From assembly GCA_900317715.1 (NCBI GenBank), contig ONHS01000021.1, positions 1 through 64,000 on the forward strand: a stretch of 64,000 nucleotides of DNA, written 5' to 3'. The stretch comes from an uncultured Bacteroidales bacterium. Lineage in GTDB: Bacteria > Bacteroidota > Bacteroidia > Bacteroidales > WCHB1-69. The position numbers and the translations under genes are program-made. Positions 1-64,000 of this stretch are shown piece after piece (positions within the stretch are counted from its first letter, which is position 1; each line of letters begins with the position of its first letter). The notes beneath the pieces are model-generated. The model ran no database searches. It was not told where the DNA came from and saw only the letters and a program-made list of their open reading frames with translations.

Positions 1-576
1 CGGCGGGGTGTTGGCGAAATTGCCCACAGCACCGCTGATCTTGCCGCACTCCACATCGGCGGCAGCCATCTCGAAACGTTCGATGTTGCGACGCATCTCC
101 TCGAACCACAACGCCCACTTCAGACCAAGGGCGGTGATATCGGCATGCACGCCGTGCGTACGCCCGATGCAAGGGGTGTCCTTGAACTCGTAAGCGCGTT
201 TCTTGAGGATGTCGGAGAAGCGCTGGAGGTCCTTACGCAAAATGTTGTTAGCCTGCTTGATAAGGTAACCGTTGGCGGTATCCACCACGTCGGTGGAGGT
301 CAGACCGTAGTGCACCCATTTTTTTTCATCACCGAGACTTTCGCTCACGGCGCGGGTGAAGGCCACAATGTCATGACGGGTCTCCTTCTCGATTTCGTAT
401 ATGCGTTGCACATCGAAGGTGGCCTTCGTGCGCAGTTTTTCAACGTCTTCAGCCGGAATCACGCCGAGTTTGCTCCAAGCGGCGGCGGCTTCGATTTCCA
501 CTTTCAAGTATGCGCCGAATTTATTTTCTTCAGTCCAGACGGCGCTCATCTCCGGACGCGAGTAACGTGGTATCAT
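1..576 (-). CDS. purB: adenylosuccinate lyase, N-terminal part (cut by window start)
   Basis: PurB acts twice in purine synthesis: it splits SAICAR to AICAR and adenylosuccinate to AMP, releasing fumarate each time. The visible 192 residues start [14 protein letters not shown] and contain the conserved [11 protein letters not shown] segment and the GRTHGVHA substrate-binding histidine motif of the fumarase/aspartase superfamily. The C-terminal signature loop lies outside the window, so completeness cannot be judged. The ATG at 576 sits 21 bases downstream of a clear TATTTTTG promoter element. Confidence 0.95.
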
Positions 577-597
577 AATCGCGAATAATTTACGCGG

Positions 598-605
598 CAA
601 AAATA
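598..605 (-). promoter_or_regulatory. purB promoter -7 element
   Basis: TATTTTTG followed by CC on the minus strand, 21 bases before the purB start, matches the Bacteroidetes TAnnTTTG -7 consensus. Confidence 0.6.
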
Positions 606-669
606 CGAAAATAATGCGGATGGCAGAATCATGATTTAAGAATGATGAATAGGCAATAACAAAAAATCG

Positions 670-677
670 TACTTTTG
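670..677 (+). promoter_or_regulatory. promoter -7 element of the symporter-xylB operon
   Basis: TACTTTTG followed by CC, 22 bases before the symporter ATG; matches TAnnTTTG. Confidence 0.6.
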
Positions 678-699
678 CCCTCTAATAAAAATTCAAACA

Positions 700-2343
700 A
701 TGAACCCTGCATTTCATACCCTAGACATTATCATCTTCGCCACGTATCTGGTGATTATCGTTGGATTAGGCATCTGGATTTCCCACCGGAAGAAGAACAA
801 AGACAAGACTGCCGAGGACTATTTCCTCGCAGGTAAGTCGCTGCCTTGGTGGACGATAGGTGCATCGCTGATTGCCGCCAACATCTCAGCGGAGCAGTTC
901 ATCGGGATGTCCGGTTCTGGATTCGCAGGCGGCTTCGCTGTGGCCTCCTACGAGTTCATGGCCGCGCTCACCCTCATCATCGTGGCGAAATATTTCATGC
1001 CAGTGTTCGTGAAACAGGGCATCTACACCATCCCCGAATTTATCGAAAAACGCTACTCCCGGCAGCTCAAAACCATCCTCGCCGTCTTCTGGCTGGGACT
1101 CTTTATCTTCGTGAACCTCACCTCCGTGCTCTTTCTCGGCGCGAAAGCCATTGACACGATTATCGGTACAGGCGACGGCTCGCTGATTATCCCCGCCATC
1201 ATCGGGCTGGGCGTGATTGCAGCACTATACTCCATTACCGGCGGTCTCTCCTCCGTGGCGTGGACCGACATTCTGCAAGTAATCCTGCTGGTGCTGGGCG
1301 GTCTGATTACCACGGTGGTGGCACTGCAAGTCATCAGTCCCGACGGCACTATCAGTCAGGGGATCCACCATCTGACGAGTGCGGCGGGTGACCGGTTGCA
1401 TCTGATTCTACCGAAAGACAACCCCGAATACCACAATATGCCCGGCATCATGATGCTCATTGGTGGTTTATGGGTCGCCAACCTCTACTATTGGGGCTTC
1501 AACCAATACATCATTCAACGCGCTTTCGCCGCCAAGTCGCTACAGGAAGCACAAAAAGGTCTGGCATTCGCCGCCTTTCTTAAACTCCTCATCCCCTTCA
1601 TCGTGGTCATCCCCGGCATGATTGCCTATGTGATGTACTCTGAAGGCAGTTTCGGTGCAGTGGAAGCACTCACCAAAGCCAACGGCGCTCTGAACAACGA
1701 CAACGCCTATCCTTGGCTCATCAGCACCTTCATCCCTGTCGGTCTTAAAGGGCTGGTACTCGCCGCGTTAGCCGCCGCCATCATCTCTTCGTTGGCCTCT
1801 ATGCTCAATTCCGCTTCCACCATCTACACCATGGACATTTACCGTCCATACATCGCCCCGAAGGTGAAAGAAAAGACGGGCAAAGATGTCAGTTTGGTGC
1901 TGGTAGGTCAAATTTCCGCCGGCGTTTTTCTCATCATCGCCTGCCTTGTTGCCCCGATGTTAGGCAGTGTGGGACAGATGTTTCAATACATCCAAGAATA
2001 CACTGGTTTGGTGAGTCCGGGCATCTTGGCTCTGTTCTTGTTGGGTTTGTTCTGGAAGAAGACCACCAACAAGGGTGCCATCACAGGTGTGGTACTCTCC
2101 ATTCCTATCGCGTTGGCACTCAAGTTCTTGCCCATCGATATGCCCTTCCTTGACCAGATGTTCTACACCTGCATCCTCACGATGGCCATCATCGTGTTGG
2201 TGAGTCTGCCGAACTGTCCTGGTGAGGATGACGTGAAAGGCATCGCGCTCACAGGCGACATGTTCCAGACGAAACGCGACTTCCATATCGCCGCTTACGC
2301 CATCCTGGTGCTCTTAGTGGTGATTTACGCAGTATTCTGGTAA
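700..2343 (+). CDS. sodium:solute symporter (SSS/SGLT family), probable sugar transporter
   Basis: A 547-residue inner-membrane protein with about 13-14 hydrophobic helices. It has the SSS family look: an early helix followed by a conserved loop (AEDYFLAGKSLPWW, about residues 38-51) and the segment ANISAEQFIGMSGSGF where SGLT-like proteins bind sodium and substrate. It would bring in a sugar together with sodium ions. Xylulokinase begins 35 bases after its stop, so the pair is probably one operon and xylose or another pentose is the likely substrate. That substrate is inferred from context only. Confidence 0.85.
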   Translation: MNPAFHTLDIIIFATYLVIIVGLGIWISHRKKNKDKTAEDYFLAGKSLPWWTIGASLIAANISAEQFIGMSGSGFAGGFAVASYEFMAALTLIIVAKYFMPVFVKQGIYTIPEFIEKRYSRQLKTILAVFWLGLFIFVNLTSVLFLGAKAIDTIIGTGDGSLIIPAIIGLGVIAALYSITGGLSSVAWTDILQVILLVLGGLITTVVALQVISPDGTISQGIHHLTSAAGDRLHLILPKDNPEYHNMPGIMMLIGGLWVANLYYWGFNQYIIQRAFAAKSLQEAQKGLAFAAFLKLLIPFIVVIPGMIAYVMYSEGSFGAVEALTKANGALNNDNAYPWLISTFIPVGLKGLVLAALAAAIISSLASMLNSASTIYTMDIYRPYIAPKVKEKTGKDVSLVLVGQISAGVFLIIACLVAPMLGSVGQMFQYIQEYTGLVSPGILALFLLGLFWKKTTNKGAITGVVLSIPIALALKFLPIDMPFLDQMFYTCILTMAIIVLVSLPNCPGEDDVKGIALTGDMFQTKRDFHIAAYAILVLLVVIYAVFW

Positions 2344-2378
2344 AAATTTTCTTCTAAGACATTGAAAATAATAGATTT

Positions 2379-3866
2379 ATGGCATATTTCTTAGGTATAG
2401 ATTTAGGAAGTTCTTCCGTAAAAGTCACCCTTTTTAATGGAGAAAACGGTCAGGTGATGTCTTCCAGCCACGCCCCGCAAACGGAAGCCCCCATCCAGTC
2501 ACCTCAACCGGGCTGGGCAGAGCAAAATCCCGATGATTGGTGGGCGTATCTGAAAACAGCTTTGCATCAAGTGCTAAGCACTTCCCATATTGATTCCGAA
2601 GAAATCAAGGCCATCGGCATCACCTATCAGATGCACGGTTTAGTGTTGGTTGACAAAGACTTACAAGTACTTCGTCCCGCGATTATCTGGTGCGACAGCC
2701 GCGCTATACCCTACGGAAACAAAGCCTTTGACGCGCTCGGCCACGAATATTGCCTCCAACATCTCCTCAACTCCCCTGGCAATTTCACCGCCGCGAAGTT
2801 GGCATGGGTGAAAGAAAACGAACCCGAAATTTTTGAACATATATATAAATATATGTTACCCGGCGACTATATCGCCATGCGCATGACTGGTGAAGTCAAA
2901 ACCACCATCTCCGGACTTTCGGAAGGAATGTTTTGGGATTATGCAAACAACTGTATATCAAACGATTTAATGTCCCTTTTCGGGTTCTCAAAAGAGCTAG
3001 CTGCAGACCTTGTCCCTACCTTTGGTGAACAAGGTCGATTAACGGCCTCTGTTGCCAATGAATTGGGCTTGAAAGCGGGCACCCTCGTCTGTTATCGTGC
3101 GGGCGACCAACCCAATAACGCATTCTCCCTCAATGTGTTGAACCCTGGGGAAATCGCCGCAACGGCAGGTACTTCCGGGGTGGTCTATGGCATCAGCGAC
3201 CAGATTCAGTCGGATTCCAAATCGCGCATCAACATGTTCGCGCACGTGAACCACACGGCCGCGCAACCGCGCATCGGCGTGATGCACTGCACCAACGGTG
3301 TGGGCATCCAAAACGCATGGATGAAACGACTCGTCGCCCCCGACAAAAGCTACGACCAGTTCAACGAGATGGCTGCTAACGTCCCGGTCGGCTCCGAAGG
3401 GGTCACCATTCTGCCCTTCGGCAATGGCGCAGAACGTATCTTGGAAAACCGTATCCTCGATGCTTCTATCCACGGCATCAACTTCAACCATCACAATGCC
3501 AACACCTTGGCACGTGCCACGCAGGAAGGCGTTGCCTTCTCTTTCTGCTACGGGATGTCTATCATGCAATCGGTGGCCATGGAGGTGAAAGTGATCCGCG
3601 CGGGCATGGCCAACATGTTCCTTAGCCCCGTATTCCGCACTACCCTAGCCTCCGTAACAAACGCAGTGATTGAACTTTACAATACAGACGGCTCGATAGG
3701 CGCTGCTGTGGGTGCCGCCCTGGGAAGCGGATTCTACAAAACTCCACAAGAAGCTTTTGGCTTCCTCCGCAAAATAGAAGTGGTGGAACCGGATCGGAAC
3801 CACCACAACCAATATCTTGAAGCATATCGCCGTTGGGTCGAAACCCTGCAGCGAACACTCTCATAA
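2379..3866 (+). CDS. xylB: FGGY-family carbohydrate kinase, probable xylulokinase
   Basis: Phosphorylates D-xylulose to xylulose 5-phosphate with ATP, feeding the pentose phosphate pathway. The 495 residues begin with the FGGY phosphate-1 motif GIDLGSSSVKV. They carry the QMHGLV segment typical of xylulokinases, the catalytic aspartate region RAGDQPNNAF, and the ATP-binding stretch TAGTSGVVYG. It follows the sodium symporter closely on the same strand. No xylose isomerase is adjacent or anywhere in the window. Its stop lies 5 bases from the convergent ftsZ stop, with no visible hairpin between. Confidence 0.88.
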   Translation: MAYFLGIDLGSSSVKVTLFNGENGQVMSSSHAPQTEAPIQSPQPGWAEQNPDDWWAYLKTALHQVLSTSHIDSEEIKAIGITYQMHGLVLVDKDLQVLRPAIIWCDSRAIPYGNKAFDALGHEYCLQHLLNSPGNFTAAKLAWVKENEPEIFEHIYKYMLPGDYIAMRMTGEVKTTISGLSEGMFWDYANNCISNDLMSLFGFSKELAADLVPTFGEQGRLTASVANELGLKAGTLVCYRAGDQPNNAFSLNVLNPGEIAATAGTSGVVYGISDQIQSDSKSRINMFAHVNHTAAQPRIGVMHCTNGVGIQNAWMKRLVAPDKSYDQFNEMAANVPVGSEGVTILPFGNGAERILENRILDASIHGINFNHHNANTLARATQEGVAFSFCYGMSIMQSVAMEVKVIRAGMANMFLSPVFRTTLASVTNAVIELYNTDGSIGAAVGAALGSGFYKTPQEAFGFLRKIEVVEPDRNHHNQYLEAYRRWVETLQRTLS

Positions 3867-3871
3867 ACTTT

Positions 3872-5308
3872 TTAGTCAGCTAAACCATGAAAGATGTCTT
3901 TCACATCATCATGTAACTCGAAATAGACCTCATTGTTGGCCTCTTCCACCTTGGTTTGCGTCATGCTCTGTGAAGCAAAAATGTCGCTACGTTTGATGGC
4001 AGGCGTATTCACCATATTGATGAAAATATCATCACTATTATAGTCATCATTAGGTTGAGTTGCATTGATGGGGAACGGACTATCGCTGCCGAAATTGGAA
4101 CGATTATCAACGGGCAAAGTGAAGGGTTCCGATTCAAAGGGAGAGGGAATCGGCTCTTCCGTCTTGTTCTGCATGACAATTACAGGCTCTTCTTCCATAA
4201 CGGGTTGTTCAACTTGAGCCTTAGGTTCTTCTATGGGAGTCTTCACTTGAATATCCTCACCAATGTTAGGGGCTTCATCAATCGGAGTGTTGATGATTTG
4301 TTCTTTACCCGTGGAATCGATGATGATCTCTTCTTCCGCAGAAGTGTCGAAGTTGGTGACCACGAGGGAGAGTTTGAGTTTGTCGCCAAGAGACTCGTCC
4401 AAACCATGACCCCAAATGAGGTGCACATTCTCGGATTGCATCTCGTCGAAACGGTCTTGGAGGACTTCCAGCTCGCCCATGGTGATTTTCTTGGTAGAAC
4501 CGTAAGTGACAAAGAAGAGGAGGTTTCTGGCATTGCTGATATCTGCATTCTCCAACAGCGGGCAGTTCAACACCTCGTCGAGCACCTGCTCAACACGGTT
4601 TTCGCCCTCTGCAGTGGCAATACCGAGCATAGCCTTGCCGCTGTCCTGCATGATGGTTTTCACATCGTTGAAATCGACATTCTGACCGTAGGTAACCGTG
4701 ATGATCTCCGCAATACATTTCACCGCGTTTTTGAGAACATCATCCACCTGTGCGTAAGCCTCGTCGATGGCCAACGTGTTGTAATACTTCATCAGGTTTT
4801 GGTTGTTGACAATAATCAGAGAGTCAACGTATTTATTCATCTCTTCGATACCGGTTTTAGCGGCAGCGAGTCTGCGTTTTCCTTCGAATTTGAAAGGTTC
4901 GGTAACCACACCGACCGTAAGGATGCCCATCTCCTTGGCCACCTTAGCCACCACAGGAGACGCGCCGGTACCCGTGCCCTTGCCCATACCTGCCGCGATG
5001 AAAAGCATCTTGGTGTTCTCGCCGATAAACTTTCTGATTTCATCTTCTTTCTTAGAGGCATACTCATGTGCCACATCAGGATTGGCACCTGCGCCTAAAC
5101 CGTTGCCTAACAGCAACTTTTCTTGAATCTTACAAGCATCAAGGTGACATTTGTCCGTGTTGCAGACCAGATAATCAACACCTTGGATGCCTTCTGCGTA
5201 CATGTGTTGCACAGCATTGCTGCCGCCGCCACCCACGCCAATCACTTTAATGTCGGAGGTGTTTTCTTTAGCACTATAATCCGGCGTAAAATTAATCGCT
5301 TCAGTCAT
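3872..5308 (-). CDS. ftsZ: cell division GTPase FtsZ with a variant glycine loop
   Basis: FtsZ polymerises with GTP into the division ring. The 478 residues show the N-terminal nucleotide loop GVGGGGSNAV (about 24-33) and the T7 catalytic loop NVDFNDVKT (about 210-218). The tubulin/FtsZ signature reads GMGKGTGTG at about 107-115, so Lys110 replaces a normally invariant glycine. A long acidic Pro/Glu-rich linker follows the GTPase core. A TPAIKRSDIF stretch resembling the membrane-anchor-binding tail is followed by about 35 further residues. It lies 69 bases after ftsA; that gap holds a repeat tract and no obvious promoter, so it is probably read through from ftsA. Confidence 0.95.
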   Translation of the reverse strand: MTEAINFTPDYSAKENTSDIKVIGVGGGGSNAVQHMYAEGIQGVDYLVCNTDKCHLDACKIQEKLLLGNGLGAGANPDVAHEYASKKEDEIRKFIGENTKMLFIAAGMGKGTGTGASPVVAKVAKEMGILTVGVVTEPFKFEGKRRLAAAKTGIEEMNKYVDSLIIVNNQNLMKYYNTLAIDEAYAQVDDVLKNAVKCIAEIITVTYGQNVDFNDVKTIMQDSGKAMLGIATAEGENRVEQVLDEVLNCPLLENADISNARNLLFFVTYGSTKKITMGELEVLQDRFDEMQSENVHLIWGHGLDESLGDKLKLSLVVTNFDTSAEEEIIIDSTGKEQIINTPIDEAPNIGEDIQVKTPIEEPKAQVEQPVMEEEPVIVMQNKTEEPIPSPFESEPFTLPVDNRSNFGSDSPFPINATQPNDDYNSDDIFINMVNTPAIKRSDIFASQSMTQTKVEEANNEVYFELHDDVKDIFHGLAD

Positions 5309-5330
5309 ATCTTTTTTATTGTTACTTACA

Positions 5331-5382
5331 GGGTTAATGGTTGAATGGTTAATGGTTTAAGGTTTATAGTTTAGAGGTTAGG
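5331..5382. repeat. TTAATGG/TTTAAGG-type low-complexity tract at the ftsA stop
   Basis: Tandem short words (TTAATGG, TTTAAGG, TTTAGAGG and variants) fill the ftsA-ftsZ gap, and the ftsA stop codon (5378-5380) lies inside the tract. The same kind of tract recurs at 32570-32622 and, in the other orientation, at 55488-55549. It sits inside an apparent operon, which argues against a strong terminator role here. Confidence 0.75.
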
Positions 5383-6763
5383 AGATTTGCTCGAACAATT
5401 TGATGATGGTGTTCTTGAAATTGTCGAGAATCTTGCCTCTGGGCTCCTTCTCTTCAGAAGTCTGGTTGTTGTTATTCCGACGAGAGTTCTCATTCTCAGT
5501 CATAGAACGTTCCTGAACATGCTCTTCATTCAGCGTAAGGTTTTTCGTCTCTTCCTCGATACCATATTTGAGCAAACCGAGCGCGGTGGAGAACTGAGGC
5601 TGCTTCAACTCGTTGGAGAGGGAGTCGGAGAAACCGATGCCCGGAAGACCGACGCGGGCGTTGAGACCCAAGTCGTATTGGCACAGTTCCACGAGGTGGC
5701 GCAACTTGGCACCGCCGCCGGTAAGTACCAGTCCAGCACCGTTTTGGAGCATCTTCATGCATCCGGAGTTCTCAAGTTCCTTTTTCACATAGCCCAGAAT
5801 GTCGTTATGCACGCGACTGTAGATGATCTTCGCCAGCTGCTCGTCCGTGATTTTCAACGGCGTCTGCTGATGGGGACGCAGAATCGTGCTCACGCGGTTG
5901 GGATTGCTCTTGGAAGGAATACAGCTACCGTGGTTAATCTTGAGTTCCTCGGCAGTATCCTCCGGAATGTTGCAAACGTTGGCAATATCCTTCGTGATGA
6001 CGGAACCTGCGAAAGGAATCACCTTGCAGAATTTGGGATGTCCGTTCTGGAAAATCACCATGTCCGTGGTGCCACCGCCGATGTCAATCAAAGCGACACC
6101 GCGTTGTTTCTCATCCTCTGTGAGACAGGAGAGTCCAGACGCGATAGGTTCAAGAATAAGTTCTTCTGCGGAGATATTCACATTGGAAATGCAAGTGTGT
6201 ATTTTCTTGATTTCCTGATAATTGCCAGTAATCACCTGATAATAGCCCGTGATTTTGGAACCCAACTCACCCACGGGATCCTGAGACTCATGGCAGGTGC
6301 CGTCGGCGGAGTCCTCAATCACATATTTCTGCGGGATAATCGTGATGATTTCCTGATCCGGCGGAAGGGCTATGTTGTTGACATCCTGACGCATTTCGTC
6401 AAGTTCCTCCTGGCAAATCAGAGAGTTATGGTCTGAGCGCAGGATGTAGTGCTTGCAGTTGAGGGTGCGGATGTGACGCGCCGCAATACCGGCATAGACG
6501 CTCTGGATGCTATCCAAATGCGCATGGCTGGAAGCCACCTGCAGGGAGGTCTTGATGCTCTCCTGCGCCTTCAGAAGGTTTTGGATGAGGCCGAATTCCA
6601 CTCCTTTGGAAACGGATTTCCCGTGACCGAGGATTTCAATCTTGCCTCTGTTGTTCAGGTAGCCGATGATAGTGGCCACTTTGGTGGTTCCGATATCGAG
6701 TCCGACAATGATGTCGCTCGCCATGTTATTGGGTTCGAAATTGGATGAGTAGCTTTTCTCCAT
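5378..6763 (-). CDS. ftsA: cell division actin-like protein FtsA
   Basis: FtsA is the actin-fold ATPase that tethers FtsZ filaments to the membrane and recruits later division proteins. The 461 residues show the actin-type phosphate-1 motif GLDIGTTKVA near the N terminus, the phosphate-2 motif LIDIGGGTTD, and the adenosine-binding LTGGGAKL. A hydrophilic linker leads to the C-terminal amphipathic helix KILDNFKNTIIKLFEQIS that would anchor it to the membrane. It starts 10 bases after ftsQ and precedes ftsZ, the usual order. A second in-frame methionine at residue 14 could also serve as start. Confidence 0.95.
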   Translation of the reverse strand: MEKSYSSNFEPNNMASDIIVGLDIGTTKVATIIGYLNNRGKIEILGHGKSVSKGVEFGLIQNLLKAQESIKTSLQVASSHAHLDSIQSVYAGIAARHIRTLNCKHYILRSDHNSLICQEELDEMRQDVNNIALPPDQEIITIIPQKYVIEDSADGTCHESQDPVGELGSKITGYYQVITGNYQEIKKIHTCISNVNISAEELILEPIASGLSCLTEDEKQRGVALIDIGGGTTDMVIFQNGHPKFCKVIPFAGSVITKDIANVCNIPEDTAEELKINHGSCIPSKSNPNRVSTILRPHQQTPLKITDEQLAKIIYSRVHNDILGYVKKELENSGCMKMLQNGAGLVLTGGGAKLRHLVELCQYDLGLNARVGLPGIGFSDSLSNELKQPQFSTALGLLKYGIEEETKNLTLNEEHVQERSMTENENSRRNNNNQTSEEKEPRGKILDNFKNTIIKLFEQIS

Positions 6764-6773
6764 AAGCGCAGGT

Positions 6774-7526
6774 TTATTTTCTTGTTGCTATTATTCTATT
6801 CTTGAACCGGGCGTCCAACTGGACGTAGGTGTTATATCCTTTATGCGAAAGTCCGTTCTCGTAAACGGTCTTCAAATTTTTCAACTTTTCGTCGGCATTG
6901 TCTATCGAGCCGAAAAGAATGGTCTGGCCGCCCACCGTCGTACTCAACTCCATGTCATTCTGACTGTTGAAGTAGATCTGAGGGAATTGGGCGCGGTAAA
7001 AGTCATTCGCATTGATCTTTTGGGTCAACGCCAATGCGTTCTGGAGCTTCTTAGGCGCTTTCTTGCCCACCGTGTAGCCTTCGGGGATGTTGCCGTTGAC
7101 CACCATGAGGTAATCCTTCATCTTGGAGGTGAAAGGCACCACACCCCCCTGATCATCCACCAGATAGTGATCGCCATTGGGCGTAAACACGTGCATCACA
7201 ATGTGTTTCAGCGTATAATCAATCACCAGTTTCTTGCCTGCAAAATGGACGAAGTTGACCGATTCGATGAACGGATTGGCATTGAGCAGACTGTTGATAT
7301 CCCCAAGATCAATCTCCTTCACCTCTTTGCCCACCACTTCCAACCTTGCCTCCTTCAGCAATTGTTCAATGTCCGAGGGTGTCAAAATCACACTCTCGTT
7401 TTGGGTATGCGCCACCGCAGAAACACGTTCACAGCGTTGCTTCGGCATCCGTACAAATGCCAAAACAAGCACCACTAACAACGTGACGCTCAGCAAAATA
7501 CGGACTATCGGTTTGGCATATTTCAT
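6774..7526 (-). CDS. ftsQ: cell division protein FtsQ/DivIB
   Basis: FtsQ is a single-pass membrane protein with a large periplasmic part that links the early and late divisome. It is about 250 residues from ATG 7526, with a short basic N terminus, one membrane helix (RILLSVTLLVVLVLAF) and then a POTRA-like region (LTPSDIEQLLKEARLEVVG). I chose ATG 7526 over an in-frame GTG at 7538 because it gives the usual short cytoplasmic tail. Immediately upstream of ftsA, as expected; the usual upstream neighbour murC is absent. Confidence 0.85.
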   Translation of the reverse strand: MKYAKPIVRILLSVTLLVVLVLAFVRMPKQRCERVSAVAHTQNESVILTPSDIEQLLKEARLEVVGKEVKEIDLGDINSLLNANPFIESVNFVHFAGKKLVIDYTLKHIVMHVFTPNGDHYLVDDQGGVVPFTSKMKDYLMVVNGNIPEGYTVGKKAPKKLQNALALTQKINANDFYRAQFPQIYFNSQNDMELSTTVGGQTILFGSIDNADEKLKNLKTVYENGLSHKGYNTYVQLDARFKNRIIATRK

Positions 7527-7648
7527 ACAAACTTGCACAATTACTTTTAATCTGACAAAATTAATAATAATACACCTTTTAATTTTGTCTTTTCACAAAA
7601 AAAATAAACACAAAAATGTTGAAATAATACCTCCCGGAAGAGACGCTT

Positions 7649-8515
7649 TTAGTCGTTTCTTTTATCCAATCCCCACAGCAATTTTTCCCTGATGGTGGAG
7701 TAAAAATGGGTGTTGTCGAAAAGGACGGTTTTGATGGTGAATTGCTCCTTGGTGATGAACAATTTGACGTTGTCGTTGAGGATGACACGTTGGGTATCCA
7801 CACACAGCGAATACCGGCCGCCACGACCGTCAACGGCGATTTCCATGGTTTGCGTGGCGGGGATCACGAGCGGTCGCACACTCAACGAATGCGATGCAAT
7901 CGGTGTGAGCACCACCACGTCGGTCTGCGGGTGCAAAATCGGACCGCCGCAACTCATCGAATAAGCCGTGGACCCTGTCGGGGTGGCCACGATCAACCCG
8001 TCGGCCCAATATGTGTTAATATGCTGATTACCAGCCGATACCGATACCGCGTTGATCGAATCGTTATCGGTGGCGCGAACCGTCACATCGTTGACCACGA
8101 AGTGCGTGTTCAATGGCAACGGCTCGCTGCCCTCAATGTGGAGCAGCGAGCGCGATTCCAAAGTATATTTTTTCTCTTGAAGCATACGGATGCATGCCTC
8201 GAAATTGTCTTTCTTGATGGCTGACAAAAAGCCGATGCGCCCAGTGTTGATGCCGACCAAAGGGATATTCAGGTCTCCAATGAGATTGGCGGCGTCGATA
8301 AACGAACCGTCGCCGCCAATGGAAACCATAAAATCCACTGTCCCAATCTGTTGCAGATCTTGATAAGATTCAAATCTCATCAAAGAACCATCTTCACAAG
8401 TGATGTTCTTGTGCAAGACCACCTTCCCGTCGTGGGACAGGATATAGGAAATCACCGCGTCAATGAGTGGCTGCGGTCCCGTGTAAGATCGGCTGTAGAG
8501 CGCGAAAGTGAGCAT
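7649..8515 (-). CDS. nadK: NAD kinase
   Basis: Makes NADP from NAD and ATP in the cytoplasm. The 288 residues contain the family's GGDG motif (about 67-70, SIGGDGSFIDAANL), the NDVTV segment and the substrate loop STAYSMSCGGP. Its ATG shares one base with the stop codon of the upstream butyrate kinase (overlap at 8515), so the two are probably translationally coupled. About 120 bases separate it from ftsQ. Confidence 0.95.
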   Translation of the reverse strand: MLTFALYSRSYTGPQPLIDAVISYILSHDGKVVLHKNITCEDGSLMRFESYQDLQQIGTVDFMVSIGGDGSFIDAANLIGDLNIPLVGINTGRIGFLSAIKKDNFEACIRMLQEKKYTLESRSLLHIEGSEPLPLNTHFVVNDVTVRATDNDSINAVSVSAGNQHINTYWADGLIVATPTGSTAYSMSCGGPILHPQTDVVVLTPIASHSLSVRPLVIPATQTMEIAVDGRGGRYSLCVDTQRVILNDNVKLFITKEQFTIKTVLFDNTHFYSTIREKLLWGLDKRND

Positions 8516-9585
8516 TATTTATACTCCTGAATTTCAATCTCTTTGTTCAAGATCATGTTGGCATTCATCGCCATAGCAGCCATCTCGTCTTCGCCAGGAT
8601 AGACAGCCACAGGAGCGATCCATTCCACATATTTCTTGATACGGGCAACGACCGGTTTGCCGTAAGCGATACCGCCGGTGAGGATGATGGCATCCACCTT
8701 GCCTTTCAGCACGCAGGCATTCTCACCAATCTGCTTGGCCACTTGGTAGGCGAAAGCCTCTTCCAAAAGTTCTGCCTTGGGATCACCAGCGATAGCGGCT
8801 TTCTCCACAGCGTAAGCGTCGTTGCTGCCGAAGTAGCCCACATAACCGCCCTGACCAACAAGCATCTTCTGCATGTCTTTCTGAGTGTATTTACCGCTGA
8901 AACAAGCTTTTAAGAACTGATTCATCGGCAGGGAACCGGAACGCTCGGGAGAGAACGGACCTTCGCCGTCCAAAGCTTGGTTCACATCGATAACTTTGCC
9001 CTTTTCGTGTGCGCCCACGCTCACACCACCGCCCATGTGCGTGATGATGAGGTTCAGGTCCTCATATTTCTTGCCATTGTCCTTGGCATACATACGACCG
9101 ATGGCCTTGTGGTTGAGGGCGTGGAAAATGGACTGACGCTCAAACATGGGGTGACCGGAGATGCGAGCGATCTCGTTCATTTCGTCAACCATCACAGGAT
9201 CAGCAATATAAGCGCACTCTAAACCGATGTATTTGGCGATACTGTCGGCGATGAGACCACCGAGGTTGCAAGCGTGTTGTCCGCTATAACCCATCTTCAA
9301 GTGCTCCAACATCAAGTCATTGACTCTGTAAACACCTGATTTCAAAGGTTTCACCAAACCGCCGCGGCCCATCACGATGGAAATGTCATGCAAGTCGATG
9401 CCTTCAGCCTCCAAAGTGGAGGTGATGATGTTTTTGCGGAATTCGTATTGATCAGCAATCGTGTTGAATTGCGACAATTCTTCCGTAGAATGTTTGATAT
9501 TCTTCAGAAATATTTGTTCATTGCCGTCGAAAATGGCAACTTTTGTGGAGGTTGCTCCAGGATTGATGGCGAGAATTTTCTTCAT
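8515..9585 (-). CDS. buk: butyrate kinase
   Basis: Belongs to the acetokinase family and interconverts butyryl phosphate (or branched-chain acyl phosphates) and the acid, making ATP in the forward direction. The 356 residues show the family start AINPGATSTKVAIF and the motifs THMGGGVSVGAH and ILTGGIAYG, at the usual butyrate kinase length. The partner gene ptb (phosphate butyryltransferase) is not adjacent or in the window, so the physiological acyl group is uncertain. Overlaps nadK by one base. Confidence 0.92.
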   Translation of the reverse strand: MKKILAINPGATSTKVAIFDGNEQIFLKNIKHSTEELSQFNTIADQYEFRKNIITSTLEAEGIDLHDISIVMGRGGLVKPLKSGVYRVNDLMLEHLKMGYSGQHACNLGGLIADSIAKYIGLECAYIADPVMVDEMNEIARISGHPMFERQSIFHALNHKAIGRMYAKDNGKKYEDLNLIITHMGGGVSVGAHEKGKVIDVNQALDGEGPFSPERSGSLPMNQFLKACFSGKYTQKDMQKMLVGQGGYVGYFGSNDAYAVEKAAIAGDPKAELLEEAFAYQVAKQIGENACVLKGKVDAIILTGGIAYGKPVVARIKKYVEWIAPVAVYPGEDEMAAMAMNANMILNKEIEIQEYK

Positions 9586-9607
9586 ATTTTTATTATTAAG
9601 TGAAAAA

Positions 9608-10012
9608 TTATTCGGTTTCGGGATAATCCAAAGGATTGGTGGAGACTTTCACCACATCGCTGTAGGAAAGTCCGGCACTGTTTTTCACGTACGCGCGCAC
9701 ATAATAAGCAGAGTCGGCAAGCGGCAACGTGAACGTAGCCGAGAAAGTATCGACCTCGGAATGGGTGCTGACAGTGACTTTGGTGGTGTACACATCGTTC
9801 ATGTCGGGCGGGGTGAAAAGGCTGTAGCAAAAGCCTTGCTCCCGATAGTAGTCACAACCACCATTATCTGTAACCATCGCATTGACGGTCAACTGTTTAT
9901 CTTTGTAAGAATAGGAGGTAATCTGAGATACCGCTGTGCCATATTTGGTACAAGCGCACAGCAGAATCGCCGCGCAAAAACAGAGTGCTGTAATTCTTTT
10001 TAAGTGTTTCAT
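9608..10012 (-). CDS. small lipoprotein with a fibronectin-III-like domain
   Basis: 134 residues. The N terminus MKHLKRITALCFCAAILLCAC is a lipoprotein signal with lipidated cysteine at about position 19-21. The rest resembles the beta-sandwich repeats common in Bacteroidetes surface lipoproteins: an EQGFCYS segment, then ATFTLPLADSAYYVRAYVKN, then AGLSYSDVVKVST. Function unknown. It ends 22 bases before buk, so it could be the first gene of a lipoprotein-buk-nadK unit. Confidence 0.7.
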   Translation of the reverse strand: MKHLKRITALCFCAAILLCACTKYGTAVSQITSYSYKDKQLTVNAMVTDNGGCDYYREQGFCYSLFTPPDMNDVYTTKVTVSTHSEVDTFSATFTLPLADSAYYVRAYVKNSAGLSYSDVVKVSTNPLDYPETE

Positions 10013-10034
10013 TCTATCTTAAAATTCAAGGTGG

Positions 10035-10042
10035 CAAATATA
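10035..10042 (-). promoter_or_regulatory. promoter -7 element of the lipoprotein-buk-nadK unit
   Basis: TATATTTG followed by CC, 22 bases before the lipoprotein start; matches TAnnTTTG. Confidence 0.55.
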
Positions 10043-10049
10043 CAAAAAT

Positions 10050-10132
10050 TTTAGACGTAAGACGTGTGATGTGCGACGTAAGAACTTTGAAAGTTTTTTT
10101 CTCGCGTCTAACGTCTTACGTCATACGTCTAA
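10050..10132. repeat. ACGTCTTACGTC-type intergenic repeat
   Basis: Repeated ACGT-containing words in both orientations (TAGACGTAAGACGT at the left, ACGTCTTACGTCATACGTCT at the right) form an imperfect inverted repeat between two divergent genes. A shorter relative (ACACGTCACACGTCTTA) follows the ribonucleotide reductase stop near 32638-32653. Confidence 0.7.
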
Positions 10133-10140
10133 AAAAAATG

Positions 10141-10148
10141 TATCTTTG
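10141..10148 (+). promoter_or_regulatory. trxA promoter -7 element
   Basis: TATCTTTG followed by CGG, 28 bases before the thioredoxin ATG at 10177. Confidence 0.6.
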
Positions 10149-10176
10149 CGGCTTAATAATTTTAAAACCTAAAACT

Positions 10177-10491
10177 ATGGCATTAGCAATTAACAACGAA
10201 AATTTTGAAACCTTGGTGAAAGGCGACAAATTGGTCGTCATTGACTTTTGGGCAACTTGGTGCGGTCCTTGCAGAAGCATCGCTCCCATCGTGGAAGAAG
10301 TCGCTGCTGAATTCGAAGGCAAGGCTGTGGTCGGCAAGTGCGACACCGACGAGAACGGCGACATCGCCATGCAGTTCGGCATCATGAACATCCCCACCCT
10401 CGTTTTCCTCAAAAATGGTAACATCGTCGATCGTCACGTCGGCGTGATCAAGAAAGAGGAGCTGGTGGCGAAAATCAACCAACATCTGTAA
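10177..10491 (+). CDS. trxA: thioredoxin
   Basis: A 104-residue cytoplasmic disulfide reductase with the classic active site WCGPC (Cys29 and Cys32) and the cis-proline segment IPTLVFLKNG. The open frame extends upstream to 10066, but ATG 10177 gives the normal thioredoxin length and lies just after a promoter element, so the longer form is unlikely. The peptide transporter starts 21 bases after its stop and may be cotranscribed. Confidence 0.96.
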   Translation: MALAINNENFETLVKGDKLVVIDFWATWCGPCRSIAPIVEEVAAEFEGKAVVGKCDTDENGDIAMQFGIMNIPTLVFLKNGNIVDRHVGVIKKEELVAKINQHL

Positions 10492-10512
10492 ACAATTAAA
10501 ATTCAATAAAGT

Positions 10513-12159
10513 ATGAGTATAGCTGGTATTATTTGTCTTGTCGGCGCACTCACCATTGTGCCGTTTATCATCTATTATGTGAAGGAAGCTAAAAACCACC
10601 CGAAAGGCCTCATTGCCGCGGCATTGAGTAACATGGGCGAGCGCTTCGGCTACTACATCATGAACGCCGTGCTGCTTCTCTTCTTGGTGTCAAAGTTCGG
10701 CCTTCCCGATGGCACGGCCGGCGTCATCTATTCCGTGTTCTATTTCGGAATTTATGTCTTGAGTTTGGTGGGCGGTATCATCGCCGACAGAACGCAAAAT
10801 TACAACAAAACCATCCAATGGGGTTTGATCATCATGGCTATCGGCTATGTGGCAATGGCTATCCCGTTGTTCAGCAAGACCGCTGACGGCGCCATTTTGG
10901 ACAGCGGTGCCGGTTGGGCCACCATCCTGACCATCACCTGTATGGCTCTGTTGTTCATCGCTTTCGGTAACGGTCTGTTCAAGGGCAACTTGCAGGCTAT
11001 CGTCGGCAAACTGTACGACGAGTTCGAGGAAGAGGCCGCCAAGAAAGGTCCCGAGGCACTCGCTGAGGCTAAAAAGCGTCGTGACTCCGGTTTCCAGATC
11101 TTCTACGTCTTCATCAACATCGGTGGTTTCTTCGCACCGTTCATCGCCCCGTTCCTCCGCGAATGGTGGCTGAAAGCGCATCACCTTGTCTATAACGCTG
11201 ATATGTCCGGCCTTTGTCACCAATTCCTCGCCAATGGTCAGGAAACTCAGAAATTCACGGAGACCATGGCCGCTGTGCTGCAACCCGGTTACAATTTCAC
11301 CGACACGGCTGCTTTCTGCTCCGACTACATCACCGTTTTCAACCAAGGTGTCCACTTCTCATTCATCGCATCCGTCATTGCAATGGTCATTTCTTTGACA
11401 ATCTTCATTGTCAACAAGTACAAATTCCCGCAACCCGCAAAGAAAGAGGCTGCTCAAGTGATCGAATACACTGCTGAAGAAAAACAAGCGATGGCTACGG
11501 AAATCAAACAACGTCTGTATGCCCTTTTCGCAGTGCTGGGTATCGCTATTTTCTTCTGGTTCTCATTCCACCAGAATGGCCAATCTCTGTCTGTGTTCGC
11601 TCGCGACTTCGTCAAGACCGATGCCATCGCTCCTGAAATCTGGCAGGCTTTGAACCCTTACTTCGTCATTGTCCTCACTCCGCTGATGATCATCTTCAAC
11701 AAGAAAGTCACGATGTCCACCCCGCGCAAAATCGCCTTGGGTATGGCCATCGCCGGCAGTGCATACCTTTTCCTGATGGTTTTCTCCATCATTCAAAACT
11801 ATCCTTCCGGCACGGAATTCCGCGCTATGGACATTGCCCAAATGGCAGCCGCCGGTCTTGCCAAAGCCGCTCCTTGGGTACTGCTTGTCACCTACTTCTT
11901 GTTGACTGTTGCTGAATTGTTCATCTCCCCGCTGGGTCTGTCATTCGTCTCCAAGGTGGCTCCTCGTCACATGGTGGGCTTGTGCCAGGGCTTGTGGCTC
12001 GGCGCTACCGCTATCGGTAACCTGATGATTTGGCTCGGACCGGTGATGTACAACGCTTGGCCGATCAAATACTGCTGGGCAGTCTTCGCAGCTGTCTGCT
12101 TCGTCTCCATGGCCGTCATGCTCGGCATGGTGAAATGGCTCGAAAGAGTGACGCAATAA
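10513..12159 (+). CDS. proton-dependent oligopeptide transporter (POT/PTR2 family)
   Basis: A 548-residue inner-membrane transporter importing di- and tripeptides with protons. The N-terminal helix carries NMGERFGYY, the ERFxYY proton-coupling motif of POT proteins. The SPLGLSFVSKVAPRH segment in the last third is also typical. Multiple membrane helices run throughout, with charged loops at about residues 175-195 and 320-335. Follows trxA closely and ends at a hairpin terminator. Confidence 0.93.
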   Translation: MSIAGIICLVGALTIVPFIIYYVKEAKNHPKGLIAAALSNMGERFGYYIMNAVLLLFLVSKFGLPDGTAGVIYSVFYFGIYVLSLVGGIIADRTQNYNKTIQWGLIIMAIGYVAMAIPLFSKTADGAILDSGAGWATILTITCMALLFIAFGNGLFKGNLQAIVGKLYDEFEEEAAKKGPEALAEAKKRRDSGFQIFYVFINIGGFFAPFIAPFLREWWLKAHHLVYNADMSGLCHQFLANGQETQKFTETMAAVLQPGYNFTDTAAFCSDYITVFNQGVHFSFIASVIAMVISLTIFIVNKYKFPQPAKKEAAQVIEYTAEEKQAMATEIKQRLYALFAVLGIAIFFWFSFHQNGQSLSVFARDFVKTDAIAPEIWQALNPYFVIVLTPLMIIFNKKVTMSTPRKIALGMAIAGSAYLFLMVFSIIQNYPSGTEFRAMDIAQMAAAGLAKAAPWVLLVTYFLLTVAELFISPLGLSFVSKVAPRHMVGLCQGLWLGATAIGNLMIWLGPVMYNAWPIKYCWAVFAAVCFVSMAVMLGMVKWLERVTQ

Positions 12160-12186
12160 TCGAAACGTTACCTTATTTTATATATA

Positions 12187-12214
12187 GAGGCATGTCGAAA
12201 GGCATGCCTCTTTT
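12187..12214 (+). terminator. terminator after the peptide transporter
   Basis: GAGGCATG and CATGCCTC form a perfect 8-bp stem with an 8-base loop, followed by TTTT, 27 bases after the transporter stop. Confidence 0.75.
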
Positions 12215-12286
12215 GCTGTTGGCTGTTGGCTATTGGCTATTGGCAATGCTAACAGCTAAAAGCTAACAGCCAATAGCTAATAGCCG
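12215..12286. repeat. palindromic GGCTATTGGC-family repeat
   Basis: Tandem 6-9-base words (GGCTGTT, GGCTATT) run into their own reverse complement (AACAGCC, AATAGCC), giving a long imperfect hairpin. The same family occurs at 38325-38366, 39011-39076, 50192-50255 and 55427-55459. Confidence 0.85.
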
Positions 12287-12295
12287 AATTTTTTG

Positions 12296-12303
12296 TATTT
12301 TTG
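12296..12303 (+). promoter_or_regulatory. promoter -7 element of the PfkB-family kinase
   Basis: TATTTTTG followed by CC, 30 bases before ATG 12334. Confidence 0.6.
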
Positions 12304-12333
12304 CCATTCAATTATCGAAAAAACAGAAAGACA

Positions 12334-13302
12334 ATGAAGAAAATATTAGGAATCGGGAATGCACTGGTTGACATTCTGGTGCATATTGACAATGACGACA
12401 TCCTCAACCGTTTAGGTTTGCAAAAAGGCGGTATGGAAATGATTGACGCTCAGCGGAAACGCGAGATTTTGGAACTCATCGCGAAGATGCCGCAGACCAT
12501 CGCCACCGGCGGCTCCACCTCCAACACCATCCACGGTCTGGCTCGACTGGGCGCAAAGGCCGGCTACATCGGCAAAGTGGGCAATGATGAGATGGGCCGA
12601 CTCTTCCGCGAAGGCTGCACCCGCTTCGGCGTAATCCCTCATCTTATTGAATCAGAAGAAGATACGGGTGTCGCCATCACGTTCATCTCCCCCAATGCAG
12701 AACGCACTTTCGCCACCTACCTCGGTGCCGCCGCCACCATGCAGCCCGAACAAGTGGATGCGCAAATCTTTGATAATTACGACATTATCCATATCGAAGG
12801 CTACCTCATCTTTAACCACGACCTGATTCTCGAGGTTTGTAAGAAAGCCAAAGAACACGGATTACAGATTTCCATGGATATGGCCAGCTACAACCTGATA
12901 GAGAGCAACTTGGATTTCGTGACGATGCTGCTGCGCGACTATGTCGATATCATCTTCGCCAACGAGGAAGAGGCAAAAGCATTTACCGGCGTGGAACAAG
13001 TGGAAGCGCTTCACGCTCTGTCCGAATACTGTCCCATCGCCATTGTGAAGGTTGGCAAGGACGGTTCCTATATCAAGATGAACGGCGAGGAGACCGCCAT
13101 CGAACCTGTGGATGCGCAACGCATAGACACCACCGGCGCAGGCGACATCTACGCATCTGGATTCCTCTACGGCTATATGAACGACTACGATGCCTTGAAA
13201 TCTGGCAATCTAGCCTCCTATTTGTCCGCAAGATTGATCGAATATGTCGGTGCCAAATTGCCCGATGAAGAATGGGCAAAAATAAAAGAAGAGGAGCTTT
13301 AA
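12334..13302 (+). CDS. PfkB/ribokinase-family kinase, adenosine-kinase-like
   Basis: A 322-residue cytoplasmic sugar or nucleoside kinase. It shows the N-terminal substrate motif GIGNALVDILVHID, an internal GGSTSNTIHGLARLG glycine pair, and the C-terminal anion-hole signature DTTGAGDIYASGF (Asp265 to Asp271, the last being the catalytic base). Close relatives in Bacteroidetes are usually named adenosine kinase, but the substrate cannot be read from sequence. The frame is open to 12301, but the ATG at 12334 is the first good start after the promoter. Confidence 0.88.
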   Translation: MKKILGIGNALVDILVHIDNDDILNRLGLQKGGMEMIDAQRKREILELIAKMPQTIATGGSTSNTIHGLARLGAKAGYIGKVGNDEMGRLFREGCTRFGVIPHLIESEEDTGVAITFISPNAERTFATYLGAAATMQPEQVDAQIFDNYDIIHIEGYLIFNHDLILEVCKKAKEHGLQISMDMASYNLIESNLDFVTMLLRDYVDIIFANEEEAKAFTGVEQVEALHALSEYCPIAIVKVGKDGSYIKMNGEETAIEPVDAQRIDTTGAGDIYASGFLYGYMNDYDALKSGNLASYLSARLIEYVGAKLPDEEWAKIKEEEL

Positions 13303-13317
13303 GTTCCTCTTCTTTTT
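13287..13317 (+). terminator. terminator overlapping the PfkB kinase stop codon, probably bidirectional
   Basis: AGAAGAGGA (13287-13295) pairs with TCCTCTTCT (13305-13313). The 9-base loop contains the kinase stop TAA, and TTTT follows. Read on the minus strand it also ends in a T-rich run and could terminate tRNA-Thr. Confidence 0.75.
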
Positions 13318-13324
13318 GATTATG

Positions 13325-13397
<73 letters not shown>

Positions 13398-13410
13398 TGG
13401 TTTTGCGCGG

Positions 13411-13418
13411 CAAAAATA
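13411..13418 (-). promoter_or_regulatory. tRNA-Thr promoter -7 element
   Basis: TATTTTTG followed by CCGCGC on the minus strand, 13 bases before the mature 5' end of the tRNA. Confidence 0.6.
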
Positions 13419-13475
13419 CACTTTTTTTTTGATATTCAAAACAATCCAGGCATTTTTTTCTTTCAAGGCTGATAA

Positions 13476-14081
13476 TCACTCTGATAGGCTTGGATTTTCC
13501 ATCATCTTCTTCCATTTGATGTAACCCAACACGGCCACCACCACATACACAATGAAAAGCACTCCCGTGGGGTAAAGACCTTTCCAAAAGTAAAGGATGG
13601 TGGACACCACGTTGATCAAAATCCACAACACCCACTGTTCCAGATATTTCTGTGCCAACATCCACATCGCGATAATGCTGAGCGCGGTAGTAAATGAATC
13701 TCCGGCGGGCAACGGACTATCCGTAAACTGTTTCAGAATAAAATAGAGAATCGCCCAAAGCGCCATGGCTATGAGGACAAGCTTTGGGATGATTTTTTTC
13801 GGGGTATGCGTGATCACCAACTCTTCAGCAGGTGCGCTGTCGGCGGGCAAAGCCTTCCGACGTGAGCGCGACCACTTCAGCAAACCGTAGGTGTTTGCTC
13901 CGATGTAGTAGAGATAGACGGCAGCATCCGCATAGAATTTTCCATGATAAAAGATCACCACATAGAATAAGGACATCAGGATGCCCACTGGCCAAAGCCA
14001 CACATTGGCTTTGTATTCCAAAAAAAGGTAGGTCAATCCGATGACCGCTCCGATGATTTCAATAATTAAATCTGCAGACAT
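13476..14081 (-). CDS. pnuC: PnuC-family nicotinamide riboside/vitamin transporter
   Basis: A 201-residue membrane protein with seven or so helices. Its first third (IGAVIGLTYLFLEYKANVWLWPVGI, then YADAAVYLYYIGANTYGLLKW) matches the PnuC family, which takes up nicotinamide riboside or, in some Bacteroidetes, thiamine. The two uses are told apart mainly by neighbours. Here there is no thiamine pyrophosphokinase next door and no riboswitch visible upstream, so the vitamin is undecided. Divergent from porQ. Confidence 0.88.
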   Translation of the reverse strand: MSADLIIEIIGAVIGLTYLFLEYKANVWLWPVGILMSLFYVVIFYHGKFYADAAVYLYYIGANTYGLLKWSRSRRKALPADSAPAEELVITHTPKKIIPKLVLIAMALWAILYFILKQFTDSPLPAGDSFTTALSIIAMWMLAQKYLEQWVLWILINVVSTILYFWKGLYPTGVLFIVYVVVAVLGYIKWKKMMENPSLSE

Positions 14082-14100
14082 ATTTGCTAAAATTCGGCGG

Positions 14101-14108
14101 CAAAAATA
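14101..14108 (-). promoter_or_regulatory. pnuC promoter -7 element
   Basis: TATTTTTG followed by CCGCCG, 19 bases before the pnuC start. Confidence 0.6.
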
Positions 14109-14168
14109 GGTTTTTTTCTTAATATTTCTTAAAACTGCAAAATCAAGATGGCATAATCAAAGAATTGT

Positions 14169-14176
14169 TATTTTTG
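14169..14176 (+). promoter_or_regulatory. porQ promoter -7 element
   Basis: TATTTTTG followed by CCG, 13 bases before the porQ ATG. Confidence 0.6.
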
Positions 14177-14189
14177 CCGTTTCATTAAT

Positions 14190-15287
14190 ATGAAGAGGAA
14201 ATTTTTAATATGGGTGTTTCTGCTGTTATCCTGTTGGGTGCAGCTGAAGGCGCAAAGTGGCGGGAATTACATCTACAACTTCCTGAATCTCAGCTATTCA
14301 TCCAGAATAATGGGACTAGGAGGCAGTTTGATTTCCGTGCACGATGACGACCCTACGATCATGTTGTACAATCCCTCGTACTTGAGTGAGCGACAACATA
14401 ATGCGATGTCCTTGAACTTCACTGACTATTTTACGAAGAGCACGGCCGTCGCCGCCTCTTATTCTTACACCTTCCCGAAGGCGGGTAGTTTCTCATTCGG
14501 CATTTATGGGTTGAATTATGGCTCCTTCTTGGGAACCGACGAGATGGGGAATGAGACCGGGAAATTTTCCGCCGGCGACTATGCACTCGTGGTTGGCTGG
14601 GGCCGCGAGCTCTCTCCGAACTTTTCCGTCGGCGCCAACCTCAAAACGGTCTTCAGTTTCTATGATTCCTACTATTCGGTTGGGATGGTCGCGGATTTGG
14701 CGGGAAGCTACTATAACAAAGACAAACAGCTGTCACTCACGTTGATGGCCAAGAATATCGGGTCGCCAATAAAATCTTACGCCCCGGGCAACTACGAACT
14801 GGTGCCCTTCGATTTGCAGTTTGCGATTTCCCAACGTTTGAAGCACATTCCCATCCGCTATCATATTTCGTTGCACTCGCTTTACCGTTGGAATATGAGT
14901 TACGTCGGACGCGACAACCCCTTCATCCCATCAGACGCCATCACAGGCGAGCCCCAATATCCGTCCAAAGTGGCGCAATTTGCCGATAACTTTTTCCGCC
15001 ATTTCATCTTCGGACTGGAAATTGAACCCATCAAGTATTTCTCCATTCAACTGGCATACAACCACAACATTCATCAAGAAATGAAGGTAGTCTCGCGCAA
15101 ATCAATGGCGGGATTCTCATATGGTTTTCAACTGAATATCAAAGGCATACGGGTCGGATTCTCCCGATTGCATTATGCAGTCGGCGCCACCCCGAACTGT
15201 TTCGATTTTGCCATCAATTTTGATGAACTGGCCAAAAATAGTAAAGAGAAAAAATCCAGAAAATTAGAACGAATTTCCACTGAATGA
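14190..15287 (+). CDS. porQ: type IX secretion system outer-membrane protein PorQ
   Basis: A 365-residue predicted outer-membrane beta-barrel with a cleavable signal peptide ending LKAQ at about residue 22. The segment NYIYNFLNLSYSSRIMGLGG followed by SVHDDDPTIMLYNPSYLS is characteristic of PorQ, which with PorU, PorV and PorZ forms the attachment complex that anchors type IX cargo to the cell surface. The two cargo-type proteins in this window (40467-42551 and 54119-55414) fit. Its stop overlaps the start of the next gene by 4 bases. Confidence 0.9.
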   Translation: MKRKFLIWVFLLLSCWVQLKAQSGGNYIYNFLNLSYSSRIMGLGGSLISVHDDDPTIMLYNPSYLSERQHNAMSLNFTDYFTKSTAVAASYSYTFPKAGSFSFGIYGLNYGSFLGTDEMGNETGKFSAGDYALVVGWGRELSPNFSVGANLKTVFSFYDSYYSVGMVADLAGSYYNKDKQLSLTLMAKNIGSPIKSYAPGNYELVPFDLQFAISQRLKHIPIRYHISLHSLYRWNMSYVGRDNPFIPSDAITGEPQYPSKVAQFADNFFRHFIFGLEIEPIKYFSIQLAYNHNIHQEMKVVSRKSMAGFSYGFQLNIKGIRVGFSRLHYAVGATPNCFDFAINFDELAKNSKEKKSRKLERISTE

Positions 15288-16525
15288 ACATGAATATACC
15301 CTTTTCCCCTCCTCATATCGATGATGCCATTATCGCTGAAGTAGTGGCCGTGCTTCGCTCCGGTTGGATTACGACTGGTCCGAAAACGCGACAATTTGAG
15401 CAAATGATTACAGACTATGTTGGGATCCACGATGTCGTTTGTGTCAATTCCGCTTCTGCAGGATTAGAGCTTGCCCTGCGTTGGTTTGGCATCGGCGAAG
15501 GCGACGAAGTGATTGTACCCGCATACACTTATACCGCCACGGCGGAAGTGGTACTGCACTGTGGCGCGAGACCTGTCCTCGTGGATGTGAATGACGACTT
15601 CCTGATTGATCCTGAAAAAGTTCGCAAAGCGATTACGCCACGCACCAAAGCCATCCTCCCTGTGGATATCGTTGGATTGCCCTGTGACTACAAGGAACTA
15701 TTTGAAATAGTGAACGATACGAACATTCAAAAAATGTTCCAACCTTCTAATGAGTTGCAAAAATCCTTAGGTCGTATCTTGATTCTGGCGGATGCCGCGC
15801 ACTCTTTGGGCGCATCCTACCTCGGTCGGAAAATTGGTGCTTGGGCCGATATTACCGTCTTCTCTTTCCATGCGGTGAAGAATCTGACCACGGCGGAAGG
15901 CGGCGCTATCTGCCTTCATCTCCCTGATTCTTTCTACGAAAGACAGGGAACCTCATCTCAAGATATTAAAAACGAACTGAAAGTCAAATCGTTGCACGGA
16001 CAATCCAAAGATGCATTTGCAAAAACGAAAGCCGGTGGTTGGCGTTACGATGTAGTCAATGCGGGCTATAAATGTAATATGACGGATGTCGCTGCTGCCA
16101 TGGGTGTCGTGGAGCTCGCTCGTTACGACGAGATGATTCTACCGCGCCGCAAACAGATTTTTGACGCTTATAATCAGGCTTTTGCAAACGATAAACGGTT
16201 CCGCGTGCCTACCTACGAAAACGCAGAGAAGACCTCTTCCTATCACGTATATACATTACGCATAAACCAGATTTCAGAAACAGATCGAGACAACATCATT
16301 CAGAAATTGGCAGACCAAGGCATTGCCACCAATGTGCATTTTATACCATTGCCCATGCTTACGGTATATAAATCACTGAATTATAAGATAGAAGACTATC
16401 CGAATGCCTACCGGCAGTATGCCTGCGAGATCAGTTTGCCCGTCTATTATGACCTGACCGACGAACAGGTGCAAACGGTTATTCGTGCGATGAAAGAGGC
16501 CGTTTCTGAAATTCGCCCACTATAG
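15284..16525 (+). CDS. DegT/DnrJ/EryC1/StrS-family PLP aminotransferase
   Basis: A 413-residue pyridoxal-phosphate enzyme that transaminates keto-sugar nucleotides for surface polysaccharide or lipopolysaccharide. Visible features are the N-terminal FSPPHIDDAIIAEV, the PLP-phosphate region NSASAGLELAL, the ADAAHSLGA aspartate motif, and Lys199 in SFHAVKNLTTAEGGA, the Schiff-base lysine. It overlaps porQ by ATGA. Because type IX cargo is anchored to A-LPS, a role in making that sugar is attractive but is inference. Its stop TAG directly abuts the convergent stop of the acyltransferase. Confidence 0.9.
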   Translation: MNMNIPFSPPHIDDAIIAEVVAVLRSGWITTGPKTRQFEQMITDYVGIHDVVCVNSASAGLELALRWFGIGEGDEVIVPAYTYTATAEVVLHCGARPVLVDVNDDFLIDPEKVRKAITPRTKAILPVDIVGLPCDYKELFEIVNDTNIQKMFQPSNELQKSLGRILILADAAHSLGASYLGRKIGAWADITVFSFHAVKNLTTAEGGAICLHLPDSFYERQGTSSQDIKNELKVKSLHGQSKDAFAKTKAGGWRYDVVNAGYKCNMTDVAAAMGVVELARYDEMILPRRKQIFDAYNQAFANDKRFRVPTYENAEKTSSYHVYTLRINQISETDRDNIIQKLADQGIATNVHFIPLPMLTVYKSLNYKIEDYPNAYRQYACEISLPVYYDLTDEQVQTVIRAMKEAVSEIRPL

Positions 16526-17104
16526 GTCGTACCATTCAGGATGAGCGTGCGGTTTGTCCTCCAGATTGAATTGGCCCTTTCTATATCCTTGTAAACCATA
16601 GTATTGCGCCTGGATTTCCGCCAAATCCTTCTCATAATCGCCCGTCGGGTGGAAGATGGACATGATACCGCAAGTGCGCGTATTGTAATCGATGTAGCCC
16701 AAGCTGATTGGCACACCCGCTTCCATCGCAATCTGGTAAAATCCGCGTTTCCACTTGTCCGTACGCTTGCGTGTGCCTTCTGGACAGATAATCAATGTGA
16801 TACGCTCCCTCTCTTTAATGATGTTGGCAGCATACGACACAAAATTGCGGACATGCTTCCTATCCACAGGAATGCCGCCTAACTTCTTCAGTAACAGATT
16901 CAACGGAAAAAAGAAAAACTCCTTTTTGATGATGGTGTTGGCGTGCAGATCGTAATACTGCATGGCGGCCAACCCGATGACAAAATCCATAATGGAAGTG
17001 TGGGGAGCCATCATCAACACGCTTTTAGGAACCGTTCCATTCGGATCGGGATATTGAATCGGTTTCAGACGATAGATATATTTGAAAAGAAAGGTGCTAA
17101 GCAT
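16520..17104 (-). CDS. 1-acyl-glycerol-3-phosphate acyltransferase-family protein
   Basis: A 194-residue PlsC-type acyltransferase. It has the catalytic HX4D motif HTSIMD (His35 to Asp40), the glycerol-phosphate-binding PEGTR (about 108-112) and the GGIPVDR block between. It probably acylates lysophosphatidate or a related lipid at the inner membrane. It is shorter than classical PlsC and lacks a clear N-terminal membrane helix, so the exact acceptor is uncertain. Last gene of a minus-strand run; overlaps the LD-carboxypeptidase by 8 bases and the DegT gene tail-to-tail by 6. Confidence 0.85.
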   Translation of the reverse strand: MLSTFLFKYIYRLKPIQYPDPNGTVPKSVLMMAPHTSIMDFVIGLAAMQYYDLHANTIIKKEFFFFPLNLLLKKLGGIPVDRKHVRNFVSYAANIIKERERITLIICPEGTRKRTDKWKRGFYQIAMEAGVPISLGYIDYNTRTCGIMSIFHPTGDYEKDLAEIQAQYYGLQGYRKGQFNLEDKPHAHPEWYDL

Positions 17105-18011
17105 GATTTAAACTTTTGATTATGAATTGATTATTGATATACTTACCTTCGATTTGACAACCACAACGCAACGCACGATTGTCGGGTAGATGACCCGCAG
17201 GAACATTGAAAATCAATGGAATATCCAGTTCGCGACAATGGTCAGCGACAATTTCCTCCGCTGTCTTGCCAAACGGAATGGTATTGTCGTGCATGTCGCT
17301 AAGATGTCCGACCAGTAAAGCCTTGATATTCGAGAATTTACCACTGCGTTTCAGGTTGAGCACCATACGATCGATATGGTACAGATATTCGTCTAAATCC
17401 TCGATAAACAGCACTTTACCATCGGTAGATATGTCCGACGGAGAACCCATAAGCGAATAGAGCATGGAGAGGTTGCCCCCGACCAGCGTGCCCGAAAATT
17501 CCGCAAGACGTGACAGCGGATGCGATGGAATCTCGTAAAGGAGTTCCTTTCCGGTAATGGCATGCAGAAAAGACTGTACAGCAGCACTTTCCATAGTCTC
17601 CGCCGTGACGTTGATCGGCATCGTAGTGTGCAGCGTAGCGATCTGCTCATGACGATGAAGATGACTGTGGAACACCGTAATGTCGCTGTAGCCGCAAATC
17701 CATTTGGGCTGCTTTCTGAAGTGGGTGAAGTCCAACTTATCGATGATGCGGGCGGAACCATAGCCGCCACGGACACACCAAATGGCCTTCACGTTCTCAT
17801 CATCCAACAAATCCTGGAAATAGCCCGCACGCAGCTCGTCATTGCCCGCAAATTGATGCTCCTGGGCAAACAGTCTTTCATCATAAAAAACGTTAAAACC
17901 ACATTTTTTCAGAAAAGACTCAGCAGGATGAATCTCCGCACGGGAAATTTTGCGGGCGGGAGCAGCCAAGGCTACCATATCACCAGAATTCAAATAGGGC
18001 GGTACTATCAT
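17097..18011 (-). CDS. ldcA: LD-carboxypeptidase (peptidase family S66)
   Basis: Removes the terminal D-alanine from tetrapeptides during murein recycling, or related peptide cuts in the MccF branch. The 304 residues carry the S66 triad: nucleophile Ser109 in GYSDIT, Glu204 in LFIEDLDEY, and His274 in PAGHLPDN. The N-terminal RGGYGSARI block is also typical. Overlaps the SDR gene by 4 bases upstream and the acyltransferase by 8 downstream. Confidence 0.92.
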   Translation of the reverse strand: MIVPPYLNSGDMVALAAPARKISRAEIHPAESFLKKCGFNVFYDERLFAQEHQFAGNDELRAGYFQDLLDDENVKAIWCVRGGYGSARIIDKLDFTHFRKQPKWICGYSDITVFHSHLHRHEQIATLHTTMPINVTAETMESAAVQSFLHAITGKELLYEIPSHPLSRLAEFSGTLVGGNLSMLYSLMGSPSDISTDGKVLFIEDLDEYLYHIDRMVLNLKRSGKFSNIKALLVGHLSDMHDNTIPFGKTAEEIVADHCRELDIPLIFNVPAGHLPDNRALRCGCQIEGKYINNQFIIKSLNHA

Positions 18012-18874
18012 AGTGGAATATTATGTTCGTTGAGAATTTGCAAAGTCATATCTCTCAGTGTTTTACGATCTTTCATATTGTTGTAGTAGCGTCTCTTGTG
18101 ACGAGCGACTTTGCCGTTCTTGAAGATTTTTCCGGTCACCCCTTCATACTTAGGGTCAATGGCGGCGGTGAGCATCGTGGCAGCCCCCTGCTCGGGTGTA
18201 TTGATGAGGGGACGGAAAATCCAATCGCAAAGCTTGTCCACCACCTTGTTGTCCATGCGTATAATGTTGGTACTAACAATGAAAGGGTCGGAGACATTGA
18301 AACATATACCCTCCTCTTTCCACGCTTCAGAGGCATCCAACATGAAGTAGTAGAGACCCAACTTGGAACTGCCATACGCAGTGAAACGGTTGTAGTCGTG
18401 CTGCGTTTTGGGGGCAAAGAGGTCCGGCGTGATCTTGCCAAGAAAATAGGAAAGCGAAATCATACTGACAATGCGCGTTCCTTGACCCATAATCGGATGA
18501 AGCAGATTCGTTAACGTAAAGTGACCCAGATAATTGACAGCCATTGTGTATTCGTAGTTATCTGCACTGACTTTCGCATGACTGGGCAAAACGCCAGCAT
18601 TGTTGAGCAACACCTGTAACGAAGAAAAACGACTTTTCACCTCATCCGCGAAGCGAACAATGTCAGATAAACTCCCAAGGTCCAGACGCATCAAATGGAA
18701 TGTCCCCCCTGTTTCTTTCTGGATCTCCTCCATAACAGGCTGTGCCACAACGGTATCTATACAAGCCATGATCACCTCGTAACCCGCCTTGGCTAATTCA
18801 CGCACGTGAATGCGACCCATACCTCCGTCAGCACCCGTCACCAAAGCAACTCCCTTATGGCTGCTATCACTCAT
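18008..18874 (-). CDS. short-chain dehydrogenase/reductase
   Basis: A 288-residue Rossmann-fold oxidoreductase. It has the NAD(P)-binding TGADGGMGR (about 13-21), the structural NNAG (about 91-94), and catalytic Tyr167 and Lys171 in YGSSK. The substrate is unknown. The form of the glycine motif and the length resemble the retinol/protochlorophyllide-type SDRs, but that does not fix a substrate. It is the first of three tightly overlapping genes (SDR, LD-carboxypeptidase, acyltransferase). Confidence 0.85.
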   Translation of the reverse strand: MSDSSHKGVALVTGADGGMGRIHVRELAKAGYEVIMACIDTVVAQPVMEEIQKETGGTFHLMRLDLGSLSDIVRFADEVKSRFSSLQVLLNNAGVLPSHAKVSADNYEYTMAVNYLGHFTLTNLLHPIMGQGTRIVSMISLSYFLGKITPDLFAPKTQHDYNRFTAYGSSKLGLYYFMLDASEAWKEEGICFNVSDPFIVSTNIIRMDNKVVDKLCDWIFRPLINTPEQGAATMLTAAIDPKYEGVTGKIFKNGKVARHKRRYYNNMKDRKTLRDMTLQILNEHNIPL

Positions 18875-18903
18875 GTTTAAGATTTTTTAACCGTAAAATG
18901 CGA

Positions 18904-19152
18904 TTAATTATCCATACAGGTCATCGTATGGTAAACAACAACACCCGTATCCATCGTAAGGACCTGATTGATGTTAAAATCTTCGCATTTACCACGTGTG
19001 TTATTATATACGGTATCCACTCTGTCCGTCCTAATGATGGAATCATTTTGAACGATCTTGTTGGTTGATACGCACTTACATTCTTTCATGCCGCAGCTGT
19101 TCAACAGCAGCAATCCGAAAATAACCCCTAATGTGCAAACTAATTTTTTCAT
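18904..19152 (-). CDS. small lipoprotein of unknown function
   Basis: 82 residues with a lipoprotein signal MKKLVCTLGVIFGLLLLNSC (lipidated cysteine at 20). The short mature part contains three or four more cysteines (KECKC, GKCEDF, MTCMDN). I recognise no family. It lies 12 bases after sufE and 29 before the SDR gene on the same strand. Confidence 0.6.
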   Translation of the reverse strand: MKKLVCTLGVIFGLLLLNSCGMKECKCVSTNKIVQNDSIIRTDRVDTVYNNTRGKCEDFNINQVLTMDTGVVVYHTMTCMDN

Positions 19153-19164
19153 TTTATTCGGTTT

Positions 19165-19587
19165 TTATTGTTTTGCGGAATATGCCAAAGCGTATAATTT
19201 GATTTGCTTAATCATGGAAGCCAGACCGTTGGAACGGGTTGGAGAGAGGTGGTTTTTGAGTCCGATAGCATCAATATAGGAGAGGTCGTTGTCGAGAATT
19301 TCTTGAGGAGTATGACCAGAAAGCACTCTAATCAGCAGATTCACAATGCCTTTCGTGATAATAGCATCGCTGTCGGCAGTGAAGAAAAGTTTACCCTCTT
19401 TCATTTCAGGATGCAGCCAAACCTGCGATTGACATCCGCTGATAAGGAACTCGTCCTTCTTAAACTGCGGATCGATCATCGGCAATTCCTTGCCTAACTC
19501 AATAATATAATTGTATTTGTCCATCCAGTCGTCGAACATTTCGAACTCCTGAATGAGGGCTTCTTCGGTTTCTTTCATCGTTTCCAT
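19165..19587 (-). CDS. sufE: SufE-family sulfur acceptor
   Basis: SufE takes persulfide sulfur from the cysteine desulfurase SufS and passes it to the SufBCD scaffold for iron-sulfur cluster assembly. The 140 residues contain the active cysteine Cys52 in ISGCQSQVW, followed by the typical KGIVNLLIRVLSGHTP and LSPTRSNGLASM segments. Other suf genes are not in the window. Probably the first gene of the unit running to 16520. Confidence 0.93.
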   Translation of the reverse strand: METMKETEEALIQEFEMFDDWMDKYNYIIELGKELPMIDPQFKKDEFLISGCQSQVWLHPEMKEGKLFFTADSDAIITKGIVNLLIRVLSGHTPQEILDNDLSYIDAIGLKNHLSPTRSNGLASMIKQIKLYALAYSAKQ

Positions 19588-19638
19588 AACGCTATCCTTC
19601 TTTAATTGAAATAGTTACGTTTAATACATTTTGAGTCG

Positions 19639-19646
19639 CAAAAATA
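19639..19646 (-). promoter_or_regulatory. sufE-unit promoter -7 element
   Basis: TATTTTTG followed by CG, 52 bases before the sufE start; matches TAnnTTTG. Confidence 0.5.
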
Positions 19647-19647
19647 C

Positions 19648-19684
19648 AAAAAAAAGTAGAGACGCGCCATGGCACGTCTCTACT
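19648..19684 (-). terminator. GTAGAGACG hairpin, terminator of the M16 peptidase gene
   Basis: AGTAGAGACG and CGTCTCTACT form a perfect 10-bp stem around a 10-base centre, and on the minus strand a run of eight T follows. It lies 22 bases after the M16 stop. A second copy of the hairpin (7-bp arms AGAGACG/CGTCTCT) is at 55578-55602. Confidence 0.8.
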
Positions 19685-19706
19685 GATGATATAATTGTAT
19701 CAATCC

Positions 19707-22529
19707 TTATTTCTGCATCGTCACCGGGTGCATGTCGGCACGGGTGTAGATTTCAGGTTTGAAGTACTTCTTCATGAACTCGATCATGTCCTTCTTGGTG
19801 ATGGAGTTGACCATTGCCTCGTATTCGGAAGGGTTAACCAACGGCTCGTCTTGGACAACCTTGTTGCTGATATAGCTCAACCAGAAACGGTTCGTCTGGA
19901 TGTTCTTGGCACGTGTGCTCAACATCTGCTTTTTCACTAAATCCATCGTCTTACTGTCGGGTCCTTTCTTCTTGAAGTCGTTGAGGATTTTCAGGCTGGC
20001 ATCGGCCAACTTGTCGGTCTTCACAGGATCACAACCCAGGAGAATCAACAGAGAGAGTTCGGGTTTCGGCAACTTGCTGGCACCCATCTGTACCATAGGA
20101 GAATAGACATCGCCCATTTTCTCACGCACGATGCGGACAAATTGGATGTCCAATGCCTCGCCAATCATGTCGGCGATAATGCTGTTCTTGTAGCTCCATT
20201 CAATAGGATTGGTGATGTACATACCCATATAACCCTGTTGCTCAGAACCTGCATAGACGGTTTGCGTAGTGGCTTTGTCGGGACGCGGTTTCAGCACACT
20301 GAGATTGTAATTTTCTTTCTTACTACCAGTCTGCATAGAGCCGAGATAAAGTTCCACAAATTCTTTCATCTGCTTCTCATCGTAATTACCCACGAAGAAG
20401 AAGGTGAAGTCAGCGGGATTAGCAAAACGTTCTTTATAGATCTGGACAGCACGGTCGAAATTAACTTGGTTCAGATATTCGTCATCCATGGAGAAAACTT
20501 GTTTCATATATGGATCGTGATTCATGGCAGCATCAATGAGCTGTCCTAAATACTTGTACATCGGTTGAGTGGTGAGCATTTTGATTTGCTCTTTAGTCTC
20601 TTGCATCACAAGGTCAAAAGCGTTCGGGTCAATTCGCGGATTGGTGAAGAAGGCATTGAGGTACTGGAAGAAGAATTCCAAATCTTTGGGGGAGGAAGAG
20701 CCAGAGAAGCTCTCGGTCAGCAGGCCGATTTCAGGAGAAATGCCCGCGTTTTTACCTTTCATCTTCTTCATCAAGGAATTGTAGTCCAGACCAGCGATAC
20801 CGCCACGGTCAATGATGTCAGCGGCGAAATCAGCGGATGCAAGATCTTTCACCGGATAGAGGCTCTTACCGCCCTTACTGCTGGCGCTGAAGAGGATTTC
20901 ATCGTTCTTATAGTCAGTTTTCTTCAAATAAATCGTGATACCGTTGGAGAGTGTCCATTTTTCAGCACCCACAGCGTCGATTTTCTCCACAGAAGTGATT
21001 TTGCCGGGTTTCAAGTTCTCTTTCTCCAGAATTTCTTGATCTTTATAGGTATCCACGTAAGGTTGAACGTTAGCTAATGATTTGTCTTTCAAAATGCTGA
21101 GGATTTCATCTTTGGTAGGAACGCTCACACCCTCTTTGTCGGGAGCAGTGACAATAGCCACCATATTGTCTTCGGTGACCCAATTCTTGGCCAATGCGTT
21201 AATCTCTTCCAAAGTGATGCCCTCGATGAGCTTCTTAGCGTATGTATTTTCACGTTTTGCGCCCGGAATGGGGTCTTGGCGCAGGAAGTTGTTGATATAT
21301 TGGACGGCAAAACGAGCGGATTCGGTCTTTTCAGCCTCCTTGGCAGCTTTGTCGTAGCGTTCTAACAGTTCCTCTTTCGCACGGTCAAGTTCGGTTTGCA
21401 GGAAACCGTATTTCAGCACGCGGTAGTCCTCTTGGAGGAGTACGCGCAGGGCGTCGGGAATGTGGTTCTCCTTGGCCATAGCTTGTGCAGCGTATGCGTC
21501 AGTGTTGCCGATAAAGTCACCATAACCAGCGCTGGCACCGATGAACGGGCATTTCGGGTCTTGGGTCATCTCTTCGAAACGAGCGTCAAACATGGCGTTG
21601 TAGAGGTCGATGCAGAGTTGCTGGCGGAAGTCACCGATGGTCTTCATCGGGGCGTGCTTGTGCTTGCGGATGAGTTCCACTTGGCTACCCGTGGCCTCTT
21701 TGTCGGTGCAGACTGCCACGAGCGGTTCCTGGTTGGCACCGATGCCGTAAATCTCTTTCTTACGAGGATTCTGTTTGGCGGGAATATTACCGAACATCGT
21801 TTTGATCTTGGCTTCCACCTCTTTCACGTCAATATCACCCACCACGATCACAGCTTGCAAATCTGGACGGTACCAATCTTTGTAAAAATCTTTAATAACT
21901 TGATAATCAAAAGTTTGAAGAATATCTAACTTACCGATAGGCATACGATCAGCATAACGGGAATCTTTCATCAGAACTGGCCAATACTCTTTGCGCATAC
22001 GGTCGTCGGCACCGAGGCCAAGGCGGTATTCTTCGATGATGACACCGCGTTCCTCATCAATTTCCTTGTTGTCGTAAAGCAGACCAGCGGCCCAGCCACG
22101 AAGGATCTTGAGACCAAGGTCGATATTGCCGGGATCGTCCGTCGGCATGGGAATCATATAAACGGTCTCGTCGAAACTGGTGTAAGCGTTAAGGTCAGCA
22201 CCAAACACGACACCCTTGCTACGCAAGTGATCCACCACGCTGTTGCTCGGGAAGCCTTCGATACCGTTGAAAGCCATGTGCTCTGTGAAGTGCGCCAAAC
22301 CTTGTTGATTGTCGTTCTCCTGGTTGGAGCCGGCATTCACGGCGAGACGGAACTCCACACGATCCTTCGGGTAAGTGTTGCGACGGATGTAATAGGTCAA
22401 ACCGTTGTCCAGCTTACCAATCGTTACATTGGGATCCGCTTTGATAGGATCATTCAGATTCAGGTCTTTCTGCGCAAATACTACCACTGCACAGAAGACA
22501 GCCATCAGAAACAAAAAAACTTTTTTCAT
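19707..22529 (-). CDS. M16-family zinc metalloprotease (pitrilysin type, secreted)
   Basis: A 940-residue protease with two M16 halves and a signal peptide ending VVVFAQ (about residue 20). The inverted zinc motif HFTEH is at 80-84, and a downstream glutamate in EIDEERGVIIEEY (around 159-167) completes the site. The second half lacks an HxxEH and would be the inactive partner domain, as in other M16 proteins. Typical Bacteroidetes periplasmic/outer-membrane zinc protease length. Transcribed divergently from gldF. Confidence 0.93.
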   Translation of the reverse strand: MKKVFLFLMAVFCAVVVFAQKDLNLNDPIKADPNVTIGKLDNGLTYYIRRNTYPKDRVEFRLAVNAGSNQENDNQQGLAHFTEHMAFNGIEGFPSNSVVDHLRSKGVVFGADLNAYTSFDETVYMIPMPTDDPGNIDLGLKILRGWAAGLLYDNKEIDEERGVIIEEYRLGLGADDRMRKEYWPVLMKDSRYADRMPIGKLDILQTFDYQVIKDFYKDWYRPDLQAVIVVGDIDVKEVEAKIKTMFGNIPAKQNPRKKEIYGIGANQEPLVAVCTDKEATGSQVELIRKHKHAPMKTIGDFRQQLCIDLYNAMFDARFEEMTQDPKCPFIGASAGYGDFIGNTDAYAAQAMAKENHIPDALRVLLQEDYRVLKYGFLQTELDRAKEELLERYDKAAKEAEKTESARFAVQYINNFLRQDPIPGAKRENTYAKKLIEGITLEEINALAKNWVTEDNMVAIVTAPDKEGVSVPTKDEILSILKDKSLANVQPYVDTYKDQEILEKENLKPGKITSVEKIDAVGAEKWTLSNGITIYLKKTDYKNDEILFSASSKGGKSLYPVKDLASADFAADIIDRGGIAGLDYNSLMKKMKGKNAGISPEIGLLTESFSGSSSPKDLEFFFQYLNAFFTNPRIDPNAFDLVMQETKEQIKMLTTQPMYKYLGQLIDAAMNHDPYMKQVFSMDDEYLNQVNFDRAVQIYKERFANPADFTFFFVGNYDEKQMKEFVELYLGSMQTGSKKENYNLSVLKPRPDKATTQTVYAGSEQQGYMGMYITNPIEWSYKNSIIADMIGEALDIQFVRIVREKMGDVYSPMVQMGASKLPKPELSLLILLGCDPVKTDKLADASLKILNDFKKKGPDSKTMDLVKKQMLSTRAKNIQTNRFWLSYISNKVVQDEPLVNPSEYEAMVNSITKKDMIEFMKKYFKPEIYTRADMHPVTMQK

Positions 22530-22618
22530 AAGATACTTTTTTATTTAACGAAAATTCTAAGCCTTAGATGCAAAAAAAACGATATTATTACAGGGTAATC
22601 TGTTTTTTTTATCGGCGG

Positions 22619-22626
22619 CAAAAATA
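22619..22626 (-). promoter_or_regulatory. M16 peptidase promoter -7 element
   Basis: TATTTTTG followed by CCGCCG on the minus strand. It lies only 12 bases from the opposing gldF element, so the divergent promoters overlap back to back. Confidence 0.55.
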
Positions 22627-22638
22627 CGAAAAAAAATG

Positions 22639-22646
22639 TACTTTTG
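22639..22646 (+). promoter_or_regulatory. gldF promoter -7 element
   Basis: TACTTTTG followed by CG, 19 bases before the gldF ATG. Confidence 0.6.
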
Positions 22647-22665
22647 CGAAATTTTTTTGTAAGGT

Positions 22666-23397
22666 ATGTTTAGTCTTTATATTAAAGAACTTAAGGCTTT
22701 TTTGAGCTCCATAATCGGGTATATTTTCATTGGAGTTTTCCTAATTGTTTCCGGATTGTTCATCTGGGTTTTTCCAAATGTGAACAACGTGATGGAGTCG
22801 GGTCTGGCGGACTTGCAAGGCTTGTTCAGCCTCTCCCAGTTCCTTTTCCTCTTCTTGGTGCCAGCCATCACCATGCGCTCGTTCGCTGAAGAAAAACGTA
22901 CCGGCACCATGGATTTCCTCCTTACCCTTCCCCTGACCGATATGCAGATTGTTTGGGCTAAGTTCTTGGCATGCTTGACGTTACTGGTTATCGCCTTGCT
23001 TCCTACGCTCGTCTATGTCATCACCGTCTATTGGATCGGAAATCCCGTGGGCAACATCGACATGGGCAGCACCTGGGGTTCCTACCTCGGTTTGCTCTTC
23101 CTTGGCGCTGCATTCATTGCCATCGGACTTTTCTCTTCCAGCATCACCAACAACCAGATTGTGGCGTTCATCATCGCCGCTCTACTCTGCTTCATCCTCT
23201 CCTTCGGCTTCGCCTTCATCTACTCCTTCGATGCCCTCGGCAATTTCGGCTACTACCTGAAAACCCTTGGCATTGAACATCACTATGCCTCTATCAGCCA
23301 AGGCGTTATCGACACCCGCGACGTCATCTACTTCTGTAGTGTGATCTTTATTTTCCTCTATTCCACCCGTTTAGTATTATTGAGTCGCAAATGGTAA
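22666..23397 (+). CDS. gldF: ABC transporter permease GldF
   Basis: A 243-residue inner-membrane permease with six helices. The helix-2 region FLFLVPAITMRSFAEEKRTGTMDFLLTLPL is typical of GldF/NosY-type ABC-2 permeases. It works with GldG and the ATPase GldA. First found through gliding motility, the set is widespread in non-gliding Bacteroidetes and its substrate is not known. gldG follows with a 7-base overlap; gldA is not in the window. Confidence 0.88.
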   Translation: MFSLYIKELKAFLSSIIGYIFIGVFLIVSGLFIWVFPNVNNVMESGLADLQGLFSLSQFLFLFLVPAITMRSFAEEKRTGTMDFLLTLPLTDMQIVWAKFLACLTLLVIALLPTLVYVITVYWIGNPVGNIDMGSTWGSYLGLLFLGAAFIAIGLFSSSITNNQIVAFIIAALLCFILSFGFAFIYSFDALGNFGYYLKTLGIEHHYASISQGVIDTRDVIYFCSVIFIFLYSTRLVLLSRKW

Positions 23398-25175
23398 AAT
23401 CGAGCATTATGAGCAAAAACACCAATATACAGAGCAAACAATTCAAAAGACGCACCCTTTTAGGACTTTTGGCCGTTATTGCCATTATCGTGGTGGTGAA
23501 CATATTGTCCTCTTTCTTCTTTTATCGTATTGATTTGACGAAAGATAAGCGTCATTCACTATCCAAGAGCACCATTGAGATGCTGAAAAATCTGGAAGAC
23601 AGGGTGTATTATCGGGTTTATCTGAAAGGGAAAGATCAGCCTGCTGATTATCAGTTGTTTGCAAAGCAGGTGGAACAGATGTTGCAGACGTTCCGCAGCT
23701 ATTCCAAAAATGTCTATTTCGAATTCATCGACCCCATCGAGGGCAAGACGAATGAAGAGTTGAACTCCATATTGGGCGAATTTGTGAAAAAGGGACTGGA
23801 ACCCATCCCCATCAGTCGTGAGGATGCCGGCGGTTACTCCACACACGTCGTGATTCCCGGCGCCATCGTCTCCTACCGCAACCAGGAATATCCCGCCAAA
23901 GTGGTGGTCGCCGACCCCTCGGGCAACAGCGACTGGGTGAAATACTCCAACGAAGAGCTGGAATACAATCTGGTGATGCCGATCCGCCGTTTGTTGAAGA
24001 CCGAGAAACCGAAGGTGGCCTACCTGGATGGCCATGGGGAGCTGGATTTCTGGAGTACCTGCTGGACAGCCATGCAATTACAACGTTTTTACAATGTCAG
24101 CCGCATCACCCTGGACGGCAAAGTCAACGCCCTGCGCAATATCTCGGTAGATGATACGGTGTCGGCCAATTTGGTGCTCGGGGACAACAAATACGATGTG
24201 TTGATCGTGGCGCAACCGACCCAACCGTTCCGCGAATACGACAAGTACATCATCGACCAGTTTATCATGCGCGGCGGCAAGGTGCTGTGGCTCATCGACA
24301 ACACCACGGCCTCTTTGGACAGCTTGCAACACGCAGGCGAGTTCTTCGCCACGCCTCGTGCGCTTTATATCAACGATCTGTTCTTCACCTACGGGGTGCG
24401 CATCAACACCGACCTGATCCAGGATTTGAGCTGTATGCCTGTACCTCAGCAGGTGAGCGTCATTGGCGACCAACCCCAATACAAATTCATGGCTTTCCCG
24501 TACAGTCTTGACATTGTGAACTTTGGCAATCACCCCATTGTTCGTAACCTCAAGGATATCAAGTCTGATTTTGCGGGAAGTATCGATTTGGTGGGCAACA
24601 ATGCCGATTTGACGAAGACCGTGTTGATGACCACCTCTGAACGCACAAAAGTGGTGCCCACCCCTTCCATTGTGACTTTGAAAGTGGGTATGGTGAAACC
24701 GAACTTGCAGGAATACTCCAATCGAAACGTACCTATCGCTGTGTTGGTGGAAGGAAACTTCCAATCGGCGTTCAAGGGCATCCTGCCCATTGAATTCGAC
24801 ACCATCAAAGAACTGGATTTCCGCGACCAAAGCGTCTATACACGCCAGATTTTCGTTTCCGACGGCGATATTATCCGCAACCCGTTCGACAGCAAACGCA
24901 ACCAGCCCTACCCTGCCGGTTTCGACATCTATACGCGCCAAACCTTCGACAACACACAGTTTATCGTCAACTGTGTCAATTACTTGTGCGCAGATGACGA
25001 CCTCTTGCAGTTACGCGCCAAAAACTTCAAAATCGGATCGCTCAACAACGAGAAAAACCGCAACCACAAAGTGCTCATCGCCGCCCTCAACATCGGCATC
25101 CCGCTCCTGCTCATCGCCCTCATGGGAACGGTGCTGATCATCACGCGGAAGGTGAAGTTCTCGAAGAAAAGTTAA
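23391..25175 (+). CDS. gldG: ABC transporter auxiliary protein GldG
   Basis: 594 residues with an N-terminal membrane helix (TLLGLLAVIAIIVVVNILS) followed by the hallmark FFYRIDLTKDKRHSLSKST. A large extracytoplasmic domain comes next, then a C-terminal helix (ALNIGIPLLLIALMGTVLII). This is the GldG layout. The first ATG overlaps the gldF stop; an internal ATG at 23409 (MSKNTNI) is an equally plausible start. A CATAATTCATAATG repeat tract begins 2-3 bases after its stop. Confidence 0.88.
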   Translation: MVKSSIMSKNTNIQSKQFKRRTLLGLLAVIAIIVVVNILSSFFFYRIDLTKDKRHSLSKSTIEMLKNLEDRVYYRVYLKGKDQPADYQLFAKQVEQMLQTFRSYSKNVYFEFIDPIEGKTNEELNSILGEFVKKGLEPIPISREDAGGYSTHVVIPGAIVSYRNQEYPAKVVVADPSGNSDWVKYSNEELEYNLVMPIRRLLKTEKPKVAYLDGHGELDFWSTCWTAMQLQRFYNVSRITLDGKVNALRNISVDDTVSANLVLGDNKYDVLIVAQPTQPFREYDKYIIDQFIMRGGKVLWLIDNTTASLDSLQHAGEFFATPRALYINDLFFTYGVRINTDLIQDLSCMPVPQQVSVIGDQPQYKFMAFPYSLDIVNFGNHPIVRNLKDIKSDFAGSIDLVGNNADLTKTVLMTTSERTKVVPTPSIVTLKVGMVKPNLQEYSNRNVPIAVLVEGNFQSAFKGILPIEFDTIKELDFRDQSVYTRQIFVSDGDIIRNPFDSKRNQPYPAGFDIYTRQTFDNTQFIVNCVNYLCADDDLLQLRAKNFKIGSLNNEKNRNHKVLIAALNIGIPLLLIALMGTVLIITRKVKFSKKS

Positions 25176-25177
25176 GG

Positions 25178-25286
25178 CAATAATTCATAATTCATAATGC
25201 ATAATTCATAATGCATAATTCATAATGCATAATCAAGGCTAACAGCCAAAGGCCAACTACTAACTACTAACTGCTAACTACTAACT
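25178..25286. repeat. CATAATTCATAATG tandem array followed by TAACTACTAACTGC tract
   Basis: About four units of a roughly 14-base word built from ATAATTCATA and ATAATGCATA run directly after the gldG stop. Then come an AACAGCC/GGCCAAC word and a TAACTACTAACTGC tract that contains the xylE stop codon at 25281-25283. The last part is the same family as 26868-26944 and 62738-62801. Confidence 0.85.
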
Positions 25287-26825
25287 TTTCCAGTACTTTT
25301 CCATCTCCTCCAACGATTTTCCGTTGGTTTCGGGGACGAGTTTCCAGATGAAAATGGCGGCGAGGACGCCCATCAGACCATAAATCCAATAAGAGAAGCC
25401 GTGATTGAATGTTGCGGTGAGGGTTTCGTTTTTGTCGAGCATCGGGAAGGTCCAGGAGACTAAGAAGTTGGAAATCCATTGGGAAGCCACGGCGATGCTC
25501 ATCACCATCGAACGGATGGAGTTCGGGAAGATTTCAGAGAGCAGCACCCAGCAGACAGGTCCCCACGACATGGCAAAGCCAGCCGTATAGACCAACATGC
25601 AGACGAGGGAGCCCACACCCACATGATGCGTGTAGAAAGTGGTGCCGAGGATGAACATGGAGAGTGCCATCACCAAAGCCCCCACAATCATCAGCGGGCG
25701 ACGACCGAACTTATCGACCGTGAGGATGGCGAGAACAGTGAAGGTAAGGTTTACCGCACCCACGATAACCTGCTGTAACAGAGCTGTATCTGTTCCGGCA
25801 CCCATCGTCTTGAAGATTTCCGGCGCATAGTAGAGCACCACATTGATGCCGATAAACTGCTGCAAGGAGGCCAACAACACACCCACCATGATGATGGCGG
25901 CCCCATACGCGCGAATCGCATACAACAGGCAAATCAAAAAACTCACCAACAGAGATATTTCCAACGCGCTGCTCACGCCGCAGATTTTCAAAATCACGAA
26001 GCAGATCACGAAAAAGACAGCCCACGTGAGCATCGAAAGATAGTACGGGCGCATGGAAGGCGTTTTTTCCGCCAAACTTTCCCGAATCGCAGCCACTTCG
26101 TTTTCCGCGTTTTCGCCCATCGTTTTCCGCAAAACATGCAAGGCTTTCTCCTCGCGACCGCGCATGACGAGATAACGCGGGGTTTCAGGCACAAACATCA
26201 AAGCGACCAAGAAGATGCCCGCCGGGATGATTTCCGAAGCGAACATCTGACGCCAGCCGATGGTATGCAGCCATGTGGCATCGCCGCGTCGAGCGATATT
26301 GTAGTTCACGAAATAGATAATCAACATGCCGAGGATGATGGCGAATTGGTTGAGGGAGACCAACGTGCCGCGTTTATCCGCTGGGGCGATTTCTGCGATG
26401 TACATCGGCGAAACCATGGAGGCGATACCCACGCCTATGCCGCCACTGATGCGGTAATAGACAAAATGGTAAATAAAGGTATGGTCGCCCTCGCCCGGCA
26501 TTCCCCAGAAGATCTCCGGCCACGCGGAGCGTATGGCAGAAAGCAGGAACAGGACAGCGGCGATCATCAGTGTGGGTTTACGACCCAGCTTCTGGGATAG
26601 CCAACCCGCCAGAAAACCGCCGATAATGCAGCCTATCAGGGCACTGCTCACCACAAAGCCCTCCAAGGCATTCGCCTGCGCCACAGGCAACTGCTGCGGC
26701 TCAATAAAGAACACCCGCAACGACTCCACCGTCCCGGAAATCACCGCCGTGTCATAACCAAACAACAAGCCGCCCATGGTGGCAACTAAGGTCAACGCTA
26801 TAATGTAAAACCTGTTTCTTTTCAT
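25281..26825 (-). CDS. xylE: D-xylose:proton symporter, XylE-like (MFS sugar porter)
   Basis: A 514-residue, 12-helix sugar porter. It shows GYDTAVISGTVESL in helix 1, GRKPTLM between helices 2 and 3, PETPRYLVMRG after helix 6, QQFIGINVVLYYAPEIFK in helix 7, and PETNGKSLEEME at the end. The second half is strikingly close to E. coli XylE as I recall it (DKFGRRPL, FAMSWGPVCWVLLSEIFPN, SWTFPMLDKN). It would import xylose with protons. It stands alone, about 21 kb from xylB. Its last codons run into the downstream repeat, which provides its TAG stop. Confidence 0.9.
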   Translation of the reverse strand: MKRNRFYIIALTLVATMGGLLFGYDTAVISGTVESLRVFFIEPQQLPVAQANALEGFVVSSALIGCIIGGFLAGWLSQKLGRKPTLMIAAVLFLLSAIRSAWPEIFWGMPGEGDHTFIYHFVYYRISGGIGVGIASMVSPMYIAEIAPADKRGTLVSLNQFAIILGMLIIYFVNYNIARRGDATWLHTIGWRQMFASEIIPAGIFLVALMFVPETPRYLVMRGREEKALHVLRKTMGENAENEVAAIRESLAEKTPSMRPYYLSMLTWAVFFVICFVILKICGVSSALEISLLVSFLICLLYAIRAYGAAIIMVGVLLASLQQFIGINVVLYYAPEIFKTMGAGTDTALLQQVIVGAVNLTFTVLAILTVDKFGRRPLMIVGALVMALSMFILGTTFYTHHVGVGSLVCMLVYTAGFAMSWGPVCWVLLSEIFPNSIRSMVMSIAVASQWISNFLVSWTFPMLDKNETLTATFNHGFSYWIYGLMGVLAAIFIWKLVPETNGKSLEEMEKYWKS

Positions 26826-26844
26826 ATCATGATATTTTAAGCCG

Positions 26845-26852
26845 CAAAGATA
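26845..26852 (-). promoter_or_regulatory. xylE promoter -7 element
   Basis: TATCTTTG followed by CGGC, 19 bases before the xylE ATG. Confidence 0.6.
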
Positions 26853-26867
26853 ACAAAAAAATGCTTT

Positions 26868-26944
26868 TGGCAGTTAGCAGTTAGCAGTTAGCAGTTAGTA
26901 GTTAGCAGTTGGCTGTTGCCTTTTGCCTATTGCCTATTGCCTTA
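26868..26944. repeat. AGTTAGC tandem repeat and TTGCCTA tail downstream of FISUMP copy A
   Basis: About seven AGTTAGC/AGTTAGT words are followed by GTTGCC, TTTTGCC and TATTGCC words. The reverse complement of this tract lies directly after the terminator of FISUMP copy B (62738-62801), so it belongs to the duplicated unit. Confidence 0.85.
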
Positions 26945-26947
26945 ACA

Positions 26948-26985
26948 AAAAAAGTCCGCTACCTTTTCGGCAGCGGACTTTTTTA
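26948..26985 (-). terminator. terminator of FISUMP copy A
   Basis: AGTCCGCT and AGCGGACT arms with a GCCGAAAAGGT centre and flanking A/T runs on both sides form a strong bidirectional hairpin 22 bases after the gene. The same hairpin follows copy B at 62701-62737. Confidence 0.85.
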
Positions 26986-27006
26986 TCAGTAATACTAAAC
27001 GTACTG

Positions 27007-29465
27007 TTATTCTTCGTTCACTTTCACGCAGCGGACGCTGTACTTGTTTGCTTCGGGAGCACCGGAAGGAGTTCCGTTGTCGCAGTTGTAGTTGATCTCG
27101 AAGATCACGCCAGTGCCAGCCACATCAGAGCTTGAGCTGGTCCAGAAGCCTGCGAATGTCAGATGTTTCTGGAACTGATCAGCGGAAGCGTTGTAGAAAC
27201 CAGGAGCCATAGCGCTGAAGCCAGTCTCGTTAGTGCCGACATATTCAGGAAGCCAACCCGTGGTAGCTTTCAAATTCTCAACACTACCGGCAACAGCCAT
27301 CATTGCATTGTACTGAGCCAAAGTGGGAACAGCCCAACCTTCAGGACAGATGCCTTGGATAGGCGCATTCTCAGGAGAGGTAGCTCTCATCGGCGGGAAA
27401 ACGTCAGCCAAAGAATAGAGCATGCCGAAATCGGCGTTTTCAGCGTCCTCATCATAGTAAACTGCATTAGCAGCGCTCATTTTGAGGTTTTCAGCCATCC
27501 AGCAGTCGCAACCGATACGAACCGTTGTGTAGGAGTTGTTTTCAGCATCTTCTGCAATGAGACCTTCACCGCAAACCGGGAATTGGACGGTCACCAGCTG
27601 AGTGTCAGTGGTGATAACACCGCATACCACATCGACCACGTTCCAAACCACCTTGTAAGGAGTTTCGCTCGGAGCGAGGTCCTTTTCCTGATCCTCAGCT
27701 ACATAAACAGTATCCACTTCGGTTTCAGGCAACTCAGGAGCTTTAAGACTGTCAATGTTGAAGGTGCACTCACCATAAGGAAGGGTGATAGTCACAGCCT
27801 CGAACTGTTCTTCATAAGAAGGGAATTCTTTCTTGGAGACAATGAACACATCGTTACAAGGAACGAATTCATCGCAACCCTCGGGTTTAATTAAATAACG
27901 GTAACTGGCCGTGTTGACCGTGTCGAATTGTGAAGCATGAATCAACACATTATAGGAGCCAGCACCGTGGCTGGGACCATGGGAAATGACATTCCGCCAT
28001 TCATTGTCGTTATATTTTCTTTGCCATTGGATAGTGCCGGACACTTGAGTATTCGCATAAAGAGTGGTTGAATAAGTATTGTTGGGACACACTGTGGTAT
28101 CATTTCTGCCAATAGTACCGGGGTCGAAGGAAATGGCTTCATCAACCGTAACGCCATCGGTCGTGTCAGCCAGTTTACACACATTGTCAATAGCCACACC
28201 ATAGAAATCACCAGTTTCAGTAGGAGTATAAGTCAAACCATTAGCATCTGAAATCACTGCATTATCGCCATCCAACCATTGATAGCTGTAGTTGCTACTA
28301 CCACCAGTAGCTTCCGCCATAATGAGCGTAGTTCCATTGCAATTAGCGTTTGAAGAAATCGTACCAACTGCCAGCGGAGTGTAAACGGTGAGGTTGGCAA
28401 TTGTAATATTATCGTTTCCAGTTTCAACAACGCTACCGAGAACCTCGATGTTGGCCACGCTACCCGTAGCATTGGTGATTTTTCCTGTTAGCACAAATTG
28501 GCTGTTTGCCTCATCGTAAGTGACACCATAGTTACTGGCAAAGATACCAACAGGAGCATCAATAAATGCGAGAATAGTGACGTCTTCTGTAGGATCAAGG
28601 GATCCGGTTATTTCGACATCCAAAGGAATACGGAAATCCACGCCAGAGCAAACGTTTGCTTCAACAGGTTCAATTGCCACAGATCCATCAATTTCGTAGG
28701 AGTAGGTCACGATTACTACGCCATTAGCGCCTGCGCCACCATTGCGTTCGATGTTATTACCAACCACACGAACGCTATAACCTTGTGCGCTTTATTATCG
28801 GTGTGGCCGCCCATGCCTGCGATACCGGCAGGACCTTCAGCATAGCCGCCGTCGCCACTATGGGTCGATAACGTACCATAGCTGCCGTTTGAACCATTAC
28901 CGCCAGCAGTTGCATTTGCTTGGGGGATACAATCAGCAACTTGTCCGCCTAATGCACCATCAAAGTTGTAATAGTTTGGATAGCGGTTTACAGTGTTTTT
29001 CTTTACCGGCACAACGGTTTTACCACCGGCAGCCTTAAGAATGATACCATTAGAACCTGACACGGAGGAGAGATCGCCATCAACATTGGTTGAGCCTCCT
29101 TCGCTGGCTGTGCTTGTACCACCTTTACCAACGTGAATAGTGTAGCTGGTTTCTTGTGGGTTGGCAACTTCGAGGTAAGCGTATGCACCGCCACCGCCAC
29201 CGCCGCTGGCAGCTTCACCACCTTGGTGGTCATAAACATAACCACCGGCACCGCCGGCACCAATAGCCTCAAAACGAATGTTGGTCACCGTGATGGGAAT
29301 TCCATCCAGTTCGGTAGGCACCGTCCAGGTGTAGTCACCATTGCCATTCTGCACCTTGAACACCTCTGTCTTGTTGACAGCCGTCTGCGCAGAAAGGCTT
29401 CCTACGAATGCGAAAAGGCAGAAAAGTACCGCCAAACCGCAAATCTTAAATAAATCCTTTTTCAT
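27007..29465 (-). pseudogene. glycine-rich FISUMP surface protein, copy A, split by a frameshifting deletion
   Basis: Two frames together make one large secreted protein. The first (29465-28716) starts with a signal peptide ending GSLSAQ and a Gly-rich domain (GGAGGYVYDHQGG, then a run of six glycines, then TIHVGKGG). The second (28767-27007) holds beta-sandwich repeats and ends with a C-terminal FISUMP domain (Fibrobacter major paralogous domain; WMAENLKMS, ICPEGWAVPT, FWTSSSSD, YSVRCVKVN). Compared with copy B, 64 bases are missing just after GGHTDNK at about 28790. That shifts the frame and ends the first half early. An assembly error is possible because the locus has a close paralog. Likely role: cell-surface adhesin or structural protein. 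Confidence 0.85.
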
Positions 29466-29558
29466 AATAAACGTTTATAAATTATTTTTAATTATTTGGT
29501 ATTCAATTAGTTATATTGTTTAGTTAGACATTCTTAGCTTGCAAAATACTTCAATCGA

Positions 29559-29566
29559 CAAAAATA
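29559..29566 (-). promoter_or_regulatory. possible promoter -7 element of FISUMP copy A
   Basis: TATTTTTG followed by TCG on the minus strand, 94 bases before the copy A start; the long leader makes this less certain. Confidence 0.4.
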
Positions 29567-29703
29567 GTATTTTTTTTGAATCATTCTTCTACACTATCAA
29601 AAATAATGAACATGCCGAGTTTCATTAGTTTGAAATCCACTCCATTCATTATATATACGAATGGGGTCGTAAAATGTTACGTGATTTGTATTGATAAATT
29701 GTG

Positions 29704-29711
29704 TATTTTTG
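29704..29711 (+). promoter_or_regulatory. gpsA promoter -7 element
   Basis: TATTTTTG followed by CACGC, 23 bases before ATG 29735. It supports that start rather than the upstream TTG at 29576. Confidence 0.6.
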
Positions 29712-29734
29712 CACGCTTAAAAAATGTTAAAACG

Positions 29735-30781
29735 ATGAATGAACATCTGTCTCCGTCAATAGCGCCTCGCAGCAAGAAATCACGCGCCCGTTACAGGGTG
29801 GCGGTGATCGGCAGCGGCAGTTGGGCGACCGCTATTGTGAAGATTATCTCGGTCAACTTGGAGCACATCCACTGGTGGGTTCGCCAGGAGGAAATCGCCG
29901 AAAGCATTATCAAATACGGACATAACCCCAAATACTTGAGCTCCGTCTTCGTCAACCCCGAAGACGTGAAAGTGAGCACCGATATCAAGAGTACAGTCTC
30001 CCGCGCAGATTATGTGATTATCGTCACGCCATCAGCCTACCTGCACAAGACCCTCGAACCGCTCAAACGTTCACAACTTTCCAAAAAGAAGATCATCCTC
30101 GCCGTCAAGGGCATTGTGCCGGAGACCATGCAACTCATCAGCGACTACATGCAGTCGCAGTTCAAAGTGCCTCTGGATCAGTTATGTATCATCAGTGGAC
30201 CGTCGCATGCGGAAGAAATCGCACAGGAGAAATTCACCTTCCTGACCGCCGCTTCCACGAATCAAGAACTTGCGGAAACGGTGGCGAAGTTCTTCACCAC
30301 GCGCTACTGCCGCACCTCCGTCTCCAGCGACGTGATGGGCGCGGAACTCTCCATTGTCCTCAAAAACATCTATGCGCTTGGCGCCGGCATCTACAGTGGT
30401 CTTGGTTATGGCGACAACTTCATTGCCGCCTATGTGGCCAACTGTCTGAAGGAGATGAAGTACTTTGTATCAGAGGTTTACCCTAACGAAAACCGCCATA
30501 TTTCCGATTCCGTCTATCTCGGCGACCTTCTCGTGACCGCCTACTCCACTTTCAGCCGCAACCGCCTCTTCGGCATTATGATCGGCCACGGTTTGTCGGT
30601 ACGCGTGTCGTTGTTGGAGCTGCGCATGGTGTCTGAAGGCTACACCGCCTGTCGCTGCGTGCACGAAATCAACAAGAAAATCGGAGCTGAAATCCCGATT
30701 GTGGAGACTATCTACGGCATTTTGTACGAAAACAACAACGTCTCCTCTGAAATGCAGCGCATCGCCGAACATTTTGTATAA
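29735..30781 (+). CDS. gpsA: glycerol-3-phosphate dehydrogenase [NAD(P)+]
   Basis: Reduces dihydroxyacetone phosphate to sn-glycerol 3-phosphate for phospholipid synthesis in the cytoplasm. From ATG 29735 it is 348 residues. It has the nucleotide-binding VIGSGSWATA (usual form GxGxxG), VIIVTPSAYLHKTL, AVKGIVPET, the ISGPSHAEEIA active-site region and KNIYALGAGIYSGLGYGDN. The frame is open to 29576, but the upstream part carries no family sequence and contains the promoter. Its stop shares one base with the next ATG. Confidence 0.93.
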   Translation: MNEHLSPSIAPRSKKSRARYRVAVIGSGSWATAIVKIISVNLEHIHWWVRQEEIAESIIKYGHNPKYLSSVFVNPEDVKVSTDIKSTVSRADYVIIVTPSAYLHKTLEPLKRSQLSKKKIILAVKGIVPETMQLISDYMQSQFKVPLDQLCIISGPSHAEEIAQEKFTFLTAASTNQELAETVAKFFTTRYCRTSVSSDVMGAELSIVLKNIYALGAGIYSGLGYGDNFIAAYVANCLKEMKYFVSEVYPNENRHISDSVYLGDLLVTAYSTFSRNRLFGIMIGHGLSVRVSLLELRMVSEGYTACRCVHEINKKIGAEIPIVETIYGILYENNNVSSEMQRIAEHFV

Positions 30782-31722
30782 TGATTCGTTACCTCAAACA
30801 TTCCGAGATCGATTCCGAAAAATGGAACCAGACTGTGCGTAATAGTCTGTCTCCTAACGTATTGGCAGAATACGAGTTGTTAGATCTGCTCACGGGTGAC
30901 GACACCTGGCATGCACTCGTCAATGACGACTACCAGGCCGTGATGCCGCTCCCGACCCGCCAAAAAGGAGTGTTAAAATATGTTTACACACCGTTCTTTC
31001 TGCCGCAGATGGGCATCTTCTATCGACAAGATATCCGAATGTCGGTTTATGTCCACTTTCTTGAAGAGATCTCCAAGCATTATGTGCTGGCCGATGTGCT
31101 CATGAACGAACAAAATGCTCAGGATATTGATGAAGAATTCCCGCCTCATTTTGTCTCCTACACATTGTCGATGCATCTACCTTACAATGAGCTATATAGC
31201 CAATTCCACGAGAACACGAAGCGGAACATTAAGGCGGCGCAGAAGCACCAGTGCCGAATCACGGTGCAGGAGGAGAAGGTGGCGGACATTATTGCACTTT
31301 TCCGCACGAACAAGGGTTCGGAGGAGGCCGTCAACTTTCGCAACGACGATTACACGAGATTGCAGAAGGTATCTGATTACTTGCTGGAACACAATCTGTT
31401 AGAAATTTACGGAGTACGGACGAACGACAACAAACTGGCGGCAGGTGCTTTATTCGTGAAAGACGGGAAACGCCGTTGGTTCTGGTTCTCCGGTCGCGAC
31501 AACCAACTTTCAGAGTGCAAACCCATGTTCCTGTTGCTCGACGCTTATATCCGCGACCACGCGGAATCTGACCTCGACCTCGACTTCAATGGATCTTCTA
31601 ATCCGAACGTCGCACGGCTGTACCAGGGTTTCGGAGGCGCAAAACGCCTCATCCCGTTCATTCGGCTATTCAAAAACAAACTTTGGGAAATAATCCTATC
31701 AAAATGGTTATCGAAATTATAA
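30781..31722 (+). CDS. FemAB/GNAT-like acyltransferase
   Basis: A 313-residue soluble protein with a double-GNAT layout. The C-terminal half (EIYGVRTNDNKLAAGALFVKDG, then FSGRDNQLSECKPMFLLLDAYI, then LDFNGSSNPNVARLYQGFGG) is the typical acetyltransferase-6/FemAB pattern. Such proteins move an aminoacyl or acyl group to peptidoglycan, exopolysaccharide or lipids. The acceptor is unknown. Translationally coupled to gpsA (TAATG overlap). Its stop codon begins a TAACCG repeat tract. Confidence 0.75.
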   Translation: MIRYLKHSEIDSEKWNQTVRNSLSPNVLAEYELLDLLTGDDTWHALVNDDYQAVMPLPTRQKGVLKYVYTPFFLPQMGIFYRQDIRMSVYVHFLEEISKHYVLADVLMNEQNAQDIDEEFPPHFVSYTLSMHLPYNELYSQFHENTKRNIKAAQKHQCRITVQEEKVADIIALFRTNKGSEEAVNFRNDDYTRLQKVSDYLLEHNLLEIYGVRTNDNKLAAGALFVKDGKRRWFWFSGRDNQLSECKPMFLLLDAYIRDHAESDLDLDFNGSSNPNVARLYQGFGGAKRLIPFIRLFKNKLWEIILSKWLSKL

Positions 31723-31809
31723 CCGTGTAACCGTTAACCATTATTCCTAGGGCTCGCTACTCTCACCCTAGGCTAACATAGGTCGTTTTGGAATAAATAT
31801 TAACCGTTA
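31720..31809. repeat. CCTAGGG palindrome element flanked by TAACCG repeats
   Basis: The tract starts at the stop codon of the FemAB-like gene (TAACCGTGTAACCGTTAACC) and ends at the stop of the convergent LutA-like gene (TTAACCGTTA). In its centre, arms CCTAGGG (31746-31752) and CCCTAGG (31766-31772) form a hairpin. The core, GCCTAGGGTGAG then GCGAGCCCTAGGA on the minus strand, recurs at 57781-57811. Confidence 0.85.
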
Positions 31810-32562
31810 TTCTTCGCCTTTAAGGATATCTGCAATATGGATAATCCCCAAATCCACATTGTGTTGCTGCTTGAAAGCATCCATGAGTTGGAGACAATGG
31901 ATGTCGGTGGAGGTGATGTATTCAGCGCCTTGATCGTATGCGCGCTGCACGATTTCACCGGTCATTTTCTCGGTGGCATCGGGGTTGAGCATGGGGAAAC
32001 GACCATTGGCACCGCAACAACCGTGTACTTCCGTGTCTTCTATCAAATCCAGCCCCCGAGTGTTCTTCAGCAGGGTTTCGGGCGCATGGTTATCCGGATA
32101 AAGATGACGCGCCGCACACGATTTGAAATAGAATACCCGATGCGGGAATGTGTTTCCTAACGAATTAACGTTCAAAACGTTGACAATGTAATCGCACAAC
32201 TCACGAACATTGCTTACGAATGTGCTCAGTTCATTGGGCAGGGTGGAATTCTTGAGAATGAGGTCGTAATAGCGACGCATGAAGCCAGCACAAGCTGTGT
32301 CTGGAATCACCACAGGGAACTTTGATTTGTGCAGTTCGCAATACTCCGTGTAGGATTTGATGACCTGATAGCCTAAGTCCTTGGCGTACTGCATTTCCCC
32401 TTCCATAAAAAACCGACGACCGCAACAGGTGCTCTCCATCTCATAATGGCTGAACTGACCAAGGCGGTCCAGCACTTCAATCACGCTGGAAACCGTTTCC
32501 GCCTGGAACAAATCCATCTGACACGGAACGTACAAAAACACTGTCTGTTTCGAATCGCCCAT
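31807..32562 (-). CDS. LutA-like (Fe-S)-binding cysteine-rich-domain protein
   Basis: 251 residues with two cysteine-rich CCG domains as in LutA/YkgE and the GlpC/heterodisulfide-reductase subunits. Domain 1 has PCQMD, STCCGRRFF and DTACAGFM; domain 2 has KSCAARH, HGCCGANGRF and STDIHCLQLM. LutA works with LutB and LutC in lactate oxidation, but those genes are not adjacent, so lactate use is only one possibility. Follows the ribonucleotide reductase on the same strand with a repeat tract between. Confidence 0.82.
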   Translation of the reverse strand: MGDSKQTVFLYVPCQMDLFQAETVSSVIEVLDRLGQFSHYEMESTCCGRRFFMEGEMQYAKDLGYQVIKSYTEYCELHKSKFPVVIPDTACAGFMRRYYDLILKNSTLPNELSTFVSNVRELCDYIVNVLNVNSLGNTFPHRVFYFKSCAARHLYPDNHAPETLLKNTRGLDLIEDTEVHGCCGANGRFPMLNPDATEKMTGEIVQRAYDQGAEYITSTDIHCLQLMDAFKQQHNVDLGIIHIADILKGEE

Positions 32563-32569
32563 TGTTTGG

Positions 32570-32653
32570 TTTAAGGTTTATAGTTTATGGTTTAGGGGTT
32601 AGACGGTTAAACGGTTAGTCTTATCATCATCTTTTCACACGTCACACGTCTTA
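32570..32653. repeat. TTTAAGG/GGTTAG tract and ACACGTC words after the ribonucleotide reductase
   Basis: From the nrdJ stop (32651-32653) reading leftward there is GACGTGTGACGTGTG, then tandem TAACCGTTTAACCG and CTATAAACCTTAAACC words. Related to the tracts at 5331-5382 and 10050-10132. Confidence 0.75.
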
Positions 32654-35365
32654 ATTTCCGCATTTTGCGTAGCCGCAGTTCGAACACGTCAAACATCCTT
32701 CCTTGAATTCCATCGTGTCTTTCTGGTGGCAGTTGGGACATTCTACGCCTTTCTGACGCGTACCATCCTGGATGAATTTCTTCAGGGCGCGGCAGACGCC
32801 ATTACGCCATGAGTTGATGCTCTCCTGACGGAAGTTGAGGCCTGAAATGATATTCACAACGTGGTTCACGGGGATGCCGTTGCGCAACAACGCGGAGGTC
32901 ATCTTGGCGTAGTTCCAGAACTCTTGGTCGAAGCAACGATCCAAACCACGCAAAATCACTTCGTAACCCGCCTTGTCTTGGTAGATGAAGTCGTAAGACT
33001 TCGTACCATCATCGTGGCGATTCTTCACAATCGTGCCGTGATCGACCCACTTGGGCAACAGGAAGCTCTCGTCGCCCGTCTTACCAGTGAAAATCTCGTA
33101 AGGTTTGTCGTTATAGATACCGATGTACGCCACCCAATCCTCATTATTGTTCTTGAAATGGATGACATCAGCGTGCAGCTCGCGCGGACGCTTGAAGTTC
33201 TTCGGTTTCTCCTCTTCCTGTTTGGGTTTTTGATCGATGGAATTGAGCACACCATCGCGGGAGCCTTCGCGATAGACGGTCAGACCCTTGCAACCCACCT
33301 CCCATGCTTTCATGTAGAGGTCACCGACCACCTCTTCGGTGATGTCGGCGGGCAGGTTGACGGTCACAGAGATGGAGTGGTCCACCCACTTCTGCACAGA
33401 GCCTTGCAACTCGACTTTCTTGATGTAGTCGGTGTCGGCGGCGGTGGCTTTGTAGTAAGGTGACTGATCCACGAGTGCGAGCACATCCTTTTCGTCCATG
33501 CTCTTCAGTTGCTCCAACGTGTAACCTTTGGTTTCAGCCCAAACCACGAATTTGTGGTGGAACACCATGTACTCCTCGAACATGTCGCCCACAGTGTCTT
33601 TCACCACCGTTTTCTTGGATGCCATGTCGTTGGGGTTGATTTTTCTGCGGCGTTTATACACCACATTGAAAGCGGGTTCAATACCAGAAGTGGTTTGTGT
33701 ACAAATACTTACGCTTCCCGTAGGCGCGATGGTGAGCAGGGCGATGTTACGACGACCATAACGAATCATATCATCGTAAAGTTTCGGATCTGCGTCACGC
33801 AAACGTTGGATGAAGGGGTTGTGACCCTCTTTGATGCAGCTGTAGATCGGGAATGCACCGCGCTCCTTGGCCATCGTGACAGAGGAACGGTAAGCGGCGA
33901 GCGCCAGCTGTTTGTGCACTTCCGTAGAGAAAGCATTGGCCTCGTCGGTGCCGTAGGTCAGGCCGAGGGCGGCGAGCATGTCGCCTTCTGCAGTGATACC
34001 CAGACCAGTACGACGGCCTTTGAGGGACTGTTTGCGGATCTTGAGCCAGAGTTCCTTTTCTACCCGTTTCACAGACTCACTCTCGGGATCGCTCTCAATC
34101 TTGGAGAGGATGGAGTCGATTTTCTCCAATTCCAGGTCGATGATGTCGTCCATCAGACGTTGCGCGCACTGCACATGCTGACGGAAACGCGGCATGTTGA
34201 AAGTAGCGTTGTCGGTGAACGGATTATCGACGTAACTGTAGAGGTTCATGGAGATCAAACGGCAGCTGTCGTAAGGACAGAGCGGAATCTCACCGCAAGG
34301 GTTTGTGGAAACCGTCTCGAAGCCTTCGTCCTGATAGCAGTCGGGGATGGACTCCTTGCGGATGTTGTCCCAGAAGAGGACGCCGGGTTCGGCGGATTTC
34401 CACGCGTTGTGGATGATTTTGTCCCACAATTTCTTCGCATCAATCGATTTTACCACCTTCGGGTCATTGCTATTGATGGGATATTGTTGGGTATAAGAGG
34501 TATGGTTTTGGACGCTTTGCATGAATTCATCATCCACTCTCACGGAGACGTTTGCTCCGGTGACTTTGCCTTGTGTCATTTTGGCATCTATAAACTGTTC
34601 AGCATCAGGATGTTTGATAGAAATGGAAAGCATCAAAGCACCGCGACGGCCATCCTGAGCCACTTCGCGGGTTGAGTTGGAGAAGCGTTCCATGAAGGGC
34701 ACGATGCCCGTAGAGGTTTGTGCGCAGTTCTGCACGTGACTGCCGGAAGGACGAATGTCGGACATATCATGACCCACGCCGCCACGACGTTTCATCAACT
34801 GTACTTGCTCCTCGTCCATCTTCATAATACCGCCATATGAATCTGCGTGACCGTTGTTGCCGATCACGAAACAGTTGGAAAGAGAAACCACTTGGTACTT
34901 GTTGCCGATGCCAGCCATTGGGCTGCCCTGCGGAATCACATATTTAAAGTGGTCGAAAAGACCGAAGATTTCCTCTTCACTCATCGGGTTGGCATAGCGA
35001 CGCTCAATACGGGCGAACTCGCGGGCCATGCGACGATGCATATCCTCGGGCGTGCGTTCCACCAACTCGCCATTGGCGTTCTTCAGCGCGTATTTGTCAA
35101 TCCAAACGCCAGCGGCTAATTCGTCGCCGCCGAAATAGCGGACCACATCCGGGAAAATCTCCTCCTTGGTATAGACCACCTCGGCGGAAACTTCCTCCTC
35201 TTTGTTTTCAGGTTGCACCACCCCGGATTCCTGCGCATACTTCTGCATGACGGAACTGCGGTTGGCGATTAATTCACTCATCGAATTTTGCAGCTGTTTG
35301 TTCAACATTTCCTGCTCCACTTCCTCATCATTCACTGCACTGAAAAGAGATAAATCTTCACTCAT
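32651..35365 (-). CDS. nrdJ: adenosylcobalamin-dependent (class II) ribonucleotide reductase
   Basis: Reduces ribonucleotides to deoxyribonucleotides with a B12-derived radical, without oxygen or a second subunit. About 904 residues from ATG 35365. Visible are the N-terminal active-site cysteine SLSNCFVIG (Cys165), the NPCGEIPLCPYDSCRLISMNL block with the thiyl-radical region, and APTGSVS. The C-terminal zinc-ribbon-like tail is CPNCHQKDTMEF then CLTCSNCGYAKCG. The frame is open to 35485, but the extra 40 residues lack family sequence. No cobalamin riboswitch is visible upstream. Confidence 0.93.
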   Translation of the reverse strand: MSEDLSLFSAVNDEEVEQEMLNKQLQNSMSELIANRSSVMQKYAQESGVVQPENKEEEVSAEVVYTKEEIFPDVVRYFGGDELAAGVWIDKYALKNANGELVERTPEDMHRRMAREFARIERRYANPMSEEEIFGLFDHFKYVIPQGSPMAGIGNKYQVVSLSNCFVIGNNGHADSYGGIMKMDEEQVQLMKRRGGVGHDMSDIRPSGSHVQNCAQTSTGIVPFMERFSNSTREVAQDGRRGALMLSISIKHPDAEQFIDAKMTQGKVTGANVSVRVDDEFMQSVQNHTSYTQQYPINSNDPKVVKSIDAKKLWDKIIHNAWKSAEPGVLFWDNIRKESIPDCYQDEGFETVSTNPCGEIPLCPYDSCRLISMNLYSYVDNPFTDNATFNMPRFRQHVQCAQRLMDDIIDLELEKIDSILSKIESDPESESVKRVEKELWLKIRKQSLKGRRTGLGITAEGDMLAALGLTYGTDEANAFSTEVHKQLALAAYRSSVTMAKERGAFPIYSCIKEGHNPFIQRLRDADPKLYDDMIRYGRRNIALLTIAPTGSVSICTQTTSGIEPAFNVVYKRRRKINPNDMASKKTVVKDTVGDMFEEYMVFHHKFVVWAETKGYTLEQLKSMDEKDVLALVDQSPYYKATAADTDYIKKVELQGSVQKWVDHSISVTVNLPADITEEVVGDLYMKAWEVGCKGLTVYREGSRDGVLNSIDQKPKQEEEKPKNFKRPRELHADVIHFKNNNEDWVAYIGIYNDKPYEIFTGKTGDESFLLPKWVDHGTIVKNRHDDGTKSYDFIYQDKAGYEVILRGLDRCFDQEFWNYAKMTSALLRNGIPVNHVVNIISGLNFRQESINSWRNGVCRALKKFIQDGTRQKGVECPNCHQKDTMEFKEGCLTCSNCGYAKCGN

Positions 35366-35658
35366 AATAATATGGCGGTTTTTGGTTTTTCTATCTTTTG
35401 CAAATTTGGCATTTTCGCTCGAAAAAACGCTCATTTCACACTTCCAATCTCTTAGAAAAATAGTTATTTGGCTGACTATCAACACATTATAGAAACGCAG
35501 AAGCGCTTATTTCGAGATTGCTAAAATAGATAATTGAATCGTATTTATCACCCTCTACCCACCGCTAATTATTAACAAAAAGCCGTTAATAATTTTTATG
35601 GATTGATTATTAACGACTTATTTTGAAAAAAAAATTTTTGGCACAAAATTTACTTCAT
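35366..35658. other. 293-base AT-rich gap upstream of nrdJ
   Basis: No gene, riboswitch or RNA is recognisable. It holds the inverted repeat listed separately and several TTATTAAC words. One of the two largest gene-free stretches in the window. Confidence 0.6.
35567..35594. promoter_or_regulatory. inverted repeat, possible operator upstream of nrdJ
   Basis: AATTATTAAC (35567-35576) and GTTAATAATT (35585-35594) are a perfect 10-bp inverted repeat with an 8-base spacer. A further ATTATTAAC copy follows near 35606. The size and symmetry suit a dimeric regulator; the regulator is unknown. Confidence 0.45.
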
Positions 35659-36498
35659 TCAGATTTTTTCAAACTTTGCGGCCACCCATTTGTCCTTCGT
35701 TTTGTGGTCGATGTATTTGAGGCCATTTTGGGCGCAACAGTAGTGCAAAGCGGGCAAATCCTGTTCGTAGAAACCGCTGAGGAAAAGTAACGCTTTGTCA
35801 TTCATACACTTAACGTATTGTGGAATATCTTGTAGCAAGATGTTGCGATTGATGTTGGCCAGAATGATGTCGTAACTTTCATTGCCGAGCAACGAAGCAT
35901 CGCCCAGCAAGACTTTCAATTGTTCGCAATGATTGTGTTGCGCATTTTCCACGCCATTCCGGTAAGCCCATTCGTCGTTGTCGATGGCCGTGACGGGGGT
36001 CGCCCCCTTCATGGTGGCAAGGATAGCCAGCACACCCGTACCCGCGCCCATGTCAAGCACCGCCTTGCCTCGCACGTCGGTTTCCAACAGGTAGGAAACC
36101 ATCTGTGCGGTAGTGGCGTGGTGCGCCGTTCCGAACGACATCTTAGGTTCAATCACGATTTCGTAATTCGCATCCGTGCGCGCAGGGTGGAAGGGAGCGC
36201 GAATGTAGCATCCCTCGATCATCACCGGCTCGTAATTGGCCTCCCAAGCGGCATTCCAGTCCTTGTCTTCCATCTGGGCCACCGAATAGGAAACCTTTAC
36301 CTCCGGAAACTGCTGCGCATCCAGCATATCCTTGAAAACGTCTTCCTGATAGTCCTTTTCGGGAATGTAGCAAAGAAGCTCGTTCTCGTTTTCGCCGTCC
36401 ATGAAACTGTCACATCCAGCCTCCGCCATCAACGAGGTGAAAATCTCCTTCCACGGATCGGCGGGGGTAATATTCAATTTGATCTCCAAATATTTCAT
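35659..36498 (-). CDS. prmA: ribosomal protein L11 methyltransferase
   Basis: Methylates lysines and the N terminus of ribosomal protein L11 using S-adenosylmethionine. 279 residues from MKYLEIKL at 36498; an ATG two codons upstream (36504) is also possible. The SAM-binding motif VLDMGAGTGVLAILA is followed by AIDNDEWAYRNGVENAQHN and LANINRNILL (the NPPY-like position in this family). The preceding PKMSFGTAHHATT is highly typical of PrmA. Confidence 0.92.
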   Translation of the reverse strand: MKYLEIKLNITPADPWKEIFTSLMAEAGCDSFMDGENENELLCYIPEKDYQEDVFKDMLDAQQFPEVKVSYSVAQMEDKDWNAAWEANYEPVMIEGCYIRAPFHPARTDANYEIVIEPKMSFGTAHHATTAQMVSYLLETDVRGKAVLDMGAGTGVLAILATMKGATPVTAIDNDEWAYRNGVENAQHNHCEQLKVLLGDASLLGNESYDIILANINRNILLQDIPQYVKCMNDKALLFLSGFYEQDLPALHYCCAQNGLKYIDHKTKDKWVAAKFEKI

Positions 36499-36534
36499 AT
36501 ACAATACATTATCAATACGGAAATACCACCATTA

Positions 36535-36602
36535 TGTACAAGGGCTTATGCCCTTGCCTGTAATATGTCAGCCCTAACGGGCTTCTTAAGGAAGAGGTTT
36601 TA
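36535..36602. repeat. hairpin repeat downstream of the PepSY-like gene
   Basis: Starting at the stop codon of the minus-strand PepSY-like gene: TTAAG and AGCCC words, a small hairpin AGCCC/GGGCT, GACATATTACAGG, then hairpin CAAGGGC/GCCCTTG (36539-36545 with 36550-36556, loop TTAT). The CTTCCTTAAGAAGCCC to GACATAT part matches the element at 57812-57852. Confidence 0.75.
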
Positions 36603-38264
36603 ATATTCAATCGGTTTTCCTGACAGATTAAACCACAACTCCTGTTCATCTTGCGTTTTCTTATCGACAATGATCACCTTGTAGGCGTTGAGTTTGTCGG
36701 CGAGACGCTTCACGGAGTAGTATTCTTTCAGTTTGTAACCTTTGTATTCCTTCTTGAGGTAGTCTTGAATGGTGGCGGAAAGGCTCTCGTTCTTGCCCAT
36801 CACCCACGTCTCCACGAGCTCGCCATAGCTATTATAGACACAGACTTCCTTGCCACGAGTGGTGAAGAAGATGGCCTGGTAGTTCATGTATCCGTCCTCT
36901 TTCCATTCCACGTTGTTCACTTTCGGGTATTTCAGCTTGAAGGCAGCCTTCACATTCTCGGGAACGCTGGCGGCATCATCGTTGCCTAAATCCATGTTCA
37001 TCTTTTCGTAGTATTTGTTGAGCGCGTCATCCTCGGCACTCTCCTTTTTGCTGCCACCCAACTCATAGTCGGGGTCGATGGTGCGGATAAGCTTGCCGGC
37101 CTTATCGAAGAAGATAGTGGTGACCAATTTGGCTTTGTAGTTGGCTTTCTCATAGAATTCCACCATCATCTTGTCGTCTTTGTCGGCACGTTGCTCCTTG
37201 ACGGCGCTCTTGAAACGCCATCCCGGATAGAAATCGTTGAGGTGCTTGGCCATCAAACCAGAGACGGACTCTTCGGGCATAATGGTGAGGGTTTTCTCCC
37301 AAACGCCAGCCGGAGTAATATATACGGCCGTTTTCTTGCCCTGATTCAAGCAGCGGGCAATATAGACGCTGTCAACCAGGAACCAGTTGAGTTCAGCGGG
37401 ATGTAACACCTTTTTAGCCAAAGCTTTGGAGACAACATCTGGAACGGTGTTAGCTTTGATGGCAATATTGCCGTGTTCGTCTTTCACCACAGGCTCGGGT
37501 TTTTCTTTCTTGGGTTTTGCCTCTTTCTGAGCCGTTTGAGCGGGTTTAGCAGTGTTGGCGTTGGCTTTGGCCGTGGCATTGGCTGGCTTTGCAGCAGGAG
37601 GGGTGGCCGGTTTTGAAGCCGGGGCTTTCGGGGAGTTCTTGGCGGCCTCTTTGGCAGCCTTGTCGGCGGCAGCTTTTTCGGCGGCCTCGCGTTTTGCAGC
37701 TTCTTCCTTGGCAGCCTGCTTCTCAGCAGCGGCAGCTTTCGCTTGCTCTATTTTGTCGGGATGCTTGACGGTAGGATCCTGGAATCCTTCGGGATCTTTG
37801 CGGGAGATCAACTTGTTCTGCCCCGTCGTGGAAAAGGTCAGCAATGAAGGCTTGGCGCCCACAACGTCCTCTTTCACTTCCAGATAGTAGTGCGTGCTCT
37901 CATCTTCTTTCTCTTCCAGACAACTCAAAACAATGATAAAGTCGGGATAATTTTCTTTAACATAGTCTGTTATGGAAGAAGGAAGCTCTCCGACAGGTAC
38001 CATGAAAAGCGTACGAATCCATTCTCCGCTGCTGGTAAGATACACTTTTCCGGTGGTGGAACCGTCCTTGATATTGGCAATATAGGTGTTTCCTTCCTTC
38101 ATCCAGCCAGTGACCTTTACGTAAGAATATTGCTCGTCAAGGGTTTGCACAACATCCGACGGCACCTCCGACGATTTGATCTTCTGGGCGAAAATAGCGT
38201 TTTGAGAAATAGTAACTATCTGAATAGCAGATAATAACAATGCAAATAACAGTTTATTTTTCAT
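36600..38264 (-). CDS. secreted protein with three PepSY-like (BLIP-like) modules and an Ala/Lys-rich linker
   Basis: About 554 residues from ATG 38264, with a signal peptide ending NAIFAQ. Three similar modules can be seen, each with a pattern like VPSDVVQTLDEQYSYVKVTGWMKEGNTYIA. They lie at about residues 30-150, 265-390 and 425-550 and resemble the PepSY-like family of small periplasmic Bacteroidetes proteins. Between the first and second lies a long Ala/Lys/Glu/Pro stretch (about 170-260) like a coiled or extended spacer. Function unknown. An in-frame TTG at 38282 is less likely as start. Confidence 0.75.
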   Translation of the reverse strand: MKNKLLFALLLSAIQIVTISQNAIFAQKIKSSEVPSDVVQTLDEQYSYVKVTGWMKEGNTYIANIKDGSTTGKVYLTSSGEWIRTLFMVPVGELPSSITDYVKENYPDFIIVLSCLEEKEDESTHYYLEVKEDVVGAKPSLLTFSTTGQNKLISRKDPEGFQDPTVKHPDKIEQAKAAAAEKQAAKEEAAKREAAEKAAADKAAKEAAKNSPKAPASKPATPPAAKPANATAKANANTAKPAQTAQKEAKPKKEKPEPVVKDEHGNIAIKANTVPDVVSKALAKKVLHPAELNWFLVDSVYIARCLNQGKKTAVYITPAGVWEKTLTIMPEESVSGLMAKHLNDFYPGWRFKSAVKEQRADKDDKMMVEFYEKANYKAKLVTTIFFDKAGKLIRTIDPDYELGGSKKESAEDDALNKYYEKMNMDLGNDDAASVPENVKAAFKLKYPKVNNVEWKEDGYMNYQAIFFTTRGKEVCVYNSYGELVETWVMGKNESLSATIQDYLKKEYKGYKLKEYYSVKRLADKLNAYKVIIVDKKTQDEQELWFNLSGKPIEY

Positions 38265-38292
38265 TTTTGTCAAGATTTTCAAAATAATGCCA

Positions 38293-38300
38293 CAAAAATA
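38293..38300 (-). promoter_or_regulatory. promoter -7 element of the PepSY-like gene
   Basis: TATTTTTG followed by TGGC, 28 bases before ATG 38264. Confidence 0.55.
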
Positions 38301-38324
38301 GTTTTTTTTTGTTTACCGTGCAAA

Positions 38325-38366
38325 GCCAACAGCCAAAAGCTAACAGCTAACAGCCAAAAGCCAACC
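38325..38366. repeat. AACAGCC/AAAAGCC repeat after uridine kinase
   Basis: Tandem GCCAACA, GCCAAAA and GCTAACA words begin 2-3 bases after the udk stop. GGCTATTGGC family, one arm only. Confidence 0.8.
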
Positions 38367-38368
38367 TT

Positions 38369-38986
38369 CTATCGTTTCGAATTCAATGTTTCTCTGATTT
38401 TAGCAGTGAGAATGTCTATACCGATGTTGTTTTGACCGCCGACTGGAATAATGATGTCTGCCAGCCGTTTGGTGGGCTCGATGAACAGCTCATGCATGGG
38501 TTTGACGAAATTGCGGTAGTGTCGGATGGATTTGTCGAGACCGCGACCGCGTTCAATGACATCGCGACTGATAATGCGGATCAAGCGTTCGTCGGCGTCG
38601 GTATCCACAAACACTTTAATGTCCATCGTGTCACAGAGTTCGGGATTGGTGAAGATAAGGATGCCCTCCACAATCAACACATCGGCGGGTTGCACAGGGA
38701 TGGTTTCCGTGCCGCGCGCGCAGGTGACATACGAGTAGGTGGGCATCTGGATGGTCTTGCCTTCCTTGAGCTGGTTGATGTGATCCACCAGCAAAGGAAA
38801 TTCAATGGCGGATGGATGGTCGAAGTTGATCTTCTCTTTCTCCGCTTGCGGGAGATCGCCATTGTCGCGATAATATGCATCCTGCGACAGCACACTGACG
38901 TGGTTTTTGGGGAATTGGTTGACAATTTTCTGCACCACTGAGGTTTTCCCGGAGCCGGATCCGCCGGCAATGCCTAATACTAGCAT
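38369..38986 (-). CDS. udk: uridine kinase
   Basis: Phosphorylates uridine and cytidine for pyrimidine salvage. The 205 residues start with the P-loop GIAGGSGSGKTS (GGSGSGKT at 8-15). They continue with SQDAYYRDNGDL and NFDHPSAIEFPLL, then LIVEGILIFTNPELCD and DTDADERLIRIISRD, all typical of Udk. Stands between two repeat blocks with no operon partner. Confidence 0.95.
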   Translation of the reverse strand: MLVLGIAGGSGSGKTSVVQKIVNQFPKNHVSVLSQDAYYRDNGDLPQAEKEKINFDHPSAIEFPLLVDHINQLKEGKTIQMPTYSYVTCARGTETIPVQPADVLIVEGILIFTNPELCDTMDIKVFVDTDADERLIRIISRDVIERGRGLDKSIRHYRNFVKPMHELFIEPTKRLADIIIPVGGQNNIGIDILTAKIRETLNSKR

Positions 38987-39010
38987 GATGGTCGATTTTG
39001 GTTTAACATT

Positions 39011-39076
39011 TTGGCTTTTGGCCTTTAGCTATTGGCTTTTGGCTAATAGCCAATAGCTAACAGCCAATAGCCAAAA
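39011..39076. repeat. long palindromic GGCTATTGGC-family repeat
   Basis: The left half (TTGGCTTTTGGCCTTTAGC onward) and the reverse complement of the right half match at most positions over about 33 bases, giving a long imperfect hairpin between udk and tRNA-Gln. Confidence 0.85.
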
Positions 39077-39092
39077 CCCGCGGCAAAGATGC

Positions 39093-39127
39093 AAAAAAAA
39101 ACCGAATCCAACAATTGAATTCGGTTT
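39093..39127 (-). terminator. terminator downstream of tRNA-Gln
   Basis: ACCGAAT (39101-39107) pairs with ATTCGGT (39119-39125). On the minus strand it is followed by a run of eight or nine T; on the plus strand T also follows, so it is bidirectional. Confidence 0.8.
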
Positions 39128-39133
39128 TTTTTG

Positions 39134-39204
39134 TTGCCCCGATAGGATTCGAACCCATACAAACAGAACCAGAATCTGCGGTGCTACCATTACACAACAG
39201 GGCA
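39134..39204 (-). tRNA. tRNA-Gln (anticodon CTG)
   Basis: The acceptor stem TGCCCTG/CGGGGCA has one T-G pair. The anticodon stem GCAGA/TCTGT encloses TTCTGGT with anticodon CTG. The T-arm is GGGT TCGAATC CTATC. The 3' CCA is not encoded. Confidence 0.93.
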
Positions 39205-39220
39205 GTAGCAAAATGCGCGG

Positions 39221-39228
39221 CAAAGATA
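39221..39228 (-). promoter_or_regulatory. tRNA-Gln promoter -7 element
   Basis: TATCTTTG followed by CCGCGC, 16 bases before the tRNA; same layout as the tRNA-Thr promoter. Confidence 0.6.
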
Positions 39229-39271
39229 CAATTTTTTCTTTACCGCGCATCATTTGTTGAAAAAAAATCTT

Positions 39272-40408
39272 TTAACTTACAAAAACCACTTCGTACCAGA
39301 TATATCCGCTGACTACAACTGCCTTATAATAAACGTTATCCACTTTGTAATAGAGGGTGTTGTCGAGGATGATTTCTTCGTAGTTGCTGGGCAGTTCGGC
39401 CACTCTTGCACCGATGGGAGGATCTACAACTTGGTAATTATTGTTGTATGGGAGGTAAAAAGTGCCATCATCGTAGTAGTAGTTGACATTGTTGTGGACC
39501 ACAATCACGGGGTTCCAGGTGCGGAAGAGAGCGTAGGCGATGACAGCTCCAAGGGGCGGACGGCAGATGACGTAGTATCCATTGAGGTAGCGGCAGTAAA
39601 CACCGTTGTAGAAGTAGTAGGGAGTTCCGTGGTAATATACGGGTCTGACGTGATGAGGGACGTGGATATGACCGTGATAGTTGTGGTGATTCGGGTGTAC
39701 ATAGGGGGTGTGAGGTGCGCCGCCGTGGTGCGGACCGTGACCCTCAGGATGTCCTCCAGGACCAGGTTTGCCGCCACCGTTGTTGACGTTGCTGTTGCCA
39801 TTCTCGCGAGGACCTGAAACGGGCTGCGGTTGAGCTTTGCCTTCACTTGTATATCCGCGCTTCTCGGTTGCAGTACCAGTAGTGGCGTTAGAGGTGTTCG
39901 GGGTACTCGTAGCAGGACGGGCAGCTGTCACATTCGTTTTATTTGCAGCGTTGGACGGAGTTGCTTTAGCGGGCTCGCGGGAAGTGCTTGTAGCGGGCGT
40001 AGTCGTAGTCGTGGTCGTCGGAACTCTGGAATTGTTCGAGGGAGTTGCTGCCGGACGAGTGGTCGTCGTGGTGGCCGGTCTGGCCGTGGTAGTGCTTCTG
40101 GAGCTGCTGGAAGTTGTGGTCTGACGCGTAGTCGTAACCGTTCTATTGTTGGTCGTCGTTGAAGAGGGACGGGCGGCTTGCTGTGCCTTCTGATAGGAGT
40201 TGTTGGCTTTGTTCAGTTGAGCGTCACCCTTCTTCATTTGACGTGCGGCCTGACTGGAGGAGGAAGGTGCACTTTGTTTGGTCACAGAGGTAGCACTTTT
40301 GCTGCTTGAGACTTTGGCTCTGGATGAGGCGGGCGTCTGAGCTCCGGCTTCCATTGAGACTAAACCTGTCATCAGGAAGATACTCATCATTAACATGAAC
40401 TTTTTCAT
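39272..40408 (-). CDS. secreted Ser/Thr-rich protein with a DUF6515-like C-terminal domain
   Basis: About 378 residues from ATG 40408, with a signal peptide ending MEAGAQ. The mature N-terminal half is almost wholly Ser, Thr, Ala, Arg and Asn (long TTT runs, about residues 25-190), likely an extended, perhaps glycosylated, stalk. Next is a Gly/Pro/His-rich segment (about 210-260). The C-terminal Tyr-rich part (YYFYNGVYCRYLNGYYVICRPP, then YYYDDGTFYLPYNNNYQVVDPPIGARV) resembles the Bacteroidetes DUF6515 pattern. Function unknown. The longer frame to 40453 adds no recognisable sequence. Confidence 0.7.
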   Translation of the reverse strand: MKKFMLMMSIFLMTGLVSMEAGAQTPASSRAKVSSSKSATSVTKQSAPSSSSQAARQMKKGDAQLNKANNSYQKAQQAARPSSTTTNNRTVTTTRQTTTSSSSRSTTTARPATTTTTRPAATPSNNSRVPTTTTTTTPATSTSREPAKATPSNAANKTNVTAARPATSTPNTSNATTGTATEKRGYTSEGKAQPQPVSGPRENGNSNVNNGGGKPGPGGHPEGHGPHHGGAPHTPYVHPNHHNYHGHIHVPHHVRPVYYHGTPYYFYNGVYCRYLNGYYVICRPPLGAVIAYALFRTWNPVIVVHNNVNYYYDDGTFYLPYNNNYQVVDPPIGARVAELPSNYEEIILDNTLYYKVDNVYYKAVVVSGYIWYEVVFVS

Positions 40409-40466
40409 AATCGTACGTTTTTGTTTGATAAAAGACACCTTTTTGACCCCCAACGACGATTATTGT

Positions 40467-42551
40467 TTAATGCTGCACGACAATTTTTTTGTGTAAAGTT
40501 TGGTCATGACCCTCGGCTTTCAGAAGGTAAACGCCATTAGAAAGCTGATTGACAGGGATTTCCACTGCTCTTTCTGCATGATATGTTTCTGAGAAAACGA
40601 CACCGCCTACCATATTATATATAGTGATGGTACATGGGTCGAGGTCTTCCGGCAAGGTGACATGAAGAAGATTAGAAGCAGGATTCGGATAGATGGGCAA
40701 GTTTGTGTTCCAATCCTCAATGCCCACACCGGTGGTGGACCATCTGACCAAGAAGCCCGGTCCGTTAAGATAGTTATCGCTGACAAAAACCACTCTGACC
40801 CTATGCGTATTACAGACGAGCTGACCAGGTAATTCATGGCCGGAATATTGGGCCAAAAGAACACTCGGATGAGCGTAGAAATCGTAGAAATCCAAATGAT
40901 CTTCAGGACTAATATTCATCTCTTCGAAAGTGAAGATATAGCTGGTGCCTTCTTCTGAACGAAGGTTCCAAGCACAGCGGGCATTATCGATATAATTACC
41001 GTCGCCACCGTTGTCAGAAAATTCACCCGTAGGCTCGGAAGATTGTTGTGTTCCGCAATTGCTTTCGTTACGATAGCATTCGTAAGAGAGTCGCCAACCT
41101 TGCGCCGTGACCGAATCGTCGGTCTCAAACGTGATGTACAGGCTGTCCGTATTGAAAGAGACGTTTTGGGAGGAAATCTCTCCAGAAAATTCCGCTAAGA
41201 GGTTGTTCCTTCTCGGATGCCCATTCCAAAACCTGAGAAAGTCGTGGCCTTCTTGAGTGTCAAGGTGCTGCAATGAGATCTGGACCCTATACTGATTGGG
41301 ATAGGTGATGATGTAGGTACAGTGGGTGTTGTTTTGGTAAGGAAAATTTCCACTGCCGTCTTCCAAAGTGCCGTTCAATGCGGTAACCAGATGTTCCTGA
41401 CAATAGGTGGGATATTCGCTTGCTAAAGGATACATATTGAAAATGGCAGCTTGATAATAATCGAAATTACCAACAGCGTTTTGAATAGAATCATTGTTCT
41501 CAGTGGCATAATAGCCGTTGCCGGATCCTCCCCAACCGAAGTTGAAGTGGAAATATTCGTCTGAGTTATAGCCATCGCAAACAAAGGCATGACCACCATC
41601 TTCGGAAAATCCCGAATAATAAATGGGTCGTCCGGCATTCAAGTTTGTCATTAGCTTATTGTGCCATGCTTGATCCGAATAGTGTTCTTTGCTAGAACGA
41701 TGGGCTTCCGGGCTATATCCGAAATAGGTAGCCATAGCATCGGGTACATTTTCGGAATAGGCGCCTGAACCATCGGGACCGTACATCATGTCAACAGCTG
41801 TGCCAGCGTGGAAAATCAACTTGGCGACCTCATTGTTGTAATAACTCAGTTGGTCACACATGGCATCGTAGTGGTAATGCTGTTGGGCAAAGTTGACGTA
41901 AAAGTCGCCGTAGTCTGTATAATTAACGTGACTTCCCGAGCCAGTTTCCGGATACCGGTAGTAGTACATAATCTGAGACATAGCGATAGACACACAGCCA
42001 TTGGGCACATGTCCGTCGTAACCATTCGGCGTATTTTCGTCCCTTGGGCACAAATAATTATAGTATTTGTTCTGATTCCATTTGGAACGAAGAAGTGGAC
42101 TCACCACCGCTTCGGTACGGAGCCCGCGTTCGGAAGGGTAACGAAGTTCCTCCCAGGCATTCCGCACTTTTTCTGTTTGAGGGAGTTGCACACGTCGTGC
42201 TGCGGCGATGCCTTGACGATAGTAGTTCAAAAAGAATTCTACCCCAGGAGCCAAATCGTTTAACTGAATGTCATTTTCGAAATCGTATGCCAATACGGGA
42301 AAGACGGCGTCTTCTGCTGACAAGATGAGAAATCCGGCATCAAAGTGAAGAACGGCCAAAGCAACCTCTCCATCTTCGCTGAGAAACTCGCAAGATTTCA
42401 GTTCATATTGTGCGGCTTCTGGACGAATAAATCGGGCTTTTTGTTGGAATGCGCGGGTCCCCAGCGTCTTCATCTCATTTTTGGTCAGCGTATTAGCGGA
42501 CAACACCATGGGAATGAGAGACAAAAACAATAATAAATTCTTGATTTTCAT
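40467..42551 (-). CDS. secreted C10-family cysteine protease with type IX sorting domain
   Basis: A 694-residue streptopain/interpain-type protease. In order: a signal peptide (to about 19); a propeptide (about 20-150); the catalytic domain with nucleophile Cys186 in NGCVSIAMSQIMYY and His321 in GGHAFVCDGY; a FNFGWGG block; and two CUB-like domains (about 384-490 and 498-607, each starting at a Cys). The C-terminal domain has IYPNPASNLLHV and SNGVYLLKAEG and ends KKIVVQH, the type IX sorting signal. It is probably exported by the system that includes PorQ and bound to the surface or released. The CUB domains may bind proteins or glycans. Confidence 0.93.
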   Translation of the reverse strand: MKIKNLLLFLSLIPMVLSANTLTKNEMKTLGTRAFQQKARFIRPEAAQYELKSCEFLSEDGEVALAVLHFDAGFLILSAEDAVFPVLAYDFENDIQLNDLAPGVEFFLNYYRQGIAAARRVQLPQTEKVRNAWEELRYPSERGLRTEAVVSPLLRSKWNQNKYYNYLCPRDENTPNGYDGHVPNGCVSIAMSQIMYYYRYPETGSGSHVNYTDYGDFYVNFAQQHYHYDAMCDQLSYYNNEVAKLIFHAGTAVDMMYGPDGSGAYSENVPDAMATYFGYSPEAHRSSKEHYSDQAWHNKLMTNLNAGRPIYYSGFSEDGGHAFVCDGYNSDEYFHFNFGWGGSGNGYYATENNDSIQNAVGNFDYYQAAIFNMYPLASEYPTYCQEHLVTALNGTLEDGSGNFPYQNNTHCTYIITYPNQYRVQISLQHLDTQEGHDFLRFWNGHPRRNNLLAEFSGEISSQNVSFNTDSLYITFETDDSVTAQGWRLSYECYRNESNCGTQQSSEPTGEFSDNGGDGNYIDNARCAWNLRSEEGTSYIFTFEEMNISPEDHLDFYDFYAHPSVLLAQYSGHELPGQLVCNTHRVRVVFVSDNYLNGPGFLVRWSTTGVGIEDWNTNLPIYPNPASNLLHVTLPEDLDPCTITIYNMVGGVVFSETYHAERAVEIPVNQLSNGVYLLKAEGHDQTLHKKIVVQH

Positions 42552-42652
42552 TACTTTACAGAATCTTGAATAACAAAGAATGGATATCTGAAGAGATACC
42601 CATTCTTATAACGATAATACATAAATTATATTGTTCTAAAGGAAGAGATGCA

Positions 42653-43123
42653 TTAAATCATCTCGTCAAATTCATCGGGTTCTGGCATGTTGAGATCGTC
42701 GGATTCCTCAGATGATCTTTCGGTGTGCGGGAGGCCCAGCGTAGAACGTTGCAGAGAAGCGATGAGGGAACCGATCATCTTCGTCAGCTCCATCAGTTCC
42801 GTACGGGAATGTTCCTTGCCCTCATCGGACAGAATACCGATGCGTGATGCAATCTCGGTGTGGACAACACACTCTCTAACAGAGCTTTTCGCCATTTTTA
42901 AGTAATACAAGAACTGTGTTCTGTTGCGGGACGAGCCTTCGGCCGTGTTCAGAGCAATGTCTTGTGCAGACTTCAAGAATGACTTCTGCATGAATTTTTG
43001 GTTCGCCGCCATTTCGCCGGTGGGAAGTTGTTGGTAAAGCCATACAATATAATCCATGGCTTTAGCGTAGATTCTTAAATCTTCAAATCTGAAGAAACTT
43101 ACATTGTTGTCTCTCTCGTTCAT
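42653..43123 (-). CDS. four-helix-bundle protein (S23/IVS-encoded family)
   Basis: 156 residues from ATG 43123. The segment FRFEDLRIYAKAMDYIVWLYQQLP followed by NTAEGSSRNRTQFLYYLKMAKSSVRECVVHTEIA is the signature of the family first found in 23S rRNA intervening sequences; the Avd protein of diversity-generating retroelements has the same fold. Here it stands alone as an ordinary gene, with no reverse transcriptase nearby. Function unknown. The C-terminal tail is acidic. Confidence 0.85.
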   Translation of the reverse strand: MNERDNNVSFFRFEDLRIYAKAMDYIVWLYQQLPTGEMAANQKFMQKSFLKSAQDIALNTAEGSSRNRTQFLYYLKMAKSSVRECVVHTEIASRIGILSDEGKEHSRTELMELTKMIGSLIASLQRSTLGLPHTERSSEESDDLNMPEPDEFDEMI

Positions 43124-43147
43124 AATATTGACTTTTATTTTGGGCAG

Positions 43148-43155
43148 CAAAAATA
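43148..43155 (-). promoter_or_regulatory. promoter -7 element of the four-helix-bundle gene
   Basis: TATTTTTG followed by CTGCC, 24 bases before ATG 43123. Confidence 0.55.
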
Positions 43156-43379
43156 CGAATATTTCTTTACAAAAAACCATTAATTTTTATTCTTCTTTTT
43201 GTGGGCAAAACGAGTCAATATTTAAGGCATTGTCTATCAGTGGGATAAAAAAAGCGCTAAAACACTATTTCTGATAGAAATTTCAAAGGCTATCTTCATG
43301 TAAAATATTGATAATAACATTATTATGAGAATTTGAAAACCTTTTTTTCGCAAAAAAACGAGGTAATCATAAATTTTGC

Positions 43380-43387
43380 TACTTTTG
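43380..43387 (+). promoter_or_regulatory. promoter -7 element of the M23-phoH-lpxK-punA unit
   Basis: TACTTTTG followed by CACCCC, 29 bases before ATG 43417. It supports that start over the frame opening at 43333. Confidence 0.6.
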
Positions 43388-43416
43388 CACCCCAAAATCG
43401 GGTACAGAAAGCAGAA

Positions 43417-44328
43417 ATGAGCAAGTTTGAGAAGATAAAAAAGGCATGGAATTTCATCGTCAGCGAATGGAAAACGCGCTACAGGCTCGTATTTTCCAAT
43501 GAAGACACGCATGAGCAAAGCTTCGTGATTCGCAAAATCACCTTCCAAAAAGTGGTGGTGGTGACGATTTTGGCGGCTTTTGTCATCATTGTTTTGACTA
43601 CCATACTCATTGCATTGACCCCCTTGCGCGTCTATATTCCAGGATATACGGATCAAAAAGACTTTAAGTTGTACAAGCAAACTGCCGCCCGGGTGGATTC
43701 GTTGGAGAAACAAGCGACTGTCAATCAGCAATATATTGAATCTTTCTCCGATATGTTGGAAGGGAAAGACGGTAGTTTGTATGAGGACGACGAGGCTACA
43801 ACCACCCCTGACGTGCATCCCGTGGAACGGAACAAGGACCGTGCCAGCAAGGTGAACGAACTGATTGAAGAATCGGAGATGATTTTGGGACGTATTTCGG
43901 ACAACAACACTTCAACGACGGGAGTTCCCAACATCGAACAGGCAAAAATCACCAGCATTTCCATCAATCCACCTGCCATGGGGGCTGTCACCCGCATTTT
44001 CGACGCTTCGCAGAACCATTACGGCATTGATATTGCCACGGGCGACAACCCGACGGTCACGAGTGTGGCAGACGGCGTGGTGATTGCGGCAAACTACACA
44101 TCTACAGACGGTTATACGATTATTATCCAGCATCCTGGTAATATGATTTCCATTTATAAACGAAATGCGGCGTTGCTGAAAACGGTCGGGTCCCGCGTGA
44201 AAAGCGGAATGCCCATTGCCACGGCCGGCAATACCGGTTCGTCGGAAGGCAATACTCGCCATCTCCACTTCGAACTTTGGTATAACGGCTTTCCTATCAA
44301 TCCTTTAAATTATCTTATAATCGAATAA
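43417..44328 (+). CDS. M23-family peptidoglycan endopeptidase
   Basis: A 303-residue membrane-anchored murein hydrolase. A basic cytoplasmic N terminus is followed by one membrane helix (VVVTILAAFVIIVLTTILIAL), an acidic linker, and a LytM domain. Both zinc motifs are intact: HYGIDIA (the HxxxD pair) and HLHFELW (the HxH pair). It would cut peptide cross-links in the periplasm or regulate other hydrolases. ATG 43417 is used because the upstream part of the frame contains the promoter. phoH starts 7 bases later. Confidence 0.9.
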   Translation: MSKFEKIKKAWNFIVSEWKTRYRLVFSNEDTHEQSFVIRKITFQKVVVVTILAAFVIIVLTTILIALTPLRVYIPGYTDQKDFKLYKQTAARVDSLEKQATVNQQYIESFSDMLEGKDGSLYEDDEATTTPDVHPVERNKDRASKVNELIEESEMILGRISDNNTSTTGVPNIEQAKITSISINPPAMGAVTRIFDASQNHYGIDIATGDNPTVTSVADGVVIAANYTSTDGYTIIIQHPGNMISIYKRNAALLKTVGSRVKSGMPIATAGNTGSSEGNTRHLHFELWYNGFPINPLNYLIIE

Positions 44329-44335
44329 TAGACGA

Positions 44336-45358
44336 ATGGACAAAATCATTGACATCAATCCTGAATCAGCTGTTGAATTACTTGGCTTTCAGAATAATAA
44401 CATCAAAATGCTCACCCACATCTTCCCGAAATTGAAGATTGTGGTGCGCGGCAATGAAATCAAAGTCTCTGGAGCCGACGAGGATGTAGAGGAATTCGAG
44501 AAACGTATTTCGTTGTTAGAGAGACATATAGAAGAGTTTGGCAAACTCACGGAAACCGATATCATCAACATTACCGCCATGGAAGATGATAGCTTTTACG
44601 CCCTTAACTCCGTAGATGCCAATGTAATCGTACACGGGCGCGAAGGCAAAATCATCAAGGCCATCACCCCGAACCAGAAACGACTGGTGGAGAGCGCCGA
44701 GAAAAACGACATGGTGTTTGTGGTGGGTCCCGCTGGTACAGGCAAGACCTACACCGCCGTCGCATTGGCTGTGAAAGCATTGAAAAACAAACAGATACGT
44801 AGAATTATCCTCACTCGTCCCGCGGTGGAAGCAGGAGAAAACCTCGGTTTTCTGCCAGGCGACCTTCGCGACAAGCTCGACCCCTATCTCCAACCGCTCT
44901 ACGATGCACTTTGGGATATGATGCCGATGCAGAAGCTGGTGACGCTCATGGAGGACAAGGTGATTGAGATTGCCCCGCTGGCCTTCATGCGCGGCCGCAC
45001 GCTCGACAACGCCTACGTGATTCTCGATGAAGCGCAAAACGCCACGTCCGCACAACTCAAGATGTTCCTCACGCGCATGGGTAAAAACGCCAAATTCTTC
45101 ATCACCGGCGACATCACCCAAATCGACCTGCCTAAGAATCAACAATCCGGTTTGATTTTGGCCGATCGAATCTTAAACGGCGTGAAAGGCATCGATTTCA
45201 TCTACATGGATAATAAAGATGTTGTGCGTCACCATCTTGTGACCAAAATCATCACGCGATACGAGGCTTACGAAAACGAGGTGGAGGAGGCGATTCGCAA
45301 ACGCCGCGAGGCACGCGAAGCCGCAAAACAGAGCGAAGCGTCTGAAAATGCCATTTAA
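44336..45358 (+). CDS. phoH: PhoH-family ATPase
   Basis: A 340-residue cytoplasmic P-loop protein with Walker A GPAGTGKT at 131-138, the LTRPAVEAGENLGFLPGD block, Walker B-like YVILDEAQNAT and a TGDITQIDLP motif. PhoH proteins resemble helicase/RNA-binding ATPases and are linked to RNA metabolism; the precise role is unsettled. The C-terminal Lys/Arg/Glu tail overlaps lpxK by 11 bases. Confidence 0.93.
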   Translation: MDKIIDINPESAVELLGFQNNNIKMLTHIFPKLKIVVRGNEIKVSGADEDVEEFEKRISLLERHIEEFGKLTETDIINITAMEDDSFYALNSVDANVIVHGREGKIIKAITPNQKRLVESAEKNDMVFVVGPAGTGKTYTAVALAVKALKNKQIRRIILTRPAVEAGENLGFLPGDLRDKLDPYLQPLYDALWDMMPMQKLVTLMEDKVIEIAPLAFMRGRTLDNAYVILDEAQNATSAQLKMFLTRMGKNAKFFITGDITQIDLPKNQQSGLILADRILNGVKGIDFIYMDNKDVVRHHLVTKIITRYEAYENEVEEAIRKRREAREAAKQSEASENAI

Positions 45359-46415
45359 GCTCATCATAGGCCTGCTGCTGACACCCTTTTCCCTGATTTT
45401 CGGGTGTGTGACCGCGATACGGAGATTTCTGTATCGCCATCGGATACTATTGAGCGAAGAGTCGCCCGTACCCGCCATTGACATTGGCAACATCGCCGTG
45501 GGCGGAACTGGGAAAACACCTCATACCCAATATGTTATCGAATTGCTAAAGCGCGATTTCCACGTGGCGATGCTCAGTCGCGGTTATGGACGATCGTCAA
45601 AGGGCTATCAATCTGTGAAACAGTGTGATAGCACCCAAATCAATGCGAAAACCTTTGGAGATGAGCCGTTTATGACCCACTGCCGTTTCCCCGAGATTCC
45701 ATTGGCCGTAGATGGCGACCGCGCGGAAGGCGTGCGAAATCTCCTTGATGAATATCCTGATATTAAGGTGGTTGTGTTGGATGACGCCTATCAGCATCTG
45801 AGCTTCCGGCCAACGTTCCATGTCCTGTTAACCGAATATAACCGTCCGTATCGTCCAGACATGCCAATGCCGGCAGGTAAGTTGCGTGAGTTCCCGTGCG
45901 CGGCGCGTGATGCGGATGTCATCATCGTGACCAAAGTGCCCGATAATGCCAACACGGAGGAGTCAAAATGGAGACACCAGCTCCGTTTGAAACCTCACCA
46001 GCACCTCTTTTTCACACGTTTTCGCTATGAGCCGCTAACCCCTGTTACAGAGGCTGCCCAGAAAATGGATGTTCAGTCTGTGCGCGACATCGTTGTTTTA
46101 ACCGGCATCGCGCATCCCAAACCGTTGATCGACCACCTGAAACAATATAATATTGTGAAACATTACGCCTTTCCCGATCATCATGTATATACGGAAAAAG
46201 AAATTCAATCCATTTATAATCAGCATTTTGACAATATCGGGAATGAGTGCATATTGGTTACCACGGAAAAAGACTGGATGCGGTTGCAGTCAGAGCGTAT
46301 GATAAATATTGTATCTTTGCTTCCCGTTTTTGTGGTACGTGTAGAAGTGGAATTTCTTACTGATACACAAAGAGATAAGTTTAATCAAATAATCACTGGC
46401 CATGTTAGAAGTTAA
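45348..46415 (+). CDS. lpxK: tetraacyldisaccharide 4'-kinase
   Basis: Adds the 4'-phosphate to the lipid A precursor at the inner membrane, so the organism makes lipid A. The 355 residues have an N-terminal membrane helix and the Walker A region DIGNIAVGGTGKTPHT (about 45-60). LSRGYGRSSKGY, VVVLDDAYQHLSF and LPAGKLREFP-like (MPAGKLREFPCA) blocks follow. Embedded in the overlapping phoH-lpxK-punA run; overlaps punA by 14 bases. Confidence 0.94.
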   Translation: MPFKLIIGLLLTPFSLIFGCVTAIRRFLYRHRILLSEESPVPAIDIGNIAVGGTGKTPHTQYVIELLKRDFHVAMLSRGYGRSSKGYQSVKQCDSTQINAKTFGDEPFMTHCRFPEIPLAVDGDRAEGVRNLLDEYPDIKVVVLDDAYQHLSFRPTFHVLLTEYNRPYRPDMPMPAGKLREFPCAARDADVIIVTKVPDNANTEESKWRHQLRLKPHQHLFFTRFRYEPLTPVTEAAQKMDVQSVRDIVVLTGIAHPKPLIDHLKQYNIVKHYAFPDHHVYTEKEIQSIYNQHFDNIGNECILVTTEKDWMRLQSERMINIVSLLPVFVVRVEVEFLTDTQRDKFNQIITGHVRS

Positions 46416-47226
46416 AAGAGAGAAAATAGAGCAAACGGTTGCGTATTTGAACAACCGTAAAACGATAAATCCGAAAATTGCCATCGTGTTGGGTTCCGGT
46501 TTAGGTGGCCTGGCCGACAAAGTTGAAGTTGTGGATGAGATTTCCTATTATGAAATCCCCCATTTCCCTGTTTCCACGGTAGAAGGGCACAAAGGCACGA
46601 TGATTTTCGGCAGGTTAAACGGCGTGGAAGTGCTCGTCTTCAATGGTCGTTTCCACTATTACGAAGGCTACCCGATGGATGTGGTGACCTATCCCGAACA
46701 GATTTTGAGCGGTCTCGGCATTAAAACCTTGATCCTTTCGAATGCCGCCGGCGGCATGAACCCCACGTTCCAGGTGGGCGACATCATGCTGATTCGCGAC
46801 CATATCAACCACTTTTTCACGAATCCGCTCATCGGCCCGAATGACGATACCTTGGGTCCTCGCTTCTTGAACATGAGCGAGGCCTATTCACATAGACTGG
46901 TGAAACTGGCACAACAAACCGGCAAAAAGCTGAACATCCACCTCCAGGAAGGGGTCTATATTGGCGTGTCGGGACCCTGTTTCGAAACCCCTTCGGAATA
47001 CAAAATGTTCTATCTTTTCGGCGCCGACGCCGTGGGTATGTCCACCGTTCCGGAAGTGATTATGGCGCGACATCGCGGTATTGAGGTGTTCGCCCTCTCC
47101 GTCATTACCGACTTGGGTATCATCGGCCGCGTGGAGAAAGCCAGCCACGAAGAAGTGTTGGCTGCCGCTGCCGCCGCCGGTCCGCAAATGGTGGAGCTTA
47201 TCTACCACATGATGCCTGAAATATAA
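46402..47226 (+). CDS. punA: purine-nucleoside phosphorylase
   Basis: Splits inosine and guanosine with phosphate into base and ribose 1-phosphate for purine salvage. The 274 residues show the phosphate-binding GSGLGGLAD, GRFHYYEGY, NAAGGMNPTFQVGD and the substrate region SGPCFETPSEY...GADAVGMSTVPEV of the trimeric class. Its start lies within lpxK; the arrangement suggests coupled translation. Confidence 0.94.
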   Translation: MLEVKREKIEQTVAYLNNRKTINPKIAIVLGSGLGGLADKVEVVDEISYYEIPHFPVSTVEGHKGTMIFGRLNGVEVLVFNGRFHYYEGYPMDVVTYPEQILSGLGIKTLILSNAAGGMNPTFQVGDIMLIRDHINHFFTNPLIGPNDDTLGPRFLNMSEAYSHRLVKLAQQTGKKLNIHLQEGVYIGVSGPCFETPSEYKMFYLFGADAVGMSTVPEVIMARHRGIEVFALSVITDLGIIGRVEKASHEEVLAAAAAAGPQMVELIYHMMPEI

Positions 47227-47271
47227 CCTTCTGATTTAGCGATGGTTAGAAGTATGTAACAACCGCCTTTC

Positions 47272-48855
47272 ATGGGATCTGACAAACTTGCTCGAAATCT
47301 AAATCGGCTACTCCTTTTCCTTTGGGGTGGTATGATGGCTTTTGTATTGATACTCAACATCTTAAAGTCGCATTTTGATTATATTTACACGTACTATCAT
47401 ACGATAGACACTCTTTTGCCTCATCCGGTGCTGATGCTTCTCGGAGGGCTGGGATTGATGATTATATTTCTGATTTTAAGTAAGATATGGGATGATCATC
47501 CTTCCGCCATTTCTCATAGCACACTCAAACGGTACCCGTTTTTGATCGTGACGTTTTCCCTTTTCTGTTTGCAGATACTGTTCATCTACAACTATTTCTT
47601 TGAGACCGATTGGGATGTTCAGATTTTGCTCGACACAGCCCGTCAAATCGCATACGGAGGGGATCGGAATATGTTTAGCTGGTATTATAGCATGTGCCCC
47701 AACAACCTCCTTTTGACTCAGATTTTCTCCGTTATCTTATTTATAGCCAAACCTTTACATTTAGGAAGCCAAGACCTTTTTGCTATCATTTTCGTACAAT
47801 GTGTTTGGTGTATGATGGCCGCGATCATGCTGTATCAACTCTGTATCAAGTTATGGAAGGCTCAGGCAATAGCCGTGTTTGCGTATGTCACCTATTGGCT
47901 ACTGGTAGGTTTATCTCCATGGATGTCAATCACTTATTCGGACGTTTGGGCCTTACCGTTTCCTATCTTGTTGTTGTGGTTATGTTTTTGCATGGATTGG
48001 AAAGGGAAAGTCTGGTTAAAATGGTTCATCATCACTTTTGTAGCATGGTTCGGTTTCAAAATCAAGCCGCAAGCGTGCTTTGTTTTGGTTGCCATTTTGC
48101 TGGTAGAGGGTATTTCATATTGGAAAAACAGTCCTCGGGGACATGACCTTAAAGTGTTGATTACCAACTATATCGTGCCTCTTTCTTTAGGTTTGCTTTT
48201 AGGCTTTGGAACCACCTTCATTGCGGTGAAAAGCATCCATATCAGTGTGGTCAAGTCACAGGCTATGGGGGCTCCCCATTATTTGATGATGGGGCTAAAT
48301 AAAAATCACATAGGGAGTTACAATGATCCTGATGTCGTTTTTTCGTACAATTTCCCATCGAAGAGCGAGCGCGCCAAAGCCAACCTCAAGGAGACCCAAC
48401 GACGGGTTCGGGAGATGGGCGTTGGTGGCTTTGCGAAATTGATGTGCGAGAAAACGTTAGTAAACTACTATGACGGCACTTTTTGTTGGGGCTGGGAAGG
48501 AGCGATGTTCTATAAAGTTGTCTTCCCCCTGAAAAACAACCATTTATCACCTTTTTTGCGGAATATTTTTTACAACAGGGACTATCGTGGAAAATATTTC
48601 TCCCAATGGTTCACTTTCGTCACCGCATTATGGCTTGGAGTGTTGCTACTGGCCTTCTTCTCCTTATTCGCAAAATGGGATAAGTCGTTGAAGATGATTG
48701 CCATAACGCTCCTTTTGCTCACCTTGTACGAAAGTTTGTTTGAAGCCCGATCGCGATATTTCTTTGCGTTCGTTCCGCTATACTTGCTCATGGCATCGCA
48801 AGGCGCAAACGTATTGGCCTTGTGGTTGAAAAAGCTGATGAAGAAACCCCGATAA
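47272..48855 (+). CDS. multi-pass membrane protein, GT-C glycosyltransferase-like
   Basis: 527 residues with about 11-12 membrane helices. After helix 3 comes FFETDWDVQILLDTARQIAYGG, an acidic loop placed like the catalytic aspartate loop of dolichyl-phosphate-mannose-type glycosyltransferases. The C-terminal half has a soluble-looking region (about 350-430) and then four more helices. That layout suggests transfer of a sugar from a lipid carrier to a surface polymer or protein, but substrate and family membership are inferred. Follows punA by 45 bases and ends 3 bases before the convergent next gene. Confidence 0.65.
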   Translation: MGSDKLARNLNRLLLFLWGGMMAFVLILNILKSHFDYIYTYYHTIDTLLPHPVLMLLGGLGLMIIFLILSKIWDDHPSAISHSTLKRYPFLIVTFSLFCLQILFIYNYFFETDWDVQILLDTARQIAYGGDRNMFSWYYSMCPNNLLLTQIFSVILFIAKPLHLGSQDLFAIIFVQCVWCMMAAIMLYQLCIKLWKAQAIAVFAYVTYWLLVGLSPWMSITYSDVWALPFPILLLWLCFCMDWKGKVWLKWFIITFVAWFGFKIKPQACFVLVAILLVEGISYWKNSPRGHDLKVLITNYIVPLSLGLLLGFGTTFIAVKSIHISVVKSQAMGAPHYLMMGLNKNHIGSYNDPDVVFSYNFPSKSERAKANLKETQRRVREMGVGGFAKLMCEKTLVNYYDGTFCWGWEGAMFYKVVFPLKNNHLSPFLRNIFYNRDYRGKYFSQWFTFVTALWLGVLLLAFFSLFAKWDKSLKMIAITLLLLTLYESLFEARSRYFFAFVPLYLLMASQGANVLALWLKKLMKKPR

Positions 48856-48858
48856 TGC

Positions 48859-50118
48859 TTACGTCTTCTGTTGTTGCTTTTTAGCAGCCGGGAACAGCAC
48901 GTTGTTCAGAATCAAACGGTAACCCGCAGAATTCGGGAAGAGGTTGAGGTCTGTAGGTGCGTCGTTGACCAAATGCTGGTAGTCCTCAGGGTCGTGACCT
49001 GAATAGAACGTCCAGGTGCCTTTGCCGTATTCGCCATGGATGTAACGTGCCTCGTTGAAGAAAGCGCATTCTCCCATAATCGTAACGGTCGGTTTGATGA
49101 ACTCCTTACGGAACGCGGTGGTCTGTCCCATAAAGCCCGGAATCACTTGCAAGTGATTCTGACACAGCATAGTGGGAACGGGATCCCATTTAGCAGAGAA
49201 CTCAAACAACGTGAAGTAGTCATTGGATTTGTTGGAAATATGCTGTGACGGATTCACGTCAATATTGGAAACCTCATAGACGTAAGGATTTGTTTCAATC
49301 TTGAAGTCCGTGAAAGCAAAACAGTTATCGTAGTTGAGCTTGCTTTGCGCTTGGGGATCCATGGGGTCGCCATCGAACATGGATTCACAGATGTCCACGC
49401 CTTCAGCAGCGAGTGCGATGTCGTAACTGTCTGGACCTGAACACATCGCGAAGAGATAGCCGCCGCCGGCCACGAAATCGCGGATTCCTTTGGCCACAGC
49501 TAGTTTCATTTGTGACACTTTGGTGAATCCCAACTGAGCAGCGCGTTCTTCGTTCTCTTTCACATCATCTTGATACCATTTGGCATTGCGGTAGTTGGCC
49601 CAAAATTTTCCGTATTGGCCGGTAAAATCCTCATGGTGCAGGTGCAACCAGTCGTATTTAGGCAACTCGCCTTTGATGACCTCTTCGTCATAGATGACGG
49701 TGTATGGAATCTCCGCGTAGGTGAGCACAAGGGTGACAGCATCATCCCAAGGCAGCTTGTTTTTGGGAGAATAGACGGCGATTTTCGGCTCTTTGGTCAG
49801 CCGAATCTCGTTCATATTGTTCTCTACTACAGAGATTTCGTTGAGGATTTGCGTGGCTTGGATGTCTGCGATGACTTCGTAGGATACACCGCGAACCAGG
49901 CATTCGTTCTCCAAAGTGCTGTTATAGGGGCACATAAAACTACCACCGCGGTAGTTCAACAACCAACTCATATCGATTTGGTGAGCCACCGCGAAATAGG
50001 CAATTCCGTAGGCTTTCAGATGGTTTGTTTGTGCTAAATCCATGGGAATCAGCAAGTAACTGCATCTTCCAATCATCACGGAAAGAATAAACCCTAGTAT
50101 TAAAATAACCTTTTTCAT
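48859..50118 (-). CDS. exported protein of the Bacteroidetes 'asparagine synthetase B'-like family
   Basis: About 419 residues from ATG 50118, with an N-terminal signal or anchor (VILILGFILSVMIG). The start of the mature part (LIPMDLAQTNHLKAYGIAYFAV then WLLNYRGGSFMCP) matches a Bacteroidetes family often labelled asparagine synthetase B, as I recall. I see neither an N-terminal glutaminase cysteine nor an SGGxDS motif, so the label is unsupported. The middle part (FVAGGGYLFAMCSGPDSYD) resembles a class-I amidotransferase-like fold. Function unknown. Confidence 0.65.
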   Translation of the reverse strand: MKKVILILGFILSVMIGRCSYLLIPMDLAQTNHLKAYGIAYFAVAHQIDMSWLLNYRGGSFMCPYNSTLENECLVRGVSYEVIADIQATQILNEISVVENNMNEIRLTKEPKIAVYSPKNKLPWDDAVTLVLTYAEIPYTVIYDEEVIKGELPKYDWLHLHHEDFTGQYGKFWANYRNAKWYQDDVKENEERAAQLGFTKVSQMKLAVAKGIRDFVAGGGYLFAMCSGPDSYDIALAAEGVDICESMFDGDPMDPQAQSKLNYDNCFAFTDFKIETNPYVYEVSNIDVNPSQHISNKSNDYFTLFEFSAKWDPVPTMLCQNHLQVIPGFMGQTTAFRKEFIKPTVTIMGECAFFNEARYIHGEYGKGTWTFYSGHDPEDYQHLVNDAPTDLNLFPNSAGYRLILNNVLFPAAKKQQQKT

Positions 50119-50136
50119 CTTTTTCAAAATGGGCAG

Positions 50137-50144
50137 CAAAAATA
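50137..50144 (-). promoter_or_regulatory. promoter -7 element of the 'asparagine synthetase B'-like gene
   Basis: TATTTTTG followed by CTGCCC, 18 bases before ATG 50118. Confidence 0.55.
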
Positions 50145-50191
50145 CACAATTCAATCGAAATGTGATAACCTTTGGAAAAAGAAAAAGTTTA

Positions 50192-50255
50192 ATGTTAGCT
50201 GTTAGCTTTTGGCTTTTGGCTAATAGCTAATAGCCAAAAGCCAACAGCCAATAGC
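50192..50255. repeat. long palindromic GGCTATTGGC-family repeat
   Basis: TTAGCTGTTAGC and TTTTGGC words run into their reverse complement (GCCAAAAGCCAACAGCC), forming an imperfect hairpin of about 30-base arms. It begins 3-4 bases after the TetR-like gene's stop (minus strand). Confidence 0.85.
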
Positions 50256-50258
50256 GGA

Positions 50259-50807
50259 TTACGCGAAGGGCGTTTCCATAAACAGGTCCATGCCACGTTC
50301 GGTCAAGGCGGGATGAAGAAGATAGCGCATTATCTGAGGTTTTTGATCTTTATCAGAATCAATCAAAAACAAATTGTTCAGTAAATAGGGGGTGTAGGTC
50401 TCCAAATCCAAGTCTTCATGAATGTGAAAACAATGTTTCCCTTTTTCTAAAACGGAATAAATCAGGCTATAGAAAATGGAGTCTCTTTCGAGATATTTGC
50501 GCTTTTCCTTCGTGAATGCATAATAGTGGGGCTCTTCGTATCGAGTCCTCACAATTTGATATATGGTCATCGTCAATTCTTCGACACTATGATTGCAGTT
50601 ATCGAGAATGCTCTGCCATTTCTCTCTGCAGATATTTTGCCAATGCTTCCAAGAGATTTCAATGGAGTTGGCTTTAGTACCATAACGATTGAAAAACGTT
50701 TTGTGACAGATGTTTAGCTCTTTCACAATTTGTTCGGTCGAATTCTGAAAACCGTTTTTCGAATAGTAATTGAATAGTACTTGTTTCTTTTTTTCGGATA
50801 GAGGCAT
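50259..50807 (-). CDS. TetR-like transcriptional regulator
   Basis: A 182-residue helical protein. The N terminus has a TetR-style helix-turn-helix: STEQIVKELNICHKTFFNRYGTKANSIEISWKHW (about 23-56), preceded by an alpha-1 helix VLFNYYSKNGFQ. The C-terminal part would be the ligand/dimer domain. Target unknown; the upstream neighbour on the same strand is the MauE/thioredoxin gene. Confidence 0.7.
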   Translation of the reverse strand: MPLSEKKKQVLFNYYSKNGFQNSTEQIVKELNICHKTFFNRYGTKANSIEISWKHWQNICREKWQSILDNCNHSVEELTMTIYQIVRTRYEEPHYYAFTKEKRKYLERDSIFYSLIYSVLEKGKHCFHIHEDLDLETYTPYLLNNLFLIDSDKDQKPQIMRYLLHPALTERGMDLFMETPFA

Positions 50808-50899
50808 GATAAAAAATTAGAGATTTTCAAGTGGTAAGCCCACTCTCTGATTATAACTTAATTGTCAATTAAACGCAAATTTTTGCAAAATATTTTCGG

Positions 50900-50907
50900 C
50901 AAAAATA
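50900..50907 (-). promoter_or_regulatory. promoter -7 element of the TetR-like gene
   Basis: TATTTTTG followed by CCG, 92 bases before the start; a long leader, so moderate support. Confidence 0.45.
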
Positions 50908-50916
50908 CAAAAAAAA

Positions 50917-51828
50917 TCATTGCAAATGATTTTTAACATCTTTTTCCGTTAATTGCCTCAAATTGGCCGTTTTAATGACTTCCCCATCTTTAAAAAATAA
51001 GTAAAGAGGAAATGAATTGGTGATTCTCACCGCTGAAAGAGGGTGAACTTCGACAAATGTGAAAGCTTCCGTGTGGGTTTCGGAAGGGAATTTCTTGTTG
51101 GAGATGCTGTCTCCCCAAATCCAATACAGAATGCGGGTGCTGTCTAATTCGTTGTTGGCAGCGATTTCGGACATTTTCAGGCAACTGGTGCGACAAAAAT
51201 CGCAACCAGACGATACAATTCCGACAATGTAGTTGCCTTCATCCAACTTAACATCCAGCATCACAGAATCTTGCATCAATGCATGAAGGGAGGCTTCGTC
51301 GTATATTTCCGGTTCGGAAAAAGCATTATAGACATTGTCGATGGGAAAAAGGACGAATGGAGGTATCAAAGCGGCCAAAAAGGCCACCACCAACGCAAAA
51401 ACGCGACCCCGGAAATGGTAATCTTCCTCGTTTCGGATGAAAAACAACAAAACGATGGCTACAAGGTTCTTGATCAGGGACAGAGACGGCTTTATCTCAA
51501 CTAACTCCCCCATACAATGGCAGTTGCTGTCGTCACGGAACAGAATGACATAGATGAGTAGCAGGGAGAATCCGATGAGCATCAGTAGCGTAAACCACCA
51601 CGCTTCCCGATATCGCACTTTGATAATCAGCAGGATACCAACCAGTATCTCGGAGGCGATAATGGCACGGGCAATCAATCCACTCAGTGTCAGATTGAAG
51701 AGCTTGAAACTGTAGATGTAGAGTTCGAAATGCTCTAACCCCAGCAATTTCAAAACGGCGGAAACGATGAAAAAGACGCCAATTCCGATGCGGATGATGA
51801 GTTTTAATATGTTGTTAAATTTTTCCAT
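50917..51828 (-). CDS. MauE/DoxX-type membrane protein fused to a thioredoxin-like domain
   Basis: 303 residues from ATG 51828. Four membrane helices at about 10-130 form a MauE/DoxX-like domain (GVFFIVSAVLKLLGLEHFELY), with a CHC pair at 103-105 in the loop where this family has redox cysteines. After a fifth helix (about 142-162) a periplasmic thioredoxin-like domain carries CDFC (Cys209 and Cys212) in SSGCDFCRTSC. It looks like a transmembrane disulfide-relay protein. Starts 26 bases after the ABC ATPase stop, so possibly one transcript. Confidence 0.75.
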   Translation of the reverse strand: MEKFNNILKLIIRIGIGVFFIVSAVLKLLGLEHFELYIYSFKLFNLTLSGLIARAIIASEILVGILLIIKVRYREAWWFTLLMLIGFSLLLIYVILFRDDSNCHCMGELVEIKPSLSLIKNLVAIVLLFFIRNEEDYHFRGRVFALVVAFLAALIPPFVLFPIDNVYNAFSEPEIYDEASLHALMQDSVMLDVKLDEGNYIVGIVSSGCDFCRTSCLKMSEIAANNELDSTRILYWIWGDSISNKKFPSETHTEAFTFVEVHPLSAVRITNSFPLYLFFKDGEVIKTANLRQLTEKDVKNHLQ

Positions 51829-51853
51829 GATGGGGATGTTAAATAGTGATTCA

Positions 51854-53593
51854 TTAGCATTCGATTCCTTTGGGGATAGCACTGATCAGTTTTTGGGCAT
51901 ATTCAGTTTGAGGATGGGCGCACAAGGCATCGGCTTCACCGCTTTCCACGATGACACCTTGTTGCATCACCGCGATTCGGTCAGCCATGAATTTCACGAC
52001 CGAAAAGTCGTGCGAGATGAAAATGTAGGTGAACTTGTATTCGGCTTTAAGTTCGTTGAGAAGGTTCAGGACTTGCGCCTGCACCGAAACATCCAAGGCA
52101 GACACTGACTCGTCGCAGATGATGAATTTCGGGTTCACAGCCAGGGCGCGAGCGATGGAAATGCGCTGCCGCTGACCGCCGGAAAACTCATGCGGGTATC
52201 TGTAAAAATGTGATTCATTGAGACTTACACGCTCCAAAAGTTCAATGACACGTTTTTTGCGCTCTTTGTCATTCTGCAAAATATGATGGACACGCATCGG
52301 CTCCATCAACGCTTCTCCGATGGTAAGTCGTTGGTTGAGTGAAGAGTACGGGTCTTGCAGGATGATTTGCATCTCTTTGCGCATCTTTCGCATCTCTGAG
52401 GAAGGCAGTTCGACAAGATTCTTCCCACGAAAACGCACCTCCCCGGAAGTAGGCTCGATCAACCGCAACATGGACCGTCCCAAGGTGGTTTTCCCGCAGC
52501 CGGACTCGCCGACCAACCCCAAGGTTTCACCTTCGTAAATGTCCAAGTTGATGTTGCTTAGGGCTTGGAAATATTGCTGCTTCTCGAAAAGTTTGCGCTT
52601 CCGGACTTTATACAACTTGTTCAGATTCTTGATGGTGATGATATGGTCGTTGGAATAGAGTTTCTGATGGGCAATGTGACGCTCTTCGGGAGTAACAATC
52701 AGTTTATCAATCACTTCCTTCATCTCAGACTCCTTATTATCCGCAAAATCAGACACTTGCGGCAGTTTGCGGAGCCGCTGGGTCATAGAGGGACGACAAG
52801 CGATAAGTTGCTTTGTATAAGGATGTTGAGGATTCAAGAAGATGTTTCTCACACTGTTTTCTTCCGTGATTTCCCCTTTGTACATCACGATGGTGCGGTC
52901 GGCAATTTCCGCCATCACGCCCAAGTCGTGGGTGATGAACAGCACGCTCATGCCGTGTTTCTGCTGCAGGCTGCGAATCAGTTCCAGGATATTCTTCTGG
53001 ATAGTGACATCCAAAGCGGTGGTCGGTTCGTCGGCGATGAGCAATTTCGGATGGCAACTCATGGCCATGGCAATCATGATGCGCTGCTTCTGTCCGCCGG
53101 AAAGTTCGTGCGGATAAGAATCGAAAATCTGGGCGGGACGAGGCAGCCTCACTTCGTTGAACAGATCAAGGACCTGCTCTTTAGCCTCTTTTTCCGTGAC
53201 TTTGGTGTGCAGGAGAATCTGCTCGGTGATTTGCTCACCGCAACGGATGACGGGATTCAGCGAAGTCATCGGCTCTTGGAAAATCATGCCGATTTGGTTG
53301 CCCCGAAGCGTTTGCATAACCGATTCGGGCGCTTGAAGGATGTCCAACGGCGGAACCTGGTCATCGTCGTGGGCACGAAAATAGATATGTCCTGAAGGAT
53401 AGCGGGCGATTTTGGGGCTTAGCAGCTGCATGACGGACAGGGCCGTCACCGACTTTCCAGAACCCGATTCACCGACAATACCCAACGTTTCCCCCTCATT
53501 GAGGGAAAAATGGATATGATGCAGAATGGGATTCCAATTTGTATCACGCCGCAATTCAAGCGACAAATCTTCTATTTTCAGCAAAGGACTCAT
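51854..53593 (-). CDS. peptide ABC transporter ATPase, DppD-DppF-type tandem fusion
   Basis: 579 residues from ATG 53593 with two complete nucleotide-binding domains. The first has Walker A GESGSGKS (41-48), signature LSGGQKQR and Walker B LLIADEPTTALD. The second has GESGCGKTT, FSGGQRQR and FIICDESVSALD. Each is followed by the oligopeptide-type C-terminal extension (NPQHPYTKQLIAC in the first). It would power uptake of di- or oligopeptides or nickel. The permease and binding-protein genes are not adjacent. Confidence 0.92.
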   Translation of the reverse strand: MSPLLKIEDLSLELRRDTNWNPILHHIHFSLNEGETLGIVGESGSGKSVTALSVMQLLSPKIARYPSGHIYFRAHDDDQVPPLDILQAPESVMQTLRGNQIGMIFQEPMTSLNPVIRCGEQITEQILLHTKVTEKEAKEQVLDLFNEVRLPRPAQIFDSYPHELSGGQKQRIMIAMAMSCHPKLLIADEPTTALDVTIQKNILELIRSLQQKHGMSVLFITHDLGVMAEIADRTIVMYKGEITEENSVRNIFLNPQHPYTKQLIACRPSMTQRLRKLPQVSDFADNKESEMKEVIDKLIVTPEERHIAHQKLYSNDHIITIKNLNKLYKVRKRKLFEKQQYFQALSNINLDIYEGETLGLVGESGCGKTTLGRSMLRLIEPTSGEVRFRGKNLVELPSSEMRKMRKEMQIILQDPYSSLNQRLTIGEALMEPMRVHHILQNDKERKKRVIELLERVSLNESHFYRYPHEFSGGQRQRISIARALAVNPKFIICDESVSALDVSVQAQVLNLLNELKAEYKFTYIFISHDFSVVKFMADRIAVMQQGVIVESGEADALCAHPQTEYAQKLISAIPKGIEC

Positions 53594-53599
53594 CGCGTG

Positions 53600-53607
53600 C
53601 AAAGATA
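53600..53607 (-). promoter_or_regulatory. promoter -7 element of the ABC ATPase gene
   Basis: TATCTTTG followed by CACGCG. It is only 6 bases before ATG 53593, implying a very short leader. Confidence 0.5.
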
Positions 53608-53635
53608 CAAAAAATGTCCTTTTGGCGTGGGGAGA

Positions 53636-54022
53636 TTACTTTTTCTTCTCTTGCAATTTGGTGTCAATATCCAAAGTGGCGTGAGGAACAATTCTCAGAC
53701 GCTCTTTGGGAATCAGTTTACCCGTAATGCGGTCCACACCGTAAGTCTTGTTTTCAATACGCACTAATGCAGCTTCCAAATTGGAGATATATTTCAACAA
53801 ACGAGACATCAGACGACCATTCTCCTCTTTAGAAAGCACTTGGTTGCCTTCTTCGAGGTTTTTAAAGGTCGGGGCAGTGTCTTTTGTGTCATTGCCGACA
53901 CCGCTATAAGCTTCTTGATATACTTCGAGGTTCTTTTTCGCTTCTTCGATTTTCTTTTCGATCAAAGCTTTGAATTCTTCCAAATCTTCGTCAGAATAAC
54001 GGTTCACAACAACTTCGCTCAT
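53636..54022 (-). CDS. DksA/TraR-family protein without zinc-finger cysteines
   Basis: A 128-residue protein with an N-terminal coiled coil (DLEEFKALIEKKIEEAKKNLEVYQE), the SKEENGRLMSRLLKYISNLEAALVRIENKTYG segment and the PKERLRIVPHATL tail of Bacteroidetes DksA-like proteins. DksA acts in the RNA polymerase secondary channel with ppGpp. There is no cysteine at all: the position usually written YGIC reads YGVD here, so a zinc site cannot form. Confidence 0.85.
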   Translation of the reverse strand: MSEVVVNRYSDEDLEEFKALIEKKIEEAKKNLEVYQEAYSGVGNDTKDTAPTFKNLEEGNQVLSKEENGRLMSRLLKYISNLEAALVRIENKTYGVDRITGKLIPKERLRIVPHATLDIDTKLQEKKK

Positions 54023-54059
54023 ACTATTATTAATTTTTTATGATGAAAAAATGAACGTG

Positions 54060-54067
54060 CAAAAATA
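54060..54067 (-). promoter_or_regulatory. promoter -7 element of the DksA-like gene
   Basis: TATTTTTG followed by CACG, 38 bases before the start at 54022. Confidence 0.5.
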
Positions 54068-54118
54068 TAATTTTTTCGGTTGGAAACATTAAGTAGGGTG
54101 AAATTTGCAAACGAAATA

Positions 54119-55414
54119 TTAATAACAAATCACTTTTCTCGTGATTTTCAGACCTTTCCCGTTATGGAGTACCACTAAATACATGCCCTTGGGGAAAGGA
54201 AACGGGTAGGTCAAACGGTGTGTGCCGGCATCCAACTCCTCAGAATGTCGAGCAATACAGTGCCCATCCATCGCAAAAATGGCGACATCATAATGACCGC
54301 CTTCTTCGTTCTGCATATCAATGAGCAACTCGTCGCGAACAGGATTAGCCACGTTTATCAGCACATTTGACGGGTATTCGGGTACACCCACATGGGCATC
54401 GACAACCATATCCATTATAACGGGTAGATGGTCGGATTGCTGATAAAGCGCGTTTGCAACATTACTCGGAATGGAATTGTTCGAAGGGGAGACAATAGAG
54501 CCGTTGAAGCGCATACCGTCTTGACCCAAAGCATGATACGATCCATCTACAATGTGTATTTTGTTGCTACCGTAATAGACAGGAGGTGATACGAGAATGA
54601 AGTCGAATCGGTCATCTAACCCACCTGAGGAGAAACAGTCAGCATCCTGAGAATGAGTGGATTGCGTGTGCAATGAAGCGAATAGCGCATTGTTATGCCA
54701 GCGGCCGGGTCTGTCAATAGGGTCATAAAAGCGGTACAGACTGTTGGGATACTGTGTAAGTTCTTGATAAGCAGCTTCTTCGCTGTCATAAATATTGAAA
54801 TCGCCGGAGAAAAATGTGTTACCAGGGTCGCCCAGTTGGGTGAGTTTGTTCATCAACCGTTGCACTTGCGTCAGACGGGCACTCGCGTCGGAAGAGTAGG
54901 AACCCGCTTTCAGATGTGCAATCCAAAAGGTCATGAACACGGTGTCACCAGATGACAAATTGTCAGCATTGTAGTAAAATTTGTAACCGTTGATGTCGCG
55001 ATAGGAAGTAGTGATGGTTTGGGTGCTGTACAAGGTCAGTTTGCGGGAATCATAATAGATCATGTTGGCGATGTAACCACCTGATAAACTGGTCAATGGA
55101 CCTCGTTTATAATAGGTGATGCCGTTGGTGTTGATGACATTGTTCAACAAACGGTCGGCATATTGGTTCTGAGATCCCAACTCACATACGCAGAGCACGT
55201 CGGGCTTCGCGTACTGGAAGATGGTCCTGAGGTGCGTGTCTTTATTGTCCAGATTATTGGTTGTGCTGTTGCAATCTGATATGCCGGAAGTATTGGTGTA
55301 GTTCATCAGGTTGTATTGCATCATACGGATGGTGTCGCGCGATTGCGCACAAGCAACCCCTGCCGCCATCAACAGCAGCATCCACACCCCAGCTATGTAC
55401 ATGCACTTTTTCAT
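54119..55414 (-). CDS. secreted endonuclease/exonuclease/phosphatase-fold enzyme with type IX sorting domain
   Basis: 431 residues with a signal peptide ending GVACAQ. The catalytic fold shows MMQYNLMNYTN, VCELGSQNQ (metal-binding Glu), FFSGDFNIYD (catalytic Asp-Asn) and QSDHLPVIMDM (Asp-His pair). It therefore cuts nucleic acids or phosphodiesters outside the cell. The C-terminal 75 residues (NVLINVANPVRDELLIDM then FPKGMYLVVLHNGKGLKITRKVI) form a type IX sorting domain. Like the C10 protease, it is a probable PorQ-dependent surface or secreted protein. Confidence 0.87.
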   Translation of the reverse strand: MKKCMYIAGVWMLLLMAAGVACAQSRDTIRMMQYNLMNYTNTSGISDCNSTTNNLDNKDTHLRTIFQYAKPDVLCVCELGSQNQYADRLLNNVINTNGITYYKRGPLTSLSGGYIANMIYYDSRKLTLYSTQTITTSYRDINGYKFYYNADNLSSGDTVFMTFWIAHLKAGSYSSDASARLTQVQRLMNKLTQLGDPGNTFFSGDFNIYDSEEAAYQELTQYPNSLYRFYDPIDRPGRWHNNALFASLHTQSTHSQDADCFSSGGLDDRFDFILVSPPVYYGSNKIHIVDGSYHALGQDGMRFNGSIVSPSNNSIPSNVANALYQQSDHLPVIMDMVVDAHVGVPEYPSNVLINVANPVRDELLIDMQNEEGGHYDVAIFAMDGHCIARHSEELDAGTHRLTYPFPFPKGMYLVVLHNGKGLKITRKVICY

Positions 55415-55426
55415 ATTACTTTTGGA

Positions 55427-55459
55427 TTTTGGCTATTAGCTATTGGCTATTGGCAATTA
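55427..55459. repeat. GGCTATT repeat, short copy
   Basis: Words GGCTATTA, GCTATT, GGCTATTGGC in a 33-base tract just upstream of the nuclease gene; same family as 39011-39076. Confidence 0.75.
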
Positions 55460-55487
55460 GTCGTTCGAACTTAGTTATAGGCTAATG

Positions 55488-55549
55488 ACTCTAAACCTTA
55501 AACCCTAAACTCTAAACCTTAAACCCTAAACCAATTAACCTTTTAACCT
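55488..55549. repeat. AAACCCTAA/AAACCTTAA tandem tract
   Basis: Words CTCTAAACCTTAAACC, repeated twice, then CTAAACC and TTAACC. Telomere-like in appearance, but it is the reverse-orientation relative of the tracts at 5331-5382 and 32570-32622. Confidence 0.8.
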
Positions 55550-55567
55550 AAAAATCTTAATTTTCTA

Positions 55568-55638
55568 GACCCTCGACAGAGACGCCATAATACGACGTCT
55601 CTACTAGACCCTTGACCCTATTCCCTATTGTCTCCCTA
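55568..55638. repeat. second GTAGAGACG hairpin and AATAGGG tract at the FMN-binding gene stop
   Basis: AGAGACG (55578-55584) and CGTCTCT (55596-55602) form a hairpin, flanked by TCTAGACCCT and AGACCCTTGACCC. From the stop codon at 55636-55638, reading on the minus strand, words AATAGGG and CAAGGGTC lead into the hairpin. Confidence 0.8.
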
Positions 55639-56040
55639 CTTCTTATGCTTTTTGTAATATTCCAAGCCCACGCGGACGTTTTCTTTCACCGCGTTGGAGG
55701 AATAGGTTGCGCCGGAGACCACATCCACCTTGGCTTCGGAGGCCTGTTTTACGGTCATGCCGTTCCACTTGTTCAGCAGGTTAGCCTTCACTCGGTCGAA
55801 GAAACTCGGTGTTTCGTCGTTCGGCAAAGCTTCGATTTTCTGGATTTTGTCGTTTTTGATGTAGATATTCAGCGGGGTAGGACCATTGTAGCCCTGCACA
55901 TTTGGGGTCAAAGTGGTGGTGTTCACGATATAGACCCCATCCTTCTTCGTCATAACCTTATCATTGGCACTGGTGGCACAGATGAACACAATGGCGACAA
56001 CCGCTAATACAGCGGCAACTGCGATGATTCCTTTTTTCAT
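55636..56040 (-). CDS. membrane-anchored FMN-binding (flavinylated) protein
   Basis: 134 residues from ATG 56040 with one N-terminal helix (GIIAVAAVLAVVAIVFICA). A periplasmic FMN-binding domain ends in VVSGATYSSNAVKENV. The SGAT motif (Thr112) is the site where ApbE links FMN by a phosphoester, as in RnfG and NqrC. It probably relays electrons outside the cytoplasmic membrane. No rnf or nqr genes are adjacent. Confidence 0.85.
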   Translation of the reverse strand: MKKGIIAVAAVLAVVAIVFICATSANDKVMTKKDGVYIVNTTTLTPNVQGYNGPTPLNIYIKNDKIQKIEALPNDETPSFFDRVKANLLNKWNGMTVKQASEAKVDVVSGATYSSNAVKENVRVGLEYYKKHKK

Positions 56041-56118
56041 TTTATGATTCATTTTGTTTGATTAATCGTTTGTTATTTAATAAGTTAGCACTGTTTTTAT
56101 GGTAACAAAAACAAGGCG

Positions 56119-56126
56119 CAAATGTA
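56119..56126 (-). promoter_or_regulatory. promoter -7 element of the FMN-binding gene
   Basis: TACATTTG followed by CGCC, 78 bases before ATG 56040; matches TAnnTTTG. Confidence 0.5.
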
Positions 56127-56141
56127 CAAAAAATGGATATA

Positions 56142-57122
56142 TTACAGCACCATCAGGTTGCAACCGCGCAATTGGGAATGGTCCAGGCGACCTAACACCT
56201 CCATTCCGTCGGGATGGCGGCGGCCAAGGTCTTCCGTTGCAATAAACGCACAGCTGTAAATATTGGCCAGATCGATGACGTTGATGACCCCCGTGTTGAC
56301 GGAATCAGAGCCGTCCAGCGGGTCTTTTTCGTTGCGCAGGCGCAGACGCATCCATGGCGGTGTGGAGAACACATTGCCCCCTTTGCTGTAGGCCTGTGAA
56401 AGCAACTCGCACATGCCGTACTCGGAGTGGATGTCGGGCACGCCGAAAGCGCGTTTCAAGATGTCGTAAAGTTCCTCTTTCACCATCTCTTTGCGCCGAC
56501 CTTTCATCCCACCGGTCTCAAACACAATGAGTTCCGGAAAATCCAATTGGTAATGTTCGGCAAAGTCCAATAGGGCGAAGGTCACTCCCCAGAGTATAGT
56601 TTTCTGTTGATTATCACGTAGTTGTATGAGCTTTTGGTACAGATCTTCGTGATTATAAAGGAAATAGCCATTGTCTTTCGCGCCCGATTTGTGCATCAGC
56701 GCTTCCATCATGTAAATCAAGGAGGAGTTTTTCTGCTCTAAATAGTTGGGTAACAATGCCAAAAAGGTGTATTCCGATGGTTTCCCATAGAAATAACGGA
56801 AACTGTTAAGCAGACTCCGGCGATAGAGCAGCGCATCCTTGATGAGATGCTGCGAATGCTGCATACCCGTGGTCCCGCTGCTGCGAAAAGTAAGCGCCGG
56901 CGTGAAAACCGAGGTTTTCACTTCATGGGTTTTGAAGAATGAGATGGGCAGGAACGGGATGTCAGACAAAGTATTCACCTCATTCTTGTCAATATTAAGA
57001 TGCTGACAATAAGCACGATAGACGGGATTTTTCGCATACTGAAAACGAAAGACCCGTAACGCGGTTTGCTCAAAGTCCGCCTCTGATTGAAGTCGGAAGA
57101 TATGATAATTCAGGGCTTCCAT
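56142..57122 (-). CDS. LuxE-like acyl-protein synthetase family protein
   Basis: A 326-residue adenylate-forming-type enzyme. The conserved FLPISFFKTHEVKT and FRSSGTTGMQHSQH (the ATP-binding SSGTTG loop) are followed by VFETGGMKGRRKEM and HSEYGMCELLSQAYS, matching the LuxE/acyl-protein synthetase group. In luminous bacteria LuxE activates fatty acids; in Bacteroidetes it is found without lux genes and may activate an acyl or aryl acid for surface polymers. It starts inside gldD (13-base overlap). Confidence 0.82.
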   Translation of the reverse strand: MEALNYHIFRLQSEADFEQTALRVFRFQYAKNPVYRAYCQHLNIDKNEVNTLSDIPFLPISFFKTHEVKTSVFTPALTFRSSGTTGMQHSQHLIKDALLYRRSLLNSFRYFYGKPSEYTFLALLPNYLEQKNSSLIYMMEALMHKSGAKDNGYFLYNHEDLYQKLIQLRDNQQKTILWGVTFALLDFAEHYQLDFPELIVFETGGMKGRRKEMVKEELYDILKRAFGVPDIHSEYGMCELLSQAYSKGGNVFSTPPWMRLRLRNEKDPLDGSDSVNTGVINVIDLANIYSCAFIATEDLGRRHPDGMEVLGRLDHSQLRGCNLMVL

Positions 57123-57745
57123 GCGAAGGTGTTAATGAGGTGCATGGCATCTTCTTTAAGATATTGAATGACAGGCTGTAACGAGTCGTTGTTGGGCGTG
57201 CCGTCGAAGTAGAGGGCGGCGCGCACGAAACGGTTGACGCTGTCGGTGATCCAGAATTGGAGCGGCGTGGCCACATCTTTGCCATAAATCTCGTAGGTTT
57301 GTCCCCACATCCGCGATTCCGGGTCGCGAATCATGGAATATTGCACATCGTCGGCTTTCTGATAGTGGAATTTCACCATTTTGTCCTCCGAAACCATCAG
57401 TTTCCGCAAACTGTCGGCATTTTTGACCGTAAGACAGGTGAACCGCAACGAGGCGTTCAGTTCAGGATAGGTGATGTTCATCCACAGGCAATTGTCCGGC
57501 TGTAACTCAAGGGTGGTGGTGGCATGGACCGATTGCTCGCAGGTGAATGGAGGGGTGACACGAATGTCCGCCTGTCCATTGGGCAAGGACTGTGAAACTT
57601 CCAACGGCTTGTATTGGTGGTCGGGCAGCTCAATACGGAAATAGCCCATAGGTTTGGGCTCTGGTAGCGGCTTTGGCTTGCACGACACCGCTAATACGAC
57701 ACATAATGTGGCAATGATTATATATATGAACGAATGTCTTTTCAT
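57110..57745 (-). CDS. gldD: gliding-motility-type lipoprotein GldD
   Basis: 211 residues with a lipoprotein signal (TLCVVLAVSC, Cys at about 22). The family hallmark PKPMGYFRIELPDHQYKPL is followed by CLWMNITYPELNASLRFTC and ITDSVNRFVRAALYFDGTPNNDSLQPV, ending in a FAWKP tail. GldD is conserved in non-gliding Bacteroidetes and its molecular role is unknown. The frequent partner gldE is not here; instead the gene overlaps the LuxE-like gene. Confidence 0.9.
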   Translation of the reverse strand: MKRHSFIYIIIATLCVVLAVSCKPKPLPEPKPMGYFRIELPDHQYKPLEVSQSLPNGQADIRVTPPFTCEQSVHATTTLELQPDNCLWMNITYPELNASLRFTCLTVKNADSLRKLMVSEDKMVKFHYQKADDVQYSMIRDPESRMWGQTYEIYGKDVATPLQFWITDSVNRFVRAALYFDGTPNNDSLQPVIQYLKEDAMHLINTFAWKP

Positions 57746-57780
57746 TTGATTATTGACCCCAACTATCGCTCACCCTTATC

Positions 57781-57852
57781 TCCTAGGGCTCGCTGTCGCT
57801 CACCCTAGGCTGACATATCTTACCCTTTCAGGGCTGCTTAAGGAATAGATTT
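57781..57852. repeat. CCTAGGG palindrome element after the sigma factor gene
   Basis: Arms CCTAGGG (57782-57788) and CCCTAGG (57803-57809) are followed by TGACATATCTTACCC, TTTCAGGGCTG and CTTAAGGAATAG, ending exactly at the sigma factor's stop codon. The palindrome is shared with 31746-31772 and the CTTAAGGAA/GACATAT part with 36562-36598. Confidence 0.85.
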
Positions 57853-58713
57853 TTATAAATAGCTCTTCAAATTTTTGTTTTTAGCGTTTTGGCGCAATCT
57901 TTTCAGGGCGCGTTCTTTGATTTGGCGCACGCGCTCGCGGGAAAGGTCTAACTTATCGCCAATCTCATCGAGCGTATGTTCGTGGGAGGTGCCGATACCG
58001 AAGAACAACCTCAGCACGTCCGCTTCCTTGTCGGGGAGCGTCTTGAGCAGGTCGTTGATTTCCGACGACAGGGACTCCTGCATCAAAGAGGTGTCGGTAT
58101 CGTCGTCGTTGTCGTGCACGAACACATCCACGAAGCGGGTCTCCTCGTTGGGCGCAATAGGCGAGTCGATGGACTGCGGGTGGTTGTTCATCTTCATGAT
58201 TTCAGCCACTTTATACACAGGCATGTCCATCGCGTTGGCAATCTCCTCGGTGGTGGGCAGACGGTTGAGGGTCTGCTCCAGACGAGCGGTTTCCTTCTTG
58301 ATTTTGTTGATGACGCCCACTTGGTTCAGCGGCAGTCGGACAATACGAGATTGGTCGGCGATAGCTTGCAGGATAGCCTGGCGAATCCACCATACGGCGT
58401 AAGAGATGAACTTAAAGCCGCGCGTTTCATCGAAACGCTGCGCGGCTTTAATCAATCCTAAGTTACCCTCATTGATAAGGTCTTGCAACCCGATACCCTG
58501 ATTTTGGTATTGTTTTGCTACGGAGACGACGAAACGCAAATTGGTGGTTACCAATTTGTTAAGCGCATCCTCGTCTCCGGCTTTGATTTTGCGTGCCAGT
58601 TCCACCTCCTCGTCCGCACCAATCATCTGCACCTTGCTGATGTCCGACAGGAATCTTTCCAACGATGCCGAGTCTCGGTTGGTGATGGATTTCGATATTT
58701 TAAGTTGTCTCAT
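57853..58713 (-). CDS. rpoD: primary RNA polymerase sigma factor (Bacteroidetes RpoD/SigA type)
   Basis: 286 residues, lacking region 1.1 and the long non-conserved insert, which is the normal short form in Bacteroidetes. It shows region 1.2 (LERFLSDISKVQMIGADEEVELARKI), region 2 (NLRFVVSVAKQYQNQG, DLINEGNLGLIKAAQRFDETRGFKFISYAVWWIRQAI), region 3, and region 4.2 (TLDEIGDKLDLSRERVRQIKERALKRLR). This sigma reads TAnnTTTG -7 promoters, which precede many genes in the window. Confidence 0.95.
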   Translation of the reverse strand: MRQLKISKSITNRDSASLERFLSDISKVQMIGADEEVELARKIKAGDEDALNKLVTTNLRFVVSVAKQYQNQGIGLQDLINEGNLGLIKAAQRFDETRGFKFISYAVWWIRQAILQAIADQSRIVRLPLNQVGVINKIKKETARLEQTLNRLPTTEEIANAMDMPVYKVAEIMKMNNHPQSIDSPIAPNEETRFVDVFVHDNDDDTDTSLMQESLSSEINDLLKTLPDKEADVLRLFFGIGTSHEHTLDEIGDKLDLSRERVRQIKERALKRLRQNAKNKNLKSYL

Positions 58714-58801
58714 TTGTTTATTAACCCCTTCCTTATATTAATAATATGAATTGTAACTTCAACTGATATATAGATTGTAGTTTCAACAAAAATCTATCAG
58801 T

Positions 58802-59908
58802 TTATTTTTCAATCTTATCAGTTGTACCCTGACTATTCAATAAAGTTACATTTTTGGTGATTTTTTCTTTGTTTCGGACCAAAACGACCTTCACTTTGTC
58901 ACCTGGAGACTTTGTTTTGAGCACTCCGCGCACCTCTGGGAGGCTATTTACGGGCGTATCGTCAATATGGGTGATGACATCGCCTTCTTGGAATCCGTTC
59001 TGGGCAGCAGCACCATTGTCAGACACTTCGGCCACATAGATTCCATTTACATTACTGAGGTTCAGCTCTTTAGCGTTGGTAGCATTCAATTCCATGATGG
59101 AAACGCCGAGATAGGCCTGTTGGGTGACACCGAAATGTTGCAGGTCGTATGCAATCTTTTGCACGATATTGGATGGGATGGCGAAGGAGTAGCCTGTGTA
59201 GTAACCGTTACCGGAGGCGATGGCGGTGTTGATGCCCACCAAACGGCCAGTGGCGTCAACGAGTGCGCCGCCTGAGTTACCAGAGTTCACAGCTGCGTCG
59301 GTTTGGAGATAGACCTCATCAGAGGTGTTGCCACGACCCGTGCTCAGCTGACGTGCCTTCGCACTGATGATGCCGGCGGTGACGGTGGAGTTGAGCCCCA
59401 TCGGATTACCGATGGCCAGCACCCATTCGCCGATACGCACAGAATCGGAGTTCGCGAACTTCAAGTAAGGGAGGCGAGACTCGTTGATTTTGAGGAGCGC
59501 GAGGTCGGAGGCAGGGTCGGTGCCGATGATTTCGCCGTCATATTCGCGCTTGTCGTTCAGCGTGATGGTGATTTTTTCGGCATCTTGCACCACATGGTTG
59601 TTGGTCACAATGTAACCATCGGAGGAGATGATGACACCCGAACCGGCGGCTTGAACCGGGTAGGTGCTCGGTGCGGAACCGAAGAAATGCTCCCATATCG
59701 TACCGCCGAAAAAGTCATCCCACATGGAGTTTTTTTGCGTAAATTCGGTCTTAATATAGACTACTGCGTTCACAGAAGACTCTGCAGCATCGGTTAAATC
59801 GACGTATCTCGTGCCTTGGCTCTCTTTTTGTGCGCATCCCGAGTATGAGCAGGAGAAAAAGGCCAACATAGTGAATAACAACACTTTAGAAACTTTTAAT
59901 GTCTTCAT
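58802..59908 (-). CDS. degP: HtrA/DegP-type periplasmic serine protease
   Basis: A 368-residue exported protease/chaperone for misfolded envelope proteins. The triad is His105 (VTNNHVV), Asp135 (SDLALLK) and Ser212 (NSGNSGGALV). One PDZ domain follows (LGVSIMELNATNAKELNL, then EGDVITHIDDTPVNSLPEVRGVL), so it is a one-PDZ, DegS-like length. The N terminus (LLFTMLAFFSCSYSGC) could be cleaved as a lipoprotein or by the ordinary signal peptidase. Located 88 bases before the sigma factor gene on the same strand. Confidence 0.92.
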   Translation of the reverse strand: MKTLKVSKVLLFTMLAFFSCSYSGCAQKESQGTRYVDLTDAAESSVNAVVYIKTEFTQKNSMWDDFFGGTIWEHFFGSAPSTYPVQAAGSGVIISSDGYIVTNNHVVQDAEKITITLNDKREYDGEIIGTDPASDLALLKINESRLPYLKFANSDSVRIGEWVLAIGNPMGLNSTVTAGIISAKARQLSTGRGNTSDEVYLQTDAAVNSGNSGGALVDATGRLVGINTAIASGNGYYTGYSFAIPSNIVQKIAYDLQHFGVTQQAYLGVSIMELNATNAKELNLSNVNGIYVAEVSDNGAAAQNGFQEGDVITHIDDTPVNSLPEVRGVLKTKSPGDKVKVVLVRNKEKITKNVTLLNSQGTTDKIEK

Positions 59909-60007
59909 ATCTTTATATTTTTAATGATTGACGTTCATACAAAACAGCTCAATAACGCAAAAGTTTAAAAAAAATTGCAGGCGAAAAGTTTGTATCAAAA
60001 AAAATTT

Positions 60008-60015
60008 TATTTTTG
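60008..60015 (+). promoter_or_regulatory. rplU-rpmA promoter -7 element
   Basis: TATTTTTG followed by CCGCC, 35 bases before ATG 60051. Confidence 0.6.
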
Positions 60016-60050
60016 CCGCCCAAAAAATTACAAACAAAAATAATACCAAA

Positions 60051-60362
60051 ATGTACGCAATTGTAGAAATAGCCGGGCAACAATTCAAGGTTGAAAAAGA
60101 CCGCAGAGTCTATGTTCAACGCCTTCAGGCTGAAGAAGGTGCGCAAGTCAAATTTGACAGCGTTATGTTAGTGGATAATGACGGTGATGTGAAAGTGGGT
60201 ACGCCTACCGTTTCCGGTGCCAGCGTGACCGCTACCGTTCTCCAACACTTGAAAGGTGACAAAGTTCTCGTTTTCAAGAAGAAAAGAAGAAAAGGTTATC
60301 AGAAATTGAATGGTCATCGCCAATGCTTGACCTCCATCAAGATTGATAACATTACTCTGTAA
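60051..60362 (+). CDS. rplU: 50S ribosomal protein L21
   Basis: A 103-residue 23S-binding protein of the large subunit: [18 protein letters not shown], a central [15 protein letters not shown], and the C-terminal [12 protein letters not shown] signature. The frame is open to 59928, but ATG 60051 gives the normal length right after the promoter. rpmA follows 31 bases later, the universal pairing. Confidence 0.98.
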
Positions 60363-60393
60363 AATTTAGTATTAACGATTAAAATTTAGACTT

Positions 60394-60654
60394 ATGGCTC
60401 ATAAAAAAGGTGTCGGTAGTTCTCAGAACGGCCGCGAATCAGCTAGCAAAAGATTAGGTTTGAAAATTTTCGGCGGTCAATTCGCCAAAGCTGGCAACAT
60501 CATCGTTCGCCAAAGAGGTACTGTCCACAATCCTGGCAAGAACGTGGGTATGGGTAAAGACCACACGCTCTTCGCATTGTGCGACGGCATCGTTGAATTC
60601 AAGAAAACCTATAAGGACAGATCTTACGTCTCTGTGGTTCCTACCCAAGAATAG
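60394..60654 (+). CDS. rpmA: 50S ribosomal protein L27
   Basis: An 86-residue large-subunit protein near the peptidyl transferase centre: [32 protein letters not shown] and [15 protein letters not shown]. It begins directly with the mature N terminus, without the cleavable extension of Firmicutes L27. Ends at a strong terminator. Confidence 0.98.
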
Positions 60655-60678
60655 TAGGTCGATTGTCAAGATTCAAAA

Positions 60679-60708
60679 AAACACCTCCGAAATGGAGGTG
60701 TTTTTTTT
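60679..60708 (+). terminator. rplU-rpmA terminator
   Basis: ACACCTCC (60681-60688) pairs with GGAGGTGT (60694-60701) around GAAAT, followed by eight T. Confidence 0.9.
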
Positions 60709-60840
60709 ATACATATATATACAACTTTATATAAAAAAAGTGTACCTTGCAGTTTGCGAACTTACTGAAACTGCATAAACTCATTAAAAACGTAATAATC
60801 TGAAAATCAAATAAATAATTATTAATAAAACTACTTTATT

Positions 60841-62679
60841 ATGAAAAAGACTTTTATTAAAGTCGTGTGGATTGGCGGTACTTTTCTGCCTTTTTGCATT
60901 CACAGGAAGCCTGTCTGCACAGGTGGCTGTTAACAAAACAGAGACGTTCAAGGTGCAGGACGGCAATGGTGACTACACCTGGACAGTGCCTACCGAAATG
61001 GATGGTCACCCCATCACGGTAACCTACATTCGTTTTGAAGCTATCGGCGGCGGCGGTGCCGGTGGTTATGTTTATGACCACAAAGGAGGTGAAGCTGCCA
61101 GCGGCGGCGGTGGCGGCGGCGCATACACGTACCTCGAAGTTGCCAACCCCCAAGAAACCAGCTACACTATCCATGTTGGTAAAGGTGGCACAAGCATTGC
61201 CAGCAGCAGAACGAACACCGACGGTGAATTCTCTTCTGTGTCAGCTACTGGCGGCTTCATTCTTAAGGCTGCCGGCGGTAAAACCGTAGTGCCGACCAAT
61301 CACGGCATATCCACCAACTACTACACTTTTGCAGGTGCATTAGGCGGACAAGTCGCGGATTGTATCCCTGAAGGAAACGCATCCGCTGGTGGCAATGGTT
61401 CAAACGGCAGCTATGGTACGTTATCGACCCATAGTGGCGAAGGCGGCTATGCTGAAGGTCCTGCCGGTATCGCAGGCATGGGCGGCCACACCGATAATAA
61501 AACCTACTTCACATCCGGTGGTGCTACAGGTAACCCTGGCTTTAATTACGGCGGCGGCGGCTCCGGCGCACAAGGTTATAGCGTTCGTGTGGTTGGTAAT
61601 AACATCGGGTGGCAGAAGATGCCGAGGCTACCGTGTGCAATGACATGACCTTTGAACTTCCGTTGAATATTGTGCTGACCAATCTTACTTATGATGACAT
61701 CGCTTTCGATTTCAATCAAATTATCTTTGTTTCCGAATATGTCACCCGCGTTGGTGAGTTCAGCGTTGATGAAAACTTTGTGTTGACCGGCAAATTCCAC
61801 AATTCCGCAGCAGAAGCTAAACCTTACGTTTTGACGGTTAGCATAAGAACTAGCGGTAACAATCCTACAGAATTGGCTTCTCTCATAGTCAACTTCAACG
61901 TTAATGATTCGCTTAAGGTCGGCTCAGTGACTTTAGATGATAATGCTTGCAATAATGCCATAGTTGTCATGGGCGAAGCTACTGGCGGTAGTGGTACCTA
62001 TACTTATGTATGGCTGGATGATAATCAGCTGATTCCCGACGCCAATGGTTTGTCTTATTCACCTACTTCAGGTCCGACGCATTATATTAGTGGTGTGGTT
62101 AACGACGTTGTTTGTGGAACTGCAGATACATCAAGACCTGCTGTTACAGTGTTTTATCATCATTCTGCTCATCCTATCGACCCGGGTATCATTGGCAGAA
62201 ACGATACCATCGTGTGCCCCAACAACACCTATACAACCACTCTTTATGCAAATACGACGGCATCTGGTACTATCCAATGGCAAAGAAAATATAACGACAA
62301 TGAATGGCAGAATGTCATTTCCCATGGTCCCAGCCACGGTAAAGGTTGGGCTGTTCCCACTTTGGCTCAGTACAACGCAATGATGGCTATTGCCGGTAGT
62401 GTTGAGAATTTGAAAGCTACCACGGGCTGGCTTCCTGAATATGTCGGCACCAACGAGACGGGCTTCACCGCTATCGCTCCTGGTTTCTACAACGCTTCTG
62501 CCGATCAGTTCCAGAAACATCTGACATTCGCAGGCTTCTGGACCAGCTCACGCTCTGATGTGGCTGGCACTGGCGTGATCTTCGAGATCAACTACAACTG
62601 CGACAACGGAACTCCTTCCGGCGCTCCCGAAGCAAACAAGTACAGCGTCCGCTGCGTGAAAGTGAACGTTGAAGATTAA
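60841..62679 (+). pseudogene. glycine-rich FISUMP surface protein, copy B, with several disruptions
   Basis: Paralog of 27007-29465 in the opposite orientation. Three differences break or shorten it. (1) From ATG 60841 one extra base relative to copy A puts the signal peptide (LAVLFCLFAFTGSLSAQ) in another frame, open only from a TTG at 60872. (2) At about 61608 the frame shifts again, where copy A has about 27 more residues (RNGGAGANGVV and on). (3) After ISHGPSHG at about 62340 about 208 residues of copy A, including the WMAENL half of the FISUMP domain, are missing in frame. The C-terminal 110 residues are nearly identical to copy A. Assembly error is an alternative for the single-base changes. 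Confidence 0.85.
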
Positions 62680-62700
62680 GACGAGTAATCGTTTCATAAA

Positions 62701-62737
62701 AAAAGTCCGCTGCCGAAAAGGTAGCGGACTTTTTTTG
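62701..62737 (+). terminator. terminator of FISUMP copy B
   Basis: AGTCCGCT (62704-62711) pairs with AGCGGACT (62723-62730) around GCCGAAAAGGT; A runs before and T runs after make it bidirectional. Identical hairpin to 26948-26985. Confidence 0.88.
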
Positions 62738-62801
62738 TTAAAAGGCAATAGGCAAAAGGCAACTGCTAACTGCTAACTGCTAACTACTAACTGCTAACTG
62801 C
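62738..62801. repeat. GGCAATA/GCTAACT tandem tract shared with copy A, invading the purD end
   Basis: Words AGGCAATAGGCAAAAGGCAA are followed by about six CTGCTAA/CTACTAA words. It is the reverse complement of 26868-26944. The purD stop codon (62794-62796) is inside this tract. Confidence 0.88.
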
Positions 62802-64000
62802 CCTTGATTTGCCATCCGATGTCAGAACGATAGAAGAGATCGGGATGCGCCATTTTTTCAACGCCTTTGTAAGCATCCTGTTTTGCCTCCTGCAGCGTCT
62901 TGCCTTTGCCCACAACAAAAAGGACACGACCGCCATTGGAGTACAACTGTCCGTTCTCTTCCTTCACGCCCATGCAGAAAACCAGTTGCGGAACATCTGC
63001 GGGGTTGTTCAGCGGAATATTTTTGGTGTAGCTACCAGGATATCCTTTGGCCGCTAAAACCACGCCTAAAAAGGCTTCATCGTAAAACTCAGCTTTAACA
63101 TCTTTATTCTCAAGAATATCAAGCATTAACTGTGCGAGGTCGCTCTTGAGTTTCGGGAGCACTACCTCAGTCTCGGGATCGCCGAAACGGGCGTTGAACT
63201 CAATCACTTTCGGACCATCCTGGGTCAGCATCAGACCGCCGTAGAGGATACCGCAGAACGGACAACCTTCTGCTACTAAAGCTTTTGCGGTCGGTTTCAT
63301 GATGTGCTCCACCGCCCAGTCGATCTGTGCTTGCGGAATGACAGGCACAGGGGCGTATGCACCCATACCGCCGGTGTTCGGTCCCTTGTCGCCATCGTAG
63401 GCGCGCTTGTGGTCTTGCGCAATCACGAGCGGCACCACCTGTTCGCCGTTCACCAAGGTAAGCAACGAGAATTCAGGGCCTTGCAGAAATTCTTCCATCA
63501 CCACCTTGCCCTTACCGAAGTGGTTGTCCAACAACATGTCTTTCAATGCGTTATCTGCTTCTTCCATCGTCATGGCGACCACTACGCCCTTACCGGCAGC
63601 CAATCCGTCGTATTTGATGACGATAGGGGCACCCTGCTCGTTAAGATACTGTTTAGCAGCGTCATAATCCTCAAAAGTGCGGTAAGCTGCTGTAGGAATC
63701 TGATACTTGTGCATCAAATCTTTGGCAAACTCCTTACTGCTTTCAATACGGGCTGCCGCTGCGGTCGGGGCGAAAATGCGCAGTCCTGCAGCACGGAACA
63801 CCGTCGCGATGTCACAGGCGAGGGCCGCTTCCGGACCCACCACCGTCAAATCGATATGGTTTTCCAATGCAAAATCACGCAGCTGCTCGCATGCGGTTTC
63901 GTCGATGTTGACCAACTTCACTTGCGTATTTGTCTGTGCAGCAATGGATAACATGCCAACATTGCCGGGAGCGATAAAAATTTCGGGCTTCAACGCCGAT
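62794..64000 (-). CDS. purD: phosphoribosylamine-glycine ligase, 5' end cut by window
   Basis: Joins glycine to phosphoribosylamine with ATP in purine synthesis. About 402 residues are visible; the N-terminal GGGGREHAL part lies beyond the window. Present are FIAPGNVGM, DLTVVGPEAALACDIA, the ATP-grasp segments SSKEFAKDLMHKYQIPTA, KYDGLAAGKGVVVA and FNARFGDPETEVVLP, and the C-terminal GGRVLFVVGKGKTLQEA. The gene ends GWQIKGS with its TAG in the repeat tract, so its last two or three codons may be repeat-derived. Confidence 0.95.
   Translation of the reverse strand, partial: SALKPEIFIAPGNVGMLSIAAQTNTQVKLVNIDETACEQLRDFALENHIDLTVVGPEAALACDIATVFRAAGLRIFAPTAAAARIESSKEFAKDLMHKYQIPTAAYRTFEDYDAAKQYLNEQGAPIVIKYDGLAAGKGVVVAMTMEEADNALKDMLLDNHFGKGKVVMEEFLQGPEFSLLTLVNGEQVVPLVIAQDHKRAYDGDKGPNTGGMGAYAPVPVIPQAQIDWAVEHIMKPTAKALVAEGCPFCGILYGGLMLTQDGPKVIEFNARFGDPETEVVLPKLKSDLAQLMLDILENKDVKAEFYDEAFLGVVLAAKGYPGSYTKNIPLNNPADVPQLVFCMGVKEENGQLYSNGGRVLFVVGKGKTLQEAKQDAYKGVEKMAHPDLFYRSDIGWQIKGS

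Follow-up and report, generated by a model that had tools for sequence, protein, structure and literature searches.

Rehm et al. (2015) described tandem heptamers of the words GGGAATC in Xanthomonas and GGGGA(C/T)T in Nostoc (PMC4692102). The Xanthomonas repeats are intergenic, have fixed and free positions (GGGANTN), make convergent pairs, 70 in one species and 75 in another (Nostoc has few pairs), and are nearly always closer to their 5' ORF (28 nt) than to the following one (160 nt); between sister species the length of the repeat differs at the same genes (PMC4692102). MacGregor (2015) reported direct repeats of TAACTGA in Beggiatoaceae, Cyanobacteria and some Bacteroidetes (PMC4679880). 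In the trnL intron of Nostoc, degenerate heptamers (TDNGATT and NNTGAGT) make up both arms of the P6b stem (PMC4476775). Polymerase slippage was proposed as the source of bacterial heptamer repeats (PMC4679880, PMC4692102), and both papers quote the idea of Mrazek (2007) that the polymerase has a 7-nt preference in slippage.

The window analysed here, a stretch of 64,000 nucleotides, corresponds to contig C78 in a draft genome of 3.14 Mb (138 contigs), from a genus of uncultured, mostly ruminant-gut Bacteroidales. The named contigs with the nearest relatives of its uridine-kinase-family protein are from uncultured Bacteroidales, many of them labelled rumen, abomasum, omasum, reticulum or faeces. 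The original prediction placed long palindromes at 12215-12286, 39011-39076 and 50192-50255, and single arms at 38325-38366 and 55427-55459. All of them are present (the second single arm at 55420-55454), and the elements are real, intergenic and occur both as single arms and as pairs. Behind the five stands one tandem heptamer, YDTTRGC (reverse complement GCYAAHR); each palindrome arm consists of 28-35 nt of clean tandem units, TDTTRGC, or GCYAAHA on the other strand. Against an expectation of 0.09, GGCTATTGGC is found 4 times in the window, and none of 100 dinucleotide shuffles reached that count. The many other heptamer spellings in the window (Table 1), as well as the fixed order of the arms and the free positions of the unit, had gone unmentioned in the original prediction. 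ORFs are greedy calls of at least 80 codons rather than the output of a gene finder.

Table 1. Heptamer arrays of the window with their immediate surroundings; a dot marks arrays to which no strand was assigned.
Feature	Position	Strand	Setting
5' arm, TDTTRGC x4	12217-12244	+	between terminator-like hairpin and PfkB-family gene 12334-13302
3' arm of 12217 pair, GCYAAHA x5 on + strand (TDTTRGC on -)	12248-12282	-	3-nt centre AAT
5' arm, five units, one imperfect	39009-39043	+	just upstream of the start of the uridine-kinase-family gene (38369-38986, - strand)
3' arm of 39009 pair, GCYAAHA x5 on + strand	39042-39076	-	one GC common to both arms, 7-nt phase kept
5' arm, TDTTRGC x4	50193-50220	+	convergent pair
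3' arm of 50193 pair, GCYAAHA x5 on + strand	50219-50253	-	one GC common; 5 nt from stop codon of gene 50259-50807 (- strand)
Single arm, GCYAAHA x6 on + strand, last unit imperfect	38325-38366	-	at most 9 nt from stop codon of the uridine-kinase-family gene
Single arm, TDTTRGC x5, first unit imperfect	55420-55454	+	upstream of the start of gene 54119-55414 (- strand)
Other-spelling array, CYYTAAA on + strand	55488-55532	-	same gap as 55420-55454, convergent to it
Array, AAAAGGC passing into AACTRCT	62740-62801	-	
Array, TTAGCAG passing into TTGCCTA in phase	26867-26942	+	
Two arrays, ATAATKC and AACTRCT	25180-25286	.	
Degenerate AGGTTTA-type array	5330-5381	.	present in the sister species too
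GGTTTAW-type array	32568-32602	+	missing from the sister species

YDTTRGC is one heptamer word among many in this genome. In an unselected sample of 194 kb (the window and contigs C74 and C83, not picked by heptamers) we counted 43 arrays of period 7, at most one for each period from 3 to 11, five for period 12 and one for period 13; periods 14 and 15 gave 32 and 3. The spellings include AACTRCT, CHYTAAA, TCAHAMG, AATTHWT and AGGSART, and often one runs into another in phase, while in some other spellings the same unit is repeated many times over, as in TTTGAAC x7 of stretch L041. The YDTTRGC core GCYAAHAGCYAAHAGCYAA has 404 matches in the genome versus 0 for the reversed control. A larger sample of 749 kb from the same genome was partly picked by YDTTRGC-family matches; only 3 of 123 arms of the family lie inside ORFs. 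The CYYTAAA array of the window, which reads TTTARRG in reverse, is telomere-like in wording, and the sister species has a far shorter gap at this place.

The arms follow a strict order, in which the TDTTRGC arm always comes before the GCYAAHA arm. Genome-wide, 101 pattern matches have this order versus 0 reversed (the matches overlap and come from fewer sites), in the 749 kb sample there are 31 pairs versus 0, and a search for the reversed order in the genomes of the genus found none in 40 of 40. The same direction holds when arrays of all spellings are given a sign, defined as G+T minus A+C and with arrays of skew below 0.1 omitted. Among neighbours at most 100 bp apart, plus is followed by minus 51 times, so that the G/T-rich strands face each other, and minus by plus 0 times, with 24 of the scored pairs having the same sign; whole gaps hold 45 convergent pairs versus one of the opposite order, and whole gaps without any YDTTRGC-family member show 16 versus 0. 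In the relatives, neighbouring arrays within 100 bp were convergent in 4 cases versus 0.

Direction is also tied to the genes on either side, in that arrays tend to begin beside a gene and face into the gap. For 165 of 224 arrays the closer ORF is the one on the 5' side of the G/T-rich strand (median 12 versus 85 nt), and among the YDTTRGC-family arms with a stop codon on that side 38 of 62 begin no more than 25 nt from it, these distances omitting 6 edge arms and the 3 arms within ORFs. Array-free gaps have only a slight G/T bias. In tallies that leave out arrays whose two ORF distances differ by less than 30 nt, gaps with a single array near stop codons keep the rule 41 times and break it 21 times, and those near start codons do not follow it (14 versus 14). 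The 7-nt phase is kept across the centre in 21 of 31 pairs, in 12 of which the arms have one GC in common. The bases flanking this GC are palindromic in 6 of the 12 centres, which is chance level. In many cases the upstream ORF seems to end in the TAG of a TTAGC unit; the 7-nt phase that this implies is kept by 26 of the 62 distances (-13, -6, 1, 8, 15, 22, 29).

Set beside the Xanthomonas GGGAATC repeats, the arrays of this genome have the same 7-nt intergenic unit, fixed and free positions, convergent pairs and nearness to the 5' ORF, as far as the available text of PMC4692102 describes them, and we are highly confident that they belong to one class of polar heptamer arrays akin to those of Xanthomonas. 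The units of Xanthomonas and Nostoc contain a G-tract of 3-4 and form quadruplexes, whereas YDTTRGC has at most two adjacent Gs; it is thus a variant of the Xanthomonas-type polar repeats and not a member of the G4 type. There, one word was described per genome studied; here many coexist, and pairs fuse in phase over one GC. The TAACTGA repeats are similar in being intergenic heptamer arrays, patchy across phyla, with 7-nt steps between close strains, but differ in their near-invariant word, their position mostly just upstream of start codons and their single indirect repeat, and the available text of that paper states no convergent rule (PMC4679880). YDTTRGC itself is not the TAACTGA word, and the spelling TAACTGC/TAACTAC found here is one base away from it. 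The heptamers of the Nostoc trnL intron also make both arms of a stem, but at one intron locus, whereas YDTTRGC is a dispersed intergenic family (PMC4476775). Relative to the available text of this heptamer literature, what is new is that one rule covers many words of a single genome, that unit order is random and that the arms are independent. That another word, in Xanthomonas, is described as following the same direction rule suggests a process shared between distant phyla.

We put the probability at roughly 40% that the palindromes, rather than being a hairpin family in their own right, mark the special situation of two polar arrays in one and the same heptamer spelling, each grown directionally, meeting from opposite sides of a gap. 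Convergence, gene-side starts, in-phase centres and independent arms fit growth from each side of the gap followed by joining. As a mechanism we tentatively prefer growth at DNA 3' ends, with a confidence that falls short of even. Arrays would start beside a gene and extend one way into the intergenic gap, with breaks or stalled forks as the places where the 3' end of the G/T-rich strand is lengthened; two extended ends would then be joined, often over a common GC, and the single-arm form would be a gap extended from one side only. An inexact writer that adds units would account for the random wording better than copying would. Against repeated break-and-join stands the lone gap pair of the order minus then plus among the whole gaps, since such a process should give more of them, and the GC overlap available for end joining is 2 nt only.

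Telomeres have a G/T-rich 3' strand. DRT10 makes tandem-repeat DNA by repeat addition (PMC12632851). Unlike the products of DRT10, as the available text of that paper presents them, or of telomerase, the arrays are internal. A search of the draft genome with one reverse transcriptase model found no RVT_1 match at E<=0.001, and a search of the same genome for Ku found none, so that no enzyme can be named; RVT_1 matches were found in 9 of 40 genomes of the genus. On these searches of the draft genome, a telomerase-like reverse transcriptase and Ku end joining were set aside. A more far-reaching version of growth at 3' ends, that breaks between genes are healed by telomere-like heptamers, some activity adding G/T-rich words with two loose positions whose tails are joined over the common GC, seems to us decidedly unlikely. 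If it were true, the convergent arrays here and in Xanthomonas would be fossil joints, each recording a break.

The wording of the units bears on how the arrays grew. Among units standing between two good ones, T3, T4, G6 and C7 are invariant in all 31 from the unselected stretches and in at least 192 of 196 from the whole sample; position 2 takes A, G or T, position 5 is mostly A or G, and the two are mutually independent (p 0.79). Neighbouring units do not resemble each other more than shuffled ones do (0.172 versus 0.160), whereas simulated duplication arrays reach 0.36-0.78, in a test that covered ten unit definitions in this genome and one in other species and to which a power simulation was added. 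Adjacency alone is blind to multi-unit copying from two founders, but such arrays would be 0.47-0.52 uniform versus the 0.17 observed. Distinct units are slightly fewer than in random draws (286 versus 306.6, sd 7.1). Ordered unit words common to arrays or repeated within them were not found beyond the level of shuffling, and copy-and-paste spread of whole arrays was rejected on this ground. In the 13 in-phase hairpins, unit matches from arm to arm numbered 8 of 45 at position 2 versus 31% by permutation among sites, and 17 of 45 at position 5 versus 44%. Since the arms match no better than permuted ones, neither arm is a recent copy of its partner, and the template switching that the original prediction had proposed is not borne out. 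In another word, AGTTAGY (34 arrays, L034 to L047), identical neighbours are at 0.355 versus 0.455 shuffled, as if C and T alternate.

The original prediction also suggested that the arrays may grow by slippage, which in its simple form does not agree with the low likeness of neighbouring units. A fuller version, in which replication slippage with a 7-nt polymerase preference is followed by mutation and the direction rule arises from selection beside start and stop codons, we consider possible though improbable. It would account for the excess of period 7 over all periods from 3 to 13 in the unselected stretches, for array length and wording that differ in the same gaps between sister species, and for the runs of identical units in other spellings. 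However, duplication models are far more uniform than the YDTTRGC arrays, array-free gaps are almost without G/T bias, and the 51 versus 0 convergent order is left without an account. Neither one direction rule for many unrelated words, with no divergent neighbours within 100 bp, nor random unit order combined with strictly fixed and free positions in the best-sampled word is predicted by slippage.

Comparison with the sister species G032, which aligns over most of the window at mostly 85-93% identity, shows how the sites differ. Among the five YDTTRGC sites, a short array stands at 12212 in this species, 39009 and 50193 each show a remnant of one unit, and 38324 and 55414 are empty. In the 39009 gap the more distant G027 and G017 hold convergent pairs of other length and wording, and in the 38324 gap G027 has a different word. 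As these more distant genomes have arrays where the sister keeps a remnant only, some of the arrays are of older date or have been lost, instead of being new creations. The gaps are thus hot places in which arrays are gained, lost and changed in word.

The family reaches well beyond these species. Matches were found in 35 of 60 related genomes, made up of the own genome, 31 of the 35 further members of the genus (at most 324 each) and, outside the genus, 3 of 24 genomes of other families (1 to 3 each). An even draw across the phylum gave matches in 32 of 392 genomes, again including the own one, with the reversed control mostly at 0, and up to 65 matches in one genome of another class. Five distant genomes (20 stretches, GC 43-64%) share the unit, with positions 3, 4, 6 and 7 fixed in 35 of 35 middle units, position 2 being A, G or T and position 5 A or G; these stretches were picked by the pattern, and the fixed bases are therefore partly ascertained. 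The order-level comparison, 20 stretches from 20 other families (two of them, L183 and L190, read GC 0.00), is too small for rates. Neither the YDTTRGC family nor, for Bacteroidota, the direction rule was found described in the open-licence literature. One genome of another class, G206, has ten heptamer arrays in 20 kb (L260, 5229-19236), and its YDTTRGC-family matches are one-stranded (12 forward, 0 reverse genome-wide), unlike the convergent ones of the own genome.

Such recurrence in distant families of the phylum, together with the contrast of four invariant bases and two free ones and with the in-phase centres, could be read as a sign of putative protein-binding sites, in which TT and GC of every unit are contacted and the pairs are the arrangement that a dimer or filament prefers, much as in paired REP units. 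We regard this as unlikely, because many unrelated words under one direction rule are not explicable by one protein, and most of the sites in the window are missing from the sister species.

REPs are intergenic palindromes that occur singly and in pairs and have a conserved body of 20-40 bp. The arrays resemble a REP/RAYT system in being intergenic palindromes, single and paired, in a genome with RAYT-type genes, but they have no conserved palindrome body. The search for a RAYT-type transposase that the original prediction called for did yield two Y1_Tnp genes, and such genes are present in 36 of 40 genomes of the genus; each of the two, however, is flanked by a palindrome other than the heptamer one, GGGTGGAGCGCAGCGACACCC in two exact copies around C83:2206 and a related one around C74:21765. 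The RAYT-type genes thus seem to come with an element family of their own. Heptamer matches were zero in 3 of 3 scanned genus genomes without Y1_Tnp versus 1 of 33 with it (Fisher p 0.0006, which ignores kinship and genome size), and small or incomplete genomes may be the cause of their absence from the former. Among the genomes with Y1_Tnp, gene copy number and heptamer count were not clearly correlated (rho 0.25, p 0.15), and the count also tracks genome size (rho 0.45). RAYT was rejected as the agent in view of the separate flanking palindromes, while the presence/absence association remains; that the arrays are REP-like elements moved by a Y1_Tnp transposase is, also given the random order of their units, extremely improbable. 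A REP-like palindrome in the window, CCTAGGGCTCGCTACTCTCACCCTAGG at 31746-31772, resembles those flanking the Y1_Tnp genes, and others of REP-like type lie at 1928-1948 and 2664-2684 of L044 and at 1478-1504 and 2252-2279 of L041.

RNA folding of each copy, another check put forward, separated the two forms. Folding energies are -42.4, -41.8 and -35.0 kcal/mol for the three palindromes, with z scores of -6.4, -6.9 and -8.0, and the two single arms stay at the level of shuffled sequence (z -0.03 and -1.03). The original prediction held that the hairpins could be transcription terminators or protectors of RNA ends, for which the stability of the three palindromes and the many arms that begin close to a stop codon might speak. 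But U-tracts are nearly absent, a T-rich stretch following the hairpin on 2 of 50 sides; swapped arms fold like native ones (-10.19 versus -9.98 kcal/mol), the native arms being above the median in 11 of 22 cases; single arms have no fold; and arm pairs are also present in divergent gaps. Predicted folding and the U-tract count give no support to a role in termination or RNA protection, which we consider very unlikely. Probably the arrays are by-products that the genome tolerates and that change leaders, trailers and spacing. In the gap downstream of the uridine-kinase-family gene in stretch L093, from a relative, octamer-like repeats, CCGTGTAA and CCCTATAA, replace the heptamers.
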